In this document: positions 1 through 64,000 of the stretch, one piece after another
How positions within the stretch are numbered: the first letter of the stretch is position 1
How the letters are laid out: each line of letters opens with the position of its first letter
Assembly (NCBI GenBank): GCA_016870115.1
Contig: VGCH01000001.1
Span: forward strand, 248,001-312,000
Source of the DNA: Alphaproteobacteria bacterium
GTDB lineage: Bacteria; Pseudomonadota; Alphaproteobacteria; Reyranellales; Reyranellaceae
Reading direction: 5' to 3'
DNA length: 64,000 nt
The notes under the pieces: model-generated
The model's database searches: none
What the model was told of the DNA's origin: nothing
The model's input: the letters and a program-made list of their open reading frames with translations, nothing else
Translations under genes and position numbers: made by a program

Positions 1-435
1 GACGCGCCCACTCTATGGCGGCGCCTCGGCGTCGATCCGGCGCTCGAGGACGACTATCTCGCCGGCCATCGTCTGATCGAGCGGACGTTGGACGCCCTGC
101 CGCGTCTTCGGACGCGCTATGCCCGGGTTGGGTGTCTCTCCAACGACGTTGCGGCCTGGTCGGTCAAGCTGCGCCAACACTTCGACCTCGAACGCTGGAT
201 CGACCCGTGGTTCATCAGCGGCGATCTGGGGCTGCGCAAACCGTCGCCGGAAATCTACCGCCTCGTCCTCGCGCGACTGGGCGTGCAGCCGGACCACGTG
301 ATCTTTGTCGATGACCGACCCAAGAACCTGGACGCGGCCCGCGAGCTCGGGATTCGCACGGTCCTGTTCGACGCGCGCGACGCGTTGTCCGACTCACATC
401 ATCGCAGAATTCGGAGCCTCTCCGAGCTTCTGTGA
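1..435 (+). CDS. HAD-superfamily hydrolase, 3' part (5' end outside window)
   Basis: The frame is open from base 1, so about 144 C-terminal residues are present and the start lies outside the window. Motifs of HAD subfamily IA hydrolases are visible: CLSND (motif II Ser), GLRKPSPEIY (motif III Lys) and VIFVDDRPKNLDAAR (motif IV acidic pair). The nucleophile motif DxDxT would lie upstream. Such enzymes remove phosphate or halide from small cytosolic metabolites; the substrate cannot be read from the sequence. The gene converges on the cupin gene with only 8 bases between them. Confidence 0.85.
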   Translation, partial: DAPTLWRRLGVDPALEDDYLAGHRLIERTLDALPRLRTRYARVGCLSNDVAAWSVKLRQHFDLERWIDPWFISGDLGLRKPSPEIYRLVLARLGVQPDHVIFVDDRPKNLDAARELGIRTVLFDARDALSDSHHRRIRSLSELL

Positions 436-443
436 GGGCGGCG

Positions 444-827
444 TCACACGGGCCGATGGTCGGTGGCCGCTCCGGGCGTGATGAACAACAAGCGGCCGGG
501 GGCGCGGACGATTCCGCGATGCCAGACACCTCGCGGAACCACCAGCGTGTCGCCCGGCGCCAGATCGACGCGCCGCTCCCCCGCCGGCTCCTCCAGCACC
601 AGCGTCATCGCGCCCGACAAGAGGGTGAGGATTTCATCGCCCGACGGGTGGCGTTCCCAGTGGCTCCAATCGTCCTGCTGGTCGACGGCGCCCATCAGCC
701 TGCCGGTTCGCAGCTCGGGCCGATGGATGTCGCGCGCCCAGAACTCCTGCCCTCCGGACAAGATTTCCGCTGAGTCGTCGGGTCGCAGATGGAGGTAGGA
801 GTTCGCGAGTTTGAATGCGTCACTCAT
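444..827 (-). CDS. Small cupin-domain protein
   Basis: A 127-residue single-domain cupin. Motif 1 (HPSGDEILTLLSGAMTLVLEE, split over the two strands of the barrel) and motif 2 (PGDTLVVPRGVWHRG) supply candidate metal-binding His/Glu residues. The start at 827 is chosen because its ATG overlaps the stop of the upstream dehydrogenase (ATGA), indicating translational coupling; a longer frame to 914 would lie inside that gene. Small cupins of this kind act as metal-dependent isomerases or dioxygenases or simply bind ligands. The exact reaction is unknown; the pairing with a beta-hydroxyacid dehydrogenase suggests a catabolic role. Confidence 0.8.
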   Translation of the reverse strand: MSDAFKLANSYLHLRPDDSAEILSGGQEFWARDIHRPELRTGRLMGAVDQQDDWSHWERHPSGDEILTLLSGAMTLVLEEPAGERRVDLAPGDTLVVPRGVWHRGIVRAPGRLLFITPGAATDHRPV

Positions 828-1738
828 CCCGATTTCTCCGCCAGGGTTTCGGCATAACGCATGATCTCGGTGTGGTCGGCCGATTTGCCGAGCGCGCGGT
901 CCGCCTCGGTCCAATAGCGGGCGGCCTCGGCCAACATCGGCATGTTCACCTTGAGGTGCGTCGCGACATCGGCCGCCGTGCGCAGGTCCTTGGCCATCAG
1001 CGACGCCGCGAAGCCCGCGTTGAAGCTGCGCGACACCACGAACTGCCGGCCCTTCACCTCGGTCGAGTTGCTGCGGCCGGTCGAGCTGTTGAACACGTCG
1101 ACCATCGTGCCGGGGTCAAGCCCGAAAGCCTCGCCAACCACCAGCGCCTCGCACATCGCGACCAGACTGGAGGCGGAGAGGAAGTTGTTCAGCGCCTTCA
1201 GCGCGTGACCCGCGCCCACGGAGCCGCAGAGCGTGATGGTCTTGCCCATCGCCTCCAGCGCTGGGCGCGCGCGGTCGAGATCGGCGGCGCCGCCGCCCAC
1301 CATGATCGAGAGCGAACCGTCGATCGCCCGCTTCACGCCGCCCGAGACCGGCGCATCGAGCGTGGCGATGCCGCGCGCCGCGAGGTCGCGGGCAAGCTGG
1401 GCAGTATCGACGGGGTTGGACGAGCTCATGTCGATGACAAGCGCGCCTGCCGCCAAATCCTCGCGCGCGGCATCGCGACCTGTCACCACGGCGTCGCGCA
1501 CGATCTTGCCGTCCGGCAGCATGGTGACCAGCAGCGCGGCGCCCTGCGCCGCGGCGCGCGGCGAGGCGGTCGCCACCGCTGCGGGGCAAAGACCGACGAA
1601 CTCCGATACGGCCTTCTGCGAGACATCGAAGATGCGCAGCGCGAAGCCCGCTTCGGCCAGGCGCCGCGCCATCGGCCGACCCATCATGCCGAGCCCGATG
1701 AAGGCGATCGTGGCGGGCGGTCGAATGGCTCCGGTCAT
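824..1738 (-). CDS. NAD(P)-dependent beta-hydroxyacid dehydrogenase (3-hydroxyisobutyrate dehydrogenase family)
   Basis: 304 residues, the usual length of the family. The N-terminal Rossmann motif GLGMMG is at residues 15-20. The substrate motif DAPVSGG lies near 130 and the catalytic-lysine motif GAGHALKALNN near 172-182. Family members oxidise 3-hydroxyisobutyrate, tartronate semialdehyde or related hydroxy acids, or reduce succinic semialdehyde; which one applies cannot be decided here. It overlaps the cupin downstream (ATGA) and the acetyltransferase upstream (stop at 1735-1737), so it belongs to a four-gene minus-strand unit. Confidence 0.88.
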   Translation of the reverse strand: MTGAIRPPATIAFIGLGMMGRPMARRLAEAGFALRIFDVSQKAVSEFVGLCPAAVATASPRAAAQGAALLVTMLPDGKIVRDAVVTGRDAAREDLAAGALVIDMSSSNPVDTAQLARDLAARGIATLDAPVSGGVKRAIDGSLSIMVGGGAADLDRARPALEAMGKTITLCGSVGAGHALKALNNFLSASSLVAMCEALVVGEAFGLDPGTMVDVFNSSTGRSNSTEVKGRQFVVSRSFNAGFAASLMAKDLRTAADVATHLKVNMPMLAEAARYWTEADRALGKSADHTEIMRYAETLAEKSG

Positions 1739-2217
1739 GCAGCTTCCTCCAGCACGAGAACGTAGAACGGCAGCTCCCGACCCGGAATCGAATCCGATGG
1801 CGCGTTCCGCACGAAGCGCGCGCCCATGCGCTCGTAGAAGGGCGCAGCATTGGGGTCGGCCAGGATCGTGAGAGCGCGGGCGCCGCCGTCGCGCGCCAAC
1901 GCGCAGGACGCCTTGAACAAGGCCCGTCCCGCGCCTCTTCCCATGGCCGGGGGATCGACAAAGAGAAGATCGAGGTCGGCGATCGCGCCCTGCGGGTCCA
2001 CCGCCGCCACGCCCAGCACGCGCCCGTCGTGCGCCTCGGCGACAAGCACGCGGCCAGCAGTGATCGAGTCTTCCGAGACCGTGAGCCCTGCCGCGCTCAT
2101 GGCCATGAACGCGGCGTCATAGCCCCAATGCGCCTTGGACCTCCGGCAGAGCGCGGTCAGCGCGGCGGCCTCCGCCGCACGCGCGCCGCGCACCGTCAGG
2201 CCGGCGCGCTCAAACAC
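1735..2217 (-). CDS. GNAT-family N-acetyltransferase
   Basis: The acetyl-CoA pyrophosphate-binding signature MGRGAGRALF follows the segment DLDLLFVDPPA, the classic beta4-alpha3 region of GNAT enzymes, and PFYERMGARFV is the typical C-terminal motif. The GTG at 2217 is preferred because it overlaps the end of the upstream decarboxylase-like gene by 8 bases; an ATG at 2280 would add 21 basic residues of low plausibility. It probably acetylates an amine of a small molecule or protein. The substrate is unknown. Confidence 0.75.
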   Translation of the reverse strand: MFERAGLTVRGARAAEAAALTALCRRSKAHWGYDAAFMAMSAAGLTVSEDSITAGRVLVAEAHDGRVLGVAAVDPQGAIADLDLLFVDPPAMGRGAGRALFKASCALARDGGARALTILADPNAAPFYERMGARFVRNAPSDSIPGRELPFYVLVLEEAA

Positions 2218-2632
2218 CGCGTTCCTTGAAGACGTCGCGCGCCGTCTTGAAAGCGTCGAGACACGCCGGAATGCCGGCATAGATACCGACCTGCAGGAAG
2301 ATCTCCTTGATCTCGTCCTTGCTGAGGCCGTTGTTCAGCGCGCCATTGATATGGAGTTTCAGCTCCGGCCCGCGATTGAGGGCGGCGAGCATGGCGAGGT
2401 TCAGCATCGAGCGCGTCTTGCGGGAGAGGCCGGGCCGCGTCCAGACATAGCCCCAGCAGTACTCGGTGGTGATCTCCTGGAAGGCCATCATGAAGTCGTC
2501 GGCCGACGCCATCGAGTTGTCGACATAGCCCGCGCCCAGCACGGCCTTGCGGACCTTCATGCCGCCATCGAATAGCGCTTTGTTGCGCGGCTTCGCCTTG
2601 GCCTTGAGGGCCGCCTTCTTCGCCTTTGCCAT
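2210..2632 (-). CDS. Carboxymuconolactone decarboxylase (CMD)-family protein
   Basis: 140 residues with an Ala/Lys-rich N-terminus, then the CMD helices: EYCWGYVWTRPGLSRKTRS, NLAMLAALNRGPELKLH and LSKDEIKEIFLQVGIYAGIP. The AhpD CxxC redox pair is absent, so it resembles PcaC-type 4-carboxymuconolactone decarboxylases rather than peroxidases. It is the first gene of a minus-strand unit with GNAT, dehydrogenase and cupin genes. Those neighbours fit small-acid catabolism, but no complete protocatechuate pathway is present, so the substrate is open. Confidence 0.82.
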   Translation of the reverse strand: MAKAKKAALKAKAKPRNKALFDGGMKVRKAVLGAGYVDNSMASADDFMMAFQEITTEYCWGYVWTRPGLSRKTRSMLNLAMLAALNRGPELKLHINGALNNGLSKDEIKEIFLQVGIYAGIPACLDAFKTARDVFKERGV

Positions 2633-2650
2633 CCGTTCTCTCCTCCAGGA

Positions 2651-3802
2651 TCAGCGGAAATCCCGCACGCCGCGCTCGCGGGCCAGTCTACGGCCCGCCA
2701 CGAGCAACAGCACATCGTAGAGCGCCTTGAGGGCACCGCCCACCACCAGCGACCAGCCGAACGGCGTCGCCGCCAGCAGCGCGCCGGCCACCACGGGGGC
2801 GCCGGCGGCGGCGAGCGAGCGCGGCACGGCGGCGACACTGGTCGCGGCGGCCCGCTCATGCGGCGGCACCAGCAACACGATCAGGCTGGTGCGCGGCGCC
2901 ACATCCATCGACGAGAGCGCGCTGCGCAGGAAAAGGAGCACCAGCGCGATCTCGAGGGTCGGCGCGAAGGGCGTCGCCATCAGGAACAGGTTCGCCGGCA
3001 GATGCGTGAACACCATGGTGTTGATAATGCCGAGCCGCCGCGCCACCCAGGGTGCCGCGAGGTGCGAGAAAGCGCCCAGGACGCCCATGACGAACAGCGC
3101 GCGCGCGGCATCCGCCACCGAGAGATCGAAGCGATCGAACAGCCAGAGCGCCAGCAACGACTGCAAGACGAACCCACCACCGAAGGCGTCGAGACAGAAC
3201 AGGCTGGTGAGGATCAGGATCGGCCGCCGCGATTGGGCTGAGAGGGCGGGCGCTCCGGCGCCGGCGGCGCGGGCCGGCGGCTCGCCTAGTGGCACGGCGC
3301 TGTAGATCGCCGCCAGCACGACGGCGACCGCGATGTAGAGCAGGAACGTGAAGCGCAGCGCGATGCCCAGCATCTCCGGCACCGGCGCGGAGAGCGTTCC
3401 CGCGGCGCCGGCGAGCGCCCCGACCAGCGAATAGCGGGCGAACACGGTCGTGCGTCGGTCGTTCTCGACGATGTCGGCCAACCGCGCCTGTTCCATCGGC
3501 AGGAACATCCCGACATCGCCAACCGAGGGGTTCAGCGTGCCCACCACGGCGAGCAAGAGGATCAACCAGAAAGACTCAGCCGGCACCATCGCCGCGCCGG
3601 TGAGCGCGATGGCGACGCACCCCCAGAGAGCGATCGCGCGGCGCGACCAGGCGCCGCCATATAGACCGATGCCGAGCGTAACGATCGCCGCACCGACCAG
3701 CGTGGCGGTGAAGATGGCGCCGATCTCGAAGGCGCTCATGCCCAGCGCCAGCAGGTGCGCGGGCAAGACCACGCTCACGAGCCCGTCGGCGAACGCCCGC
3801 AC
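2651..3802 (-). CDS. MFS transporter, 12-TM type
   Basis: An integral membrane protein with about twelve hydrophobic segments. The first helix region (RAFADGLVSVVLPAHLLALG) and a helix 7-12 half beginning near ILILTSLFCLDAF match drug/sugar-type major facilitator proteins. The start is uncertain. The GTG at 3802 is the only start codon downstream of the Rrf2 gene, but homologues usually carry 10-15 more residues; the in-frame ATG at 3994 would overlap the regulator by 140 bases. The gene directly follows the Rrf2 regulator, which may control it. The substrate is unknown. Confidence 0.82.
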   Translation of the reverse strand: MRAFADGLVSVVLPAHLLALGMSAFEIGAIFTATLVGAAIVTLGIGLYGGAWSRRAIALWGCVAIALTGAAMVPAESFWLILLLAVVGTLNPSVGDVGMFLPMEQARLADIVENDRRTTVFARYSLVGALAGAAGTLSAPVPEMLGIALRFTFLLYIAVAVVLAAIYSAVPLGEPPARAAGAGAPALSAQSRRPILILTSLFCLDAFGGGFVLQSLLALWLFDRFDLSVADAARALFVMGVLGAFSHLAAPWVARRLGIINTMVFTHLPANLFLMATPFAPTLEIALVLLFLRSALSSMDVAPRTSLIVLLVPPHERAAATSVAAVPRSLAAAGAPVVAGALLAATPFGWSLVVGGALKALYDVLLLVAGRRLARERGVRDFR

Positions 3803-3852
3803 GCCGCGGGCCGCGATGAGCAGCCCGACCGCGCGGGTCGTACCGGGGGAGG

Positions 3853-4323
3853 TCAGATCGAGAACTCGCCCGTCTGCGGCTTGGGCGCGCCGCGCAGCGC
3901 GCCGCGCACGCCACGGCCCCGGGCGAGCTGGCAAAGATCTTCGATCGAGATGGCGTCGAGCCTGCCCATCATCTCCTCGCGCAACTTCTCCCACATCGGC
4001 CAGACGACCTCATGGGCGAGCGGCGAGCCGATCTCGGGGTCGTTGGGTTCGGTGGCGGCCTCGAGCTTGCGCACCACGCGGATGATCTCGCCCAGCATGA
4101 TCTTCCGACGCTCGCGCCCCAGGCGATAGCCGCCGCTCGGTCCGCGTTTGCCCGCCAGGATGCCGTCACGCACGAGATGCTGCAGGACCTGTTCGAGATA
4201 CCGCTTGGGAATGCGCTGGCGCTCGGTGATATCGCCGCTGCGCACCGGTTTTTCGCCGGCGTAGAACGCCACGTCGAGCACAGCCTCGATCGCGAACATG
4301 GTCTTCTTGCTGAGACGCGGCAT
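3853..4323 (-). CDS. Rrf2-family transcriptional regulator without Fe-S ligand cysteines
   Basis: A 156-residue winged-helix regulator starting MPRLSKKTMFAIEA. The recognition region RIPKRYLEQVLQHLVRDG and wing KRGPSGGYRLGR match the IscR/CymR family. The three clustered cysteines that bind [2Fe-2S] in IscR are missing; only one Cys is present, near residue 134. It may therefore sense something other than Fe-S status, as CymR does through a protein partner. It lies just downstream of dut and upstream of the MFS gene, all on the minus strand. Confidence 0.88.
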   Translation of the reverse strand: MPRLSKKTMFAIEAVLDVAFYAGEKPVRSGDITERQRIPKRYLEQVLQHLVRDGILAGKRGPSGGYRLGRERRKIMLGEIIRVVRKLEAATEPNDPEIGSPLAHEVVWPMWEKLREEMMGRLDAISIEDLCQLARGRGVRGALRGAPKPQTGEFSI

Positions 4324-4334
4324 GCCCTGACCCC

Positions 4335-4817
4335 CTACCCCCGCCGTCCGACGTCGCCCGCCGTCCCGGTCGATCCGAAGCCGCCGGCACCCCGTGCGGT
4401 TTCACCCAGTTCCGTCACTTCACGCCACGTCGCGCGGGCGTGGCGCGCCACCACCAACTGTGCAATCCGCATGCCGCGGGTGATGGTGAAGATCTCCTTG
4501 CCAAGATTGACGAGGATCACGCCGACCTCGCCGCGATAGTCGGCGTCGATCGTGCCGGGCGCGTTGGCCACGGTGACGCCGTTGCGCGCCGCGAGGCCCG
4601 AGCGCGGCCGGACCTGCGCCTCAAAGCCGGGCGGCAACGCGATCGCGATTCCCGTCGGCACAATCAGCCGGTCGAGCGGGCCCAGCTCGATCTCGCCCGA
4701 AACCGCCGCCAGCAGATCCGCGCCCGCCGCCGCGGCAGTGGCGTAGTCGGGCAAGGCGAGGTCGCGGGCATGCGGCAAGCGCACAACCTCGATCTCGACC
4801 GCTTCGGGACCCTGCAT
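4335..4817 (-). CDS. dut: dUTP diphosphatase
   Basis: A 160-residue trimeric dUTPase, which hydrolyses dUTP to dUMP and PPi to keep uracil out of DNA. The family motifs are present: [11 protein letters not shown] (motif 2), [15 protein letters not shown] (motif 3, catalytic Asp), GMRIAQLVV (motif 4) and the flexible C-terminal loop GAGGFGSTG (motif 5). The ATG at 4817 follows the coaBC stop by 4 bases. dut next to coaBC is a frequent arrangement in alphaproteobacteria. Confidence 0.96.
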
Positions 4818-4821
4818 GGCG

Positions 4822-6048
4822 CTATTCCGCCGCCGCCGCTGGCCGCGGTGCCGTGAAGTGGTCCGCGACGCGGCGGGCGAGGCGGTCGGCGACCTCGTCC
4901 TTGCCCAGGGTCGGCCAGGACTCGACACCACCCGCGTCGACGACATGAACCGTGTTGCGCTCGCCCCCGAAGGTGCCGGTGGCCGGCGACACGTCGTTGG
5001 CAATAATCCAATCGCAACCCTTGCGCTGACGCTTGTCGCGCGCGTTGGCGATCAGGTTCTCGGTCTCGGCTGCGAACCCCACGACAAGCGCGGGACGTTG
5101 CGGACCGGATCGCGAAAGCGTCGCCAGAATGTCGGGATTCGGCTTGAGCGCGATCTCCGGCGGGGCCGCGCCCGGGCGCTTCTTCATCTTGGCGGTGGCG
5201 GGCGCAGCCACCGTCCAGTCCGCGACGGCGGCGGCACAGACCGCGATATCGAGCGGCCCGGCGGCGAGCGATGCCTCCAGCATCTGTTGCGCCGTCTCGA
5301 CCGAGACCAGCTTCACGCCGGCGGGGGCGGGGATCGCGACCGGGCCGGAGACCAGCGTGACGTCGGCACCTCGGCGCGCCAGGGCCGCGGCGATGGCGTG
5401 GCCCTGCTTGCCGGACGAATGGTTGGAAATGTAGCGCACCGGGTCGATCGGCTCTCGCGTGGGGCCGCTGGTCACCAGCGCGCGACGGCCGGCGAGCGGG
5501 CGATCCCCCACAATCAGCGTTTCGATCGCCGCCACGATCTCCAGCGGCTCGGACATGCGGCCCGGCCCGTGCTCATTGCAGGCCATCGCGCCATCGTTGG
5601 GTCCGACGAACGACACCCCGCGCCGGCGCAGGGTCTCGACATTGGCGACCGTCGCCGCATGGGTCCACATGCGGACATTCATCGCCGGCGCCACCAGCAC
5701 GGGTTTGTCGGTCGCGAGCAGAACCGTCGCGGCAAGGTCATTCGCGAGACCCGCTGCCATGCGCGCCAGCATGTCGGCACTGGCCGGCGCCACGACCAGA
5801 AGATCGGCCTCGCGACTGAGCCGGATATGGCCCATCTCGCTCTCGTCGGTGAGCGAGAACATGTCGCCATAGACTCGGTCTTCCGAGAGCGCCTGAAGCG
5901 AGAGCGGGGTCACGAAGCGCGTCGCTGCCTCGGTCACCACACAGCGCACGCTTGCACCGCGCTCGCGCAGACGGCGGATCAGATCGAGCGCCTTGAAGGC
6001 GGCAATGCCGCCCGTGACGATCAGAAGGACCCGCTTGCCCGCCAACAT
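4822..6048 (-). CDS. coaBC: Bifunctional phosphopantothenoylcysteine decarboxylase / phosphopantothenate-cysteine ligase
   Basis: A 408-residue coenzyme A biosynthesis enzyme. The N-terminal CoaC flavoprotein half shows [10 protein letters not shown], the PxMN motif (PAMNVRMW) and the substrate-clamp region ending [10 protein letters not shown] with its active-site Cys. The CoaB half begins near residue 190 with [20 protein letters not shown] and contains the KMKK loop that binds the acyl-cytidylate intermediate. Its start lies inside the 3' extension of the tauE frame (see that entry). Neighbours dut, ubiB and ubiE form a conserved block. Confidence 0.96.
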
Positions 6049-6802
6049 GTAAAATACTGTACCACACCAGCCGGCTCACGAAAGTGTAGAGCCCCATCGC
6101 CAGCAGCGCCCCGAACACGGCCATGCGGAACTGCTCCACCGAAAGCCGATCGCGGACCTTCTGACCCAGCCACATGCCGGCCAGGGAGGGCAGGACGGCG
6201 CCGGCCGAAACCCAGGCATTGCCCGAGTCCAGCAATCCGAAGTTGATCAAGGAGACTGTGAGCGTGAGCGAGGTTGCGCAGAGGACGATGCCCAGCGTCT
6301 GCACGATCTCGGCCGGCTTCATGTCGAGCGCCTGCAAGAAGGGCATCAGCGGAATGATGGGAACACCGACAAGGCCCGCCACAAAGCCCGAGGTCACGCC
6401 CACAACCGGCGTCAGCGGCCGCTCCAGCCGGGGCGGCACGCGCGGCCGGAGCTTCAGGAGGCCCATGGCGCCATAGACAATCAGCACGGCGCCCAACACG
6501 AGGAACGCCCACTCCGGCCCCTTGCGCCCGATCAGCCACATGGTGATGTAGAGCGATACCGCGAGCGTGACGATCAGCGGCCACAGGCGGCGCACGATGG
6601 CGCGGAAGTTGCCGCCCACCGAGGCCTGCCAGATGTTCGTGACGATCGTCGGCAGGGCGAGGAGCGCGATCGCCTCGGGCAGCGTGAGGAAAAGGCTCAT
6701 CAGGGCGATCGAGATGGTCGGAAGGCCGAGCCCCACCAGACCCTCCACGGCCCCGGCCAACAGGAACACGGCGAGCCCGAAGGCGATTTCCGCGCCGGTC
6801 AT
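5738..6802 (-). CDS. TauE/SafE-family anion exporter with abnormal C-terminal extension
   Basis: The first ~250 residues form a typical TauE/SafE membrane protein of about eight TM segments, with the two repeated cores GAVEGLVGLGLPTISIAL and FVAGLVGVPIIPLMPFLQAL. Known members export sulfite or organosulfur anions. The expected stop near 6060 is absent. The frame runs another ~310 bases into coaBC in a different frame, adding about 105 Arg/Gly/Ala-rich residues that look like out-of-frame translation. The start at 6802 lies 10 bases after ubiB. Either a real extension, a lost stop, or a small indel is possible. Confidence 0.75.
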   Translation of the reverse strand: MTGAEIAFGLAVFLLAGAVEGLVGLGLPTISIALMSLFLTLPEAIALLALPTIVTNIWQASVGGNFRAIVRRLWPLIVTLAVSLYITMWLIGRKGPEWAFLVLGAVLIVYGAMGLLKLRPRVPPRLERPLTPVVGVTSGFVAGLVGVPIIPLMPFLQALDMKPAEIVQTLGIVLCATSLTLTVSLINFGLLDSGNAWVSAGAVLPSLAGMWLGQKVRDRLSVEQFRMAVFGALLAMGLYTFVSRLVWYSILHVGGQAGPSDRHGRHCRLQGARSDPPSARARCKRALCGDRGSDALRDPALASGALGRPSLWRHVLAHRRERDGPYPAQSRGRSSGRGAGQCRHAGAHGSGSRE

Positions 6803-6812
6803 GTCGTGTCGT

Positions 6813-8342
6813 TCATCGCCACCAGGCAGCCACCGCGGCCACCAGCGCCAGCACTGCAATGACCTCGCCCCAGCCGATCCTCGGGCGTGCCTTTGGCGGG
6901 TGTGCCGCCTCGCGATCCGCCGCCTCGGCGCGACGCCGCTCCCGCTCGGCCACGAGATGAAGACTGTCGATCAGGCGCGGCAGACGGCGCAGGCCCTGAA
7001 CCAGATCCTGGGTCGCCCGCTGGGCTGTGGCGCGGGGACCGAAATGGGTGCGCATCCACTCCTCGATCAGCGGTCGCGCCAACTCCCAAATATTGACCTC
7101 CGGGTTCAGTTTCGTCCCCATACCCTCGGCCATCAGCATGGTTTTTTGCAGCAGAAGCAACTGCGGCTGGACGGGCATTTCGAACTGTTCGGTCACGCGC
7201 AACAGCTGGGCAAGCAGCCGGGCGATGGAGATATCGTGGCTCGGTTTGCCGAAGATCGGCTCGCCGATCGAGCGGCAGGCCTGGGCGAAGACCTCGATCG
7301 ACTGGCCGGCCGGGACGTAGCCCGCGCGGAACTGGACCTCGGCCACCGCGCGATAGTCGCGCCGCAGGAACGCCACCAGGAGCTCGGCAAGATAGCCCCG
7401 CGTGTCGGTATCGACCCGGCCCATGATGCCGAAATCGACGGGCACGATGCGGCCCTCGCGATCGACGAAGGCGTTGCCGCCATGCATGTCGGCATGGAAG
7501 AAGCCGTCGCGGAACACCTGGTAGAAGAACGCCTCGGCGCAGCGCTTCATCACCTCGTCGGGGTCGAGGCCCGCCGCGACGATCGCGTCGCGGTTGCCGA
7601 TGGCGATGCCGTCGACCCGCTCCAGCGTCAGCACGCGCTCGGCGGTGCGGTCCCAGTCGATGGTGGGCGCGCGGTAGCCCGGATCGTCGGCAAAGTTGCG
7701 GCCTAGCTCCTCGGCGGCGGCAGCCTCCATCCGCAAATCCATCTCGACGCGCACCACATCGGCGAAGGCGCGAACCGACTCGACGGGCTTTAGGCGCCGA
7801 AAACGCGGTTGCGTGCGCTCAACGAGATCGGCGACCCAGAGAAACAGATCGAGATCGCGCGCGAACGCTGCCACGATGTCCGGCCTCAGCACCTTGACGG
7901 CGACCTCCCGGCCGTCGGGCGTCGCTGCGAAATGCACCTGCGCGATCGAAGCGGCGGCGATCGGCACGTCGTCGAAGCGCGCATAGAGCTCGTCGATGGA
8001 TCGGCCGAGCTCGCGCTCGATCGTCGCCCGCGCCTCGACAGCGGAGAACGCCGGCAGATGGTCCTGCAGGTCGCCGAGATCGGCCGCGACTTCCGCGCTC
8101 AGAAGATCGGCGCGCGTGGAGAGTGCCTGCCCCAGCTTGATGAAAGAGGGGCCCATCTCCTGCAACGCCGCCGCCAGCCGCTGCCCCCGACGTCGCGTAT
8201 CGCCCCTCCGCCGGAACAGCCTCGCCCACGCCACCGCCGCCGGCGCGATGCCCAAAACCTCGAGCGGAAACAGCGCGTCGTGTCGCGCGAGGCTACGCGC
8301 GAGCCGCAGCAGTCGCCAGGAATTGCGAAGCGCGCGCAACAT
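6813..8342 (-). CDS. ubiB: Ubiquinone biosynthesis regulatory kinase-like protein UbiB
   Basis: A 509-residue ABC1/ADCK/UbiB atypical kinase fold. The signature KxGQ is in FIKLGQALSTRADLLS, the Ala-rich loop is AAASIAQVHFA, the lysine is in VAVKVLRPDI, the catalytic region is ADMHGGN (ADxHPGN in most homologues) and the metal-binding motif is VDFGIMG. A C-terminal hydrophobic helix (VIAVLALVAAVAAWW) anchors it in the inner membrane. UbiB is an ATPase needed for ubiquinone synthesis or extraction of its lipid intermediates. It follows ubiE by 9 bases in the conserved ubiE-ubiB order. Confidence 0.95.
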   Translation of the reverse strand: MLRALRNSWRLLRLARSLARHDALFPLEVLGIAPAAVAWARLFRRRGDTRRRGQRLAAALQEMGPSFIKLGQALSTRADLLSAEVAADLGDLQDHLPAFSAVEARATIERELGRSIDELYARFDDVPIAAASIAQVHFAATPDGREVAVKVLRPDIVAAFARDLDLFLWVADLVERTQPRFRRLKPVESVRAFADVVRVEMDLRMEAAAAEELGRNFADDPGYRAPTIDWDRTAERVLTLERVDGIAIGNRDAIVAAGLDPDEVMKRCAEAFFYQVFRDGFFHADMHGGNAFVDREGRIVPVDFGIMGRVDTDTRGYLAELLVAFLRRDYRAVAEVQFRAGYVPAGQSIEVFAQACRSIGEPIFGKPSHDISIARLLAQLLRVTEQFEMPVQPQLLLLQKTMLMAEGMGTKLNPEVNIWELARPLIEEWMRTHFGPRATAQRATQDLVQGLRRLPRLIDSLHLVAERERRRAEAADREAAHPPKARPRIGWGEVIAVLALVAAVAAWWR

Positions 8343-8351
8343 GCGAGGCGC

Positions 8352-9131
8352 TCAGGTCCGCCAGCCGGCGTGCAGGGCGACCACGCCCAGCGACAGGTCG
8401 CGCCACGAGACCTTGTCGAAGCCGGCGCCGCGCATCCGCGCGGCCAGCTCGCGCTGCGGCGGAAAGCGCCGGATGCTTTCGTGCAGATAGCGATACGAGG
8501 CCTCGTCGCGCGCCACAAATCGGCCGAGCAGCGGCAGGACCCGCGACGAGACGGCGTCGTAGGCCCGCGCAAGCGGCGCGCTGGTGACGCGACTGAACTC
8601 CAGACAAAGAAATCGGCCGCCGGGCCGCAACACGCGCCGCGCTTCGGCGAGCGCCTGGTCGATGCGAGTCACGTTCCGCAGCCCGAAGGCGATGGTGTAG
8701 GTGTCGAAACTGCGATCCGGGAAGGGCAAGGTCTCGGCGTCCCCGGTCACCCAGCTGAGGCCGGTGAGAAAGCCCCGATCGACAGCGCGGTCGCGCCCCA
8801 CTGACAGCATGGCGGCGTTGATGTCGCAAACCGTCACGTCGGCCCGGTCAGCCTGGCGGCGACGGATGCGAAACGCGATGTCACCGGTGCCGCCCGCCAC
8901 ATCCAGACAGCGCTCGCCCGGTCGCGGCGCCAAGCGGTCGACCATGGCGTCCTTCCAGAGGCGATGGACGCCGCCGGACATCAGGTCGTTCATCAGGTCG
9001 TAGCGCGGTGCCACGCTGTCGAAGACTTCGCGGACCAGCCCGGCCTTGTCGGCCGCCGGCACCTCGCGAAACCCGAACGAGGCCTGCGCCTGGGCGGCGG
9101 GCGCGCTAGGATCGGCCTTGGTTCGAGTCAT
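8352..9131 (-). CDS. ubiE: Ubiquinone/menaquinone biosynthesis C-methyltransferase
   Basis: A 259-residue class I SAM methyltransferase that methylates C2 of the demethoxy-quinol ring. UbiE signatures are seen: [17 protein letters not shown], the SAM-binding motif [13 protein letters not shown] and the family motif [20 protein letters not shown]. It starts the minus-strand ubiE-ubiB-tauE-coaBC-dut block. No Shine-Dalgarno sequence is evident in the short 23-base gap to the divergent halohydrin dehalogenase-like gene. In many alphaproteobacteria mutM occupies that divergent position. Confidence 0.96.
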
Positions 9132-9154
9132 GGGCCCAACTTAGAGGAACCGCC

Positions 9155-9889
9155 ATGCTGCTGAAAGACCGGGTCTTGCTGGTCACCAATGTGACGCGCT
9201 TTTCCGGCCACGGGGTGACCGAACGGGCACTGGCCTGGGGGGCCACCGTGTTGGCGCACGATCCGGCCTTCGAGGCCCCAAGCGCCCGGCGCAAGTACGA
9301 AACGCAGTTCGCGGGTGCGCACGCGCTTTCGCCGGTCGAGCCGGAGGCGCTGGTCGCGCTGGCGCTGAAGCGCTACGGCCGAATCGATGCGCTCGTAAAC
9401 AACGACGCCTGGCCCGCGCTGCGCGCTCCGCTGGGCGAGGCGCGGATGCAAGACTATCGCGACGCGCTGGAAGCCATGGCCGTGGCGCCCTTCCGCATGA
9501 CCCAGCTGGTGGCGCCCGCCATGCGCGCCCGCAAGGCCGGGCGCATCGTGTTCGTGTCGTCGGCCGCACCGCTGCGCGGCATCGCCAACTATGCGCCCTA
9601 TGTATCAGCGCGCGCCGCCACGCTCGGCCTGGTGCAATCGCTCGCCAAGGAGCTGGGGCGCGACGGCGTGACGGTGAATGCGGTCGGCTCGAACTATGTC
9701 GAGAACCCCGAGTATTTCCCGCCGGCGCTGCTGGCCGACGCCGCGGCGATGAAGAAGATGACGGCGCAGATTCCGCTCGGCCGGCTCGGCAAAGCCTCCG
9801 AGCTGGCCTCGACCGTCTGTTTCCTCTGCTCCGAAGGCGCCGGCTTCGTCACCGGCCAGACCATCGCCCATGCCGGTGGCTGGGCCTGA
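9155..9889 (+). CDS. Putative halohydrin dehalogenase (SDR-related, NAD-independent)
   Basis: The 244-residue protein has the SDR fold, but the NAD(P)-binding glycine motif is replaced by the halohydrin dehalogenase signature T-x4-F-x-G (T11, F16, G18 in VTNVTRFSGHG). The catalytic triad follows S-x12-Y-x3-R (S136, Y149, R153), with Arg replacing the SDR lysine. From memory, HheC of Agrobacterium has the same triad at 132/145/149 and similar flanks (VTNVKHFGG, IGPNY versus VGSNY here). Such enzymes expel halide from vicinal haloalcohols to form epoxides. A GAGGA ribosome site lies about 6 bases before ATG. Actual activity is an inference from the motifs. Confidence 0.82.
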   Translation: MLLKDRVLLVTNVTRFSGHGVTERALAWGATVLAHDPAFEAPSARRKYETQFAGAHALSPVEPEALVALALKRYGRIDALVNNDAWPALRAPLGEARMQDYRDALEAMAVAPFRMTQLVAPAMRARKAGRIVFVSSAAPLRGIANYAPYVSARAATLGLVQSLAKELGRDGVTVNAVGSNYVENPEYFPPALLADAAAMKKMTAQIPLGRLGKASELASTVCFLCSEGAGFVTGQTIAHAGGWA

Positions 9890-9898
9890 CGCGGACCG

Positions 9899-10333
9899 TC
9901 ACCGCAGGATGATGACGGCGCGACGGAACTCAGGCTGGCGGACCTCGGGCTCATTCGGGATCTGCTGATTGAACTCACCCCACCCCTGGATGACCACGCT
10001 GTCGCCCGGCACGCCACGGTCCAGCAGCACGTCGTAGACCGCGCGCGCGTGGCGCAGCGAGGTGTCCATGCTCTGACGCACGTTGCCGATATCGTCGGCA
10101 TGTCCCCGCACGATCACGGCTCGGGGCCGCGCCTGCACGACGGCCGCCAGTGCCGCTTCGATGCTGGCCCGGCCTTCCGCGGGGATGGCGGCACTGCCGG
10201 GTTCAAAGAACACGGTGAACAGGCGGTCGGCGCGCGCGGCAGTTGCGGCCGGTGTGGGCGGGGGCGCATCCGCGCAAGCGGCGAGTCCTGCGACGGCGGC
10301 GAGAACGGCGACGGTGATCAAGCGACGCGGCAT
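9899..10333 (-). CDS. OmpA-family peptidoglycan-binding lipoprotein
   Basis: 144 residues with a lipoprotein signal (MPRRLITVAVLAAVAGLAAC, lipobox LAAC) and a C-terminal OmpA/MotB-like domain (FFEPGSAAIPAEGRASIEAA, VIVRGHADDIGN, HARAVYDVLLDRGV) that normally binds diaminopimelate-containing peptidoglycan. The start at 10333 is preceded by AGGGAG 9 bases upstream; the ATG three codons earlier sits inside that ribosome site. It is an outer-membrane tether in the periplasm. It converges on the dehalogenase-like gene. Confidence 0.85.
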   Translation of the reverse strand: MPRRLITVAVLAAVAGLAACADAPPPTPAATAARADRLFTVFFEPGSAAIPAEGRASIEAALAAVVQARPRAVIVRGHADDIGNVRQSMDTSLRHARAVYDVLLDRGVPGDSVVIQGWGEFNQQIPNEPEVRQPEFRRAVIILR

Positions 10334-10422
10334 TGGAATCATCTCCCTGAAGCGCGCCAAGATTTCCTGCACTACGGACGCGCCGCAAGCCCATCGAGGG
10401 TGCGGCTTGATCTGGATCGCCA

Positions 10423-11703
10423 CTATCGCGCCTCGGCGTCGCGAATCCTCTCCTCCAGCTGCGCGCGCAGCGCCGAGTCGGCCGGCAGGCGCTGCACCAG
10501 CCGCTTCCAGCGCGCGGCGGCGGCGCTCTTGTCTCCCGCCGCAAAGGACGCCGCGCCCAGATAGAACAGCGCCACCGGATTGTCAGGCTGTGCCGCCTCC
10601 AGCTTGGTCAGGACCGCCACGGCCTCAGGCGACGGCGGCTGGCCGGGCTGCAGGCGCCGAATGTGGGTTTCGGCCCACTCGGCGAGTTGAGCGGCGTCCA
10701 GCGGTGCCAGCGCGTCGGCGCGCCCGAAAGCCTCGCCCGCCTTGGCACCATCGCCCAGAACGCGCCAGGCGTTGGCGAGGCGCAACCAGCCCGCACGGTC
10801 CTGCGGATTGTCCTGCAGACGCGCGGCCAGTCCCTCCACCATGCCGCGGATCGCCTGCTCCCGCTGCTCCGGGTTGAGGCCGGCCATCGCCTCCATCGCC
10901 TCGCGCGATGGCTGGGGCATGCCGCTGGCCGGTGGCGGCGCGCGACGGTCCGGCTTCAGCTCGGCGAGGTTAAGGCGTGCCTGTCGCGCGACGCGCTCGA
11001 TCTCGGCGCGCAGGAAGGCCAGCCACGGCGCGCCCTCGGGCGAGCGCGCCTCCAGATCGAGCCACCGCGTCACACCGGCGCGAGCATCGCCGGCCTGCAC
11101 CTCGTGCAGCCCGAGAAAGTAGGCCGCACGCGCGTCGGTGGGCACCCGCTCGAGCGCCCGCCGCAGCAGGGCGACCGCCTCGGGGATCACCGTTCCGTCG
11201 GACTCGCGGGTGAGCGCCTCCCCCAACTGAGACATCAGGTCGGGGTCGTCGGGCTGGCTCGCGAGCTGGCGGCGCAGCTCGAAGCTGGTGGGCGCGCGCT
11301 CGGTCTCGGTCGCCGGGCCGCGCTCGCGCGCCTCGAACGGCATCGACGGCACGCCCGGCCGTCCGATCTCGAGATAGACGCCCAGCGCCAACACGGGAAT
11401 GGCAAGCGCGAGCACCGGCGGCAGAATTTTGCGCCACCCCGTTGTGACCTCGATCGACGGTGCCGCCCGTGCGGCGTCCGCCGCCGCGAGAATGCGCCGC
11501 TCGATCTCGACACGGCCGGCTTCGGCGTCCGCGTCACCGACCCGGCGCGCCGCGCGCTCGCGCTCCAGCTCGGTGAGCTGATCGCGATAGATCGCGAGGT
11601 CGTGGTCCAGCCGGTCGCCGACCGCAAGTTTCTGGCGCAGCAGCGGCACCATCAGCGCGCCGACTGTCGCCGTCGTCATCAAGGCGAGCAGGAACTCGAG
11701 CAT
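10423..11703 (-). CDS. ccmI: Cytochrome c biogenesis protein CcmI (CycH)
   Basis: A 426-residue apocytochrome c chaperone with two TM helices (MLEFLLALMTTATVGALMV and ILPPVLALAIPVLALGVYL) joined by a cytoplasmic loop with a coiled-coil (DQLTELERERAARRV), followed by a periplasmic TPR domain (for example ALFYLGAASFAAGDKSAAAARW). It presents apocytochrome to the CcmF/H ligation complex. It is the last gene of the ccm operon and begins 5 bases after a small membrane-protein gene. Confidence 0.93.
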   Translation of the reverse strand: MLEFLLALMTTATVGALMVPLLRQKLAVGDRLDHDLAIYRDQLTELERERAARRVGDADAEAGRVEIERRILAAADAARAAPSIEVTTGWRKILPPVLALAIPVLALGVYLEIGRPGVPSMPFEARERGPATETERAPTSFELRRQLASQPDDPDLMSQLGEALTRESDGTVIPEAVALLRRALERVPTDARAAYFLGLHEVQAGDARAGVTRWLDLEARSPEGAPWLAFLRAEIERVARQARLNLAELKPDRRAPPPASGMPQPSREAMEAMAGLNPEQREQAIRGMVEGLAARLQDNPQDRAGWLRLANAWRVLGDGAKAGEAFGRADALAPLDAAQLAEWAETHIRRLQPGQPPSPEAVAVLTKLEAAQPDNPVALFYLGAASFAAGDKSAAAARWKRLVQRLPADSALRAQLEERIRDAEAR

Positions 11704-11708
11704 GGCGC

Positions 11709-11972
11709 TCAGCTCCCGTCGCCACTTCCGGCGGAAGGCCCAGCTCCGTCGCCATTGCTTCCGGCTCCGTACGCGCCGGCGGCGGCGTCGCGGCTCGGCT
11801 TCTCAGGCAGGCGATAGCCGGGTGGCAACAGGGGCGCGTCGTCACCCCTGGCTTCCGCCGGAGGCGCGGCCGGGACGACGGCCGGCACCGGCGGATCCGC
11901 CCTACGCCGCAGGACCAGGCCCACGATCACGGCGAGCGTCGCTATTCCGGCGAAGAGTGCAAGAATTCCCAT
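11709..11972 (-). CDS. Small single-TM protein inside the ccm operon
   Basis: 87 residues: one N-terminal TM helix (MGILALFAGIATLAVIVGLVL) followed by RRR, suggesting N-out/C-in topology. A Pro/Ala-rich tail follows, with the short motif LLPPGYRLPEKPSR. It starts 5 bases after ccmH and ends 5 bases before ccmI, so it is clearly part of the operon. I do not recognise the family. The position suggests an accessory of the ligation module or a membrane partner of CcmI. Confidence 0.7.
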   Translation of the reverse strand: MGILALFAGIATLAVIVGLVLRRRADPPVPAVVPAAPPAEARGDDAPLLPPGYRLPEKPSRDAAAGAYGAGSNGDGAGPSAGSGDGS

Positions 11973-11977
11973 GACGC

Positions 11978-12463
11978 TCAACGTTCCGGTGCAGGGTCGC
12001 GGCCGCTCGCGAGCAGGCTCGCCACGCGCTGGCGTTCGGCGTCGCTCAGAACGGGCGCGGCCGGCGCCGGGCTGCGCGCGCGACGTCGCGCCGCCACGAA
12101 TAGCGCCACCGCCGCGACGGCGAGCACCGCTGGCGCGCCCAGCCACAGCGCCCAGGTGCCGGCCTTGAACGGCGGCTTCAGCAGCACATAGTCGCCATAG
12201 CGCGCGACCATGAAGGCGTAGACCGCCGGATCGCTGTCGCCCGCCACCAGACGCTCGCGCACGGCGCGGCGCATGTCGCGGGCGACCTCGGCCGTCGAGT
12301 CGTCGATCGCCTGGTTCTGGCAGACGACGCACCGCAAGGTTCGGCCGATCGCGCGCGCGCGCACCTCAAGCGCGGGATCCGTCAGGATTTCAGACGGCTC
12401 GGTGGCCAGCGCCGCCGGTGCGGCCAGCGCCGCGGCGGCCGCGAGAAGCGCCCGCCGTCTCAC
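11978..12463 (-). CDS. ccmH: Cytochrome c maturation thiol-redox protein CcmH (CycL)
   Basis: 161 residues: a signal peptide, the redox motif LRCVVCQNQ (CxxC) in a three-helix periplasmic domain, and a C-terminal TM helix (GTWALWLGAPAVLAVAAVALFV). It reduces or holds the haem-binding cysteines of apocytochrome c for ligation. It overlaps ccmG by 4 bases. The length matches the short CcmH/CycL form, with CcmI encoded separately. Confidence 0.94.
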   Translation of the reverse strand: MRRRALLAAAAALAAPAALATEPSEILTDPALEVRARAIGRTLRCVVCQNQAIDDSTAEVARDMRRAVRERLVAGDSDPAVYAFMVARYGDYVLLKPPFKAGTWALWLGAPAVLAVAAVALFVAARRRARSPAPAAPVLSDAERQRVASLLASGRDPAPER

Positions 12464-12996
12464 GATCCCGCCTTCAGCGCCGGCAGGATCGAGTCCTTCA
12501 CGTCGCGCTCCGAGATCGGTCCCCGGAAGTGCAGGCGCACGATGCCCCGGGCGTCGATCACATAGGTTTCAGGTACGCCCGACAGGCCCCAGTCGATCGC
12601 GATCTTGCCGTCGGGATCGAGGCCCGCGTGCTTGTAGGGGTCGCCCAGCCTCTTCAGGAAGGCGAGCGCGTCGGCGGGCTTGTTCTTGTAGGCAATGCCG
12701 ACGACCGTCGCGCCCTCGCGCTCGGCAAGCCGCATCAGGATCGGATGCTCAAGCTGGCAGGGCGCGCACCAGCTCGCGAAGAAGTTCACCACGACGGGAC
12801 GCCCGCGCAGACTGGCGTCGGTGACCGCCGTCTCGCCTTCGCGCAGTGGCGCCGCGTTCAGCGTTGGCGCAGGCCGTCCCACCAGCGCCGAGCCGATGGA
12901 AGCAGGGTTGCGATCCGAGGTCAGCGACCACGCGAAGAAACCCGCGACGATGCCAAGCGTCGCGAGCGGCAGGAGATAGAGCCAGCGCGTGCTCAT
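12460..12996 (-). CDS. ccmG: Thiol:disulfide interchange protein CcmG (DsbE)
   Basis: A 178-residue membrane-anchored thioredoxin. It has an N-terminal TM (LYLLPLATLGIVAGFFAWSL), an active site FFASWCAPCQLEHP, the CcmG acidic insert and the cis-Pro loop GVPETYVID. It keeps CcmH and apocytochrome thiols reduced in the periplasm. The start overlaps the ccmF stop by 4 bases. Confidence 0.95.
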   Translation of the reverse strand: MSTRWLYLLPLATLGIVAGFFAWSLTSDRNPASIGSALVGRPAPTLNAAPLREGETAVTDASLRGRPVVVNFFASWCAPCQLEHPILMRLAEREGATVVGIAYKNKPADALAFLKRLGDPYKHAGLDPDGKIAIDWGLSGVPETYVIDARGIVRLHFRGPISERDVKDSILPALKAGS

Positions 12997-14969
12997 TCGG
13001 CAGGCTGGGCGGCGGGCGGCAGGACGGTGCGGCGGCGCGACGGCGCACCGACCCGCAGCCGTCGGTCGGTAAGCGACACGAACCCGCCCAGCGCGCAGAA
13101 CGCGGCCCCAAGCCAGATCCAGGGCGCCAGCGGATTGAAGTAGAGCCGCACGACCCAGGCGCCCTGCCCATCGCTCTCGCCCAGCGTGGCATAGAGATCG
13201 CGCACAAGGTTGGTCTGGATCGCCGTCTCGGCGATGAGGCGGCGCTGGACCGTGAACAGGCGGCGCTCCGGCCGCAGTGTCGTGAATGGCGCGCCGCCGC
13301 GCGTGACCTCGAGCGTCGCCCGCTCGGCGATCCAGTTGGGACCCGGGACCTCCTCGACGCCGCGCAAGGTGAACTCGTAGCCGGCAAAGGACATGCGGTC
13401 GCCGTGCTTCATCGCCCGCATCGCCTCAAGGTTCCAGGCACCGGCGCCAACGCATCCGAGAACGACGACGCCAAGGCCGGCGTGTGCGATCGACATGCCG
13501 ATGAAGGCGCGCGGCAGTCGACGCAGGCGCTGCATCGCTCCGGCGCCGCCGGCGACGCGATCCAGCGCGCCCGCCAGCGTGCCGAGGATCAGCCACACGC
13601 CAAAGCCGAAGGCGATCGCGGCCAGCGTCGAACGGCCGTCGATCGCAAAGGCTGCGATCAGCGCCGCCGCCACCGAGACCGCGAAGGCAATCTGCAAACG
13701 CCTGAGCGCCGGCCAGAGATCGGAGCGCTTCCAGGAGAGGAATGGGCCGACGCAGAGGGCCGCGAACAGGGGTGCGCAGATCGGCACGAAGGTGGCGTTG
13801 AAGAAGGGCGGGCCAACCGAGACTTTCTCTCCGGTGAGCAGATCGAGGAACAGCGGATAGAGCGTGCCAAGCAGCACCGCGACCGCGAGCGTGCTCAGCA
13901 ACAGGTTGTTCAGGATCAGCCCGCCCTCGCGGCTCACCGGCTGGAACAATCCGCCCGGCTTCAGCGCCGGCGCCCGCCAGGCATAGAGGCCGAGCCCGCC
14001 GCCGGTGACGGCGAGCAGGAACGCAAGGATATAGAGGCCGCGCGCGGGATCCTGCGCGAAGGCATGAACCGAGGTGAGCACGCCGGAGCGCACCAGGAAC
14101 GTGCCCAGCAACGAGAGCGAGAAGGCGAGAATGGCGAGCAGCACCGTCCAGCTCTTCAGCGCGTCGCGCTTCTCGACCACGATCGCCGAATGCAGCAGCG
14201 CGGTGCCGGCGAGCCACGGCATCAGCGACGCGTTCTCGACCGGATCCCAGAACCAGAAGCCGCCCCAGCCGAGGATGTAGTAGGCCCACCAGCTGCCGAG
14301 TGCGATGCCGAGCGTGAGGAAACACCAGGCGGCGAGCGTCCAGGGCCTGACCCAGCGTGCCCAGGCGGCATCGACGCGGCCCTCGATCAGCGCGGCGACG
14401 GCGAAGGCATAGGCGACCGAGAAGCCGACATAGCCGAGATAGAGCAGGGGCGGATGGAAGGCGAGGCCGGGGTCCTGCAGCAGCGGATTGAGCCCGTTGC
14501 CGTCGGCCGGCGGGGGAAACACGCGCTCGAACGGATTGGATGTGAACAGCAGGAATGCGAGGAAGCCGACGCCCAGCAACGCCTGAATGGCGAGCACGCG
14601 GGCGCGCAGCGTCTCGGGCAGGTTCTCGCCAAACGCCGCGACCGCCGCGCCGAACAGCGCGAGAATCAGCGTCCAGAGCAGCATCGAGCCTTCGTGGTTG
14701 CCCCAGACGCCGGTGAATTTGTAGAGCATCGGCTTGGCCGAGTGCGAATTGGCGACGACGTTGGCGACCGTGAAGTCCGACGTCAGGTAGGCATGCGTCA
14801 GCGCGGCGAAGGCGACGCCGACCAGCGCGAGCTGGGCGAGCGCCGCCATCCGTCCAAGCGCCATTAGGGCCGGTTCGCCGCGCGCCGCGCCATAGAGCGG
14901 CACGGTGCCCTGCACCAGCGCGACGCAGAGTGCGAGGATCAGCGCGAAGTGGCCGAGTTCGGGGATCAC
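12993..14969 (-). CDS. ccmF: Cytochrome c haem lyase subunit CcmF
   Basis: A 658-residue polytopic membrane protein with about 14-15 TM segments. The tryptophan-rich haem-handling WWD signature is present as [19 protein letters not shown], with flanking His residues. It takes haem from CcmE and, with CcmH and CcmI, attaches it to the CxxCH cysteines of apocytochromes in the periplasm. The length agrees with the family. It overlaps both neighbours by 4 bases. Confidence 0.96.
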
Positions 14970-15412
14970 TTCTTCGCCCCGTCGCGCCAGTGGCCGGCGT
15001 CCTTCAGCGCCTTGGCGACCTCCGGCGGCATATAGGTCTCGTCGTGCTTGGCCAGTACCTCGCGGGCCAGGAAGACGCCGCCGGCGCTCAGCGATCCCTC
15101 GGTCACCACGCCCTGTCCCTCGCGAAAGAGATCAGGCAGCAAGCCGCGATAGACGACCTCGATCGAGCGGCGCGTATCGGTCACGCGAAAGCGCGTGACC
15201 TGACCCTGGTCTTCCTTGGTGACACTGCCCGGTTCGACAAGGCCGCCCAGACGGAAGCGTCGATCCGGCGGCAAACTCTTCTCGGCGACCTGCGTCGGCG
15301 AATAGAAGAACACCAGATTGTCAGACAGCGACACCAGCACCAGCGCGAGCGCGGCGCCAAGCACGCCCATTGATCCCAGCAACAGCCACAGGCGTTTGCG
15401 CTTCGGTGTCAT
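14966..15412 (-). CDS. ccmE: Cytochrome c-type haem chaperone CcmE
   Basis: A 148-residue periplasmic haem shuttle anchored by one N-terminal TM ([20 protein letters not shown]). It has an OB-fold ([30 protein letters not shown]) and the haem-binding motif [11 protein letters not shown], in which H123 is the expected covalent haem ligand. It passes haem from the CcmABCD release complex to CcmF. The start overlaps the ccmD stop (ATGA). Confidence 0.96.
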
Positions 15413-15567
15413 CGCCGCCGCTCCAGCCCGCGCGCCTCGATCTCACGGCGCAGCCGGCGACGATCGGCCAGCGACCACACCGTCAGACCGCCCAGCAGCA
15501 CGACCGCGACGGCATAGGAGCCCCAGACGAAGAAGGCGTGCCCACCCATGGCGAGATAGCCGCTCAT
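15409..15567 (-). CDS. ccmD: Haem exporter protein CcmD
   Basis: A 52-residue gene read directly from the minus strand. It begins [18 protein letters not shown], continues with one TM helix and ends in a basic cytoplasmic tail ([20 protein letters not shown]). The length, single TM and position between ccmC and ccmE are characteristic of CcmD, which stabilises the CcmABC-CcmE complex. It overlaps ccmC and ccmE by 4 bases at each end. Confidence 0.93.
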
Positions 15568-16304
15568 GACGGCCGCTCCGCGAGCTCCAGCCGGCGGCGG
15601 TCAATCTCGCTATCGGTGCGCATCAACACGAGCGCCACGAACAGCAGCAGTAGTGCGGCCGCCATCGCCAACAGCGGCCACAGGATCGTGGGGTGGATCG
15701 TCGGGCCGCCGATCTTCACCACCGAAGCTGGCTGGTGGAGCGTATGCCACCAGTCGACCGAGAACTTGATGACCGGCACGTTCACGACACCGACCAGCGC
15801 GAGGATGGCGGCCGCGCGGTCGCCGCGATCGGGATTGTCGTAGGCGCGGGTGAGCGCGATGTGGCCGAGATAGAGGAAGAACAGCAGCAGCATCGAGGTG
15901 AGCCGCGCGTCCCACACCCACCAGGCGCCCCACATGGGTTTGCCCCAGAGCGATCCCGTCAGCAGGCAGATCGCGGCAAAGCAGGCGCCGACCGGTGCCG
16001 CCGCGCGTGCCATCAGTGCGGCCAGCGGATGCCGCCAGACCAGCAGCGACGCACCGAGCCCCGCGAGCAGCGCGTAGCCTGCCATCGACAGCCACGCCGA
16101 CGGGACATGCACGAACATGATCCGAACCGTGTGGCCCTGCTGATAGTCGACCGGCGCCGTCACCAGTGCGAGCCACAGCCCGCCCGCGAGCGACGCCGCG
16201 GTGACGAGCCAAAGAGCCGGCAACACCCGCGCCACGAAGCGGCGGAAACGAGCCGGGTTCGCGAGGAAATGGAGATTGGCGGCGGGCCGCGACATGGCGG
16301 GCAT
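15564..16304 (-). CDS. ccmC: Haem transporter subunit CcmC
   Basis: A 246-residue protein with six TM segments. It carries the WWD domain (GAWWVWDARLTSMLLLFFLY) and conserved periplasmic histidines (MFVHVPSAWLSM before it), which hold haem for transfer to CcmE. The start may be 16304 or the ATG three codons later. It lies 5 bases after the ccmB stop and overlaps ccmD. Confidence 0.95.
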   Translation of the reverse strand: MPAMSRPAANLHFLANPARFRRFVARVLPALWLVTAASLAGGLWLALVTAPVDYQQGHTVRIMFVHVPSAWLSMAGYALLAGLGASLLVWRHPLAALMARAAAPVGACFAAICLLTGSLWGKPMWGAWWVWDARLTSMLLLFFLYLGHIALTRAYDNPDRGDRAAAILALVGVVNVPVIKFSVDWWHTLHQPASVVKIGGPTIHPTILWPLLAMAAALLLLFVALVLMRTDSEIDRRRLELAERPS

Positions 16305-16309
16305 CCTCC

Positions 16310-16975
16310 CTATTCCCCGGCCTGGCGCAAGGCGGCCGCGATGGCCCAGGGCACCGTCGCCAGCGCCATTAGCGCGAGTGCGGCCAAGAGCCCCAGGTGA
16401 GTCGCCAATCCCTCACCGGTCGTCGCGGCTTCGACCGCGCCCGCCCCGAATATCAGCGTCGGCACGCAAAGCGGCAGCGCCAACAGCGCCATCAGGGCGC
16501 CGCCTCGCCGCGCGCCCAGCGTCAGGGCCGCCGCCAGCGCGCCGATCAACGAAAGTGTGGGCGTGCCGAGCAGGAGCCCCAGACAGAGGGCGGCGATCCC
16601 CGCGCCGTCCAAATCGAACGCCACTCCGAGTAGGGGCGCCAACAGGGCAAGCGGCAAACCGGTCGTCAGCCAATGCGCGACGCATTTCGCGACTGCGGCC
16701 ATCTCGAGGGGAAACGGGGCGGCCAGGAGCAGATCGAGCGCACCATCCTCGAAATCAGCCAGGAACAACCGGTCGAGCGACAGCAGCGCGGCAAAGAGCG
16801 CGGCGCACCACAACACGCCACCCGCGATGCGCTGCAGCAGGTTCGTTTCCGGCCCGATGCCGAGCGGAAAGAGAACGCACGCGATAGCAAAGAACGCCAA
16901 CACCATGCCGAGATCACCGGGGCGCCGCCAGACGAGCCGCAGGTCGCGCGCGATCAGAGCCAGAAACCGGCTCAT
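16310..16975 (-). CDS. ccmB: Haem exporter permease CcmB
   Basis: A 221-residue membrane protein with six predicted helices (for example DLGMVLAFFAIACVLFPLGIG and GLLAALALMALATVPWAIAAAL). It pairs with the ATPase CcmA in the complex that releases holo-CcmE. The start overlaps the ccmA stop by 4 bases. Confidence 0.94.
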   Translation of the reverse strand: MSRFLALIARDLRLVWRRPGDLGMVLAFFAIACVLFPLGIGPETNLLQRIAGGVLWCAALFAALLSLDRLFLADFEDGALDLLLAAPFPLEMAAVAKCVAHWLTTGLPLALLAPLLGVAFDLDGAGIAALCLGLLLGTPTLSLIGALAAALTLGARRGGALMALLALPLCVPTLIFGAGAVEAATTGEGLATHLGLLAALALMALATVPWAIAAALRQAGE

Positions 16976-17598
16976 GGCGCGGCGAGCTCCAACCGGCGCG
17001 CGTTCGGCAGATCGAGCGGCGTGTGGGTTGCCACGATCGCTAAGCCACCCGCCTCGGCGTGATGGGTGAGAGCTGCGGTAAGCTCGGCCTGCGCCGCGCT
17101 GTCGAGCGCGTTCAATGGCTCATCGAGCAACCAGACCGGCGCGCCGGCCAGCGCGACCCGTGCCAGCGCCACCCGCCGGCGCTGGCCTGCGCTCAGGCTG
17201 CGCACCGGCCGATCGACCGCAGCCGCCATGCCGAAGCGCTCCAGCGCCTCGACGATGGCCGCGCGAGAGGGCGCGACGCCGCACTGCAGATGGATCGCCG
17301 CGGCGATGTTCTCGCCGGCCGCAAGATCGCCCTTTAGCCCGTCGAGATGGCCGAGCCACGCGACATCGCGGCGCCAGCCGTCGGGATCCTCGCTCACTGG
17401 CCGATCGCGCCAGGTGATCGTGCCGCTTTCGGCCGGGACGAACAGCGCGAGCGCGCGCAACAGGGTCGTCTTGCCGCTGCCGTTGCGACCCGACAGCAGG
17501 AGCGTCTCGCCTCCCGCCAGTGCGAATGACAGCCCCTCCACCACGCGACGCATGCCGCGGCGGCAGCTCAGCGCATCGACGCGAAGGACTGGAGCCAT
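16972..17598 (-). CDS. ccmA: Haem exporter ATP-binding protein CcmA
   Basis: A 208-residue ABC ATPase. Walker A is SGRNGSGKTTLLR, the signature is LSAGQRRRVALARVAL, Walker B is VWLLDEPLNALD and the switch His lies in IVATHTPLD. It hydrolyses ATP to release haem-loaded CcmE from CcmCD. It is the first gene of the ccm operon; a terminator-like hairpin ends only about 21 bases upstream of its start. Confidence 0.95.
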   Translation of the reverse strand: MAPVLRVDALSCRRGMRRVVEGLSFALAGGETLLLSGRNGSGKTTLLRALALFVPAESGTITWRDRPVSEDPDGWRRDVAWLGHLDGLKGDLAAGENIAAAIHLQCGVAPSRAAIVEALERFGMAAAVDRPVRSLSAGQRRRVALARVALAGAPVWLLDEPLNALDSAAQAELTAALTHHAEAGGLAIVATHTPLDLPNARRLELAAP

Positions 17599-17893
17599 CG
17601 CGCCGTCCTAGCACGCTGGAAAAGAAAAAGGCCGCCCTCTCGGGGGAGACGTGAGAGGACGGCCAAAGTGCCTCCGAAGAGGCTGAACGTGGCTTTGGGG
17701 GACCACGTTCGGGGGGAGATACGATGATGAAAATGGGAGCCGCCCATGGCGATCGCTAGACCCAATTGGGGCGGAACTGTGGAATCTGCGGTGGCGCCGA
17801 AACTTGTTGAACGGCCAATCCGCAAGCGCAATCAGGCAGTTGCAGAACGCTTCTGAAATCGGGCCGCAACGTCACACGAGAACGTGAGTGCGA
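17599..17893 (-). other. Structured intergenic/leader region before ccmA
   Basis: 295 bases between the racemase-like gene and ccmA, both on the minus strand. It holds a strong hairpin with a following T-tract on the minus strand (separate entry), a small CCTC-CGAA-GAGG hairpin at 17671-17682 and a 7-bp stem AACGTGG/CCACGTT at 17686-17709. On the plus strand GGGGGGAG precedes an 11-codon frame (17723-17758, starting MMKMGAAHG). It could be a terminator plus a very short ccm promoter, or an attenuating leader of the ccm operon. Confidence 0.55.
17619..17664 (-). terminator. Rho-independent terminator-like hairpin upstream of ccmA
   Basis: A 12-bp stem pairs 17630-17641 with 17653-17664 (one G-U pair) around an 11-base loop. 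On the minus strand it is followed by TTTTTCTTTT. It would end transcripts coming from the racemase/oligopeptide gene cluster, or act as an attenuator within the ccm leader because ccmA starts about 21 bases later. Confidence 0.75.
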
Positions 17894-18598
17894 TCAGGAC
17901 GCCTCGGTTGCCGTGCGCACCACCGCTTCTACCAGCACATCGAGGGAGTCGAGCGTGCGCGATGTCAGCTCGTCGGGCACCGCCACCAGCGACAATTCGG
18001 TGCAGGCGATGACCAGCCGCTCCGCGCCCGCCGCGGCCAGCCGGCGAACCACCGCGCGATAGGCGTCGAGCTCTGCGGGCGTGGGGCCGCTGGCCTTGAC
18101 CGCGCGGATCGCCGCCAACACCGCCGCGCGATCTTCGGCGACGGGATGCAGGACGCGCACGCCATGCTCGGCGCCGCGCCGATCGAACAGCTGCGTCGCC
18201 GTCACCGCCGGCGAAGCCAGAAGGCCGATCGAGGCCACGCCCGCATCCTTGAGATGCCGCATCGTGAGATCGACCATGTCGAGCACAGGAATGCCGACAG
18301 ACCGCTTCACCTGATCAAGATAGTAGTGCGCGGTATTGCAGGGGATCGCGAGGAAGCGCGCGCCATCGCCTTCCAGTCGCCGCGCCATGTCGGCGAGCGT
18401 CGGGCCGGGATCCTGACCGCGCTTCTCGATCAGATGCTCGATGCGCGAAGGCACCTGCGGATTGCTGTCGACCAGCATTCGAATGTGGTCGGCATCGCCC
18501 CGCGCCGGAGTCGCCTTCACGATGCGCCGCATGAACTCGACCGTCGCTTCCGGGCCCATGCCGCCCAGAATGCCGACCGCGCGCGGCGCACCGGTCAT
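17894..18598 (-). CDS. Aspartate/glutamate racemase-family protein
   Basis: A 234-residue two-domain racemase fold. The N-terminal signature is [15 protein letters not shown]; the two catalytic cysteines lie in IPCNTAHYY (near residue 86) and IACTELSLV (near residue 198). Both are present, so cofactor-independent racemisation of Asp or a similar amino acid is likely. It overlaps the upstream PLP enzyme gene by 4 bases and is the last gene of a long minus-strand cluster that includes an oligopeptide-type importer. Confidence 0.9.
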
Positions 18599-19608
18599 GC
18601 GGTGTAGCCGGGCAGGTCGAAGGCGTCGGGATAGGCGAAGAGGCCGGCCGACCCGCCGGTATGCAAGAACACGACATTGTCGTCCGGCTTAAAATGCTTC
18701 TTGCCGATCAGGTCGATCAGTCCCGCCATGCCTTTGCCGGAGTAGACCGGGTCCAGCAGGATGCCTTCGAGCTTCGCCACCAGCTTCAGCGCCTCGACCA
18801 TGCCTTGGGTCGGAAGCCCGTAGCCTTGGCCGACATAGTCGCAGTTGGCGACGACATGCTCGCTCGTGACGATGCCCGGCCTGCCGAGATGGGCCGCCGT
18901 CGCCTCGGCGAGCTTCAGGACGTTGGCTTCCTGGCGATCCTTGGGGGCGCGCACGCCGATGCCCAACACCGGAATGCCGCTGTTGAGCGCCACCAAACCA
19001 GTGACCAACCCCGCCTGGGTGCCGGCACTGCCGGTCGCATGGACCACGCAATCGATGCGGAGACCCTGTTCGTAGGCCTGGGTCACCAGCTCCTGCGCCG
19101 CCGCGACGTAGCCCAGCGCCCCCACCGGGTTCGAACCGCCGCCCGGGATCACATAAGGTTTGCGCCCCTTGGCCGCGAGATCGCGCGCCAGCGCCTCCAT
19201 CTCGGCCTGCATGTCGGCGCCGCCCGGCCGGCGGGACACGCTGGCGCCATGCAGGCGGTCAAGCAGCACGTTGCCGTTCAGATTGTAGGCGGCATCGGCA
19301 TAGCCGGTGCGGTCTTCCAGCAGGATATGGCAGGGCAGCCCCAGCTTGGCGGCGATGGCTGCGGTCTGGCGAGCATGATTGGACTGTGTCGCGCCCTGGG
19401 TGATGATCGTGTCCGCGCCGCGCTGCAGCGCATCGGCCATCAGGAACTCGAGCTTGCGGGTCTTGTTGCCGCCGCTGGACAGTCCGGTGCAATCGTCGCG
19501 CTTGATCCAGAGCTTGGGGCCGCCGAGGTGGCGGGTGAGATTTTCCATCGGCTCCAGCGGCGTCGGGAAATGGCCGCAGCGAACGCGTGGGAAACGGGCG
19601 AGATTCAT
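18595..19608 (-). CDS. D-cysteine desulfhydrase / L-cysteate sulfo-lyase family PLP enzyme
   Basis: A 337-residue fold-type II PLP enzyme of the ACC deaminase/DcyD family. The PLP lysine is in [12 protein letters not shown], the phosphate-binding region in [19 protein letters not shown], and the glycine loop in [10 protein letters not shown]. The opening ([20 protein letters not shown]) resembles both DcyD and the cysteate lyase CuyA, so the substrate may be D-cysteine (giving H2S) or L-cysteate (giving sulfite), with pyruvate and ammonia in either case. Its partner racemase could interconvert the stereoisomers. Confidence 0.87.
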
Positions 19609-19639
19609 CGAAGCTCCTTGGCCGCCGTGCGGCCCGTGG

Positions 19640-20806
19640 TCAGGCGTAGGGGTCGGCGGCGTCGCGCATTCCGTCGCCCATGAACTGATAGGCGAGGATC
19701 ACGAGGATCACCGGAACGACCGGCAGCATTAGCCACCAGTTGACGGCGACGACATTGATGTCGGTCGCCTCGTTCAGCAGCACGCCCCACGAGGTGATGG
19801 GCGGCCGCAGACCCAGACCGAGGAACGACAGTGCCGTCTCAGCGAGGATCATTGAGGGAATCGACAAGGTGGCCGAAGCGATCAGGTGGCTCATGAACCC
19901 GGGCAGAAGATGCCGGCCGATGATGCGCGAGGGCTTGGCACCCATCAGCTGAGCGGCCACCGCGTAGTCCTCCTCGCGCAGCGCCAGCAGCTTGGAACGA
20001 ACGGCGCGCCCCAGGCCGGGCCAGTCGAGCAATGCGAGGATGAGCGTGATGCCGAAATAGACCAGCAGAGGCGACCAGGTCACGGGCAGGGCCGCCGATA
20101 GCGCAAGCCAGAGCGGCAGATGCGGGAAGCTGCGGATGATCTCCGTCACCCGCTGGACCACGTTGTCGATCCAGCCGCCGTAGTACCCGGCGAGCCCTCC
20201 CAATACGAGCGCGAGCGCGAACGACAGCACGATGCCGATGACACCGATGGTGAGGGAGATGCGCGCCGCGTAGACGATGCGCGAGAACATGTCCCGACCC
20301 AGCCGGTCGGTGCCGAGGAAGAAGAACGTGCCCTCCGTGGGCGGACAGACGAACCGGAACGAGCCCTCCACCAGCCCCCAGAACTGATAGGTCTCGCCGC
20401 GGCAGAAGAAACGCAGGCTCTGCGGCTTGGTGAGGTCCTCGGTGTAGACGCGCTGCAGCGTGTCGGGGTCGCGCTGCATCTTCAGTGCGTACACGAACGG
20501 CGCACGCAGCTCGCCCTCATGAAACAGGTGGACCGACTGCGGCGGCGCGAAAATGTGACGGATGTGGCGCGTATGCAGGTCGTAGGGCGCGATCCATTCG
20601 CTGATCAGCGTCGAGGCATACATCAGCAGCAGGAACACCGCTGAGACAACGGCCGGCCGATGACGGCGGAAGCGCCACCACATCAGCTTCCATTGGCCGG
20701 CCATGTAGAATTTTTCCTGCTCCGCCGTCAGACGATCGGCGATGTAGGGGTCCCAAGGCTCGCGGCTGACGTAGTGCGCGGTGCGGGCGGGCGGGGCGTC
20801 GGTCAT
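19640..20806 (-). CDS. Oligopeptide-type ABC transporter permease (OppC/DppC family)
   Basis: 388 residues, longer than the usual ~300 because of a ~100-residue periplasmic insert between TM1 and the core (from about HIFAPPQSV to [10 protein letters not shown]). The core motif [20 protein letters not shown] and the EAA loop ([21 protein letters not shown]) contact the ATPase. It forms the channel with the OppB-like protein encoded 7 bases upstream. YejE-like permeases share a long N-terminal part. The substrate is unknown. Confidence 0.9.
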
Positions 20807-20813
20807 GGGCGCC

Positions 20814-21812
20814 TCACTTTTCCGCCGTCGCGCCGAGCCGGATCCGGGGATCGAGCGCGGCCAGCAACAGGTCGGAGATCAACGTGCCGATCACGGTCAG
20901 CACGGCAACGAACAGCAGGAAGGTCGCGGCGAGATTCACGTCCTGGGTCTTGAGCGCGCCCAGCAGCATCGGCCCGGTGGTCGGCAGCGATAGCACCACG
21001 GAGACGATGACCGAGCCCGAGATGACTTCGGGCAAGAGGTTTCCGATGTCCGCCACGAACGGATTCAGCGCATGCCGCAGCGGATACTTGATGAGCAGCT
21101 TCATCGGCGGCAGCCCCTTGGCGCGACCGGTGACGACATACTGCTTCTGCAGCTCGTCGAGCAGGTTGGCGCGCAGGCGACGGATCATGCCGGCCGTGCC
21201 GGAGGTGCCGATCACGATCACCGGAATGATCAGATGCTGCATGACCGAACTGACCTTGCCCCAGCTCAGCGGCTTGTCGATGTACTCGGGATCCATCAGG
21301 CCGCCGATCGACAGGCCGAAATAGACCTTGCCGACATAGAGCAGCACCAGCGCCAGCAGGAAGTTCGGCACGGCGAGGCCGACGAAGCCGATGAACGAGG
21401 CGATGTAGTCGCCGGCCTGGTACTGATGGGTGGCGGCGTAGACGCCGATGATGAAAGAGACGATCCAGATGAAGGCGATGGTGCTCACCTCCATCACCAT
21501 CGTGAGCATCAGCCGCTCGCCGATCAGGTCGCCAACCGGCACCGTGTCCTGGCACGACAGGCCGAAGTCCCACTGGAACATGCCCGCCACCCATTCGAGG
21601 TAGCGCTGCCAGAGCGGCTGATCGAGGCCGTAGAGCGAGCGCAGCTCGTCGGCGCGCCGCAACGCGTCGGGATCGCCGCGCGAGAGCAATTCGTCGATCT
21701 GCGACGTGACGCAATCTCCCGGCGGCAGATCAACGATGACGTAGACCAGCGCGCTGATCACGAACAGGGTCGGGATCATCAGCAGCACGCGGCGGGCGAT
21801 GTAGTTCAGCAT
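20814..21812 (-). CDS. Oligopeptide-type ABC transporter permease (OppB/DppB family)
   Basis: 332 residues. It begins MLNYIARRVLLMIPTLFVIS with six TM helices; an EAA-type loop (YVVTGRAKGLPPMKLLIKYP) precedes the last helices. The soluble insert after TM1 (DCVTSQIDELLSRGDPDALR) is typical of a long-loop subgroup. The start at 21812 follows the ATPase stop by 2 bases. Confidence 0.92.
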   Translation of the reverse strand: MLNYIARRVLLMIPTLFVISALVYVIVDLPPGDCVTSQIDELLSRGDPDALRRADELRSLYGLDQPLWQRYLEWVAGMFQWDFGLSCQDTVPVGDLIGERLMLTMVMEVSTIAFIWIVSFIIGVYAATHQYQAGDYIASFIGFVGLAVPNFLLALVLLYVGKVYFGLSIGGLMDPEYIDKPLSWGKVSSVMQHLIIPVIVIGTSGTAGMIRRLRANLLDELQKQYVVTGRAKGLPPMKLLIKYPLRHALNPFVADIGNLLPEVISGSVIVSVVLSLPTTGPMLLGALKTQDVNLAATFLLFVAVLTVIGTLISDLLLAALDPRIRLGATAEK

Positions 21813-21814
21813 GG

Positions 21815-23791
21815 CTAGAACGCCCCCGCCGTCGCACGCACGAAGTGGCCCGGCGTGACCTCGACCCAGTCGAGGGGCGTGGTGCCGGTATCGGTGAAGG
21901 GCCGCGGCCAGGCGTCGGGGATCGAGGCCTTGCCTTCCATCAGGGCAGCAAGGTCGAGCCGCTTGTCGGGATCGGGCTCCGGCACCGCCGAGAGCAGCGC
22001 CTGGGTGTAGGGATGCACCGGATTGCGGAACAGTTCGCCGGACGGCGCGAGCTCCACCAACCGGCCGGCGCACATCACCGCGATCCGGTCGGCGATGTAG
22101 TCGACCACCGCGAGGTTGTGCGAGATGAAAAGGTAGGTGAGGCCAAGTTGGCTCTGCAGGTCCTTCAGCAGGTTCAGGATCTGCGCCTGGATCGACACAT
22201 CGAGCGCGGAGACCGGCTCGTCGCAGATCACCATGTCGGGCCGCAGCGCCAACGAGCGCGCGATGCCGATGCGCTGGCGCTGGCCGCCGGAGAAGGAGTG
22301 CGGATAGCGGTTGAGGTGGCGACGATCGAGCCCGACCATCTCCATCAGTTCGCTGACCATCTCGCGCCGGTACGCCTCGTCGCCGATCCCGTGAATGATC
22401 AAGGGCTCGACCAGGATATCGTAGACCGTCATGCGCGGATTGAGCGAGCCGAACGGGTCCTGGAAGATGAACTGGAGTTTCCGACGGAAGCCGTTGAGCT
22501 CCGGCCCGGAGAGGCCCAGCACATCGACCTTGCGACCCCAATCGTCATAGACGATGCCGCCGCCGGCCGCCTTCAACGCCGGATCGGCGGTGATCGCCCG
22601 CATCAGGATCTTGCTGAGCGTGGTCTTGCCGCAGCCCGACTCGCCCACCAGACCGAGGCACTCGCCGCGGCGGACGTCGAAGCTCACGTCGTTCACCGCC
22701 TTGATCTCGCGGGTCGTGCCGCCGCCCAGCAGCGACTCCATGAAGGTGTCCGCCTTGCGCACGCGATAGGTCTTGAAGAGATGGCGCACGTGCAGGATCG
22801 GCGCCTGCGAGTCGAACCCCGGCGCGGGCTCGATGGCGGCCTTCTCCTTCAGCAGATGCCCGGTGGCCGCGGTGATCTCGCGGATCGGCTGCAGCCGCTC
22901 GCCGGGCGCCATGTCGAAGCGCGGCACCGCCTTCAGGAGCGCCTTGAGATAGGGATGCTGAGGGTCGCGGTAGATGTCGCGCAGGTCACCGCTTTCCACG
23001 ACCTTGCCGCGGTACATCACCACCACGTCGTCAGCGACATTGGCGACCACCCCAAGATCGTGGGTGATCATCAGAAGAGCCATGCCGAGCTCTTTCTGAA
23101 GATCCTTCATCAGGCGCAGGATCTGCGCCTGGATGGTGACGTCGAGCGCGGTGGTGGGCTCGTCGGCGATGAGCAGCGCCGGCCGGCACACCAGTGCCAT
23201 CGCGATCATGGCGCGCTGGCGCAAGCCGCCCGACAACTCGAACGGATAGGTCTTGAGCGCCCGCTTCGGGTCGGGAAAGCCCACCATGCGCAGCATGTCG
23301 TGGGTCAGCTCGTCGATCTCGGCGCGGCCCATGCGCTTGCCCGACTGGCCCGCCGCTTCCGCGATCTGGTCTCCCAACGAATGGATGTCGCTCAGCCGAC
23401 CGCCATGAAGCTGGACCGCCTCGCCGATCTGGTCACCCACGGTGTGCAGGGCCGAGAGCGACGTCATCGGCTCCTGGAAGATGATCGAGATGCGGCCGCC
23501 GCGAATGGTCCGCATTTGGGGGCCGAGCCGATCGAGCTTGGCGATGTCCACGGGCCCGCCTGTGCGGCGTGGGTCGTTGAACAGGATCGAGCCCGACGGA
23601 ATGCGGGCGGCGCGCGGCAGCAGGCCCATGATGGCTTGGCTGCACACTGACTTGCCCGACCCCGACTCGCCGACCAGCGCTACTGTGCCGCCCGGCGGGA
23701 TGGCGAAGGAGACGTTGTCGACCGCGCGCAGCACGCCGTCATGCACGCCGAACTCGACGGTGAGATTGTCGACGCGCAGCAGCTCGTTCAT
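21815..23791 (-). CDS. Fused dual ABC ATPase of oligopeptide importer (OppD-OppF type)
   Basis: 658 residues with two nucleotide-binding domains in one chain. The first has Walker [13 protein letters not shown], signature [15 protein letters not shown] and Walker [13 protein letters not shown]; the second has [27 protein letters not shown] and [12 protein letters not shown]. Each carries the C-terminal Opp-type extension ([30 protein letters not shown]). All catalytic residues look intact. The ATG at 23791 overlaps the upstream small membrane protein gene (ATGA). No periplasmic binding-protein gene lies next to it. Confidence 0.94.
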
Positions 23792-24276
23792 GCCGGCAGC
23801 GGCTCCTCGACCGGGATATCCATGGCGCGGAGGTTGGCGCGGGTGGCGGCCGACAGCTCGACGCCCGACGCGGCGGCCGCCCGATGGGCGCCCAATACGA
23901 TGTCGCGAAAGCCCTCGAGGTGCGAGTCGATACGCACCCAGCGCGTGTCGGTGGACCCCACCGCAAGCTGCATCCAGCCGTCGGAGCGGTCGCGCTTGGT
24001 CGAATAGTAGCTGAGCTTCATGCGGTTGAGACGGGCCCAGGCGATGAAGGTTCCCATCGGACCTTCGACCCGCAGCCCATCGGGTTCCAACAGAAAGCGT
24101 GTGGTGTGGCGCAGGGCGGTGCGTACGCCGAACAGCGCGAACAGGATCACCAGTCCGGTCAGGATCCAGCCCAGCCAGCGACCGAGATCGAGCGCCACCA
24201 GCGGCGCGCCGCACATCAGCACGCCCGCGCCTGCCCGCAGGTAGTCGCCCAGCAAGATCCGCTGCGAGTAGCGCAT
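23788..24276 (-). CDS. Small membrane protein with PH-like cytoplasmic part, function unknown
   Basis: 162 residues starting MRYSQRILLGDYLRAG. Two hydrophobic segments (AGAGVLMCGAPLVAL and LGWILTGLVILFALFGV) precede a beta-rich soluble part (FLLEPDGLRVEGPMGTFIAW, RLNRMKLSYYSTKRD) resembling bacterial PH-like membrane proteins. The start is 11 bases after the deacetylase-like gene and the end overlaps the ABC ATPase, tying it to both sides of the cluster. I cannot assign a function. Confidence 0.75.
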   Translation of the reverse strand: MRYSQRILLGDYLRAGAGVLMCGAPLVALDLGRWLGWILTGLVILFALFGVRTALRHTTRFLLEPDGLRVEGPMGTFIAWARLNRMKLSYYSTKRDRSDGWMQLAVGSTDTRWVRIDSHLEGFRDIVLGAHRAAAASGVELSAATRANLRAMDIPVEEPLPA

Positions 24277-24287
24277 TTCGGCCGCGT

Positions 24288-25061
24288 TCAACCCCGCGCC
24301 TCCCGTGACGCCAAGAACAATTCGTGCGCCGGCCATATCCGCGTTCCCGGCGCCGCCATGACCCGCCCCCACAGCGAGACTAGGAAATCCCACGTCGCGT
24401 CGTCCATCGCAAGATGGTGACTGAGGACCCCGATCGGCTCCGGCGGCCCGGTCCGCGCGGCCGACAGAGCCCCGACCAGCGCGGTCAGAGCCCGGTCGAG
24501 CCCCACGAAGCCCCGTCCGGGGCTGTGCCAATCGACCGGGTCCAGGTGGGTGTTGACCTGCACCAGCCCGCGCACCGGCTGCGGTCGCGCGCGCCGCCCG
24601 AAGGTGGAAAGCCCGCGAAAGCCGATCTCCGGCAGTGTGGGCACCAGAGCCGGCGCGATGCGGTTCCATGGCGGCACCAGGACCGGCAGCGCCTTGGCCG
24701 CGAACTCCCGCTCCAGCGCGAGCCAGCCGGTGCCGAGTTCGCCCAACACCAGCATGGCGGGCCGCTCCGCACCCAGCTCGACCTTCTTGGCCGGGGGCGC
24801 GGCGTGGTTGACGTGGGCGTAGCCGTGCTGGAGCACCCCCACGTCCGGCTCCTCGCCGAGCCGTGCGGCCAATGCCGCGTCCGCCCGCGCCGGCACGACC
24901 GCAAGCGCGAGCGGCAGCCCGAGGTTCCGGCGCAGCGCGAGCAACCGCTCCAGCGGCGCGCCGACGGTGGCAGCATCGTCGTCGCGCCACCAGAGATCGA
25001 CCGTGCGCCCAAGGTCGCGCCACCGCGCGATCTCCTCGTCGAGGGCGGACCAGGAACTCAC
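24288..25061 (-). CDS. Polysaccharide deacetylase-like protein
   Basis: 257 residues from a GTG that overlaps the glycosyltransferase stop (GTGA). The NodB-like pattern is recognisable: the acidic motif WWRDDDAA near residues 24-31 (catalytic Asp and metal Asp), HGYAHVNHA (metal His-x3-5-His) and the C-terminal SHHLAMDD. NodB-family enzymes remove N- or O-acetyl groups from polysaccharides or modify lipid-linked sugars. No signal peptide is visible, so a cytoplasmic glycolipid precursor is a possible substrate. Position among glycosyltransferases supports that idea. Confidence 0.78.
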   Translation of the reverse strand: MSSWSALDEEIARWRDLGRTVDLWWRDDDAATVGAPLERLLALRRNLGLPLALAVVPARADAALAARLGEEPDVGVLQHGYAHVNHAAPPAKKVELGAERPAMLVLGELGTGWLALEREFAAKALPVLVPPWNRIAPALVPTLPEIGFRGLSTFGRRARPQPVRGLVQVNTHLDPVDWHSPGRGFVGLDRALTALVGALSAARTGPPEPIGVLSHHLAMDDATWDFLVSLWGRVMAAPGTRIWPAHELFLASREARG

Positions 25062-26230
25062 GCGTCGCTCCGCGCGCGATGGGCGGCGAGATGTCGCGTC
25101 AGCAGTTCGGCTGTGCGCGCGACCCCATCGATATCGCATTGCGCCCGACCGGAGAGCGCGGGTGCCGCCCAGGCGCGATCGACAGCTGCGGCGAGGGTCT
25201 GGGGCGTGAGACTCGCCGGATCGGCCACCTCGACGAACCCCCGCTCGGCCAACGCGGCGGCGCGCGCGGCCTGCTCGGTCTGCGCGCCCTCGGCGAACGG
25301 CACGAGCACAGCGCGGCGGGCGAGGCAGAGTGTCTCGATGGCGGTGTTGTATCCCGCTTGCGAGATCGAGACGCACGCCCCGGCCAGCAGATGCGGGAAG
25401 TCCGTGCGGTGCCGCTCGATCACGATCCCTGGGCCCGCGTCCCGGCGAAGCGCTGCCAGCTCGGCATCCGGAAGGTTCGCGCCGGCCAGCAAGCGCCAGC
25501 GTCGGTTGGCGAGGCGGGTCAGCGGTCGGGCGGCAAGGGCCGCCACCAGAAGCGGAGCGCCGACCGCGCCGCCGCCGGCTGAAACCAGGACTTCGGCGTC
25601 GGGCGCCTCGTCGAGGCGATCGGGCCAGTCGGTCCGATCGACGACGTATCCGGTATGCACGGCGCGGTCCGCGAGGCGCGGCCAAGCAGGAAAGGTTCGG
25701 GCGAACGAAACCAGAGTCGGGTCGCCATGGATCAGCGCGAGATCGAACCAGCGCTCGAACGCTCCGAGCATCTCCTTGGTGCGCGCGGCTCGCGACGGGC
25801 GGCCGAGCAAGTCGCGCAACGACGCGACGACCAGCGGTCGCGCGCCGCCACTGTGCATCGCCTCCATCAGCGGATCGAAGGCCCACCGCATCTGGGTGCG
25901 CCCAAACGGATAGAGCTCGGTCATCACGATGTCCGGCGCCTCGGCACACAGCAATGCCACAAGTCGGCGACCACGATCGCTTCGGAAGTGATCGTCGAGT
26001 TCCGCGCCCGACGCGTCGACCAGAGACTTCACGGAGTTGTCGACGGCGCGCACCGGCGGAAGCTGGTGGAAGCGCGCGCGACCGAGCTCGACCGCCGGCA
26101 CCGGCGGCCCGCCCGACACCAGCAACACATCGAAACCTGCTTCTGCAAGACCGCGCGCCAGAATCGCGGCGCGGCGCAGGTGGCCAATGCCCAGCAGATG
26201 CTGGACGACAAACAGGACGCGCGCGGTCAT
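25058..26230 (-). CDS. MurG-like (GT-B) glycosyltransferase
   Basis: A 390-residue GT-B fold protein. The N-terminal glycine loop VVQHLLGIGHLRRAAILARG and C-terminal VLVSAGGGAVGAPLLVAAL and CVSISQAGYNTAIETLCLARRAV (donor-nucleotide binding) are typical of the GT28/COG4671-like group. It probably transfers a nucleotide-sugar residue to a lipid or glycan acceptor at the inner membrane. It overlaps the phosphatase and deacetylase-like genes by 4 bases at each end. Confidence 0.82.
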   Translation of the reverse strand: MTARVLFVVQHLLGIGHLRRAAILARGLAEAGFDVLLVSGGPPVPAVELGRARFHQLPPVRAVDNSVKSLVDASGAELDDHFRSDRGRRLVALLCAEAPDIVMTELYPFGRTQMRWAFDPLMEAMHSGGARPLVVASLRDLLGRPSRAARTKEMLGAFERWFDLALIHGDPTLVSFARTFPAWPRLADRAVHTGYVVDRTDWPDRLDEAPDAEVLVSAGGGAVGAPLLVAALAARPLTRLANRRWRLLAGANLPDAELAALRRDAGPGIVIERHRTDFPHLLAGACVSISQAGYNTAIETLCLARRAVLVPFAEGAQTEQAARAAALAERGFVEVADPASLTPQTLAAAVDRAWAAPALSGRAQCDIDGVARTAELLTRHLAAHRARSDA

Positions 26231-26838
26231 GCCGCCGCCCGATCGGTTTCCATCGGGATGTTGGCGCGCTCCAGCGACACGCCGCCCCCGGGCAAGGCAC
26301 GGAAAAGGTGGATCGCCGCGCGCTGGAACCGGACCGGCGGCTTGTCGGTCATGTCCCATCCCGTCGCGAGCGCCAAGAGCGTGCGCAGCACCGCCTTGTG
26401 GGCGACGACCAGCACCGGCGCGTCAGCGCGCACATGATCATCCAGCCACGACGCCACGCGCACCATCGCATGACGCGGCGACTCGCCGCCCGGCGGCGTG
26501 AAGTCGAGGCCGCGTAGTTCGTTCGCGAAAAACGCCTCGCCGCCGTCGCGCCGCAGGTCGGCGAGTGTGCGGCCCTCCCAGGCACCGAACGACATCTCGC
26601 GCAGACGCGAATCGATGGCCACCGGCGCCGTGGGGCCGATCAACTCGGCGGTGTGCCGCGCGCGAACGAGCGGGCTGGAAACGCGCGGCCAAGAGGTGGC
26701 GGGCGCGGGCACGCGCCAGCACCGGGCGAGCGCGATGCCTTCGGCGCTGAGCGGCGTGTCGGTCAGTCCCTGCAGGAGGCCGCGCGCGTTCCAATCGGTC
26801 GGCGCGTGTCGCATAGCCGCAAAAAGCTGCCCGCTCAT
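26227..26838 (-). CDS. Histidine phosphatase-family protein
   Basis: A 203-residue phosphoglycerate mutase-like phosphatase. The phosphoacceptor motif reads MRHAPTDWN (RHG becomes RHA, catalytic His retained). The second conserved Arg/Glu set is in SSPLVRARHTAELI and LREMSFGAWEGRTL, and the second His is in VLVVAHKAVLRTLL. It likely dephosphorylates a small metabolite, perhaps a sugar phosphate feeding the adjacent glycosyltransferases. It overlaps genes on both sides by 4 bases. Confidence 0.87.
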   Translation of the reverse strand: MSGQLFAAMRHAPTDWNARGLLQGLTDTPLSAEGIALARCWRVPAPATSWPRVSSPLVRARHTAELIGPTAPVAIDSRLREMSFGAWEGRTLADLRRDGGEAFFANELRGLDFTPPGGESPRHAMVRVASWLDDHVRADAPVLVVAHKAVLRTLLALATGWDMTDKPPVRFQRAAIHLFRALPGGGVSLERANIPMETDRAAA

Positions 26839-27998
26839 GGAGCGAGTCGCAAGCCGCAGCCGAGCGGCCGCAACACGGTGGAGAGAGAGCGCGCCGCGCC
26901 ACGCCAGTCATGAATCCGCGCCGCGCGCGTCGCCGCCGCCGCGCCGAACCCGGCGCGCTCGACCGGGTTGTCCAACAGTCGTCGCACCGCTGCCGCGAAG
27001 GACGTCGCATCACCCACCGGCACCAGCAGGCCGGTGGCACCATCGGCTACCACTGCCGGGACGCCCCCGGTGCGTCCCGCGATCACCGGCGTTCCCGCCG
27101 CCTGTGCTTCCAGCAACGCCATGCCGTAAGCCTCGTTGATCGCCGGCCAAAGGTGAAGGTCGGACGCGGCATAGACCGCGGGCAAGTTGGTTGCGGGAAG
27201 CGCGCCGAGCAGCGTCACGCGGTCGCCCAGCGGCGCCAGCGCTGATTCGACCTCGGCACGGGCAGGTCCGTCGCCCACCACCAGAAGTCGCCAGGGCCGA
27301 TCGAGCACCTGCGCGAGCGCCTCCCCCAGCACGCGGTAGGAGCTGAGCTTGTCGCGCGCCCGCATCATGGCAACGGCCGTGAGCCAGGGCGCAGCTGGAT
27401 CGAGGCTGTGACGTGCGGCCAGCATCGCGCGGTGCGACTCGCGCTGTCGCGCGGCGAGAGCGAAGGGAGCAGTGTCGACAAAGGGGTCGAGTTGGACCTG
27501 CCGGCCACGCGGTCGCAAACGCGGCGTCACTCCCGCCAGATCGTTAGGATTGACCGTAATCACTCGGTCGGCGACAGCCAACGCCCGCTCGACCGCGCGA
27601 TGGCCCACGCGCCATGGTCCCTGCGCGCGGCGCGGCGCGTGCGATGCCTCGGCGATGACGTAGGGAACATCAAGCGCACGGCAGACCAGCGGCCCGAGCC
27701 AATCGGGCTTGCGGTAGTAGCAATGGTAGGTGAACCAGAGATCGAACCGCTCTGGATGGCCGGCCGGCAAGGCACGCCAGCGGCGGATCAGGCGATCGGC
27801 TTGCGCACGCGCGCGGCGCTCGCTCCCGAGCGCTCTGTCGGGTGGCACGGTGCCCGGCGGCACGCGCGCGGCACGGGACCGGACGACACGGGCACCGAGC
27901 GACACCAGCAGCCGGCAGAGGCCGCGCGCCATCTCGCGGTCGCCCGATGGAACCGGATGGTCGGGCTCCTTCAGCGGGGCGTGAAAGAGCACACGCAT
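26835..27998 (-). CDS. Glycosyltransferase, GT4-like
   Basis: 387 residues starting MRVLFHAPLKEPDHPVPSGD. The GT-B C-terminal signature is clear: LLVVGDGPARAEVESAL, LGALPATNLPAVYAASDLHL and EAYGMALLEAQAAGTPVIAG (the EX7E motif that binds the donor), followed by TGLLVPVGD. The acceptor is unknown. It starts 4 bases after another GT4 gene and overlaps the phosphatase gene. Confidence 0.86.
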   Translation of the reverse strand: MRVLFHAPLKEPDHPVPSGDREMARGLCRLLVSLGARVVRSRAARVPPGTVPPDRALGSERRARAQADRLIRRWRALPAGHPERFDLWFTYHCYYRKPDWLGPLVCRALDVPYVIAEASHAPRRAQGPWRVGHRAVERALAVADRVITVNPNDLAGVTPRLRPRGRQVQLDPFVDTAPFALAARQRESHRAMLAARHSLDPAAPWLTAVAMMRARDKLSSYRVLGEALAQVLDRPWRLLVVGDGPARAEVESALAPLGDRVTLLGALPATNLPAVYAASDLHLWPAINEAYGMALLEAQAAGTPVIAGRTGGVPAVVADGATGLLVPVGDATSFAAAVRRLLDNPVERAGFGAAAATRAARIHDWRGAARSLSTVLRPLGCGLRLAP

Positions 27999-28002
27999 GG
28001 CC

Positions 28003-29265
28003 TCACTCGGCGGCGCGCGATAGCGGCATCGAGGGTCGCACGAGATCGGCGATGCGATCGACGCCGGTGTCGAACGAAAATCGCGCCCGCAGCGTCGCCC
28101 CCGCCTGGGCGCCAAGCCGTCCGCGCAGCGCGGGATCGGTGGCGGCGCGCTGAAGCGCGCGCGCCAGCGCCGGCGGGTCGGCTGGCGGCACGAGAAGCCC
28201 CTCGCGACCGTCGGCGATGAACTCGCCGATTGCTGCAGCATCAGTGGCAACCAGCGCCAGGCCCTGGTGCGCCGCTTCCATCAACACATTGGGAAGACCA
28301 TCGACGTCGCCGTCAGCCGCGATCTTGCTCGCCAGAACGAAGACATCGGCGCGCGCATAGGCAGCGAAGACGGCGGCCTGGGCCTGCGCGCCGTGCCAAA
28401 CGCAACGCGCGGCGATGCCCAGCCGCTCGGTATGCGCCCTCAGCGCATCACCCAGAGGTCCCGCGCCGATGTGATCGAAGCGCCAATGCAGTCCCACGGG
28501 CAGGAGCGCCAGCGCATCGAGAATGTCCTCGAAGCCTTTCTTGGCGACCCGTCGGCCGACCGAGAGAATGCGGATCGGATCGGCCGGATCGGACCCGTCG
28601 CGTGCCGCGCGCGGTGGTGGTGGTGGTGGCAGATGGGCGAAGTCGAGCCCGTGATAGATCAGCTCCAGTCGCGCGCCCTTGGGTGCCAGCGCCCGCAGCC
28701 GGTCGAAGCCGCGGCGCGTGCACGTCGTCAACGCGCGGCAGTCCGCCAGCTTCGCAGCAAGGTCGATGTCGGGTGTCGTCCAGATGTCCTTGGCGTGCGC
28801 CGATACCGTCCAGGGCAGCCCACGCATCAGCGCGGCGTAGCGCCCCACCGACGCCGGCGTATGGATGAAGTGGGCATAGATCGTCTCGATCGAATCCGGC
28901 ATCTCAGCCGCCAGCACGAGCGCCTGACCCCAGCGTCGCCGACGGTTGGCGGTGCGGTCCGCCGCCAGATCGCGCCGATAGGCGGCACGGGCTTGCGCAT
29001 AGCCGGGCAAGCGACGCGCGCGAAGCCAGGCCGCGAAGACCCGCGCCGGATCGTCTTTCAGATACTCAGGCAGATAGGTCACAGCGGCCCGCACGCGATC
29101 ATGCACGGGGTGGCGCAACGTGTCGGTCGGTTGGCGCAGAGACCACAGGCCGAGCTCGAGGCCGCGGGCTTCGAGACCGGCGATCTCCTGGGCGATGAAG
29201 GTTTCCGACAGGCGCGGCCAACCCTTCAGCACCACCGCCACGCGCGGGCTTCTCGACGCGCCCAT
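28003..29265 (-). CDS. Glycosyltransferase, GT4 family (colanic acid type)
   Basis: 420 residues. The N-terminus VVLKGWPRLSETFIAQEIAG is characteristic of colanic-acid/exopolysaccharide GT4 enzymes. HAKDIWTTPD, ILSVGRRVAKKGFEDILDAL and DGLPNVLMEAAHQGLALVAT (donor site) follow. A tract of six to seven prolines lies near residue 218, encoded by a GGT/ACC microsatellite at about 28612-28629; it may slow translation without EF-P. Sugar and acceptor are unknown. Confidence 0.88.
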   Translation of the reverse strand: MGASRSPRVAVVLKGWPRLSETFIAQEIAGLEARGLELGLWSLRQPTDTLRHPVHDRVRAAVTYLPEYLKDDPARVFAAWLRARRLPGYAQARAAYRRDLAADRTANRRRRWGQALVLAAEMPDSIETIYAHFIHTPASVGRYAALMRGLPWTVSAHAKDIWTTPDIDLAAKLADCRALTTCTRRGFDRLRALAPKGARLELIYHGLDFAHLPPPPPPRAARDGSDPADPIRILSVGRRVAKKGFEDILDALALLPVGLHWRFDHIGAGPLGDALRAHTERLGIAARCVWHGAQAQAAVFAAYARADVFVLASKIAADGDVDGLPNVLMEAAHQGLALVATDAAAIGEFIADGREGLLVPPADPPALARALQRAATDPALRGRLGAQAGATLRARFSFDTGVDRIADLVRPSMPLSRAAE

Positions 29266-29275
29266 GAAAACGATA

Positions 29276-30553
29276 TCAGACCCGGGCGCGGCCCGGCGGT
29301 GCGTCGACCGTCGCCAGAGCCGGCGCGGCGGCGACCGCCGTCGCGGGTTCGTCGAGCGGCGAGGGCCGGCGATGGGGATGCGCGCACTGCCGCGCCACCA
29401 GGCGCCAGACATTGCCGAGCCCATCGAGCAAGCCCGGGATGACGACGTCGCCCGGCAGGCCCTGCTGCGGCAACTGACGGAGCGCCGTCGCCATCACCTG
29501 CGGCTCGCGGCCACGTTCGGCGTCCAGCATCTCGATCAGCCCGGCGTCACGCGCCGCGCGGGCGCGGATGAACTGCTCCAGCCTTGGCCGGGTGCGCGGC
29601 ACGATCACCGCTCGTTTGTTGAAGGACAGGATCTCGCAGAAGGTGTTGTAGCCGCCCATCGCCACCACGCCGGCAGCGCGTTCCATCAAGGCGCCGAGAT
29701 TGTTGGTGAAGGTGAGCGTGCGGACATTGCGCAGCCGGGCCGCGCGGTCCCGGAAGGCGTCGCGCGCCGTCGCCGCCATGAAGGGGCCGAAGACGATCAC
29801 CGCGCCATAGGGAATGCCGCGATCGGTCTCGTAGGCCGAGAGAACCCAATCGACGAGATCGACGCCATCGCCGCCGCCGCCGGGCGTGACCAGGATGTAG
29901 GGCGAGTCCGTTTCGGCCGCTGCGTGCGGCACGTCGGCGTGGCGCGGCAACTCACGCCGCAGGTAACCCGTGAAGACCGTCTTGTGCCGGATCGACGGCG
30001 CGAGATCGAGCCCCTCCAGCGGGTCGTTGATCTGCGGCAGGCCATAGGTCCAGATCTCGTCATAGAGATCGCGCAACGCCGGCACGACGTTCTTGCGTTC
30101 CCACTCCGCAGCCAGTTTGGCGGGATCGTCCATCACATCGCGCAGGCCGAGCACCAGCGGCGTCCCGCGCTCTTTCAGGAGATGCAACGCCGGGCCGACC
30201 TCGCCGCGCAGGCCGAGCGGCTCCTTGTCGACGATGAACAGGTCGGGTCGGTAGATGTCGGCGGTGTCGCGGATGATGCGGCTGCGCATCTCAAGCGTAT
30301 GGCCGACATCGACCCGGAGGTTGGCCGAGTCGTACTCGCCGTTCAGCAGCTTCACCATGCCCGGCACGCGCACGAAATCGATGCCCGACCGGAACTCGTA
30401 GGAGCCGATCATCGGCGATCCGGAGATGATCAGCACCGAGACCGACTTGTCGGCTTCAGCGATGGCGTTGGCGATGGTGCGGCATCGGCTGACGTGACCG
30501 AGGCCGAACGAATCGTGGCTGTAGAGCAGCACACGCTTCTTGGTGCCGGGCAT
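29276..30553 (-). CDS. Predicted glycosyltransferase (COG4671-like, GT-B)
   Basis: 425 residues starting MPGTKKRVLLYSHDSFGLGH, with a good ribosome site (GGGGGGAG) upstream. The N-terminal GHVSRCRTIANAI loop and C-terminal ILVTPGGGGDGVDLVDWVL and VVAMGGYNTFCEILSFNKRAVIV resemble MurG-type donor sites. This is the first gene of the twelve-gene minus-strand cluster and faces the divergent ABC exporter gene across 172 bases. A second, more distant member of the group lies at 25.1-26.2 kb. Confidence 0.82.
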   Translation of the reverse strand: MPGTKKRVLLYSHDSFGLGHVSRCRTIANAIAEADKSVSVLIISGSPMIGSYEFRSGIDFVRVPGMVKLLNGEYDSANLRVDVGHTLEMRSRIIRDTADIYRPDLFIVDKEPLGLRGEVGPALHLLKERGTPLVLGLRDVMDDPAKLAAEWERKNVVPALRDLYDEIWTYGLPQINDPLEGLDLAPSIRHKTVFTGYLRRELPRHADVPHAAAETDSPYILVTPGGGGDGVDLVDWVLSAYETDRGIPYGAVIVFGPFMAATARDAFRDRAARLRNVRTLTFTNNLGALMERAAGVVAMGGYNTFCEILSFNKRAVIVPRTRPRLEQFIRARAARDAGLIEMLDAERGREPQVMATALRQLPQQGLPGDVVIPGLLDGLGNVWRLVARQCAHPHRRPSPLDEPATAVAAAPALATVDAPPGRARV

Positions 30554-30725
30554 TCGAGGCTCCCCCCCGAGCCGAAGCGCCCCTGCCCCGACCGGTTGAC
30601 GAGGCGGACTATGCCACAGCCGCCGCACGGCGCGAACCCCCTCCCCGGACCGCCAATTTATCGAATGTATCCGTCGCCCGGATCGCCTATACCGGCGGGA
30701 AGCGTAGGGGCCGGCTTCACAGTCG
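30554..30725. promoter_or_regulatory. Divergent intergenic region between glycosyltransferase cluster and ABC exporter
   Basis: 172 bases that must carry both promoters of the divergent units. On the minus strand TTCGCG, 17 bases and CATAGT (ending near 30610) is a weak sigma70-like candidate. On the plus strand no convincing pair was found; TATACC at 30688-30693 lacks a good -35. The region is less GC-rich around 30655-30672. The assignment is positional rather than motif-based. Confidence 0.4.
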
Positions 30726-33443
30726 ATGCAGCGCAATCTCTTTTCCTACATCTGGCGGCACAGCCGGCCCGAACAACTCGTCATCTTGTACCTCGTCGTG
30801 TTCGCACAGGTGGCGTATTTCATCTCGCTCAGCCTGCCCAAGGCGATCGTCAACAACGGAATCGAGGGCAAGGCCTTCCGGTCGCAGCCCACTGTCACGG
30901 TCCTGTCGATCGAGATCCCGCTGCCCGCGTTCCTCGATCTGGGCGCCGCATGGACGGTGTTCGAGGGCTTCGCAGTCGCGCAGTGGCCCTATCTCGTGGT
31001 GATGAGCTTCCTGTTCCTGCTGAGCGTGGTGGTGAACGGCCAGTTCAAGAAGACCATCAACACGCAGAAGGGGCGCATGGGCGAGCGCATGCTGCGCCGC
31101 CTGCGCTACGAACTCTACGAACGCATTCTGCGCTTCCCGCCGCAGCACTTCCGCAAGGTCAAGCAGGCCGAGCTCGCGACGATGGTGAACAACGAGGTGG
31201 AGCCGCTGGGCGGCTTCATCGGCGACGCCTTCGTGCAGCCGATGTTCCTCGGCGGCCAGGCGGCGACGGCGATCCTGTTCATCATGCTGCAGAGCTGGAT
31301 GCTAGGCATCGTGGTGATCGCGCTGCTGGCCGTCCAGATGGCGATCATCCCGCGGCTGCGCAAACCGGTGCTGGCGCTCGGCAAGCAGCGCCAGCTCACC
31401 GCCCGCCAGTTCGCCGGGCGCATTGCCGAGACCGCCGACGGTATCGCCGAGATCCGCGCCCACGGCACGGTGAACTACGAGCGCGCCGACGTTTCCGACC
31501 GGCTGGGTCGCATCTTCCGCATTCGCTTCGAGCTGTTCGAGAAGAAATTCGTCGCCAAGTTCTGGAACAACTTCCTGTCCCAGGCGACACCCTTCGCCAT
31601 CTATCTGCTGGGCGGATATTTCGCGATCAGCGGGCAGATGGACGTCGGTTCGGTGGTCGGCGTGCTGCTCGCCTACAAGGACCTGCCCTCGCCGGTGAAG
31701 GAGCTGATCGACTGGGACCAGCAGCGCCAGGACGTGCAGATCAAGTACGAGCAGGTGATCGACCAGTTCCAGCCCGAGGGCATGGTCGCGCCCGAGCTGC
31801 AAACGCTGCCGCCAGGCCCGATTCCGATGCTGGCCGGCGCCGTCGCGCTGTCGGGCGTGTCGGTCTCCGACGACGGTCAGATCAAGCTGCTCGATCAGGT
31901 CGCGCTGTCGTTCCCGCTCGGCGGCACGCTGGCCGTGATCGGCGGCGCCGGCTCGGGCAAGGAGGTGCTCGGCCAGCTATTCGCGCGACAGCAGAGGCCC
32001 GATTCGGGGACGATCCGAATTGGCGACACCGATTTCGCGACCCTGCCTGAGCCCGTACTGGGCGCCCGCGTTTCCTACATCGGCCAGGACACCTATCTCT
32101 TCCCGCTCAGCGTCCGCGACAACCTGCTCTATGGGCTGAAACACCGGCCGGTCGCCGATGCGGTCTACGCCGAGGATCGTCGCGCCGAACGCGAGCTGTT
32201 CCGCCGGGAGTCGCAGCGCGCCGGCAATCCGGATCTCGATCCGGCCGCCGACTGGGTCGATGCCGACCTCGCCGGCGCCGCCACGTCGGACGAGCTGTTG
32301 CAGCGCATGGCCGAAGCGCTGCGTTCGGTCGAGCTCGAGGACGAGATCTACCAGTTCGGCCTGCGCGGCACGATCGATCCGGCGCGCGACCCGGCGCTCG
32401 CCGAAGCGCTGCTCGCGGCGCGGCGCGCGCTCCATGAGCGGCTGCGTGAGCCGGCCTTCGCGCCCCTGATCGAGGGCTTCGAAGCCGCCCGCTACAATCG
32501 CAACCTCTCGGTGGCCGAGAACCTGTTGTTCGGCACGCCGGTGGGCAAGGCATTCGAGATCGACAACCTCGCGGGCAACGCCTACGCCCAGTCGATCCTG
32601 AAGAGCACCGGGCTGGAGGACGAGCTCGGCCGGATGGGCCTCTCCATCGCCGAGACCATGGTCGAGCTATTCTCGGGTCTCGCGTCCGACAATCCGCTGT
32701 TCGAGCAGTACAGCTTCATCTCCGCCGACGAGCTCCCCAACGTTCGGCTCCTGCTGCAGCGGCTGGGTGGCAAAGGCCTGGACGCCGTGCCCGCCGCCGA
32801 CCGGCCGCGCCTGATCTCGCTGCCCTTCCGCTACGTCGAGGCGCGCCACCGCCTTGGCCTGATCGACGACGCGATGGAAGACCGGCTCCTCGCCGCGCGG
32901 CGCGCTTTCGCCGAGGGTCTGCCGGCGGAGCTGCGCGCCAGCGTCGAGTTCTACGACCGCGAGCGCTACAACGGCGCCGCAACCTTGCAGGACAACATCC
33001 TGTTCGGCCGTCTGGTGTATGGCCAGGCGCAGGCCGAGGCCCGGATCGGCGCCCTGATCGGCGAGGTGCTGGACACGCTCGGTCTGCGCAACGCCGCGAT
33101 CGCCGTCGGCCTCGAGTTCAACGTCGGTGTCGGCGGAAAGCGCCTGCCGGCCGGGCAACGCCAGAAACTCGGGATCGCGCGCGCGCTCATCAAGCGGCCC
33201 CAGCTTCTCGTGGTGAACGAGGCGCTCGCGACCTTCGATTCACGAACCCAGGACCGACTGCGCGACAATATCCTCGCCGCCTGCGCCGAGCGCGGCGTGC
33301 TTTGGATCGCCAACCGCGCCGAACAGGCTCGCCCCTTCGCCGACGTTGCGGTGATGGACAAGGGCCGACTGGTCGGACGCGGCACCCACGACGAATTGGC
33401 CGCCCGCGGCGGCCCCTACGCCGATCTGATGTCGGGCGGCTGA
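30726..33443 (+). CDS. Enlarged ABC exporter with degenerate nucleotide-binding motifs
   Basis: 905 residues; half-exporters are usually ~600. The N-terminal ~330 residues form an ABC type-1 transmembrane domain (YLVVFAQVAYFISLSLPKAI; LRRLRYELYERILRFPPQHF). The nucleotide-binding domain is atypical. Walker A is GGAGSGKE (K412, but E413 where Ser/Thr binds Mg), Walker B is QLLVVNEALATFD (N831 replaces Asp, E832 kept), the signature is LPAGQ (807-811) and the switch His is N863. About 300 extra residues follow the Q-loop (SVRDNLLYG, 462-470) and carry two more such elements (SVAENLLFG, 595-603; TLQDNILFG, 753-761). It may be a weak ATPase, a regulated channel or a hetero-oligomer partner. It leads an operon with a cNMP-binding protein. 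Confidence 0.88.
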   Translation: MQRNLFSYIWRHSRPEQLVILYLVVFAQVAYFISLSLPKAIVNNGIEGKAFRSQPTVTVLSIEIPLPAFLDLGAAWTVFEGFAVAQWPYLVVMSFLFLLSVVVNGQFKKTINTQKGRMGERMLRRLRYELYERILRFPPQHFRKVKQAELATMVNNEVEPLGGFIGDAFVQPMFLGGQAATAILFIMLQSWMLGIVVIALLAVQMAIIPRLRKPVLALGKQRQLTARQFAGRIAETADGIAEIRAHGTVNYERADVSDRLGRIFRIRFELFEKKFVAKFWNNFLSQATPFAIYLLGGYFAISGQMDVGSVVGVLLAYKDLPSPVKELIDWDQQRQDVQIKYEQVIDQFQPEGMVAPELQTLPPGPIPMLAGAVALSGVSVSDDGQIKLLDQVALSFPLGGTLAVIGGAGSGKEVLGQLFARQQRPDSGTIRIGDTDFATLPEPVLGARVSYIGQDTYLFPLSVRDNLLYGLKHRPVADAVYAEDRRAERELFRRESQRAGNPDLDPAADWVDADLAGAATSDELLQRMAEALRSVELEDEIYQFGLRGTIDPARDPALAEALLAARRALHERLREPAFAPLIEGFEAARYNRNLSVAENLLFGTPVGKAFEIDNLAGNAYAQSILKSTGLEDELGRMGLSIAETMVELFSGLASDNPLFEQYSFISADELPNVRLLLQRLGGKGLDAVPAADRPRLISLPFRYVEARHRLGLIDDAMEDRLLAARRAFAEGLPAELRASVEFYDRERYNGAATLQDNILFGRLVYGQAQAEARIGALIGEVLDTLGLRNAAIAVGLEFNVGVGGKRLPAGQRQKLGIARALIKRPQLLVVNEALATFDSRTQDRLRDNILAACAERGVLWIANRAEQARPFADVAVMDKGRLVGRGTHDELAARGGPYADLMSGG

Positions 33444-33462
33444 TGGCAATCGGGAGGACACG

Positions 33463-33912
33463 ATGAACCTCAACCAGGAAGTCGAGCTTCTGAAGGGCGT
33501 GCCGATCTTTTCCAAGGTGGAGCCGGCCAAGCTGAAACTGCTCGCCTTCACCAGCGAGCGGCTGAGCTTCGGGGAGGGTCAGGAGCTCTTCCACCAGGGC
33601 GATCAGGGCGACGCGATGTACGTGATCCTGTCGGGTGCGGCCGACGTGCTGATCGACACGCCGGGCGGACCGATCGCCGTCGCCGAGCTCAAGCGCAACG
33701 GCTTTGTCGGCGAGATCGCGATCCTCTGTGACGTCCCGCGTACCGCCACGATCAAGGCCAAGGAGCCACTGACCACGCTCAAGATCTCCAAGGACATGTT
33801 CTATCGCCTGGTCGCGGAGTTCCCGCAGATGGCGATCGAGATCATGCGCGAACTGGCGCACCGGCTTGAGGACACCAACCAGAAACTGCGCGCGGCCACG
33901 AAGGCGGCATGA
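33463..33912 (+). CDS. Cyclic nucleotide-binding domain protein
   Basis: A 149-residue stand-alone CNB domain starting MNLNQEVELLKGVPIFSKVE. The phosphate-binding cassette reads GFVGEIAILCDVPRTATI, with the Glu that contacts ribose and the Arg that contacts the cyclic phosphate. No DNA-binding domain follows, so it is not a Crp-type regulator. It starts 19 bases after the exporter gene and overlaps the methyltransferase gene, suggesting cAMP/cGMP-dependent control of this transporter unit. Confidence 0.9.
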   Translation: MNLNQEVELLKGVPIFSKVEPAKLKLLAFTSERLSFGEGQELFHQGDQGDAMYVILSGAADVLIDTPGGPIAVAELKRNGFVGEIAILCDVPRTATIKAKEPLTTLKISKDMFYRLVAEFPQMAIEIMRELAHRLEDTNQKLRAATKAA

Positions 33913-34406
33913 GCCGTCTCGACAGCTTCATCGCGCGCATGCAGGCGCAGCGCGACTGCCTGAACTGGCTCGCGCCCGCGATCCGCGCGTTGCCCGGCCC
34001 ACTGCTCGAGGTCGGGCTCGGCAATGGCCGCACCTACGATCACCTGCGCGAGCTCTTTCCCGGGCGCGAAATCCATGTCTTCGAACGCAAGGTCGCGGCC
34101 CATCCCGACTGCATCCCGCCCGATGATCGACTGTTCCTCGGCGAGGCGCGAGAGACGCTCGCGCGCGCGGCGCGACAGCTCGGTCCGACGGCGGCGCTGA
34201 TCCACACCGATCTCGGCACCGGCGACACCGCAGCCAACCGGGCCATGGCTGACTGGCTGGCGCCCGCCCTTGCACAACTGGCGGCACCTGGCGGCTACGT
34301 TCTCGCCAATCAGTCACTTGATGTCGCGGCCTGGCAGCGCCTGCCCGAGCCGGCGGGCGTGCCGCGAGACCGATATTTCCTCTATCGAGCGGCGCCGTCG
34401 TCCTGA
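33909..34406 (+). CDS. Class I SAM-dependent methyltransferase-like protein
   Basis: 165 residues. Motif I is LLEVGLGNGRTYDHLRELF; IHVFERKVAAHPD matches the acidic/aromatic end of strand 2; ALIHTDLGTGD and GGYVLANQ follow. It is compact and lacks a substrate cap. The ATG overlaps the stop of the cyclic-nucleotide-binding gene (ATGA). The substrate is unknown; it may modify a product of the neighbouring glycosyltransferases. Confidence 0.8.
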   Translation: MSRLDSFIARMQAQRDCLNWLAPAIRALPGPLLEVGLGNGRTYDHLRELFPGREIHVFERKVAAHPDCIPPDDRLFLGEARETLARAARQLGPTAALIHTDLGTGDTAANRAMADWLAPALAQLAAPGGYVLANQSLDVAAWQRLPEPAGVPRDRYFLYRAAPSS

Positions 34407-34419
34407 GGCGCGGTCCGCG

Positions 34420-35241
34420 TCAAATGTCGAAGGTGGCCAGCACCGGGACGTGGTCGGAGGCCTTCTCTGCGTCGCGCCGATCCTTGTCGATCAGGAAGCT
34501 GCGGATGCCCGCCGACAGCGCCGGGGTCGCGAGGATATGGTCAAGCCGCCGGCCGCGGTCCGACGCGCGCCAGTCGGCGTTGCGATAGCTCCACCAGCTG
34601 TAGAGCTTCTCGGCGGGCGGCACGAAGCGGCGCGGCACGTCGATGAAATCGAGCGCCGCCGTCATGCGCCCGAACAGATCGACCTCGACCGGGGTATGGG
34701 AGACCACGTCGAGGAGCTGCTTGTGGCTCCACACGTCGTGCTCCAGCGGCGCGACGTTGAGATCGCCCACGGCGACACGCCGCTTGCCACGCCGCGCCCG
34801 CGGCTTCGGTTTGCGGGCGGCAAACCAAGCCGCGATCTCGCGGTAGAAATCGAGCTTGTGCGCGAACTTGTCGTTCTCGTCCGGGTCGGGCACGTCGCCG
34901 CCGGCCGGGATATAGAGATTGTCCAGCGCCACCGGGTCGCCGCCGGTATCCAGCACCGCCTCGACATGCCGGCAATCCCGTCGCCCGCAGCGATGGTGGA
35001 TCTCCGTCGCGGTGAAAGGCACCCGCGAGAGGATGGCGACGCCGTTGTAGGACTTCATGCCGGCGATCAGCCGGTGACGGTACCCCAGCGCCTCGAACGC
35101 GACGTGCGGAAAGGCCTCGTCGGGACACTTGGTTTCCTGCAGGCACAACACGTCCGGCTTGCGCTCGCGCAGGAAAGCCTCGACCAGCGGCAGGCGAAGG
35201 CGCACCGAATTGATGTTCCAGGTCGCGATCGTGAGACTCAT
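34420..35241 (-). CDS. xth: Exodeoxyribonuclease III
   Basis: A 273-residue EEP-fold AP endonuclease/3'-5' exonuclease for base excision repair. Signatures: ATWNINSVRLRL, PDVLCLQETKC (metal Glu), YIPAGGDVPDPDEN, VAVGDLNVAP (catalytic Asp/Asn) and the C-terminal ASDHVPVLATF (catalytic Asp-His). The insert CGRRDCRHVEAVLD is typical of the alphaproteobacterial type. It converges on the methyltransferase gene. Confidence 0.95.
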   Translation of the reverse strand: MSLTIATWNINSVRLRLPLVEAFLRERKPDVLCLQETKCPDEAFPHVAFEALGYRHRLIAGMKSYNGVAILSRVPFTATEIHHRCGRRDCRHVEAVLDTGGDPVALDNLYIPAGGDVPDPDENDKFAHKLDFYREIAAWFAARKPKPRARRGKRRVAVGDLNVAPLEHDVWSHKQLLDVVSHTPVEVDLFGRMTAALDFIDVPRRFVPPAEKLYSWWSYRNADWRASDRGRRLDHILATPALSAGIRSFLIDKDRRDAEKASDHVPVLATFDI

Positions 35242-35315
35242 GACGCGACACTATACGGCAAGGCTGGACGAACGCAGCCTGTCGCGCGCACTCTCGCCGG
35301 TGGAGGAACCTCGGC

Positions 35316-36257
35316 ATGAAGATCGACGGACCGGGCAGCTCGAACATCGAGGACCGGCGCGGCCAGGGCGGCGGCTTCGGCGGGCGCGGTCTGCCGGGCG
35401 ACCGGGGTGGCATGCGGGGCCCCGGCCTGCAGATCCCGGTGGGCGGCGGCGGCGGTCTGTTCAAGGGCGGCTTCGGCATTGTCGCGATCCTGGTGATCTC
35501 GCTGGTGCTGGGCGTCGATCCCGGGGCGCTGCTGGGCGGGATGGGGGGCGGCACAGGTGTCCCGCCGCCACCCGTCGAACGCACGACGCGCGCCGGGCCG
35601 CAGGAGGATGCCCAGGCACAGTTCGTTTCGCGCGTGCTCGCGAGCACCGAGACGGTGTGGGGCGAGCTGTTTCCGCGCGCCTTCGGCAAGCCCTAAGACG
35701 AGCCCCGCCTGGTGCTGTTCCGCGACTCCACCCCGACGGCCTGCGGCCTGGGCCAGGCCGCAATGGGACCGTTCTATTGCCCGGCAGACAGCAAGGTCTA
35801 TTTGGACCTCTCCTTCTTCGACGAGCTGGCGCAGCGCTTTCGCGCGCCGGGCCAGTTCGCTCAGGCCTATGTCGTGGCGCATGAGATCGGCCACCATGTC
35901 CAGAACCTGCTCGGCATTTCGGAGAAGGCGCACCAGATGCGGGCCCGCATGAGCCGGCGCGACGGCAACGCGCTCTCCGTCCGGGTCGAGCTGCAGGCCG
36001 ATTGCTTCGCGGGCGTCTGGGCGTTCCACGCCAACCGGCAGCGTGGCGGCACGATGATCGACGCCCATGACGTCGAGCAGGCCCTGACCGCGGCGACGGC
36101 CATTGGCGACGACCGCCTGCAACGCCAGACGCAAGGCACCGTTGTGCCGGACAGCTTCACGCATGGCACCAGCGCCCAGCGCGTGCGCTGGTTCCGCGTT
36201 GGTCTCGACAGCGGCGAGCTCGGCCGCTGCGACACGTTCCGGGCGCAGCTCTTGTGA
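35316..36257 (+). pseudogene. YpfJ-type neutral zinc metallopeptidase, interrupted by an in-frame TAA
   Basis: The frame is continuous over both halves, but TAA at 35694-35696 stands where homologues have Tyr in the conserved Y-x-x-P-x-LVLF segment (FGKP-stop-DEPRLVLF). The first half has SSNIEDRRGQ, a Gly-rich stretch and one TM (GGFGIVAILVISLVLG). The second half has FYCPADSKVYLDLSFF, the zinc motif AHEIGHHVQN and ELQADCFAGVWAFHAN. No indel is needed, only one base change (TAC or TAT to TAA). It could be a pseudogene, an error or a readthrough case. The 3' end overlaps the deaminase start (GTGA). Confidence 0.88.
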
Positions 36258-36733
36258 GCGGGACTGTGCACCTCGAGATAATGCGAGCGGCGATCCGCCT
36301 GTCGCGCGAAAAGATGGCAGCGGGCTTTGGCGGGCCGTTCGGCGCGATCGTCGCGCGCGGCGGAACGATCGTCGCCGAGGGCTGGAATCAGGTCACCTCG
36401 AGCAACGATCCGACGGCGCATGCCGAGATGACGGCGATCCGTGCGGCGGCGAAGACGCTCGGCCGGTTCGATCTCGCGGGCAACACGCTCTACACCAGCT
36501 GCGAGCCCTGCCCGATGTGTCTCGGCGCGATCTACTGGGCCCGGCTCGACGCGGTCTACTACGCCAACAGCCGCGATGACGCGGCCGCCATCGGCTTCGA
36601 CGACGACCACATCTATCGCGGGTTTGCCAAGCCCATCGCGGCGCGCATGATCCCGTTCACCCGGCTCGAGTTGCCCGAGGCGGCGGCGGCTTTCCGTGCC
36701 TGGGCAGAGAAGCCGGACAAGGTCCGCTACTAA
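36254..36733 (+). CDS. Nucleoside/guanine deaminase-family protein
   Basis: A 159-residue cytidine-deaminase-like zinc enzyme. Zinc ligands and proton shuttle are in THAEMTAIRAA (His, Glu), preceded by NDP, and SCEPCPMCLGAIYWA (two Cys). The C-terminal DDHIYRGF is common in GuaD-type guanine deaminases, whereas TadA has a different tail, so purine base deamination is more likely than tRNA editing. The GTG at 36254 overlaps the peptidase stop. Confidence 0.87.
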   Translation: MSGTVHLEIMRAAIRLSREKMAAGFGGPFGAIVARGGTIVAEGWNQVTSSNDPTAHAEMTAIRAAAKTLGRFDLAGNTLYTSCEPCPMCLGAIYWARLDAVYYANSRDDAAAIGFDDDHIYRGFAKPIAARMIPFTRLELPEAAAAFRAWAEKPDKVRY

Positions 36734-36740
36734 GGGCGAC

Positions 36741-37442
36741 TCAGACCAGCACGCAGGTGACGGTGCCGACGCCGTCCACCGTTCCAGCGAGCGTGTCGCC
36801 ACGCACCACGGCGGCGACACCTTCGGGTGTGCCGCTGTAGATCAGGTCGCCGGCGGCCAGCGCCACCAGACCCGAAAGGTACGAGATCGTCTCCGGCACG
36901 CTCCAGATCAGCGCGTTCAGGTCCGACTTCTGGCGCGTCTTGCCATTCACGTCGAGCTGGATGTTGCCCTTGGCGGGATGGCCGATGGCGCTCGCTGGCA
37001 CGATCTCGCCGATTGGCGCGGACTGGTCGAAACCTTTGCCCATGTCCCATGGCCGGCCCATGTCCTTGGCCTGGTTCTGCAGGTCGCGCCGCGTCATATC
37101 GAGGCCGGCGGCGTAGCCGAAGACATGGTCGAGCGCGCGCTCCACCGCGATGTCGGTGCCGCCGGACTTCATCGCGACCACCAGCTCCATCTCGTGGTGC
37201 AGGTTCTTGGTCGCCGACGGATAGGCGACGCGGGCGGGGTTCTTCGGGTCGGCACAGATCACGATGGCGTCGGCCGGCTTGGTGAAGAAGAACGGCGGCT
37301 CACGGTCGGGGTCGTGACCCATCTCGCGCGCATGGGCGGCATAGTTGCGGCCGACGCAGAAGATCCGGCGCACCGGAAACAGATCCTTGCTCCCGCGGAC
37401 CGGAACGCCCACCGTGGCGGGCGGCTGAACGACGTATCCCAT
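36741..37442 (-). CDS. Fumarylacetoacetate hydrolase-family protein
   Basis: A 233-residue single FAH domain. Signatures: [17 protein letters not shown], the metal-binding Glu residues in [12 protein letters not shown], Asp in [16 protein letters not shown], and the final [14 protein letters not shown]. Such enzymes hydrolyse C-C bonds or decarboxylate beta-keto acids such as acylpyruvates and oxaloacetate. The start at 37442 is just after the window of the divergent L,D-transpeptidase promoter. The exact substrate is not readable. Confidence 0.9.
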
Positions 37443-37494
37443 CGCTTTCTCCCTGAGGCGGCGGCCTTTATGAAGGGCGCCTCGGAGGGGTGCA

Positions 37495-38109
37495 ATGGCG
37501 GACGGAGCCGATGCCGATATGCTGGTCGTCCAGCTCGACGACGCCGAGGGCACGCGCGGCTGGGCCCGGCTCGGCGAGCGGCGCTGGCGGTGCGTGCTCG
37601 GCGCGGGCGGCGTGCGCGAGGATAAGCTGGAGGGCGACGGCGCCACGCCGGTCGGCCTCTTTCCGTTGCGTCGCATCTACTATCGCAACGACCGGCTGGT
37701 GCTGCCGCCGGTGGCGTTGCCCGCCCGCCCGATCGGCGAGAGGGATGGCTGGTGCGACGATCCGCAGGCGCCGGTCTACAACAGGCTGGTCCGGCTCCCC
37801 TGCGAGTGGAGCGCCGAACGCCTGCACCGCGACGACGAGCTCTACGACGCGCTGGTCGTGGTCGGCTACAACGACGATCCGCCCGAGGGCGAATGGGGCA
37901 GCGCCATCTTCATCCATGTCGCGCGCGAGGATTTCTCGCCGACGCGCGGCTGCGTCGCGCTGGCACGCGGCGACTTGCTCGATCTGCTGCCGCACCTGAA
38001 GCCGACGACTCGCTTGCGCGTGCTCGCCGCGCAGGATCGCGGACCGCCCGTCGACACCGACGGCGGCGACATGCGGCAGTTCGAGGATTTCGACGAACGC
38101 GACTGGTAG
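37495..38109 (+). CDS. L,D-transpeptidase (YkuD domain) family protein
   Basis: 204 residues. The catalytic region [18 protein letters not shown] has the conserved His and the nucleophilic Cys; the usual S/T-H/N-G-C is T-R-G-C here. [18 protein letters not shown] and [11 protein letters not shown] match the YbiS/YkuD-like core seen in DUF-type alphaproteobacterial members. No signal peptide is evident, which is unusual for an enzyme that crosslinks periplasmic murein. GGAGG precedes the ATG. Confidence 0.83.
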
Positions 38110-38116
38110 GCCGCCG

Positions 38117-39124
38117 CTACCGTCCGATGCGGCCGCGAGCCGCGCGCAAGGCCACGCGCAACGGGCGAACGAACCAACGATTGATGGGCCTCGCCTGAAT
38201 CATCGCGCCGCGACCCCACGCGTCGATCATCGCTGTCGCCGCGGCGTCAAGGGCTTCGCCCCACGGCCGCAGGATCTCGGCGACACGACGTCGTGCTTCC
38301 GGGTCCGTCACCGTCCGGCCATAGCTTTCCAGGGTCTCGCGCAAACGCTGCCGCCTCGCCGCGGCGATCCGGCGGGGCGACAGCCCGGGCAAACGGGCCA
38401 GGACCCGGGGGATCACGTGCGTCTGGATCGCAATCTCGTCCTTCATCAACTGCTCCAGCCGATCGGTCCTCAGCGTGGGCCGGTAGTCGATGCGATAGCG
38501 CGCGAGCGCCTTGCGGAGATGGATGAATTCGCCCTCCGGCGTCAGCAGCAGCCAGAACGCCCAGTCCCCGACCAGCTTGACCTCGGCCGGAAAGCCCCCG
38601 ACCGCCTGCCATGCCGACTTCCGGAACGCATGGGCGGCGGGATGCACGCGCGTGCCGACCAGGTGCTTGTAGAAGGTCTCGGGGGGCGCGAGCCGCTCCG
38701 GCAGCGAGAGAATCTCGCCGCGCTTGATGAGCCGGTCCTCGCCATCGATGATGTCCCAATCGCCGCCGATCAGCACCGCGCGCGGGTAGCGCTCAGCGGC
38801 GCGTCGGACCTCGGCGCTGAATGAGGGCAAGGCCTGGTCGTCGGAGGCGACCACCGAAATCCAGTCCGTCGTCGCTTGCGAGATCGCCCAGTTCCAGTTC
38901 GGGAACATCCCCTCATGGGTCGGGGGCCGCGTGACCGAGATTCGATCCGGATGTCGGGCCGCGTAGTCGGCGACGATGGCCGGCGACTCGTCGGTCGAGT
39001 AGTCCTCGGAAATCAGGATGCGGGAGATCGGTTCGATCTGGTTCAGGACCGAGTCGATCGCGCCCGGTAGATATCGCGCCTGATTGTGCGAAGGAATGAT
39101 GAAGGTGTGCGAGAACGCCGCTAT
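38117..39124 (-). CDS. Family 2 glycosyltransferase lacking an ordinary start codon
   Basis: About 335 residues of a GT-A glycosyltransferase: HTFIIPSHNQARYLPGAID, ISEDYSTDES, VVASDDQALP (DxD-type SDD) and the acceptor-side GDWAFWLL. The domain begins directly after hrcA, yet no ATG, GTG or TTG exists near its expected N-terminus; the frame stays open upstream through hrcA. The boundary used here is ATA at 39124, which overlaps the hrcA stop as ATAG. The gene may be 5'-truncated, or use a rare start. It converges on the transpeptidase gene. Confidence 0.72.
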   Translation of the reverse strand: MAAFSHTFIIPSHNQARYLPGAIDSVLNQIEPISRILISEDYSTDESPAIVADYAARHPDRISVTRPPTHEGMFPNWNWAISQATTDWISVVASDDQALPSFSAEVRRAAERYPRAVLIGGDWDIIDGEDRLIKRGEILSLPERLAPPETFYKHLVGTRVHPAAHAFRKSAWQAVGGFPAEVKLVGDWAFWLLLTPEGEFIHLRKALARYRIDYRPTLRTDRLEQLMKDEIAIQTHVIPRVLARLPGLSPRRIAAARRQRLRETLESYGRTVTDPEARRRVAEILRPWGEALDAAATAMIDAWGRGAMIQARPINRWFVRPLRVALRAARGRIGR

Positions 39125-40218
39125 CCAACCAGCCTTCCCACAGTACGGGCGGTGAAGTCGACCAGCGGGATGATGCGGGCGTAGTTGAGCCGCGTCGGAC
39201 CGATCACGCCGATGGCGCCGACGATCTTCTCGCGCGAGTCGCGGAACGGCGCGACCACCATCGAACAGCCGGAGTGGGCGAACAGCGGGTTGTCGGTGCC
39301 AATGAAGATCTGCACGCCCGGCGCGGTGTTGGCGAGATCGAGCAGGCGCATGAAACTCTCGCCGCGCTCCAGCGCCTCGAACAGCAGCCGGATGCGATCG
39401 AGATCCTCGATGGCGGTGATGTCCTGCAGCAGACGCGCCTGGCCGCGCACTATCAGCGCGCCCCCCGGCTCGCCCGCCCAGCTCGCGATCCCCGACTCGA
39501 TCACCCGCGTCGTGCGCTCGTCCAGCTCGGCGCGCTTCAGACGCAGGTCCTCGTGGATCGCGGCCCGCGCGTCGTCGAAGGTCCGACCGGCCAGCCGCGC
39601 GTTCAGATAGTTGCCCGCCTCGACCAGTGCCGACGGCGGCATACCGAGCGGCGTCTCGATCATGCGGTTCTCGACATGGCCGCCCTGGGTCACGGTGACG
39701 ACCAGCGCGCGGCCGGGACCCAGCGGCACGAACTCGATGTGCTTCAGGGGCTGCTCGGTCTTGGGCGCCAGCACCATGCCGGCGCAGCCGGACAGTCCCG
39801 ACAGGAGGGACGTCGCCTGCTCCAGGGCCTCGGTCATGCTGCGGCCGACCGCGGCGCAGCGCGCCTCGATGGTGAGCCGCTCGTCGTCGGCCAGATTGCC
39901 GACCTCGAGGAGCCCGTTGACGAACAGCCGCAAGCCCGCATCGGTCGGCAGGCGTCCCGCCGAGGTGTGCGGCGAGTAGAGCAGCCCGAGATCCTGCAGG
40001 TCGGCCATGATGTTGCGGATGGTCGCGGGCGAGAGACCCTCGACCAGGCGGCGGGTGAGAGTCCGCGACCCGACAGGCTCGCCGGTCGCGACATAGGCCT
40101 CGACCACCTGCTTCAGGACTTCGCGGGCGCGGTCGTTCAGCTCGGCGACGGACGGTGTCGCCCGGGTCGGCGCGACGCCGGCCTGCCGGGTGAATGCGTC
40201 GAGGCGATGGATGGCCAT
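39121..40218 (-). CDS. hrcA: Heat-inducible transcription repressor HrcA
   Basis: A 365-residue repressor. The N-terminal winged helix (VEAYVATGEPVGSRTLTRRL; LSPATIRNIMADLQDLGLLY) binds CIRCE operators of groE/dnaK genes. The GAF-like middle (EFVPLGPGRALVVTVTQGG) and C-terminal GVIGPTRLNYARIIPLVDFT are typical. No CIRCE was seen in front of hrcA itself. A sigma70-like promoter is placed so that the transcript would start at the ATG. It is divergent from rph; grpE, its common partner, is not adjacent. Confidence 0.95.
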   Translation of the reverse strand: MAIHRLDAFTRQAGVAPTRATPSVAELNDRAREVLKQVVEAYVATGEPVGSRTLTRRLVEGLSPATIRNIMADLQDLGLLYSPHTSAGRLPTDAGLRLFVNGLLEVGNLADDERLTIEARCAAVGRSMTEALEQATSLLSGLSGCAGMVLAPKTEQPLKHIEFVPLGPGRALVVTVTQGGHVENRMIETPLGMPPSALVEAGNYLNARLAGRTFDDARAAIHEDLRLKRAELDERTTRVIESGIASWAGEPGGALIVRGQARLLQDITAIEDLDRIRLLFEALERGESFMRLLDLANTAPGVQIFIGTDNPLFAHSGCSMVVAPFRDSREKIVGAIGVIGPTRLNYARIIPLVDFTARTVGRLVG

Positions 40219-40224
40219 GGCGGG

Positions 40225-40253
40225 AATCTAAGTAGCGCATTGGGAAGGGTCAA
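40225..40253 (-). promoter_or_regulatory. Predicted hrcA promoter giving a leaderless mRNA
   Basis: On the minus strand TTGACC (40253-40248), a 17-base spacer and TAGATT (40230-40225) form a strong sigma70-like pair. Only six bases (CCCGCC) separate the -10 from the hrcA ATG, so the first transcribed base would be at or beside the A of ATG. No Shine-Dalgarno sequence is present, in agreement with leaderless translation. Confidence 0.6.
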
Positions 40254-40335
40254 CGCGCCCGCGCGGGCCGAGAGGGCGCTGGATTCGACCGGCCGGCAGG
40301 TCTAAACCCGCGGGCCTCATACCAAGGAACAACCC

Positions 40336-41055
40336 ATGCGCCCGTCCGGCCGCGCCGCCGACCAACTCCGGCCGATCCAGCTCGAACCCGGCTTCTCCCG
40401 ACACGCCGAGGGGTCTTGTCTGGCGCGGTTCGGCGACACCCATGTGCTCTGCACGGCGTCGGTCGACGAGAAGGTCCCGCCCTTCCTGCGCAACTCCGGC
40501 CGGGGCTGGGTGACCGCAGAGTACGGCATGCTGCCGCGCTCCACCCACACCCGCACCGATCGCGAGGCCGCGCGCGGCAAACAGTCGGGCCGTACTCAGG
40601 AGATCCAACGTCTGATCGGCCGCTCGCTGCGCGCGGTGGTCGATCTCAAGGCCATGGGCGAGCGGCAGATCCAGATCGATTGCGACGTCCTGCAGGCGGA
40701 TGGCGGCACACGCACCGCCGCGATCACCGGCTCCTGGGTGGCGCTGCATTTCGCTTTCGAGCGGCTGATCGCGGACGGCAAGCTCGCCGCCAATCCCATC
40801 GCGGGTCAGGTCGCGGCCGTCTCCTGCGGGCTGCACAATGGGCACGCCGTGCTCGATCTCGACTATGCCGAGGATTCGTCGGCCCAGGCCGACGCCAATT
40901 TCGTGCTGACCGACTCCATGGGGATCGTCGAGGTGCAGGGCACCGCCGAGGACACGCCGTTCAGCGAACCCGATTTCATGGAGCTGTTGCGGCTCGCCAA
41001 GAAGGGCGTGGGTGAGCTCGCCCAGCTCCAGCGCCGGGCAATCGGTCGGGCCTGA
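40336..41055 (+). CDS. rph: Ribonuclease PH
   Basis: A 239-residue phosphorolytic 3'-5' exoribonuclease that trims tRNA 3' ends. Signatures: [39 protein letters not shown], the RNA-binding [20 protein letters not shown] and the phosphate-site [23 protein letters not shown] lies 7 bases before ATG. It overlaps rdgB by one base (TGATG) in the conserved rph-rdgB-hemW order. Confidence 0.96.
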
Positions 41056-41657
41056 TGGCGCGCCGCTTCACGGAGCGGCGTCTGGTGGTCGCGACCCACA
41101 ATCGCGGCAAGGCCGGCGAGATCGCGACGCTGCTCGCGCCGTTTGGCGTGGAGATCGTGTCCGCCGCCGACCTCGGCCTTCCCGCCCCGGATGAAACCGG
41201 CGCGACCTTCGCCGAGAACGCCGCTCTCAAGGCCCGCGCCGCCAGCGCGGCCAGCGGCCTGCCGGCGCTGGCCGACGATTCGGGTCTCGCCATCGCCGGC
41301 CTCGACGGGCGGCCCGGCCTTCACACCGCCGACTGGGAGGGTCCGACACGCGACGCGATGGTCGGGATGCGCCGCATTCGCGATGAGCTTGCCGCACGCG
41401 GCTCCGACGACCGTCGGGCCTCGTTCCATTGCACCCTCGCCCTGGCCTGGCCCGACGGTCACATCGAGATCGTCGAGGGCCGGCTCGACGGACAGTTCGT
41501 CTGGCCGCCGCGCGGCACCCACGGTCACGGCTACGATCCGTGCTTCCAGCCGGCCGGCGATGAGCGTACCTGCGCCGAGATGAGCGCGACGGAGAAGAAC
41601 GCGATCAGCCATCGCGGCCGTGCCTTCGCGCGACTGGTCGAGAGCTGCTTTCGATGA
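41055..41657 (+). CDS. rdgB: Non-canonical purine NTP pyrophosphatase (XTP/dITP diphosphatase)
   Basis: 200 residues of the HAM1/RdgB family, which removes dITP and XTP from the nucleotide pool. Signatures: LVVATHNRGKAGEIATLL, ADDSGLAIAGLDGRPG (metal-binding Asp), HGHGYDPCFQP and the C-terminal SATEKNAISHRGRAF. It sits between rph and hemW with overlaps on both sides. Confidence 0.96.
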   Translation: MARRFTERRLVVATHNRGKAGEIATLLAPFGVEIVSAADLGLPAPDETGATFAENAALKARAASAASGLPALADDSGLAIAGLDGRPGLHTADWEGPTRDAMVGMRRIRDELAARGSDDRRASFHCTLALAWPDGHIEIVEGRLDGQFVWPPRGTHGHGYDPCFQPAGDERTCAEMSATEKNAISHRGRAFARLVESCFR

Positions 41658-42805
41658 CCGCGCCGCTGGGCGTCTACATCCATTGGCCCTTCTGCCTCTC
41701 GAAGTGCCCCTATTGTGATTTCAACAGCCACGTCCGCGACGGGATCGACGCCGATCGCTGGAAGCGCGCACTGCTCGCCGAGCTGGTCGAGGCGCATCGC
41801 GCGACGCCCGACCGGCGCGTGCGCACGATCTTTTTCGGTGGCGGCACGCCGTCGCTGATGCCCTCCGCGACCGCCGCCGCCCTGATCGAGCGCGTGCGCG
41901 ATCTGTGGCCCTACGACGACGGTCTCGAGGTGACGCTGGAGGCCAACCCCACCTCGGTCGAGGCGGCGAACTTCGCCGCGTTGGCAGCCGCCGGCGTGAA
42001 CCGGGTGTCACTGGGCGTTCAGGCCCTCGACGACGCGTCGCTGCGGTTTCTCGGGCGTGGCCATTCGGCGCGAGAGGCACTTGAGGCGCTCGATGTCGCG
42101 CGCGCGCACTTCGCGCGCTGGTCGTTCGACCTGATCTACGCTCGGCCGGGACAGACTCTCGACGCCTGGCTCGCCGAGCTGGAGCGCGCGCTGGCGCTCG
42201 GATCGCGGCACCTCTCGGTCTACCAACTCACCATCGAGCGCGGCACGCGCTTTCACGCCGATCATGCGCGCGGCGCCTTCACCCTGCCCGATGAGGAGAC
42301 GCAGGCCGGCCTGTTCGAAGCAACCCAAGCGCGCCTCGCCGCGGCCGGTCTGCCGGCCTACGAGATTTCCAACCACGCGGTGCCGGGCGAGGAGTGCCGG
42401 CACAATCTTGTCTACTGGCGGTACCAGGATCACGTCGGCATCGGCCCCGGCGCCCATGGCCGCGTGGCGGTGCCGGGCGGCAAGCGCTGGACGCGCCGGA
42501 TCAGCGGACCGGAGGCATGGCTTGAGGCGGTCGAACAGCGGGGCGCGGGCACGGCCGAGGCGCGCGACATCTCCGGCCGCGATCTTGTCGACGAGGCATT
42601 GATGATGGGCCTGCGCCTCGCCGACGGCATCGACCGCGCGGGCTTCGCCGCCGAAACCGGCCGCGATCCGGTGGAAGCGGTCGGCATGGCGCGGCTTCAG
42701 CCGCTGATCGACGCGGGCTACATTGCGCTCGATGCGCGCACCCTGCTCGCGACACCGTCCGGCCGCCAGCGCCTCAATGCCGTGCTGGCGCGCCTGATGG
42801 CATGA
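41654..42805 (+). CDS. hemW: Radical SAM haem chaperone HemW
   Basis: A 383-residue radical SAM protein. The cluster motif is WPFCLSKCPYCDFNS (CxxxCxYC); FFGGGTPSLM and EANPT follow, and the HemW motif HNLVYWRYQDHVGIGPGAHG is present. HemW (formerly HemN-like) binds haem and delivers it to respiratory enzymes; it is not the coproporphyrinogen dehydrogenase. It overlaps rdgB and the downstream solute-binding protein gene (ATGA). Confidence 0.94.
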   Translation: MTAPLGVYIHWPFCLSKCPYCDFNSHVRDGIDADRWKRALLAELVEAHRATPDRRVRTIFFGGGTPSLMPSATAAALIERVRDLWPYDDGLEVTLEANPTSVEAANFAALAAAGVNRVSLGVQALDDASLRFLGRGHSAREALEALDVARAHFARWSFDLIYARPGQTLDAWLAELERALALGSRHLSVYQLTIERGTRFHADHARGAFTLPDEETQAGLFEATQARLAAAGLPAYEISNHAVPGEECRHNLVYWRYQDHVGIGPGAHGRVAVPGGKRWTRRISGPEAWLEAVEQRGAGTAEARDISGRDLVDEALMMGLRLADGIDRAGFAAETGRDPVEAVGMARLQPLIDAGYIALDARTLLATPSGRQRLNAVLARLMA

Positions 42806-43611
42806 CCAGAGCGCTCCTCGCCCTGCTGTGCATCGCGATCACCAGCGTCGCGCTCGCCCAGCAGCGGCCGCCGGCGCAACGGCCGCCGCCCAAGCCCGCC
42901 TTTCCGCCGCCGGCGTTCAAGCTCACGGTCGCGACCGAGGCGGCGTTCCCGCCCTTCAATCGCCTCGACGCCAAGGGACTGCCTGCCGGTTTCGAGATGG
43001 AGCTCGCGCTGGAGATCTGCCAGCGCATCAAGGCCGACTGCGAATTTGTCGCCGCCAAGTGGGACGCGCTGATCCCCGGCCTGCTCGACCGCAGGTTCGA
43101 CGTGCTGATGTCCTCGATCGAGATCACCGCCGAGCGACGCAAGCGCATCGCCTTCTCGCGCCGCTACTACCAATCGCCGGGCGCCTTCGTCGCCGCCCAC
43201 GGCTCGAGCCTCGACGGAGCGCCGTCCCTGTTGCGCAACAAGAAGATCGGCGTCGCGCGCGATACGACCCACGCCGACTGGCTCGACAAGAGCTTCCGCC
43301 GCTCCGCCACCATTCGCCGCTTCGCGACCGCCGCCGAGGCGCGCCAGGCGCTGGCCCAGGGCGAGGTCGACGCGGTGTTCGGCGACAAGGTGCAGCTCTG
43401 GTTGTGGGTCCAGAAGCAGGACGGGGCGTGCTGCGAGCTGATCGGTCAGGATGTGAAGGACCCCGCGACGCTGGGGCTGGGCGTCGCCGCCGGCTTGCGC
43501 AAGGACGATGTGAAGCTGCGCGACGAGATCAACCGCGCGATCGGCACCATGCTGTCCGACGGCACCTACAAGCGCTTCGCCGACCGGTACTTTCCGTTCC
43601 CCGTCAATTGA
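42802..43611 (+). CDS. Amino acid-type ABC transporter substrate-binding protein
   Basis: 269 residues with a Sec signal peptide (ALLALLCIAITSVALAQ) and a Pro-rich linker (about ten prolines in residues 20-40) before a type II periplasmic binding fold: LTVATEAAFPPFNRLDAKGL, GFEMELALEICQRI, WDALIPGLLDRRFDVLMSSI and AVFGDKVQLWLW. It likely binds a cationic or polar amino acid. No permease or ATPase lies next to it. Its ATG overlaps the hemW stop, so it is co-transcribed with rph-rdgB-hemW. Confidence 0.87.
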   Translation: MTRALLALLCIAITSVALAQQRPPAQRPPPKPAFPPPAFKLTVATEAAFPPFNRLDAKGLPAGFEMELALEICQRIKADCEFVAAKWDALIPGLLDRRFDVLMSSIEITAERRKRIAFSRRYYQSPGAFVAAHGSSLDGAPSLLRNKKIGVARDTTHADWLDKSFRRSATIRRFATAAEARQALAQGEVDAVFGDKVQLWLWVQKQDGACCELIGQDVKDPATLGLGVAAGLRKDDVKLRDEINRAIGTMLSDGTYKRFADRYFPFPVN

Positions 43612-43975
43612 GCTGGCGCGCGCGCGAGACGTACTGGCCCTTGCGCAGTTCCTTGAAGAAATGCGGCACCTGCGGATGGGCGACCGGCTTTCCGGTTTCG
43701 TCGGGCAGCAGGTTCTGCTCCGACACATAGGCGACGTAGGTCGTCTGATCGTTCTCAGCCAGCAGATGGTAGAACGGCTGGTCGCGCCGGGGCCGCACTT
43801 CCTCGGGGATCGCCGCCAGCCACTCCTCGGTGTTGGCGAACACCGGATCGACGTCGAAGATCACGCCGCGAAAGGGATAGATGCGGTGCTTCACGACCTG
43901 GCCGATCGAGAACTTGGCGACGCGCGGGGCGCCGCCGGGCGCGGCAGGGGAAGCGGGACGATTGGCGAGGTCCAT
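43604..43975 (-). CDS. hspQ: Heat shock protein HspQ
   Basis: 123 residues. The core VAKFSIGQVVKHRIYPFRGVIF and NTEEWLAAIPEEVRPRRDQPFYHLL plus TYVAYVSEQNLLPD match HspQ, a haemimethylated-DNA-binding/Lon adaptor protein. The start at 43975 has no ribosome site but has a promoter-like pair placed as for hrcA. Its 3' end overlaps that of the solute-binding protein gene by 8 bases, tail to tail. Confidence 0.92.
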   Translation of the reverse strand: MDLANRPASPAAPGGAPRVAKFSIGQVVKHRIYPFRGVIFDVDPVFANTEEWLAAIPEEVRPRRDQPFYHLLAENDQTTYVAYVSEQNLLPDETGKPVAHPQVPHFFKELRKGQYVSRARQLN

Positions 43976-43981
43976 GCGGGA

Positions 43982-44010
43982 ATACTGACAAGGAATGGCA
44001 AGCCCTGCAA
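43982..44010 (-). promoter_or_regulatory. Predicted hspQ promoter giving a leaderless mRNA
   Basis: On the minus strand TTGCAG (44010-44005), 17 bases, then CAGTAT (43987-43982), followed by TCCCGC and the hspQ ATG. The geometry and the ATTCCCGC-ATGG junction are nearly the same as at hrcA (AGATTCCCGCCATGG). The -10 is weaker than that of hrcA. Confidence 0.45.
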
Positions 44011-44139
44011 CGCACGGGGCCTGCGCCAATTCGCCGGCGCACTGCACGAATGCGGCGGTTCGGCGGCGGCCCGCCCCGCCCCGGACCGGTTGACGCCACC
44101 CCGGCCGCCGTGGAACCTCCGGGCAGAGGTTCAGGGTAG

Positions 44140-44997
44140 GTGTCGTTGGGCGAGGGTCTGAAGGTCCGGTTCTGGGGCGTGCGCGGCTCGATCGCCTGCG
44201 CCGGCCCGGACTATGCGCGCTACGGCGGCAACACGTCCTGCATCGAGATCACCGCCGGCGGACGCCGGCTGGTGTTCGACGCCGGCACCGGCATCCGGCC
44301 GCTCGGCCAGGAGCTGGCGCGGCACGCGCCGCTCGATATCGACATCTATTTCACCCACACGCACTTCGATCATGTGTGCGGTCTCACCTTCTTCACGCCG
44401 CTGTTCGACAAGCGCAACACGGTGCGGCTGTGGGCCGGCCATCTGGAGCCGCCCCACACGCTGCATGATGTCGTGGCCAACGTCATGCAGGCCCCGCTCT
44501 ATCCGGTGTCCATGGACGTCTTCCAGGCGTCGGTGCGGTTCGACGGTTTCCATGTCGGCGACGTGCTGCACCCGTGCGACTCGATCGCGCTTCATACCGC
44601 GCGGCTCAACCATCCCAACGGCGCCACCGGCTATCGCATTGAGCATGGCGGGCGTGCCATCTGCTACATCACCGACACCGAGCACCGGCCGGGCGGCCTC
44701 GACCGCGCGATCGTCGAGTTGTGCCGCGGCGCCGACGTGATGATCTACGATTCGAGCTACACCGATGAAGAGTACCCGCGCTTCGTCGGCTGGGGCCACT
44801 CGACCTGGCAGGAGGGCGTGCGACTGGCCGACGCCGCCGATGTCGGCACGCTCGCGATCTTCCACCACGATCCCGCCCACGACGACGCCTTCATGGACCG
44901 GGTCGCCCGCGACGCCGCCCGCGCCCGACCCGGCCTCGCCCGATCCGGCCTGCCGCGCGTCGTCGTGGCGCATGAAGGCCTGACGCTGGCGCCGTGA
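44140..44997 (+). CDS. Metallo-beta-lactamase-fold hydrolase (phosphodiesterase-like)
   Basis: A 285-residue MBL-fold enzyme starting at GTG. The opening VRFWGVRGSIACAGPDYARYGGNTSC is a subgroup hallmark (quoted in two parts across strands 1-2); the metal motif is FTHTHFDHVCGL, with Asp in CYITDTEHRPGG and DSSYTDEEY and the final His near AIFHHDPAHDD. The subgroup includes cyclic-nucleotide and phosphoester hydrolases. Its position two genes upstream of a nucleotide cyclase makes a cyclic-nucleotide phosphodiesterase role worth considering, but this is inference. Confidence 0.83.
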   Translation: MSLGEGLKVRFWGVRGSIACAGPDYARYGGNTSCIEITAGGRRLVFDAGTGIRPLGQELARHAPLDIDIYFTHTHFDHVCGLTFFTPLFDKRNTVRLWAGHLEPPHTLHDVVANVMQAPLYPVSMDVFQASVRFDGFHVGDVLHPCDSIALHTARLNHPNGATGYRIEHGGRAICYITDTEHRPGGLDRAIVELCRGADVMIYDSSYTDEEYPRFVGWGHSTWQEGVRLADAADVGTLAIFHHDPAHDDAFMDRVARDAARARPGLARSGLPRVVVAHEGLTLAP

Positions 44998-45830
44998 GCG
45001 CCGCCGCTCGGGCCCGCGCCACCTGGCGCCGGCTGAAATTTGGCCTGCCCACCGTGCTGGGCCTGCGGCGGGGCGGCTGGTTCATCCCGCATCGCTACGC
45101 CGCCGATCTCGATCCGCCGGGGTCAATCGCGCCCTACCCGGCCATCGAGCGCCTGTTCGAGGCTGCGACCCCCGGCTTCGAGGCGATGCTCGATCTGGTG
45201 GACGGTCACGCCGCCGAGCTTGAGACGCTGCGGCCGCTGTTCGAGCAGGCCTGGTTCCCCGGCCTCGATGCCGCCGTCGCCTGGACCCTGATGCGCGAGC
45301 GCCGGCCGGGTCGCGTGATCGAGATCGGCTCCGGCCACTCGACGCGCCTGCTGGCCAACGCGCTGCGGGGGGCCGCCGAGATCGTGGCGATCGATCCGGA
45401 GCCGCGGGCCGACATCGCGGGCCTGCCGGGTGTGCGGGTCGAGGCGACGACGCTTCAGCGCGCGCCGGCCGGCCTGTTCGAGACGCTCGGCCCGGGCGAC
45501 GTGCTCTTCATCGACTCCAGCCACATCCTGATGCCGGGCAGCGATGTCGATTTTCTGCTGAACCGCGTCGTGCCGACCCTGCCGCCGCGCACATTGCTTC
45601 ACATCCACGACATCTTCCTGCCGTTCGACTATCCCGCCGCCTGGGCGTGGCGTAACTACAACGAGCAGCAGGGAGTGGTTCCGCTGATGACAGCCGGCGC
45701 CTTCGTTCCCGTCTTCTCAAGCGTCTGGGCCGAGCGGCGCCTCGCCGCGCGCGTCGCGCGATCGGTGGTGCGCCGCCTGCCGTTCCCGGCCGACGCGCTG
45801 GCCACCAGCCTGTGGCTGGAGCGGCGGTGA
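44994..45830 (+). CDS. Class I SAM-dependent methyltransferase (Methyltransf_24-like)
   Basis: 278 residues. Motif I GRVIEIGSGHSTRLLANAL, the acidic strand-2 end EIVAIDPEPRADI and the DVLFIDSSHILMPGSDVDF segment are typical of O-methyltransferases acting on sugars or small molecules. HIHDIFLPFDYP and WRNYNEQQ fit the family. It starts at a GTG that overlaps the MBL gene (GTGA) and is overlapped by the cyclase. Confidence 0.85.
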   Translation: MSAAARARATWRRLKFGLPTVLGLRRGGWFIPHRYAADLDPPGSIAPYPAIERLFEAATPGFEAMLDLVDGHAAELETLRPLFEQAWFPGLDAAVAWTLMRERRPGRVIEIGSGHSTRLLANALRGAAEIVAIDPEPRADIAGLPGVRVEATTLQRAPAGLFETLGPGDVLFIDSSHILMPGSDVDFLLNRVVPTLPPRTLLHIHDIFLPFDYPAAWAWRNYNEQQGVVPLMTAGAFVPVFSSVWAERRLAARVARSVVRRLPFPADALATSLWLERR

Positions 45831-47182
45831 GCGCGTTCGACCAACTGCGGGCCTGGATCTTCGACGATACCCGCGCGCGCGATCTGCCGGCGCGGGTACG
45901 GCGGTCGCTCGCCGAGCAGCGTGAACGCAGCGAGATCCTGATCGGCTGGATCCAGTTCGCGATCGTGATTTTCCTCGCCAGCGTCTTCGAGCTGGCACCG
46001 ATGGCGCAGGGCGTGGTGCAGGCGAACTACGCCCTCGAGGCCGAGGCGCTGGTCGGCTACGGCGCCTTCTGCGCCCTTCGCCTGGTGCTCGCCCACCGCC
46101 GGCGCCTCGCCGAGTGGATGCTGTACCTGTCGGTGGTGGTCGACATCGCGCTGCTGATGTTCCTGATCTATTCGTTCCACCTCAAGTACGACCAGTCCGC
46201 CGCTTTCGTGCTGAAGGTGCCGACGCTGTTCTACTGCTTCCTGTTCATCGCGCTGCGCGCGCTGCGCTTCGACGCATGACTGGTGCTTTTCACCGGCGTC
46301 TGCACCGCGTTGGGATGGGCCGGCATGATCGGCTTCGTGCTGTCGGGGGAAGGTGGTCCGCCCAACCGTACCCGGAACTTCGTCGAGTACATGACCTCGA
46401 ACTCCCTGCTGATCGGCGCGGAGGTCGACAAGATCATCGCCATCCTGCTCGCCACCTCCGTTCTGGCGCTCGCGATCTCGCGCACGCGCCGGCTGATGGA
46501 CCGCGCCGTCACCGAGAGCGCCGCCGCGCGCGACCTCTCGCGCTTCCTCGATCCGGGTGTGGCCGCCCGCATTCGGACCTCCGAAACCGTGCGGGCCGGC
46601 GAGGGCGATGTCCGCGATGTCGCGATCCTGATGCTCGATCTGCGCGGCTTCTCGCGGCTCGCCACCGTGCTGGAACCCGGCGAGGTGATGACGGCCCTGC
46701 AGGACTACCAGGCGCGCTTCTGCCCCTTGATCACGGCCCATGGCGGCAGCATCGACAAGTTTCTGGGCGACGGCATTCTCGCCTCGTTCGGCGCGGTCAG
46801 CCCCTCACCCACCGCCGCCGCCGACGCGCTGCGGGCGGCCGATGACGCCATCGCGGCGACGGAGGCCTGGCGCGCGGCGCGCATCGCCGCCGGCGCGCGG
46901 CCGATCGATGTGGGACTGGCCGTGGCGTCGGGGCGCGTCGTGTTCGGAGCGGTGGGCGATGGCGACCGGCTGGAATTCACCGTGATCGGCGAGGCCGTGA
47001 ACCTCGCGGCCAAGCTCGAAAAGCACAATAAGACCGAGGGTGTGAGCGCCCTCACCGACGACAAGACCTGGCAGCGGGCGCTCGCGCAGGGCTACGCCGG
47101 ACCGGCCGGGCGCGAGCATCGGGCCGGTCGGCGGGTCGAGGGCGTCGGCGAACCTGTCGATATTGTGGTGCTGGCGGCGTGA
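45827..47182 (+). pseudogene. Class III adenylate/guanylate cyclase with membrane domain, interrupted by an in-frame TGA
   Basis: The frame is intact across 452 codons except for TGA at 46277-46279 between RFDA and LVLFTGVC, a place suited to Trp (TGG). The N-terminal half has about six TM helices (IGWIQFAIVIFLASVFEL; YLSVVVDIALLMFLIYS; DKIIAILLATSVLALAI). The C-terminal catalytic domain is complete: VAILMLDLRGFSRLATV (metal Asp), GGSIDKFLGDGILASFG (second Asp) and EFTVIGEAVNLAAKLE (transition-state region). It could be a pseudogene, an error, or a UGA readthrough product. An internal start could express only the cyclase part. Confidence 0.87.
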
Positions 47183-47285
47183 AATGGCCCCATCAGCGAG
47201 GTCGGGCGCCCGTCGGCCCGCCTTGCCCTTTGGGGCGGCGCGTCCTATGTCTTGGGCCCGTCGTCCAACCGTGCGGAGCGCCGTT

Positions 47286-48002
47286 GTGAGCGGCAACTAC
47301 GACATCATCCTGATCGCGCTGGTCGCGATCTTCCTGGTCCTGAGGCTGCGGTCGGTGCTGGGCAAGCGCACCGGCAACGAGCGGCCGCCTGCGCGTGACC
47401 CCTTCACGCCACCCGCGCCGCCGCCCGCGGCACGGGGCGATGCCCCGGCCGGCAGCGACAACGTCGTCCAGATGCCGGGCACCACACCGACCCAACGCGC
47501 GCCGGCCGGCACGACCGGCCCCGGCGCCATCCGCGCGACCGTCCTGCCCACCGCGACGGCGGGTGTTTCGGCGATCCGCGGCGCCGATCCCGAGTTCGAC
47601 GCGGCCGGCTTCGCGGCCGGCGCCCGTTTCGCCTTCGGCATGATCGTCGAGGCCTTCGCGCGCGGCGACGCCAAGGCGCTGAAGCCGCTGCTCGACGCCG
47701 GCACCTACACCAGCTTCGAGAAGGCGATCCGCGACCGCGAGGCGGCGGGCGAGAAGTCGGAGACGACGCTGATCGGCTTCGAGGCGTCGGACATTTCCGC
47801 CGCCGAGCTGCGCGGCGCGACCGCGTCGGTGACCGTTCGGTTCGTAACCGAGCAGATCAACGCCGTGCGCAACAGCGAAGGGCTGGTGGTCGACGGCAAT
47901 CCGAACGAGGTGCAGAAGGTTGTCGATCTCTGGACCTTCGAGCGCGACACCGGGTCCCGCGATCCCAACTGGTTCCTCGTCAGGACCGACAGCGAAGGCT
48001 GA
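47286..48002 (+). CDS. Tim44/TimA-like membrane-anchored protein
   Basis: 238 residues from GTG at 47286: one N-terminal TM (YDIILIALVAIFLVLRLRSVLG), a Pro/Ala/Thr-rich linker to about residue 115, and a Tim44-like domain (FAFGMIVEAFARGDAKALKPLL; VTVRFVTEQINAVRNSEGLVVDGN). Alphaproteobacterial TimA is an inner-membrane protein related to the mitochondrial Tim44 import factor. Its usual neighbour mltA follows directly. Confidence 0.88.
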   Translation: MSGNYDIILIALVAIFLVLRLRSVLGKRTGNERPPARDPFTPPAPPPAARGDAPAGSDNVVQMPGTTPTQRAPAGTTGPGAIRATVLPTATAGVSAIRGADPEFDAAGFAAGARFAFGMIVEAFARGDAKALKPLLDAGTYTSFEKAIRDREAAGEKSETTLIGFEASDISAAELRGATASVTVRFVTEQINAVRNSEGLVVDGNPNEVQKVVDLWTFERDTGSRDPNWFLVRTDSEG

Positions 48003-48009
48003 GATAGCG

Positions 48010-49110
48010 GTGCGGGCGCTCCGGCCGATCTTGATCGGCATCCTGGCGGCGCTGACGCTGGGCGCCTGCGGAGAGGCGCCGCCGACTGCTTCGGCGCCGC
48101 CGCGGACGGCGATGTCGCCGACATCCTTCAACGAGATTCCCGGCTGGGCCGACGACCGACAGGGCGAGGCGCTCGTTGCCTTCCGCCGCTCCTGTCCCCG
48201 CCTGGTCGCCGCCGCCGACAGCCGCATCCAGACCGATGGCGGCAAGAAGGTGGTGACGGCGGCCGAGTGGAAGCAGATCTGCGACGCCGCCGCACCGATC
48301 AAGGCCGACGATCACCGCGCGGCCCGCCGTTTCTTCGAGAGCAACTTCCGGCCGCTGGTCGTCGAGGCGCCGGGCCACTTCACCGGCTACTACGAGCCCG
48401 AAATCCGCGGCAGTCGCGCGCCGTCGCGTCTTGCGACGACGCCGGTCTATCGGCGCCCGCCCGATCTCACCGACCGGCCGTACCTGACGCGCGCCGAAAT
48501 CGAGCAGGGCGCGCTGCGCGGTCGTGGTCTGGAGATCGCCTGGGTGCAGGATCCAGTGGCGCTGTTCGAGGTCCAGGTCCAGGGCAGCGGCCGGTTGCAG
48601 CTCGCCGAGGGCGGCGTCCTCCATCTCGGATTCGACGGCACCAACAACCGGCCCTACACCGCGATCGGTGGCGTGCTGGCGCAGATGGGCGCCCTGAAAC
48701 GCGAGGAGATCAACTGGCCCGCGATCCGGGACTGGCTGAAGCGCAACCCGCAGCAGGCGCGCGACGTGATGCGGCGCAACGAGCGTTACGTGTTCTTCAA
48801 GGAATCGCGCTCCGCCGGCGCCACCGGCGCACAAGGCGTGGTGCTGACCGCCCAGCGCAGCATGGCGGTCGACCCGGCCTTCACGCCCTTCGGGACGCCG
48901 ATCTGGATCGACACCGCCCGCCCGGTGACCGGCCGCGCCGGCGCGACCGAACTCTATCGCCGCCTGACCGTGGCGCAGGACAGCGGCGCTGCCATCAAGG
49001 GCGCGGCGCGCGGCGACATCTTCTTCGGCGACGGCGCGCCCGCCGCCGACTGGGCCGGCCGCATGAACAGCCCCGGCCGCGCCGTGATCCTCATTCCCAA
49101 TCGCGGCTGA
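48010..49110 (+). CDS. mltA: Membrane-bound lytic murein transglycosylase A
   Basis: 366 residues from GTG at 48010, with a lipoprotein signal (LRPILIGILAALTLGAC). The MltA core shows GHFTGYYEPEIRGSRA and FEVQVQGSGRLQLAEGG, and the C-terminal 3D domain shows VDPAFTPFGTPIWIDT and AQDSGAAIKGAARGDIFFG (catalytic Asp). It cleaves peptidoglycan to 1,6-anhydromuropeptides at the outer membrane. It starts 7 bases after the Tim44-like gene. Confidence 0.95.
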   Translation: MRALRPILIGILAALTLGACGEAPPTASAPPRTAMSPTSFNEIPGWADDRQGEALVAFRRSCPRLVAAADSRIQTDGGKKVVTAAEWKQICDAAAPIKADDHRAARRFFESNFRPLVVEAPGHFTGYYEPEIRGSRAPSRLATTPVYRRPPDLTDRPYLTRAEIEQGALRGRGLEIAWVQDPVALFEVQVQGSGRLQLAEGGVLHLGFDGTNNRPYTAIGGVLAQMGALKREEINWPAIRDWLKRNPQQARDVMRRNERYVFFKESRSAGATGAQGVVLTAQRSMAVDPAFTPFGTPIWIDTARPVTGRAGATELYRRLTVAQDSGAAIKGAARGDIFFGDGAPAADWAGRMNSPGRAVILIPNRG

Positions 49111-49186
49111 TCCGGCTGATTCCAACGGGATCGGAAAGGCTCCGCGGCGTGTTGCGCGGCGCTTGGGCCGCTGCCATCTTCGACGC

Positions 49187-49981
49187 GTGTCGTCCCCCGC
49201 TCCTCCGTCCAGGCCTGCACGCGTCGCGCTGTTCGTGACCTGTCTCGTCGATCTCTTCCGGCCGTCGGTCGGCTTCGCGGCGGTGCGCCTGCTCGAAGCC
49301 GCGGGCTGCACCGTCGAGGTTCCCGCGCCCCAGGTCTGCTGCGGCCAGCCCGCCTACAATTCCGGCGACCGGGCCGGCACCAAGGCCATCGCCCGCGTGA
49401 CGATCGAGGCGCTGGAGGGCTTCGACGCGATCGTCGCACCGTCGGGTTCCTGCGCCGGCATGATCTCGCACCACTATCCGGCGCTCTTCGACGACGAGCC
49501 GGCTTTCGCCGCGCGCGCCCGCGCCGTGGCGGCGCGCACCCATGAGCTGGTGTCGTTTCTGGTCGATGTCATGGGGATGGAGCGCGTCACCGCGCGCTTC
49601 GACGGCGCGGTCACCTACCACGATTCCTGCTCGGGCCTGCGCGAACTGGGCGTGAAGGGCCAGCCGCGCCGGCTGCTCGCATCCGTCGCCGGTCTGGAGC
49701 TTCGCGAGATGGCAACGCCCGAGGTTTGCTGCGGCTTCGGTGGCACCTTCTGCGTCAAGTATCCCGAGATTTCCGACGCCATGGTGTCGGAGAAGACCGA
49801 CGACATCGCGGCGACGGGCGCCGGCACGCTGCTGGCGGGCGATCTGGGGTGTCTGCTGAACATGGCCGGCAAGCTGCGTCGCCAGGGCAGCGCGGTCGAG
49901 GTCCGCCACGTCGCCGAAGTGCTGGCCGGCAGCCTCGACGACGCGCCGATCGGCCAGCCCGAACCCGTGCGGAGCCGCTAG
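49187..49981 (+). CDS. lutA: Lactate utilization protein A (cysteine-rich CCG-domain subunit)
   Basis: 264 residues from GTG at 49187 (a TTG at 49163 is possible). It has two CCG motifs typical of heterodisulfide-reductase-like subunits: VCCGQPAYNSGDRAG and VCCGFGGTFCVKYPE, with supporting SGSCAGMISHHYP and YHDSCSGLRELGV. LutABC oxidises L-lactate to pyruvate in the cytoplasm. lutB follows 3 bases later. Confidence 0.95.
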   Translation: MSSPAPPSRPARVALFVTCLVDLFRPSVGFAAVRLLEAAGCTVEVPAPQVCCGQPAYNSGDRAGTKAIARVTIEALEGFDAIVAPSGSCAGMISHHYPALFDDEPAFAARARAVAARTHELVSFLVDVMGMERVTARFDGAVTYHDSCSGLRELGVKGQPRRLLASVAGLELREMATPEVCCGFGGTFCVKYPEISDAMVSEKTDDIAATGAGTLLAGDLGCLLNMAGKLRRQGSAVEVRHVAEVLAGSLDDAPIGQPEPVRSR

Positions 49982-49984
49982 GCC

Positions 49985-51406
49985 ATGCGCTCGACCGCCC
50001 ACGCCTTCCGCGGCAACGTCACGGGCGCGCTCAGCGACGCCAATCTCCAGGACTCGCTGTCGAAGCTGAAGAAGGGCTTCTCCGAGCGCCGGCGCCAGGC
50101 GGCCGAACGGCTGCCCGAGTTCGAGGCGCTGCGTGACGCGGCGCGGGACATCAAGAACCACTCGCTGGCAAACCTCGATTTCTACCTCGAGACCTTCGAG
50201 GCGAAGGTGGTGGCGCTGGGCGGCCACGTGCACTGGGCGCCGACCGCCGAGGATGCGCGCCGCATCATCGGCGAGCTCTGCCGGGAGGCGGGGGCCCGCA
50301 CGGTCGCCAAGTCCAAGTCGATGGTGGCCGAGGAGATCGCGCTCAACGATCATCTCGAGGCGCTCGGCATCGCGCCCATCGAGACCGATCTCGGCGAGTA
50401 CATCATCCAGCTGCGCGGCGAGCCGCCCAGCCACATCATCGCGCCGGCCGTCCACCTGACCAAGGACCAGGTCGCCGACACCTTCCTCGCCCATCACGGC
50501 AAGCTGGGCTACGACAAGCGCCTCACCGAGCGCAATGATCTGGTGGCCGAGGCGCGCGCGGTGCTGCGCCAGAAATTCATCGACGCCGACGTCGGCATCA
50601 CCGGCGCGAATTTCCTGATCGCCGAGACCGGCAGTTCGATCCTGGTGACCAACGAGGGCAACGCCGATCTCTCCAACACACTGCCGCGCACCCACATCGT
50701 GCTGGCCAGCATCGAGAAGGTGATCCCGACTCTCGAGGATCTCGGCGTGCTGCTGCGTGTGCTGGCACGCTCCGCCACCGGCCAGGAATCGTCGGCCTAC
50801 ACGACGTTGAACACCGGCCCGCGCCGCGCCGACGATCTCGACGGGCCCGAGGCCTATCACGTCGTGATCCTGGACAATGGCCGCTCGCAGGTTCTGGGGA
50901 CCGAGATGCAGGAGATGCTGCGCTGCATCCGCTGCGGCGCCTGCATGAACCATTGCCCGGTCTATGGCGCGATCGGCGGCCATGCCTACGGTTGGGTCTA
51001 TCCCGGTCCGATCGGCGCGGTGCTGAACCCGCAGCTGATCGGCCTCGAGGAGGCGGGCGACCTGCCCAATGCCTCGACCTTCTGCGGCCGCTGCGAGAGC
51101 GTGTGCCCGGTACGCATCCCGCTGCCCGGTCTGATGCGGCATTGGCGCGAACGCGAGTTCGAGCGGCATCTCAAGCCCTCGGCGATGCGGCAGGGCCTGG
51201 CGCTCTGGCGCTTCGTCGCTGAGCGGCCGCGCCTCTACCGCGCGCTCACCGGCCTCGCCAACCGCGTGCTGGCGCTGTTCGGCCGGGCCGAGGGCGCCTA
51301 CAGCGCGCTGCCGCTGGCCGGCGGCTGGACAGCGGCGCGCGACCTGCCGGCACCGCAGCCCGGCGGGACCTTCCATGCCCAGTGGGCCCGGGGACGTCGC
51401 CGATGA
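49985..51406 (+). CDS. lutB: Lactate utilization iron-sulfur protein B
   Basis: 473 residues. The N-terminal LutB domain shows VAKSKSMVAEEIALNDHLE and TGANFLIAETGSSILVTNEG. The C-terminal ferredoxin part has two cluster motifs (CIRCGACMNHCPVYGAIGG and TFCGRCESVCPVRIPLPGL). It transfers electrons from lactate. It overlaps lutC by 4 bases. Confidence 0.96.
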   Translation: MRSTAHAFRGNVTGALSDANLQDSLSKLKKGFSERRRQAAERLPEFEALRDAARDIKNHSLANLDFYLETFEAKVVALGGHVHWAPTAEDARRIIGELCREAGARTVAKSKSMVAEEIALNDHLEALGIAPIETDLGEYIIQLRGEPPSHIIAPAVHLTKDQVADTFLAHHGKLGYDKRLTERNDLVAEARAVLRQKFIDADVGITGANFLIAETGSSILVTNEGNADLSNTLPRTHIVLASIEKVIPTLEDLGVLLRVLARSATGQESSAYTTLNTGPRRADDLDGPEAYHVVILDNGRSQVLGTEMQEMLRCIRCGACMNHCPVYGAIGGHAYGWVYPGPIGAVLNPQLIGLEEAGDLPNASTFCGRCESVCPVRIPLPGLMRHWREREFERHLKPSAMRQGLALWRFVAERPRLYRALTGLANRVLALFGRAEGAYSALPLAGGWTAARDLPAPQPGGTFHAQWARGRRR

Positions 51407-52074
51407 GCGCGCGCGGCCAGATGCTGGACGCCATTCGCCGCTCGCTGAAGCGCGGCCCGCTCACGGGCCCGGCGCGGGACGCCGCCGAAGCACGGCTGGC
51501 GGCGCCGGTCCGGGGCCCCGTGCCCAAGCGCGCCGATCTCGATCACGCGGGCCAGGTGGCGCTGTTCTGCCAGTGGGCGGAGACCAACAACGCGAGCGTC
51601 GCGCGGGTCGGCGCGGGCGAGGTGCCGGCGGAGATCGCGGGCTGGCTGAAGCGCAACAACCTGCCGGCGCGTGCGGCCATGGCGCCCTCAGCCGAGCTCG
51701 ACCGCTACGACTGGGCCAGCCAGAAGCTGCTCGAGCTGCGCCGGGGGATCGCGGTGCCCGACGACCAGGTGGCGATCACCGGCGCCTTCGCCGCCATCGC
51801 CGAGACAGGCACGCTGGTCATGGCATCGGGCCCCGGCCATCCGGTGACGCTCAACCTGCTGCCCGAGACGCATGTCGTCGTGCTGCGCGAACAGGACATC
51901 GTCGGCGGCTACGAGACGGTGTGGGAGCGGCTGCGCGCCGCCTACGGCCGGGGTGCGATGCCGCGCACTGTGAACACCATCACCGGTCCCTCGCGCACCG
52001 GCGATATCGAGCAGACGATCGAGCTCGGCGCGCACGGACCGCGGCGCATGCACATCGTGGTGGTGCGGCCGTGA
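51403..52074 (+). CDS. lutC: Lactate utilization protein C
   Basis: 223 residues of the LUD (DUF162) domain: VAITGAFAAIAETGTLVMAS, NLLPETHVVVLREQDIVGGY and the C-terminal ITGPSRTGDIEQTIELGAHG. The start at 51403 overlaps the lutB stop (ATGA), and its stop overlaps the GTG start of a methyltransferase gene. No GntR-type lutR is present. Confidence 0.95.
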   Translation: MSARGQMLDAIRRSLKRGPLTGPARDAAEARLAAPVRGPVPKRADLDHAGQVALFCQWAETNNASVARVGAGEVPAEIAGWLKRNNLPARAAMAPSAELDRYDWASQKLLELRRGIAVPDDQVAITGAFAAIAETGTLVMASGPGHPVTLNLLPETHVVVLREQDIVGGYETVWERLRAAYGRGAMPRTVNTITGPSRTGDIEQTIELGAHGPRRMHIVVVRP

Positions 52075-52811
52075 GCGAGCCTGCCGCCGGCGCGGAGATC
52101 CGTGTCGTCGGCACGTCGGTCGGCCGCGAGGTCGAGGCCATGCTGGAGCGCGTCGGGGCGGCGTGCGGCCGGCGCGCCCCGCGCATCCTGCAGGTCGGAT
52201 CGCGCACCCATGTGTCGGACCGCAACGAGCGCAACTGGCGGGCCATGTGCACGAAGCGCTTCGGCGCGAAGTCGAAGTTCGTCGGGCTCGATCTGGTCGA
52301 CGGACCGCACGTCGACATGGTGCTGGATATCGGCTGCGATCCGCGCACGCTTGCGGCGCGCTTCGGCGAGGAGCGGTTCGACCTGGTGATCTGCTGCCAT
52401 GTGCTGGAGCATGTGCGTCACCCCGCGCGCGCGGCCCGCAACATCGAGACGCTGCTGCGGCCCGGCGGGCACGCCCACGTCGCGACGCCGTGGTCGCAGG
52501 CCTTCCACGCCGAGCCCGACGATTTCTGGCGCTTTTCCGTGCGCGGCCTGATGGAGTTGTTCGGCCGCCTCGAGATCGTGCAGGCCTTCTACAGCGGCGG
52601 CGATGTCGGGCTCGATGTCGCCTATCGCGTGGTGCGCGAGGACGGTCCGGAGCTGGGCCCGCGCGCCGGCGCGGTCGAGCGCGGACTGTTCCAGCTCGTG
52701 CTCGACCACGAGGACAATCGCGCGGTGCTGGCGCGGCAGGCGACCGAACGCCTGCCGGTGTCGCGCACCTGGATGCCAACCCTGTTCGTGAACATCGTGG
52801 GACGCAGATGA
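52071..52811 (+). CDS. Class I SAM-dependent methyltransferase
   Basis: 246 residues from a GTG overlapping the lutC stop (GTGA). ILQVGSRTHVSDRNERNWR replaces a standard motif I; FDLVICCHVLEHVRHPARA, the signature of Methyltransf_11-type enzymes, and LLRPGGHAHVATPWSQAFH follow. The target is unknown. It overlaps a 2-oxoglutarate oxygenase gene, so both are translationally coupled to lutABC. Confidence 0.84.
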   Translation: MSEPAAGAEIRVVGTSVGREVEAMLERVGAACGRRAPRILQVGSRTHVSDRNERNWRAMCTKRFGAKSKFVGLDLVDGPHVDMVLDIGCDPRTLAARFGEERFDLVICCHVLEHVRHPARAARNIETLLRPGGHAHVATPWSQAFHAEPDDFWRFSVRGLMELFGRLEIVQAFYSGGDVGLDVAYRVVREDGPELGPRAGAVERGLFQLVLDHEDNRAVLARQATERLPVSRTWMPTLFVNIVGRR

Positions 52812-53455
52812 TCGCCCGTCAGGATGTGCAGGAGATTTTCCCGACGCCGCTCTGGATCGTCGATCTGGAGGCGGCGGCGGCCCAAACGCTGAACGCCGCG
52901 TTGCGTGCGGAGATCGAGCGGCTGATCGCGCCCAAGCCCAAGCTGGCGCCCGGCAGCTCGTGGCAGACCGCCCAGGACCTGCATCGCAAGCCGGCCTTCG
53001 CCGAGTTCGCCAAGCTGGTCCTGATGGCGGCGCGCGGCGTTCAGCGCTTCCTCAAGGTCGACCAGTACACGATGGCGATCACCGGCTGCTGGGCGAACGT
53101 CAACCCGCCCGGCGCCTATCATCTGATGCACCATCACCCGAACAACTATCTGAGCGGCGTCTACTACGTCGCGATCCCGAAGGCAGGCTCGCGCATCGTC
53201 TTCCAGGATCCCCGGCCCCAGGCCTCGATGATCATGCCCAAGCCGTCGGCCTATTCACGGCTCACCGCCAACGCCGCCGACGCGGAGTGCCGCGAGGGCC
53301 GCATGGTGCTGTTCCCCGCCTGGCTGAAGCACACCGTGCCGACCAACGTCGGCGACAGCGATCGCGTCAGCATCGCCTTCAATCTGATGTTCGAGGACTT
53401 CACCGAAAAGATGTCGCCCCCCCTGTGGGAGGGCAACATGGCGCGCGGCGGCTAG
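52808..53455 (+). CDS. Putative 2OG-Fe(II) oxygenase (TIGR02466-like)
   Basis: A 215-residue double-stranded beta-helix oxygenase. Candidate iron ligands are in HLMHHHPNNYLSGVYYV and FPAWLKHTVPTNVG; the Arg that holds 2-oxoglutarate is in DRVSIAFNLMFEDF. EIFPTPLWIVDLE at the N-terminus is the usual family opening. The substrate is unknown; it may hydroxylate a protein or metabolite. The ATG overlaps the methyltransferase stop (ATGA). Confidence 0.86.
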   Translation: MIARQDVQEIFPTPLWIVDLEAAAAQTLNAALRAEIERLIAPKPKLAPGSSWQTAQDLHRKPAFAEFAKLVLMAARGVQRFLKVDQYTMAITGCWANVNPPGAYHLMHHHPNNYLSGVYYVAIPKAGSRIVFQDPRPQASMIMPKPSAYSRLTANAADAECREGRMVLFPAWLKHTVPTNVGDSDRVSIAFNLMFEDFTEKMSPPLWEGNMARGG

Positions 53456-53497
53456 AATCCGTCCGGTGCGTCCGGGTTCAACCGGACCGGCAAGCGT

Positions 53498-53950
53498 CTA
53501 CGTCGCCAGCCGCTGGACCTGGGGCAGGATCTGGTTGCGCCAGCCCGCGAGGCCCGCGCCAACGATCGAAACCGTCCCGCTCTGCACCAGGATGAAGGTC
53601 GGCACGATCGGCGTCTTCACCGCGCCGAGGAAGGGCCGTGCTTCGGACGGCCAGAAGCGGGCCTGGAACGCCTGCGACGATTTGGGCGCGTGGGCGGTGA
53701 CGAACCGGACGCGCCGAGAGAGGGGCGAGGCCTGCCACTGCGGGAAGTCCTGCTTGCTGAACACGATGCAGGGCGCGCAATCGTCGGCCGAAACGTAGAT
53801 CACCATCAGGTGATGCTGGGCGCGGGCCGGAGTTACCAGAAGACCTGCGGCCGCGGTGCCAAGAAAGAATCGCCGTTCAAGGCCGGAAGCGGCGGAGCGT
53901 TCCGGTCTGTCGTCGGGGTTGCCACCTGCACAGGGACCGATCTGGCTCAT
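53498..53950 (-). CDS. Tat-exported thioredoxin-like protein
   Basis: 150 residues from ATG at 53950 (AGGA just upstream). The N-terminus has a twin-arginine signal: LERRFFLGTAAAGLLVTPARA. The mature part begins with a thioredoxin-like strand and a CxxC (VSADDCAPCIVF), followed by TPIVPTFILVQSGTVSIVGA with a cis-Pro-like loop. Export in folded form suggests a periplasmic redox role, perhaps scavenging or sulfur-related. A longer frame to 53995 is possible. It lies downstream of the porin on the same strand. Confidence 0.78.
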   Translation of the reverse strand: MSQIGPCAGGNPDDRPERSAASGLERRFFLGTAAAGLLVTPARAQHHLMVIYVSADDCAPCIVFSKQDFPQWQASPLSRRVRFVTAHAPKSSQAFQARFWPSEARPFLGAVKTPIVPTFILVQSGTVSIVGAGLAGWRNQILPQVQRLAT

Positions 53951-54075
53951 CTGTCCTGGAGGGTTCGGGGACGGAGCACGCGCCCCGTTCTCCATTGATA
54001 GCTCGCACAATAGCCCGAAATGAAGAGAGCGGGCTTTCGCCCGCTCTCCCCAAACCGTGAAGGTTTCGACTTCGC

Positions 54076-55422
54076 CTAGAAGCGGAGGTCGAGACCGAGC
54101 ATGATGCCCCAAGCGTCGGACTCAGCCATCGAGTTCGGGCCGGAAGCGGCGTAGTACACGCCACCGCTGGTCAGCCGGATTCCCGGTCCCAACGCGTAGG
54201 TCAGGCCCACTTCGATGTAGTCCAGCGTGTGCTGTCCGAACGACAGCGCGCCCGCGGCCTGCGAGGCCAGGGTGCCGGTGTTGTTGAACGCCGCGGCGAA
54301 GGTCCCTGCGGCGGCCTGGTTAGCCAGAGCGGCGTTGGCCGCCGAGGTGATCTGCGTATTGCCGTTGCCGTTGGTGTTGCGGAAGCCCGCCCAACCAACC
54401 GACATCTGCCACGGGCCGGTCGCGTACATCAGGCCCGCCGAGTAGAACATCGTGTCGTCGCCGACACCGGTGTACATGTTGCCACCGATACCGTTGTTGT
54501 CCCAGCCGACCGCACCGCCGACGGTGAGCGTACCGCCGCCGAGAGCGAAGCCGAACTGCGCGCCGACAACCCACTGCTTCCAGGCGTCGAGCTTGAAGCC
54601 GGTGTTGATGTTGTAGGCACCCGCGGCGATCACGTTGGACGTGTCGAGCGAGGCGTACATGAAGGCGCCGAACAGGGCGACGTTCACGTCGCCGAACTTG
54701 TTCAGATAGTTCGCTCCGATATCGATCATGTCGGTATAGGAGTTGTCACGCGAGATACAGAACACCGGGTTGTTGCCCGAACCGGCGTTGCCGCAAACGC
54801 CCACGCCCACGACCGACGTCGCCGCAGAGGCGACCTTCGGCGCGTAGCCGATGCCGAGCTGCAGGCCCTGGAACCGCGGGGTGAAGTAGTTGATGCGGTT
54901 CGATTCCTGGATCTGCGGAGCGATGGTGGTGGCAATGCCGCTGCGGAACGCCTTGTTGGCGCCGGCGCTAACCGCCCAGTTGTGGTTGTGCTGGAAGAAG
55001 CCAAAGCCGATCAGAGCCGACGGCGTGCCCCAGTACATGCGGTAGGAACCCGGGTCGCGCGAGCCGAACTCGATACGACCCCAGTCGCCCGACGCGAACG
55101 CGAAGGTCTCGTCCGTGTGCAGGCCGACCGCGCCACCCGCGTGGTTGGCTTCGATCTCGACCACGAGGCCGATCGTCGTGCCGTTGGCCAGCTTGGTCTG
55201 ACCGATGAAGTGGATTTCACCCTCGTGGATGAAGTTCAGGCCACGGAAGTTGGTGACCGCGCCGTTGTTCATCGAATAGACCGGATCGATCGCGCCACCG
55301 ATGGCGTAACCCGTCCAGTATCCGCCGACGCCCATCCTGATCGGATCGTTGGCCATGGCCGGAGCGGCCATCAAGCCACCGGCGACCAGGGCGGTCGAAC
55401 CCAGTAGAAGCTTTTTCATCAT
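54076..55422 (-). CDS. Outer-membrane porin (Rhodospirillales type)
   Basis: 448 residues with a Sec signal peptide (MMKKLLLGSTALVAGGLMAAPAMA). A beta-barrel pattern follows, rich in Gly and aromatic residues (MGVGGYWTGYAIGG; GDWGRIEFGSRDPGSYRMYWG) and ending in aromatic F (IMLGLDLRF), the outer-membrane insertion signal. GAGGGAGA precedes the double ATG (55422 or 55419). Codon use is less GC-biased and contains more Asn codons than the neighbours, as expected for an abundant protein. Confidence 0.92.
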   Translation of the reverse strand: MMKKLLLGSTALVAGGLMAAPAMANDPIRMGVGGYWTGYAIGGAIDPVYSMNNGAVTNFRGLNFIHEGEIHFIGQTKLANGTTIGLVVEIEANHAGGAVGLHTDETFAFASGDWGRIEFGSRDPGSYRMYWGTPSALIGFGFFQHNHNWAVSAGANKAFRSGIATTIAPQIQESNRINYFTPRFQGLQLGIGYAPKVASAATSVVGVGVCGNAGSGNNPVFCISRDNSYTDMIDIGANYLNKFGDVNVALFGAFMYASLDTSNVIAAGAYNINTGFKLDAWKQWVVGAQFGFALGGGTLTVGGAVGWDNNGIGGNMYTGVGDDTMFYSAGLMYATGPWQMSVGWAGFRNTNGNGNTQITSAANAALANQAAAGTFAAAFNNTGTLASQAAGALSFGQHTLDYIEVGLTYALGPGIRLTSGGVYYAASGPNSMAESDAWGIMLGLDLRF

Positions 55423-55789
55423 TCTCCCTCTCTCTTTGAGCAGTGCGTGGTACGTACCTTGAAACGGCCAGTCCGAGCGACGGAGTGGGACGCCAGACGC
55501 AGCCAAGCGATGCCCCCGTCGGGGCAACCCCGGCATAGAACACGGGGCTGTCTGGAGGGTCAAGAAATGGTCGCCCGAGTGCAGCAATCTCTCCCCAGCT
55601 GTGGCGACCAAGCCACATTTGAGCCTGCATGCAGACCGCACCCTAGTAGGGTTTAATAAAGGGACGAACTTTATGTTGTCGCCAGTCAGTTCATTTTTAA
55701 GAGTGACGTGTTTCGGCCTCTGGCGCTTGCGACAGAACGGCATGGAGCCTATGGTCCGCCCCGATCGGATCCATCCAGGGCATCGGGCC
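55423..55789. other. Intergenic region between porin and DUF3576 gene
   Basis: 367 bases without a supported gene. It holds a porin promoter candidate (separate entry), a 6-bp stem TGCCCC-CGTC-GGGGCA at 55511-55526 within the predicted porin 5' leader, and an AT-richer stretch at about 55655-55710 that may carry the plus-strand promoter of the DUF3576-leuS-holA unit; no clear -35/-10 pair was found there. Confidence 0.5.
55535..55563 (-). promoter_or_regulatory. Predicted porin promoter
   Basis: On the minus strand TTGACC (55563-55558), a 17-base spacer and TTCTAT (55540-55535) form a sigma70-like promoter. It would give a 5' leader of roughly 105 bases containing a short GC hairpin (55511-55526) before the porin ribosome site. 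Confidence 0.5.
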
Positions 55790-56341
55790 ATGCGGCACTT
55801 ATCGTTCCCTCTACGCGGCCTCGGCACGCTTCTGCTCGTGGCGACAGCTGCGGCCTGCGCCGGCGAGGGCTTGTCGGACTTCGCCACCGGCCCGGGCGGC
55901 ACGCGGTCCAAGCGCGATGCCGCCGCCGGTCTGGCCGGCGTCGCGCAATACGATCCCGACGACACGCTGTTCGGCCGTCGTGGCACCCGCGACACCCGTT
56001 CCGACGGCGGCATTCCGGTCAATGCCTATCTGTGGCGCGCCTCGCTCGACACCGTCAGCTTCATTCCGCTCGCTTCGGCCGATCCCTTCGGCGGCGTCAT
56101 CATCACCGACTGGTACGTGCCGCAAGAAGCGCCGGCGGAGCGCATGAAGGTCCAGGTCACGATCCTCGATCGCGATCTGCGCGCCGACGGCGTGCGCGTC
56201 TCGGTCTTCAAGCAGGTGCAGCCCGCCCGCGCCGGCGGTGCCTGGGTCGATGCCCAGGTCGATCCCCGCACCTCGATCGATATCGAGAACGCCATCCTGA
56301 CGCGCGCGCGCCAGCTGCGAATCGCCCAGCAGGGCCGCTAG
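55790..56341 (+). CDS. DUF3576-family lipoprotein
   Basis: 183 residues from ATG at 55790 (ATGs at 55742 and 55751 are alternatives). A lipoprotein-type signal ends at VATAAACAG. The conserved DUF3576 core is seen: NAYLWRASLDTVSFIPLASA, FGGVIITDWYVP, ERMKVQVTILDRDLRADGV and SIDIENAILTRARQLRIA. The function is unknown. It commonly precedes leuS in alphaproteobacteria, as here. Confidence 0.85.
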   Translation: MRHLSFPLRGLGTLLLVATAAACAGEGLSDFATGPGGTRSKRDAAAGLAGVAQYDPDDTLFGRRGTRDTRSDGGIPVNAYLWRASLDTVSFIPLASADPFGGVIITDWYVPQEAPAERMKVQVTILDRDLRADGVRVSVFKQVQPARAGGAWVDAQVDPRTSIDIENAILTRARQLRIAQQGR

Positions 56342-56419
56342 CGAACGCCGCTCCACGCGACGCCGCGTCCCAGCCGGCGGTTGCTGCACGAACGCGCCGC
56401 GCCGACTATTGTCCGCGCC

Positions 56420-59011
56420 ATGTCGCAGACCCCATCGCCGGACGGCCCGGCGCGCTACAATTTTCGCGAGACCGAAGCCCGCTGGCAGAAGAGCTGGGAG
56501 GCGGCCGGCACGTTCCGCGCCGCGATGATCCCCGGCAAGCCCAAATACTACGTGCTCGAGATGTTTCCCTATCCGTCGGGGCGCATCCATATGGGCCACG
56601 TCCGCAACTACACCCAGGGCGATGTCGTGGCGCGCTACCGCCGCGCGCGCGGCTACAACGTGCTGCATCCCATGGGCTGGGACGCTTTCGGCCTGCCGGC
56701 CGAGAACGCGGCGATGGAAAAGAAGGTCCATCCCGCCAAATGGACCTACGAAAACATCGCCACGATGAAGACGCAGCTCAAGTCGATGGGCCTGTCGCTC
56801 GACTGGAGCCGCGAGGTCGCGACCTGCGATCCGAGCTACTACCGGCATCAGCAGAAGATGTTCCTCGATTTCTGGAAAGCCGGGCTCGCCTACCGCAAGG
56901 AAGCCTGGGTGAACTGGGATCCGGTCGACAACACCGTGCTCGCCAACGAACAGGTGATCGACGGCAAGGGCTGGCGCACCGGCGCGCCGGTCGAGCGGCG
57001 CAAGCTCACGCAGTGGAACCTGCGCATCACGCACTTCGCCGACGAGCTGCTCGAACGGCTGAACACGCTCGACCGCTGGCCCGAGAAAGTGCGGCTGATG
57101 CAGGCCAACTGGATCGGCAAGAGCCGGGGCGCACGCGTCAACTGGGCGCTGACCGACGCCTCGGGCGCCGATCGCGGCCGGCTCGAGATTTTCACCACCC
57201 GCCCCGACACGCTGTTCGGCGCGTCGTTCATGGCGCTGTCGGCCGAGCATCCCGTCGTCGCCGATCTCGCGGCCGCCGATCCCGCGCTGCAGCGCTTCGT
57301 CGAGGAATGCCGCAAGACCGGCACCGCCGCCGCCGATCTCGAGACCGCCGAGAAGCAGGGCTACAAGCTGCCGCTGCTCGCCCGCCATCCGCTGAAGCCG
57401 AACGAGACGGTGCCGGTCTTCGCCGCCAATTTCGTGCTGATGGAATACGGCACCGGCGCGATCTTCGGATGTCCCGGCCACGACGAGCGCGACCACGAAT
57501 TCGCCCGCAAGTACGGCCTGCCGATCCTGCAGGTCGTGGCGCCCGCCGATGGCGCCAAGATCGACATCCAGGCCGCCGCCTTCGTCGAGGATGGCGTGCT
57601 GGTGAATTCGCAGTTCCTCGACGGGCTGGGCGTCGAGGACGCCAAGGCGCGCATCATCGCGCGGCTTGAGGAAACGAAGGTCGGCACCGGAACGACGCAG
57701 TATCGCCTGCGCGACTGGCTGGTCTCGCGGCAGCGCTATTGGGGCTGCCCCATCCCCGCGATCCATTGCGACGATTGCGGCGCCGTCCCGGTGCCCGAAA
57801 AGGATCTGCCGGTCACGCTGCCCGACGACGTGACCTTCGACCGGCCGGGCAATCCGCTGGATCGCCACCCGACCTGGAAGCACGTCCCCTGCCCGAAATG
57901 CGGCAAGCCAGCGCGACGCGAGACCGACACCTTCGACACCTTCATCGATTCGAGCTGGTACTTCGACCGCTTCACCTCGCCCGGCGTCGCGGACGCGCCG
58001 TTCGACCGGGCGGAGAACAAGTATTGGATGCCCGTCGACCAGTATATCGGCGGCGTCGAACACGCGATCCTGCATCTCCTCTACTCGCGCTTCTGGACGC
58101 GGGCGATGCGCGAAGTCGGGCTGGCCGATCGCGACGAGCCCTTCGAGGGACTCTTCACCCAGGGCATGGTCTGCCACGAGACCTATCGTGCGGCCGACGG
58201 CACCTGGCTCACGCCCGAGGAGATCCGCCGCGACGGCGATCGCGTCACACGCCTCAGCGATGGCGCGGCGGTGACGGTCGGGCGCTCGGAGAAAATGTCG
58301 AAGTCGAAGAAGAACGTCGTCGACCCCGACCAGATCATCCGCGACTACGGCGCCGACACCGCGCGCTGGTTCATGCTGTCCGACAGCCCGCCGGAACGCG
58401 ATCTCGAATGGACCGAGGCGGGCGTCGCCGGCGCCTGGCGCTTCCAGCAGCGCCTGTGGCGACTGGTCAGCGCGCGCGCCGCCGATCTCGCGGGCGCGGG
58501 CGATGCGGCCGCCGCCACGGGCCCCGCGCTGGCGCTGCTTCGCGCCGCGCATCGCGCCGCGGCCGGCGTGTCGGCCGATATCGAGGCCTTCCACTTCAAC
58601 AAGGCGGTCGCGCGGCTCTACGAACTCGCCAACACCATCGACGGCTTCGCGGCGACGGATGCCACCGATCGCGCCGCGCTGCGCGAGACGCTGGAAGTCT
58701 TCATCACCCTGATCGGACCGATGACACCGCATCTCGCCGAGGAGCTGTGGCGGACGCTCGGTCACGCCACGCTGCTGGCCGATGCGCCCTGGCCCAAGGC
58801 CGATCCGGCGCTGCTGGTCGACGACACGGTCCGGCTCGCGGTGCAGATGAACGGCAAGCTGCGCGCCACGCTCGAGCTGCCCAAGGACTGCGCGCGCGAG
58901 GACGCCGAACGCGCGGCCCTCGCGCTGCCCGAAGTGATGCGCGGCCTCGACGGCAAGCCGCCGAAGCGCGTCGTGGTCGTGCCCAACCGCATCGTCAACA
59001 TCGTGGTCTGA
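56420..59011 (+). CDS. leuS: Leucine-tRNA ligase
   Basis: An 863-residue class I synthetase. The HIGH motif is in [24 protein letters not shown] is in [15 protein letters not shown], and the editing domain contains [19 protein letters not shown]. The tRNA-binding domain ends [14 protein letters not shown]. The ATG at 56420 is chosen; 13 further residues upstream are possible. In many relatives lptE and holA follow; here only holA does. Confidence 0.97.
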
Positions 59012-59135
59012 GGACGATGCGCCAGCCGCGAGCCGAGCGCGCTGAACGCCGGACCGCTGGATCGGTGGCGCGCGCCCGCGGTGTCGGCCCCGGTCCCGGA
59101 GTCCTCCCGATCGGTCTCCGCACCCGCGCGACCCC
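59012..59135 (+). other. leuS-holA gap where lptE is normally found
   Basis: 124 bases with no recognisable LPS-assembly lipoprotein gene. A 40-codon frame (59017-59139, starting MRQPRAERAERRTAGS) overlaps the holA start as ATGA, but has no signal peptide or lipobox and reads like GC-rich filler. It could be a decayed remnant or non-coding. Confidence 0.5.
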
Positions 59136-60185
59136 ATGAAGCTCGACGCCCGCTCCGCCGACCGGTTCATCGCCAAGCCCGACCCGAAGGTGCGCGGCGT
59201 GGTGATCTACGGCAACGACGAGGGGCTAGTCGCCGAACGCGGTGCGGCGCTCGCGCGCGCGATATGTGCCGATCTCAAGGATCCGTTCCGCGTCGTCGAT
59301 CTCGCGGGCGAACAGCTCAAGGCCGATCCGGCGCGGCTTGCCGACGAGTTCGGCGCGATCTCGATGATGGGCGGCCGGCGCGTCGTGCGCGTTCGGCCGG
59401 CGGGCGAGGAATGTGTCGCGGCGCTCGAGAACCTGGTCGCCGCCACCGCCGGCGACGCGCTGATCGTGATCGAGGCGGGATCGCTCGGGCCGAAGTCGGG
59501 GCTGCGCACGCTCGCCGAGACCGAGTCCGTTCTCGCGGCGCTCCCCTGCTATATGGACAACGAGGCGTCGTTGCGCGGCCTGGTCGAGGGCGCCGCGCGC
59601 GAGCGCGGCTACGCGGTCGATGACGAGGCGCTGGACTGGATCGTGGCGCGGCTGGGCGGCGATCGCGGACAGAGTCGCAGCGAGATCGACAAGCTCCTGC
59701 TCTACATGGGCGAGGGCGGCGACACCGCGCGCCGCGTGACCCTCGACGATGCCACGGCGATCCTGGGCGACACCGCCGATCTCGGCGTCGATCACGCCGT
59801 CGGCGCCACCTTCGATGGCGACATGGCCCTGCTCGATCGCGCGCTCGATCGCGTGTTCGACGAGGGCGGCAACCCGGTGATGCTGGTGCGCGCCCTGCAG
59901 CGCCACGCCGCCTCGCTGCATCTGGTGGCGGGTCACGTCGCGGCCGGCACGCCGGTCGAGGCCGCGCTGGGCCGCATCTGGGGCCTGCCCAAGGGCGGCC
60001 CGCAACGCGCGCGCTTCATCGCCCAGACCAAGATCTGGCCGTTGCGGCGACTGTCCGACGCGCTGCCCGCGATCCTCGACGCCGAGCGCGACTGCATGCG
60101 CACCGGCTTCCCCAAGGAAGCGATCGCGCGCCGCCTCTGCGCCCGCCTCGCCAACGCCGCCGCCCAGGCGCGCGCACGCCGCTAG
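59136..60185 (+). CDS. holA: DNA polymerase III subunit delta
   Basis: 349 residues of the clamp-loader delta subunit: VRGVVIYGNDEGLVAERGAA at the N-terminus (degenerate AAA+ fold without Walker A), YMDNEASLRGLVEGAARERG, and SRSEIDKLLLYMGEGG. The C-terminal domain has NPVMLVRALQRHAASLHLVA and GFPKEAIARRLCARLANAA. It opens the beta clamp together with delta' and tau/gamma. Confidence 0.93.
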   Translation: MKLDARSADRFIAKPDPKVRGVVIYGNDEGLVAERGAALARAICADLKDPFRVVDLAGEQLKADPARLADEFGAISMMGGRRVVRVRPAGEECVAALENLVAATAGDALIVIEAGSLGPKSGLRTLAETESVLAALPCYMDNEASLRGLVEGAARERGYAVDDEALDWIVARLGGDRGQSRSEIDKLLLYMGEGGDTARRVTLDDATAILGDTADLGVDHAVGATFDGDMALLDRALDRVFDEGGNPVMLVRALQRHAASLHLVAGHVAAGTPVEAALGRIWGLPKGGPQRARFIAQTKIWPLRRLSDALPAILDAERDCMRTGFPKEAIARRLCARLANAAAQARARR

Positions 60186-60192
60186 GCGGCGC

Positions 60193-60930
60193 TCAATACA
60201 CCCCGATCAGCTTCAATCCGGCCACGATCAGCACGACGCCCAGCGCGCGCTGGATCAGGACCGGCCGCCAGTTGATCCCGAGCGTCGTGCCGATCAGCGC
60301 GCCCGCCAGCACCGCCGCGGCGTAGATCGGCAGATCGGCGGGCAGCGACTTCAGCGCCGCGACGTTGCCCAACAACCCGGCGGCGGAATTGCAGAGGATG
60401 AAGACCGCCGCCACGCCGGAGGCGACGCGCGTCTGGGCCCAACCCATGAGCAGGATCAGCGGCGAGAGAAAGATGCCGCCGCCAGTTCCGGTGAGCCCGC
60501 TCAGCAACCCGATGGTGGCGCCCGCCGCGATGCCGAGCGGGATCGGCGGATCGACGGTCGGTCGCGCCGCGCCCTCGCGCACGGGCCAGAGAAAGCGCAG
60601 GGCGGCGATCAGCAGCACCCCGCCCACCAGCGGCCGATACCAGTGTCCCGGCAGGCTGATGGTGCCGCCGATGAAGGCCATCGGCACGGCGCCCAGCAGC
60701 GGCGGCCACAGCACGCGCCAGCGGAACAGACCCGCGCGGGCGAAGCGCCACGAGGCGAGGCTCGCCACCAGCACGTTCAGCGAGAGCGCGGTCGGGCGCA
60801 TCACCGCCGGCGGAAAGCCGAACAGCGCCATGATGGCGATATAGGCCGAGGCCCCGGCATGGCCGACGGAGGAATAGAGCACCGCGCCCGCGAACATCGC
60901 GAGCGCCGGCAGCCAGGGCCCTTCGATCAT
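60193..60930 (-). CDS. TauE/SafE-family membrane transporter
   Basis: 245 residues with about eight TM helices and two repeat cores (LYSSVGHAGASAYIAIMAL; GLLSGLTGTGGGIFLSPLIL). It probably exports sulfite, sulfoacetate or a similar anion, as known family members do. It is the second member in the window and of normal length, unlike the one at 5.7-6.8 kb. It converges on holA with 7 bases between stops. Confidence 0.87.
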   Translation of the reverse strand: MIEGPWLPALAMFAGAVLYSSVGHAGASAYIAIMALFGFPPAVMRPTALSLNVLVASLASWRFARAGLFRWRVLWPPLLGAVPMAFIGGTISLPGHWYRPLVGGVLLIAALRFLWPVREGAARPTVDPPIPLGIAAGATIGLLSGLTGTGGGIFLSPLILLMGWAQTRVASGVAAVFILCNSAAGLLGNVAALKSLPADLPIYAAAVLAGALIGTTLGINWRPVLIQRALGVVLIVAGLKLIGVY

Positions 60931-61003
60931 CGAGGTTGCTTACAGCAAGACGCGGTCACCGTCTTGTCATGCCCCGCGCGACGGGGAGCGAGCCGGCGAG
61001 AGC

Positions 61004-61342
61004 TCAGGCGCGTCGGCCGGTGAGCGCCCGCCAGGCCAGCCGATGGTTGGCCGCGATGAACCAGAGGCCGGGATAGTCGCGGCGCCCCACCCGAAGATCG
61101 CCGCGTTCGGCATCGCGCTCGAACAGGCGGTGCCCGATCAGGCCGGGCACCACATGCACCACGGGATAGAACAGCACGAGCCACCACGGTCCGGCCGCGA
61201 GGGCCCACACCACGAGTGCGGCACTGGCGAGCACGCCCGCGACATGCAGCGCGACGTTCGCCGGGTGGCGGTGCTCGGCGGGGAACACCTCGGTGCAGAA
61301 GGTGCGGAAATCGGCGCGACGGTTTACGGCGATGTCGGTCAT
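61004..61342 (-). CDS. Mpo1-like (DUF962) membrane protein
   Basis: 112 residues. The DUF962 signature is FRTFCTEVFPAEHRHPANVA, then LHVAGVLASAALVVWALAAG (TM) and FYPVVHVVPGLIGHRLFERD, with several conserved His residues. Yeast Mpo1 is an Fe(II) dioxygenase that alpha-oxidises phytosphingosine fatty acids; bacterial relatives are little studied. The ATG overlaps the stop of a ferredoxin gene (ATGA), suggesting a functional pair. Confidence 0.78.
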   Translation of the reverse strand: MTDIAVNRRADFRTFCTEVFPAEHRHPANVALHVAGVLASAALVVWALAAGPWWLVLFYPVVHVVPGLIGHRLFERDAERGDLRVGRRDYPGLWFIAANHRLAWRALTGRRA

Positions 61343-61647
61343 GGCGTTTCTCCGGGCAGGGATCGTTGCAGGGTGATGGCGTGTTCGGGACAGACCCGCA
61401 CGCAAGCGCCGCAGGCGCGGCAGAGATCGGCGGCGACGAGCTGGGCCTGGCGATACCCATGCGCCCAGGCCTTCAGCCGCCCGACAAGGGAGAGTCCCCG
61501 TCGCTGCCGCGCATCGAGCGTGCCCAGCGCGAGCACGTGATAGGGACAGGCCGGCACGCACGGCCCCTTGCCCTCACAGGCATTGCGGTCGATCCGGGGC
61601 ACGAAGCGGCCCGGCGGATGCTGGCAGTCGGGAGCGACGGTTTCCAT
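61339..61647 (-). CDS. 2[4Fe-4S]-type ferredoxin
   Basis: 102 residues with two cysteine clusters: ACEGKGPCVPACPYHVL (spacing slightly unusual, C-x5-C-x3-C) and LCRACGACVRVCPEHAI (canonical C-x2-C-x2-C-x3-C). A further upstream Cys is in APDCQHP. The central 35-residue insert (GTLDARQRRGLSLVGRLKAW) is longer than in bacterial 2[4Fe-4S] ferredoxins. It probably donates electrons, possibly to the overlapping Mpo1-like protein. A palindromic operator lies 10 bases before the ATG. Confidence 0.85.
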   Translation of the reverse strand: METVAPDCQHPPGRFVPRIDRNACEGKGPCVPACPYHVLALGTLDARQRRGLSLVGRLKAWAHGYRQAQLVAADLCRACGACVRVCPEHAITLQRSLPGETP

Positions 61648-61657
61648 GCCCCACAGA

Positions 61658-61677
61658 ATGCGAGCGATCGCTCGTAT
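61658..61677. promoter_or_regulatory. Palindromic operator, TetR/AcrR-like, upstream of ferredoxin gene
   Basis: A perfect 14-bp palindrome CGAGCGATCGCTCG (61661-61674) extends to 20 bp with one mismatched pair. It begins 10 bases upstream of the ferredoxin ATG, where it would overlap the promoter. Size and symmetry suit a TetR-family repressor dimer, but no such regulator gene is in the window. Confidence 0.6.
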
Positions 61678-61767
61678 CGGCTACTCGCGTTCCGGCAACG
61701 CCCGAAACCCCGCCCTACGGGCACTTTATGCACCGGCCCCAACGCGGGCTCGCATCCACCGGCAGCC

Positions 61768-62075
61768 CTGATGCGGCCGCGCATCTGAGCCCACCCCTGT
61801 CGTCCTGAGCGAAGCGAAGGACCCTTCGCTGGCGCTCAGGGTGACAGAGATGGTGGTGTCTGCCTCTCGCGCCGATCCTGATGCGGCCGCGCTCCTAGGC
61901 CCGCTCCTGTCGTCCTGAGCGGAGCGAAGGACCCTTCGCTGGCGCTCAGGGTGACAGAGATGGTGGTGTCTGCCTCTGGCGCCGATCCTGATGCGGCCGC
62001 GCTCCTGAGCCCGCTCCTGTCGTCCTGAGCGAAGCGAATGACCTTTCGCGCTTTGGATGACAGAGCTGATCGTGG
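61768..62075. repeat. 110-bp tandem repeat, about 2.7 copies, each with a long hairpin
   Basis: Units start at 61768, 61878 and 61988 (CTGATGCGGCCGCG). Copies 1 and 2 are nearly identical; copy 3 decays after about 50 bases. Each of the first two units holds an inverted repeat (61804-61840 and 61914-61950), with 8-bp arms CCTGAGCG/CGCTCAGG and AGCGAAGG/CCTTCGCT around a 2-base loop. This resembles dispersed REP-like palindromes found between genes in many bacteria. It lies downstream of parB and might terminate or protect its mRNA. Confidence 0.9.
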
Positions 62076-62106
62076 CCGACCCGCGCCAACGCCGCGCGTC
62101 GTTTCG

Positions 62107-63096
62107 TCAGCGATCCGCCGGCTCGGTCGCGGGCATCGGGCAGCCGCGCATCAGGCGCTCGGCCACGGCGTCGAGCTGGTCGAGTGTCGAGGTCACGATC
62201 GTGAGCCGCATGCCGTCGCCCTTGCCGAACGGCTGCAGCTCCACCCTGAGCCCCAGCGCATGTTCGATGCTGCGCCGGAAGAACTCGGTGTTGGGATCCT
62301 GCTTGGTCGTGCCGGTATCGGCGACGCCGCCCACACCGCTCCGGGTCGCGCGCTTGCGCGGCGTGCCGCGCCCATAGGTGCCGCGCCGCAACGCCTCGAG
62401 ATCGCGCACCGTCATGTGCTCGGCGATCGCCTTGGGCAGAATCGCGCCGGGGTCGGGGAAGGCGAGCAGCGCCCGCGCCACGCCCTCGCTGATGTCGCCG
62501 CGCGACAGCGCCTCCATCGCCGGCACCGGCAAACCCAGGAGCCGCAGGATGTTGGCGACGTGCGCCCGGCTGAGGCCGGTGGCCTGCGCGACCTCCTCCT
62601 GGGTCTGGCCGAACTCGTCGACCAGCCGCTGCAGACCGCGCGCCGTTTCGATCGGCCCGATGTCGGAGCGCTGCAGGTTCTCGACGAGGCCGAGTTGCGC
62701 GGAGTCGCGATCGGCGAGCCGCCGCACCACCACCGGCACCTCGTGCAGACCCGCCATTTGCGCGGCCCGCCAGCGGCGCTCGCCGGCGACGATCTCGTGG
62801 CTGTTGCCCTGCGCGTCGGGCGCCTCGAGCGGGCGAACCAGGATCGGCTGCAACAGCCCATGCTCGCGGATCGAGGCGGCGAGCTCGTCGAGATCGACGA
62901 AGTGCGTGCGCGCCTGGAAGCGGCTGGGGCGAAGTTTGCTGAGGGGCAGCGTGGTCGCGCCGCGCAGCGCCGCGGCGGCGGTTGGCGCTTGAGTCGCGGG
63001 GGCGGGATCGGGCGCGACGGTGGCTTGCACGGCGTCGTCGCCCAGCAGCGCAGCGAGGCCGCGGCCGAGGCCGCGCGGTTTGGAGGGCTGGGTCAT
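62107..63096 (-). CDS. parB: Chromosome partitioning protein ParB
   Basis: 329 residues. The N-terminal ParA-activating segment is RGLGRGLAALLGDD; the CTPase/clamp motif is GERRWRAAQMAGLHEVPVVV with VENLQRSDIGPIETARG; the helix-turn-helix that reads parS is ATGLSRAHVANILRLLGLP. The C-terminal dimerisation domain follows FFRRSIEHAL. No parS palindrome was seen in this window. The gene overlaps parA by 4 bases. Confidence 0.96.
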   Translation of the reverse strand: MTQPSKPRGLGRGLAALLGDDAVQATVAPDPAPATQAPTAAAALRGATTLPLSKLRPSRFQARTHFVDLDELAASIREHGLLQPILVRPLEAPDAQGNSHEIVAGERRWRAAQMAGLHEVPVVVRRLADRDSAQLGLVENLQRSDIGPIETARGLQRLVDEFGQTQEEVAQATGLSRAHVANILRLLGLPVPAMEALSRGDISEGVARALLAFPDPGAILPKAIAEHMTVRDLEALRRGTYGRGTPRKRATRSGVGGVADTGTTKQDPNTEFFRRSIEHALGLRVELQPFGKGDGMRLTIVTSTLDQLDAVAERLMRGCPMPATEPADR

Positions 63097-63944
63097 GGGC
63101 GGGCCTCGGCGGCGGGAGCGGCGTCGCGCCGGCGGCGGATGAACTCGCTCGCCAGCAGGATGTAGGACTGGGCGCCGGCGCAGGCGTGGTCGTAGACGAG
63201 CACCGGCAGGCCGTGCGAGGGCGCCTCGGCAATGCGCACGTTGCGCGGCACCGTGGTGCCGAAGACGAGCGTGCCGAAATGCTGGCGGACGTCGGCCTCG
63301 ACCTGCTGGCTGAGCGTCATGCGGCGGTCCATCATCGTCAGCACGATGCCGGAGATATGCAATCGCGGGTTGAGGCTCTTTTTCACCCGCTCGACGGTTT
63401 TCGTGAGCGCGCCCACGCCCTCCAGCGCGAGGAATTCGGCTTGCAGCGGCACCAGCACGGCGTCGGCCGAGACGAGGGCGTTCAAGGTGACAAGGCCCAG
63501 AGACGGCGGGCAGTCGATCAGGATCGTGGTCCAGCGGGTGGCCGCGTCGGGGTCTTTCCGAAGGGCGTCGGCGAGGCGATGCTCGCGGCGATCGAGGTCG
63601 ATCAGCTCGATCTCGGCCCCCGCCAACTCAACCGACGCGGGCATGACGTCGAGGCCCGGGATCCGGCTCGCCCGCACGCTGTCGGTAAAGCTGGCAAGGC
63701 CCAGCAGGAACTCGTAGGTGCCCGGAGATCGATCGGTGCGGGGAACGCCCAGGCCGGTCGAGGCGTTGCCTTGAGGGTCGAGGTCGATCAGCAGGACCTT
63801 TTCGCCCGTGGCCGCCAAAGCGGTGGCCAGGTTGATCGCCGTCGTGGTTTTTCCGACGCCGCCCTTCTGGTTGGCGATGGCGAAAATCCGGTCAGGATTT
63901 GGGTCGGGGCTCGAATGCGCCGATGCGGAGGAGGACGGAGTCAC
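63093..63944 (-). CDS. parA: Chromosome partitioning ATPase ParA
   Basis: 283 residues from a GTG. The deviant Walker A is ANQKGGVGKTTTAINLA, Walker A' is LLIDLDPQGNASTGLG and Walker B is ILIDCPPSLGLVTLNAL. It forms ATP-dependent gradients on DNA that pull ParB-parS complexes. The GTG overlaps a TGA stop of an upstream frame (GTGA), probably rsmG by synteny. Confidence 0.96.
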   Translation of the reverse strand: MTPSSSASAHSSPDPNPDRIFAIANQKGGVGKTTTAINLATALAATGEKVLLIDLDPQGNASTGLGVPRTDRSPGTYEFLLGLASFTDSVRASRIPGLDVMPASVELAGAEIELIDLDRREHRLADALRKDPDAATRWTTILIDCPPSLGLVTLNALVSADAVLVPLQAEFLALEGVGALTKTVERVKKSLNPRLHISGIVLTMMDRRMTLSQQVEADVRQHFGTLVFGTTVPRNVRIAEAPSHGLPVLVYDHACAGAQSYILLASEFIRRRRDAAPAAEARP

Positions 63945-64000
63945 GGTCGGTCTGGCTGGGCTGCGTTTGGGCCCTGATTGTCCAGACCCGCTCGGCTTGG
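63941..64000 (-). CDS. 3' end of an upstream gene, probably rsmG
   Basis: The last 19 codons of an open frame reach the window edge and end in TGA at 63943-63941, overlapping the parA start as GTGA. The visible tail (GLDNQGPNAAQPDRP) has no diagnostic motif. In alphaproteobacteria rsmG (16S rRNA m7G methyltransferase) normally lies here; this is a positional inference only. Confidence 0.35.
   Translation of the reverse strand, partial: PSRAGLDNQGPNAAQPDRP

Follow-up and report, generated by a model that had tools for sequence, protein, structure and literature searches.

A class-wide alphaproteobacterial family of ABC exporter-like proteins with altered ATPase motifs and a linked cyclic-nucleotide-binding protein

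Introduction

ABC exporters are usually taken to be driven by ATP, and discussions of natural degenerate ATP sites usually set them next to a site that works. Some ABC folds, such as SUR1/SUR2 and CFTR, serve as a regulator or a gated channel and not as pumps (reviewed in PMC7756269). Conserved departures from the canonical motifs, maintained under selection, have been described for TAP, TM287/288, MsRv1273c/72c and CFTR (PMC7756269). Association of an ABC exporter with a cyclic-nucleotide-binding (CNB) domain is also known: HetC of Nostoc is a peptidase-containing ABC exporter whose function requires its CNB domain, a domain that binds ppGpp in vitro (PMC10986499), and the CNB proteins of TIGR03896 are linked to bacteriocin exporters.

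Here, we analysed a 905-residue protein encoded in a 64,000-nucleotide stretch of DNA from an alphaproteobacterium of the Reyranellaceae (hereafter, the window). It belongs to a family that shares the fold and the domain order of the type IV exporters TmrAB, MsbA, P-glycoprotein and NdvA, which gave the best Foldseek and sequence matches, but differs from them by altered A-loop, Walker A, signature, Walker B and (in the window) H-switch motifs, and by approximately 320 extra residues in the nucleotide-binding domain (NBD). Whereas TAP, TM287/288, MsRv1273c/72c and CFTR keep one canonical site, the family alters both site halves in one chain. SUR1/SUR2 and CFTR differ in that they still bind nucleotides, have no CNB partner and are eukaryotic. 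HetC resembles the family by its CNB domain on an ABC exporter; however, it has an N-terminal CNB domain, a C39 peptidase and an essential ATPase residue, whereas the family has lost the ATPase motifs and has its CNB domain either as a separate protein or at the C-terminus. Pfam found no C39 peptidase in the 905-residue exporter, which does not have the HetC-type architecture. The TIGR03896 proteins likewise combine CNB and ABC exporter, but the CNB protein of the window matched this family weakly (39.5 bits against a cut-off of 161), and exporter and genes differ. The cyanophycin-associated ABC transporter NF052233 is also an enlarged exporter; the NCBIfam match reached 75 bits against a cut-off of 880, and the member examined is extended at its N-terminus and not internally, while its GKST, LSGGE, DEA and AHR motifs are canonical, so that this assignment was rejected. 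Among openly accessible papers we found none on the exporter family or on CNB-ABC exporters with Walker changes, no experiment on any family member, and nothing on the family in connection with duplicated helical subdomains.

Materials and methods

To set the motif positions, we aligned the protein with three ordinary exporters encoded in the same genome, whose motifs are canonical (GKST or GKTT, LSGGQ/E, DEA and AHR). Residue counts refer to 140 distinct homologues, 135 full-length members or 71 (in some counts 72) divergent members.

Results

The gene, its predicted fold and its distribution

The gene is an intact open reading frame, as originally predicted, with an ATG start and no internal stop (Table 1). 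Pfam matched the exporter membrane domain (PF00664, 6.8e-17, residues 88-313) and the ABC ATPase domain (PF00005, 1.3e-16, split over two separated stretches), both above cut-off and with the transmembrane domain (TMD) preceding the NBD in one chain, as in type IV ABC exporters. An AlphaFold model based on 46 sequences had a mean pLDDT of 83.6; across the NBD and the greater part of the extra segment, most values exceeded 90. The best solved Foldseek matches of the model were TmrAB, MsbA and P-glycoprotein (E at most 1e-15). The predicted fold is that of a type IV ABC exporter.

All 76 genomes from the order of the window carry the gene, as do 131 of 385 genomes sampled across Alphaproteobacteria, and it was also found on replicons of Rhizobium, Sinorhizobium, Azospirillum, Ruegeria and others; the Sinorhizobium meliloti copy sits on pSymB. 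In the phylum-wide sample all matches fell within Alphaproteobacteria. Three members from the class and phylum samples (G408, G283 and G755) each showed one in-frame stop in the match, which could reflect a pseudogene, a sequencing error or a match overrunning the stop.

Table 1. Features of the exporter locus in window coordinates. Linkage was counted over 166 exporter loci, where short flanks lead to undercounting.
Feature	Position	Strand	Evidence
Polysaccharide-deacetylase-like protein	24291..25061	-	43% identity to annotated deacetylase of Mesorhizobium cluster; no Pfam match
Second GT28-type glycosyltransferase	25058..26230	-	PF04101; linked at 122/166 loci, partly cross-matches to the first GT28
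Histidine phosphatase	26227..26838	-	PF00300, 2.4e-38; linked at 78/166 loci
GT4 glycosyltransferase	26835..28040	-	linked at 92/166 loci
GT4 glycosyltransferase	28003..29265	-	linked at 93/166 loci
Divergent GT28-type glycosyltransferase	29276..30553	-	PF04101; linked at 128/166 loci
Putative pseudo-ATPase ABC exporter gene, 905 aa	30726..33443	+	PF00664, PF00005; class-wide family
Transmembrane domain, residues 1-360, best-conserved part	30726..31805	+	PF00664; omega 0.10, highest identity
A-loop position D382, acid for adenine-stacking Tyr	31869..31871	+	E 78, D 59 (acidic 137/140)
Walker A G406-GAGSGK-E413, acid for Ser/Thr	31941..31964	+	413: D 67, E 56 of 140
Repeat copy 1, residues 449-546: Q-loop strand, 'RDNLLYG', helices, 'FGL'	32070..32363	+	hhalign
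Q-loop Q454, retained in the window protein but missing from many members	32085..32087	+	Q 80/140
Extra NBD segment, residues 476-795, seen only in the exporter family	32151..33110	+	HMM repeats, AlphaFold, genome search
Repeat copy 2, residues 560-645: 'LLAARRAL..RYNRNLSVAENLLFG..GL'	32403..32660	+	hhalign; N599, R566 71/71
Repeat copy 3, residues 716-797, runs into signature: 'LLAARRAF..RYNGAATLQDNILFG..GL'	32871..33116	+	hhalign; N757, R725 71/71
Signature LPAGQ, residues 807-811	33144..33158	+	GG kept in 0/135
Walker B LLVVNE, N831, catalytic-type E832 kept	33201..33221	+	N 111/140; E or D 113/140
H-switch position N863	33312..33314	+	N 58, H 24, S 16, Q 12 of 140
Stand-alone CNB protein, 149 aa, without DNA-binding domain	33463..33912	+	PF00027, 9e-20, sole Pfam match
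SAM methyltransferase PF12692	33909..34406	+	7.3e-60; linked at 119/166 loci

Conserved loss of the canonical ATPase motifs

The original prediction had read K412-E413, LPAGQ, N831-E832 and N863 as the motif residues of the ATPase domain, and the alignment with the exporters of the same genome placed them at the canonical positions: E413 corresponds to the Walker A Ser/Thr, LPAGQ to the signature, N831 to the Walker B Asp and N863 to the switch His. The claim that every key motif is altered proved truer still, since D382 occupies the A-loop Tyr position and an A-loop aromatic residue was present in none of the 135 full-length members. The 905-residue protein does not carry the motif set of a working ATPase, namely an aromatic residue in the A-loop, GK(S/T) in Walker A, LSGGQ, the Asp of Walker B and an H-switch.

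The same departures recur among homologues, beyond what chance would give. Position 413 is acidic in 123 of the 140 and Ser or Thr in five; position 831 is N in 111, S in 10 and D in 9; and position 832 is E in 99, D in 14 and N in 9. The proposed conservation thus holds for the acid at 413 and for N831, and for N863 within near relatives only; members outside that group have H (24) or one of S, Q, G and D. The signature GG was absent from all 135 full-length members, 101 of which had none of the five core canonical states, and no member had more than two, so that homologues with canonical motifs, which would have pointed to local decay, were not found. A few members (L177, L121, L126, L152 and L107) have GK(S/T) or the Walker B Asp but are otherwise still degenerate, and in the deepest members (L172-L176) the P-loop lysine region is gone, with no GK. 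The loss of canonical motifs across the family is well supported and conserved.

Selection on the two domains

The gene is under purifying selection (omega about 0.17). Among close relatives, omega was 0.10 for the TMD, 0.24 for the N-terminal part of the NBD, 0.20 for the extra segment and 0.16 for the C-terminal part of the NBD, and values of 0.16-0.24 indicate that the NBD is not freely drifting. Identity among the relatives of the window was 77% for the TMD versus 60-69% for the NBD parts; for an ordinary exporter in the same relatives it was 77% for the TMD and 81% for the NBD. As a rule, TMDs diverge while NBDs remain similar (PMC7756269). The relatives of the window show the inverse of the normal exporter order.

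The possibility that this is a normal exporter in local decay, a pseudogene in progress, which the deviating motif residues by themselves might suggest, is scarcely credible, because the frame is intact, all 76 genomes of the order carry the gene, and the same deviations are class-wide under purifying selection that extends to the NBD; the original view that the gene is not simply decaying was therefore correct.

A repeat-bearing segment inside the NBD

The rest of the ATPase domain had been described as well kept. This needs qualifying: conservation is lower in the NBD than in the TMD, and the NBD contains a repeat-bearing insertion of approximately 320 residues between the Q-loop and the signature. 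Within it we identified two additional repeats of the stretch beginning at the Q-loop, which gives three copies ('ENLLFG'-type) in all. By hhalign, copies 2 and 3 matched each other with E=2.1e-16 over 79 columns, copies 1 and 2 with E=1.4e-6 and copies 1 and 3 with E=6e-5 (all single-comparison E-values). A motif of the type '(E/D)N-x-L-x-G', which in ABC exporters comes after the Q-loop, is kept in the three copies, with N466 in 69 and N599 and N757 each in 71 of the 71 divergent members; R566 and R725 are likewise present in all 71. The secondary structure predicted by AlphaFold also shows a recurring strand-helix pattern in the extra segment. Separately, an R-H-R-L stretch (residues 707-710, 32844-32855) within the segment is strictly kept, in at least 90% of divergent members.

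When half-transporters, which have about 570 residues, are aligned by Foldseek, the alignments stretch over about 910 columns, hence the extra segment has no counterpart there. A domain known from elsewhere was considered and rejected: across 299 genomes searched, the segment turned up solely inside members of this family, and Pfam gave no match beyond ABC_tran. In ordinary exporters, the Q-loop/helical region couples the NBD to the TMD. The extra copies may do the same.

A linked cyclic-nucleotide-binding protein

The original prediction had suggested that the neighbouring CNB protein might gate the exporter, and a link between the two is strongly supported by conserved adjacency and gene fusion. 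A CNB match occurred at 159 of the 166 exporter loci. In ten loci the CNB domain is fused to the exporter C-terminus, judging by the protein tails, and Pfam confirms six of them; the fused proteins form one or two tree groups, implying one or two fusion events. Fusion together with adjacency is good evidence that exporter and CNB protein act together, and a sensor partnership between them is well supported.

The phosphate-binding cassette of the CNB protein is intact (GE-IAILCDVP-R-TAT, that is, GE-x8-R) and has the Glu and Arg of PF00027, and across the family the G was conserved in 131/131, the E in 119/131 and the R in 131/131. The best PDB relatives were mainly the regulatory domains of PKA and PKG, which bind cAMP and cGMP, and the ligand may be a cyclic nucleotide of the cAMP/cGMP type or, as the ppGpp binding of HetC suggests, a different nucleotide. 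A role as a transcription factor was rejected, as Pfam found no helix-turn-helix of CRP/FNR type in the 149-residue protein. The S. meliloti CNB protein (L179:16809-17273), of similar length, is annotated as a Crp/Fnr family transcriptional regulator; given the short, helix-turn-helix-free protein of the window, this annotation is probably misleading.

Gene neighbourhood

The genes flanking the exporter and the CNB gene (Table 1) include four for glycosyltransferases, which, with those for the histidine phosphatase and the deacetylase-like protein, are transcribed divergently from the exporter. The linkage is preserved across much of Alphaproteobacteria. The start of the methyltransferase gene runs over the stop codon of the CNB gene in a four-base overlap (33909-33912), which suggests translational coupling. 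On pSymB of S. meliloti and in Mesorhizobium, the exporter and CNB genes lie in a cluster with genes for glycosyltransferases, a nucleotide sugar dehydrogenase and adenylate/guanylate cyclases, along with a polysaccharide lyase in S. meliloti and a deacetylase instead in Mesorhizobium. Nucleotide cyclases also occur near some other family members. From these neighbours, the substrate of the exporter may be a glycan or glycolipid.

Several further genes were observed in the window. A gene with a nucleotide-cyclase domain (PF00211, 46280-47179, + strand) lies 13 kb from the exporter, a link that is weak on its own as the genome has about 14 cyclase genes. Approximately 11 kb downstream there is a metallo-hydrolase gene (44140-44994, + strand); genes for cyclases and for a metallo-hydrolase are found directly at the exporter cluster of Mesorhizobium. 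The glycosyltransferase block is bordered by genes for a peptide-type ABC importer, which comprises permeases and a double ATPase (19640-24000, - strand). Both rhizobial clusters contain a similar importer set, and the double-ATPase gene is 55% identical to that of Mesorhizobium. A link to Clr in S. meliloti was also considered but found no backing: the paper on the Clr regulon concerns a different pSymB cluster, nodP2-smb21248 (PMC5498481), and the guess that SMb20808-20813 is the S. meliloti copy led nowhere.

Discussion

We consider it about an even bet that the protein is a pseudo-ATPase, an ABC-fold membrane component of a glycan pathway under the control of a cyclic-nucleotide sensor. 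The broader proposal is that of an undescribed class-wide ABC-fold family, a cyclic-nucleotide-gated ABC transporter in which ATP chemistry was lost, CNB took control and the NBD was rebuilt by triplication of the Q-loop/helical segment; for this we would put the chances a little below even. In such a complex, the exporter, presumably a homodimer, would have NBDs that lack ATP chemistry and are rebuilt with the partly triplicated segment, and the NBD pair would act as a relay between sensor and membrane domain. The CNB protein, sometimes fused to the NBD C-terminus, would bind the cyclic nucleotide and dock on the NBD, and docking would alter the state of the transmembrane domain. Under the control of this ligand, the whole could act as a conduit for, or a regulator of, a glycan or glycolipid made by the divergently transcribed glycosyltransferases.

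Loss of ATP chemistry is favoured because the family has jointly lost the canonical A-loop, Walker A, signature, Walker B and H-switch states, because the Walker A Lys itself is Arg in many divergent members, and because the TMD is conserved more strongly than the NBD; the exporter probably does not hydrolyse ATP. A sensor-controlled glycan system is favoured by the linkage and fusion of the CNB protein, its intact cassette, the rhizobial cyclases and the linked glycosyltransferases and methyltransferase; gating of the exporter by the CNB protein would fit this pattern. On the other hand, the Walker A lysine is kept in 105 and the catalytic-type Glu in 97 of the 135 full-length members, more than expected for a pocket without a role, and the mutual avoidance of an acid at 413 and Asp at 831 could reflect a rewired Mg site.

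The retention of K412 and E832 in most members, and of the P-loop glycines G406 and G411 in 64 of 72 divergent members each, would also agree with ATP being bound but barely hydrolysed, as a structural glue at both sites, in the manner suggested for the single degenerate site of heterodimeric exporters, with the CNB protein as regulator; conserved degenerate sites have been described as ATP scaffolds (PMC7756269). We regard this as a serious alternative but an unlikely one, in that the adenine-stacking aromatic is absent from all 135 members, with an acidic pair in its place, an acid beside the P-loop lysine should repel phosphate, and the signature GG is lost in all.

A second alternative takes the avoidance of the two acids at face value: the Mg carboxylate would have moved from Walker B position 831 to Walker A position 413, and the largely retained E832 would hydrolyse ATP in an active, rewired ATPase. 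An acid at 413 with N831 is the commonest pairing (38 of 71 divergent members), and D831 was found mostly where 413 is non-acidic, in 6 of 17 divergent members versus 3 of 54 with an acid at 413 (Fisher p=0.0045). However, this association ignores phylogeny, the A-loop, the signature and often the H-switch are lost as well, the Walker A Lys is replaced by Arg in 24 of 71 divergent members, and 11 divergent members have neither acid. Such an enzyme is improbable, though still a serious alternative.

It is very doubtful that the protein forms a heterodimeric exporter as its degenerate half, with a separately encoded partner contributing a working ATP site. Heterodimers with one degenerate half are common (PMC7756269), and ordinary exporters exist in the genome, but neither the conserved neighbours that were checked nor the two annotated rhizobial clusters included a second exporter. 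Moreover, this one chain has changes on its Walker side as well as on its signature side, so that no partner could restore a canonical composite site.

If the reading of a sensor-controlled pseudo-ATPase is true, the family would show re-purposing of the ABC fold, and the question of an exporter free of ATP hydrolysis would become directly testable. Presence of the gene on pSymB makes genetics easy in the model symbiont S. meliloti. The finding also points to an unstudied surface-glycan pathway linked to cyclic nucleotides.
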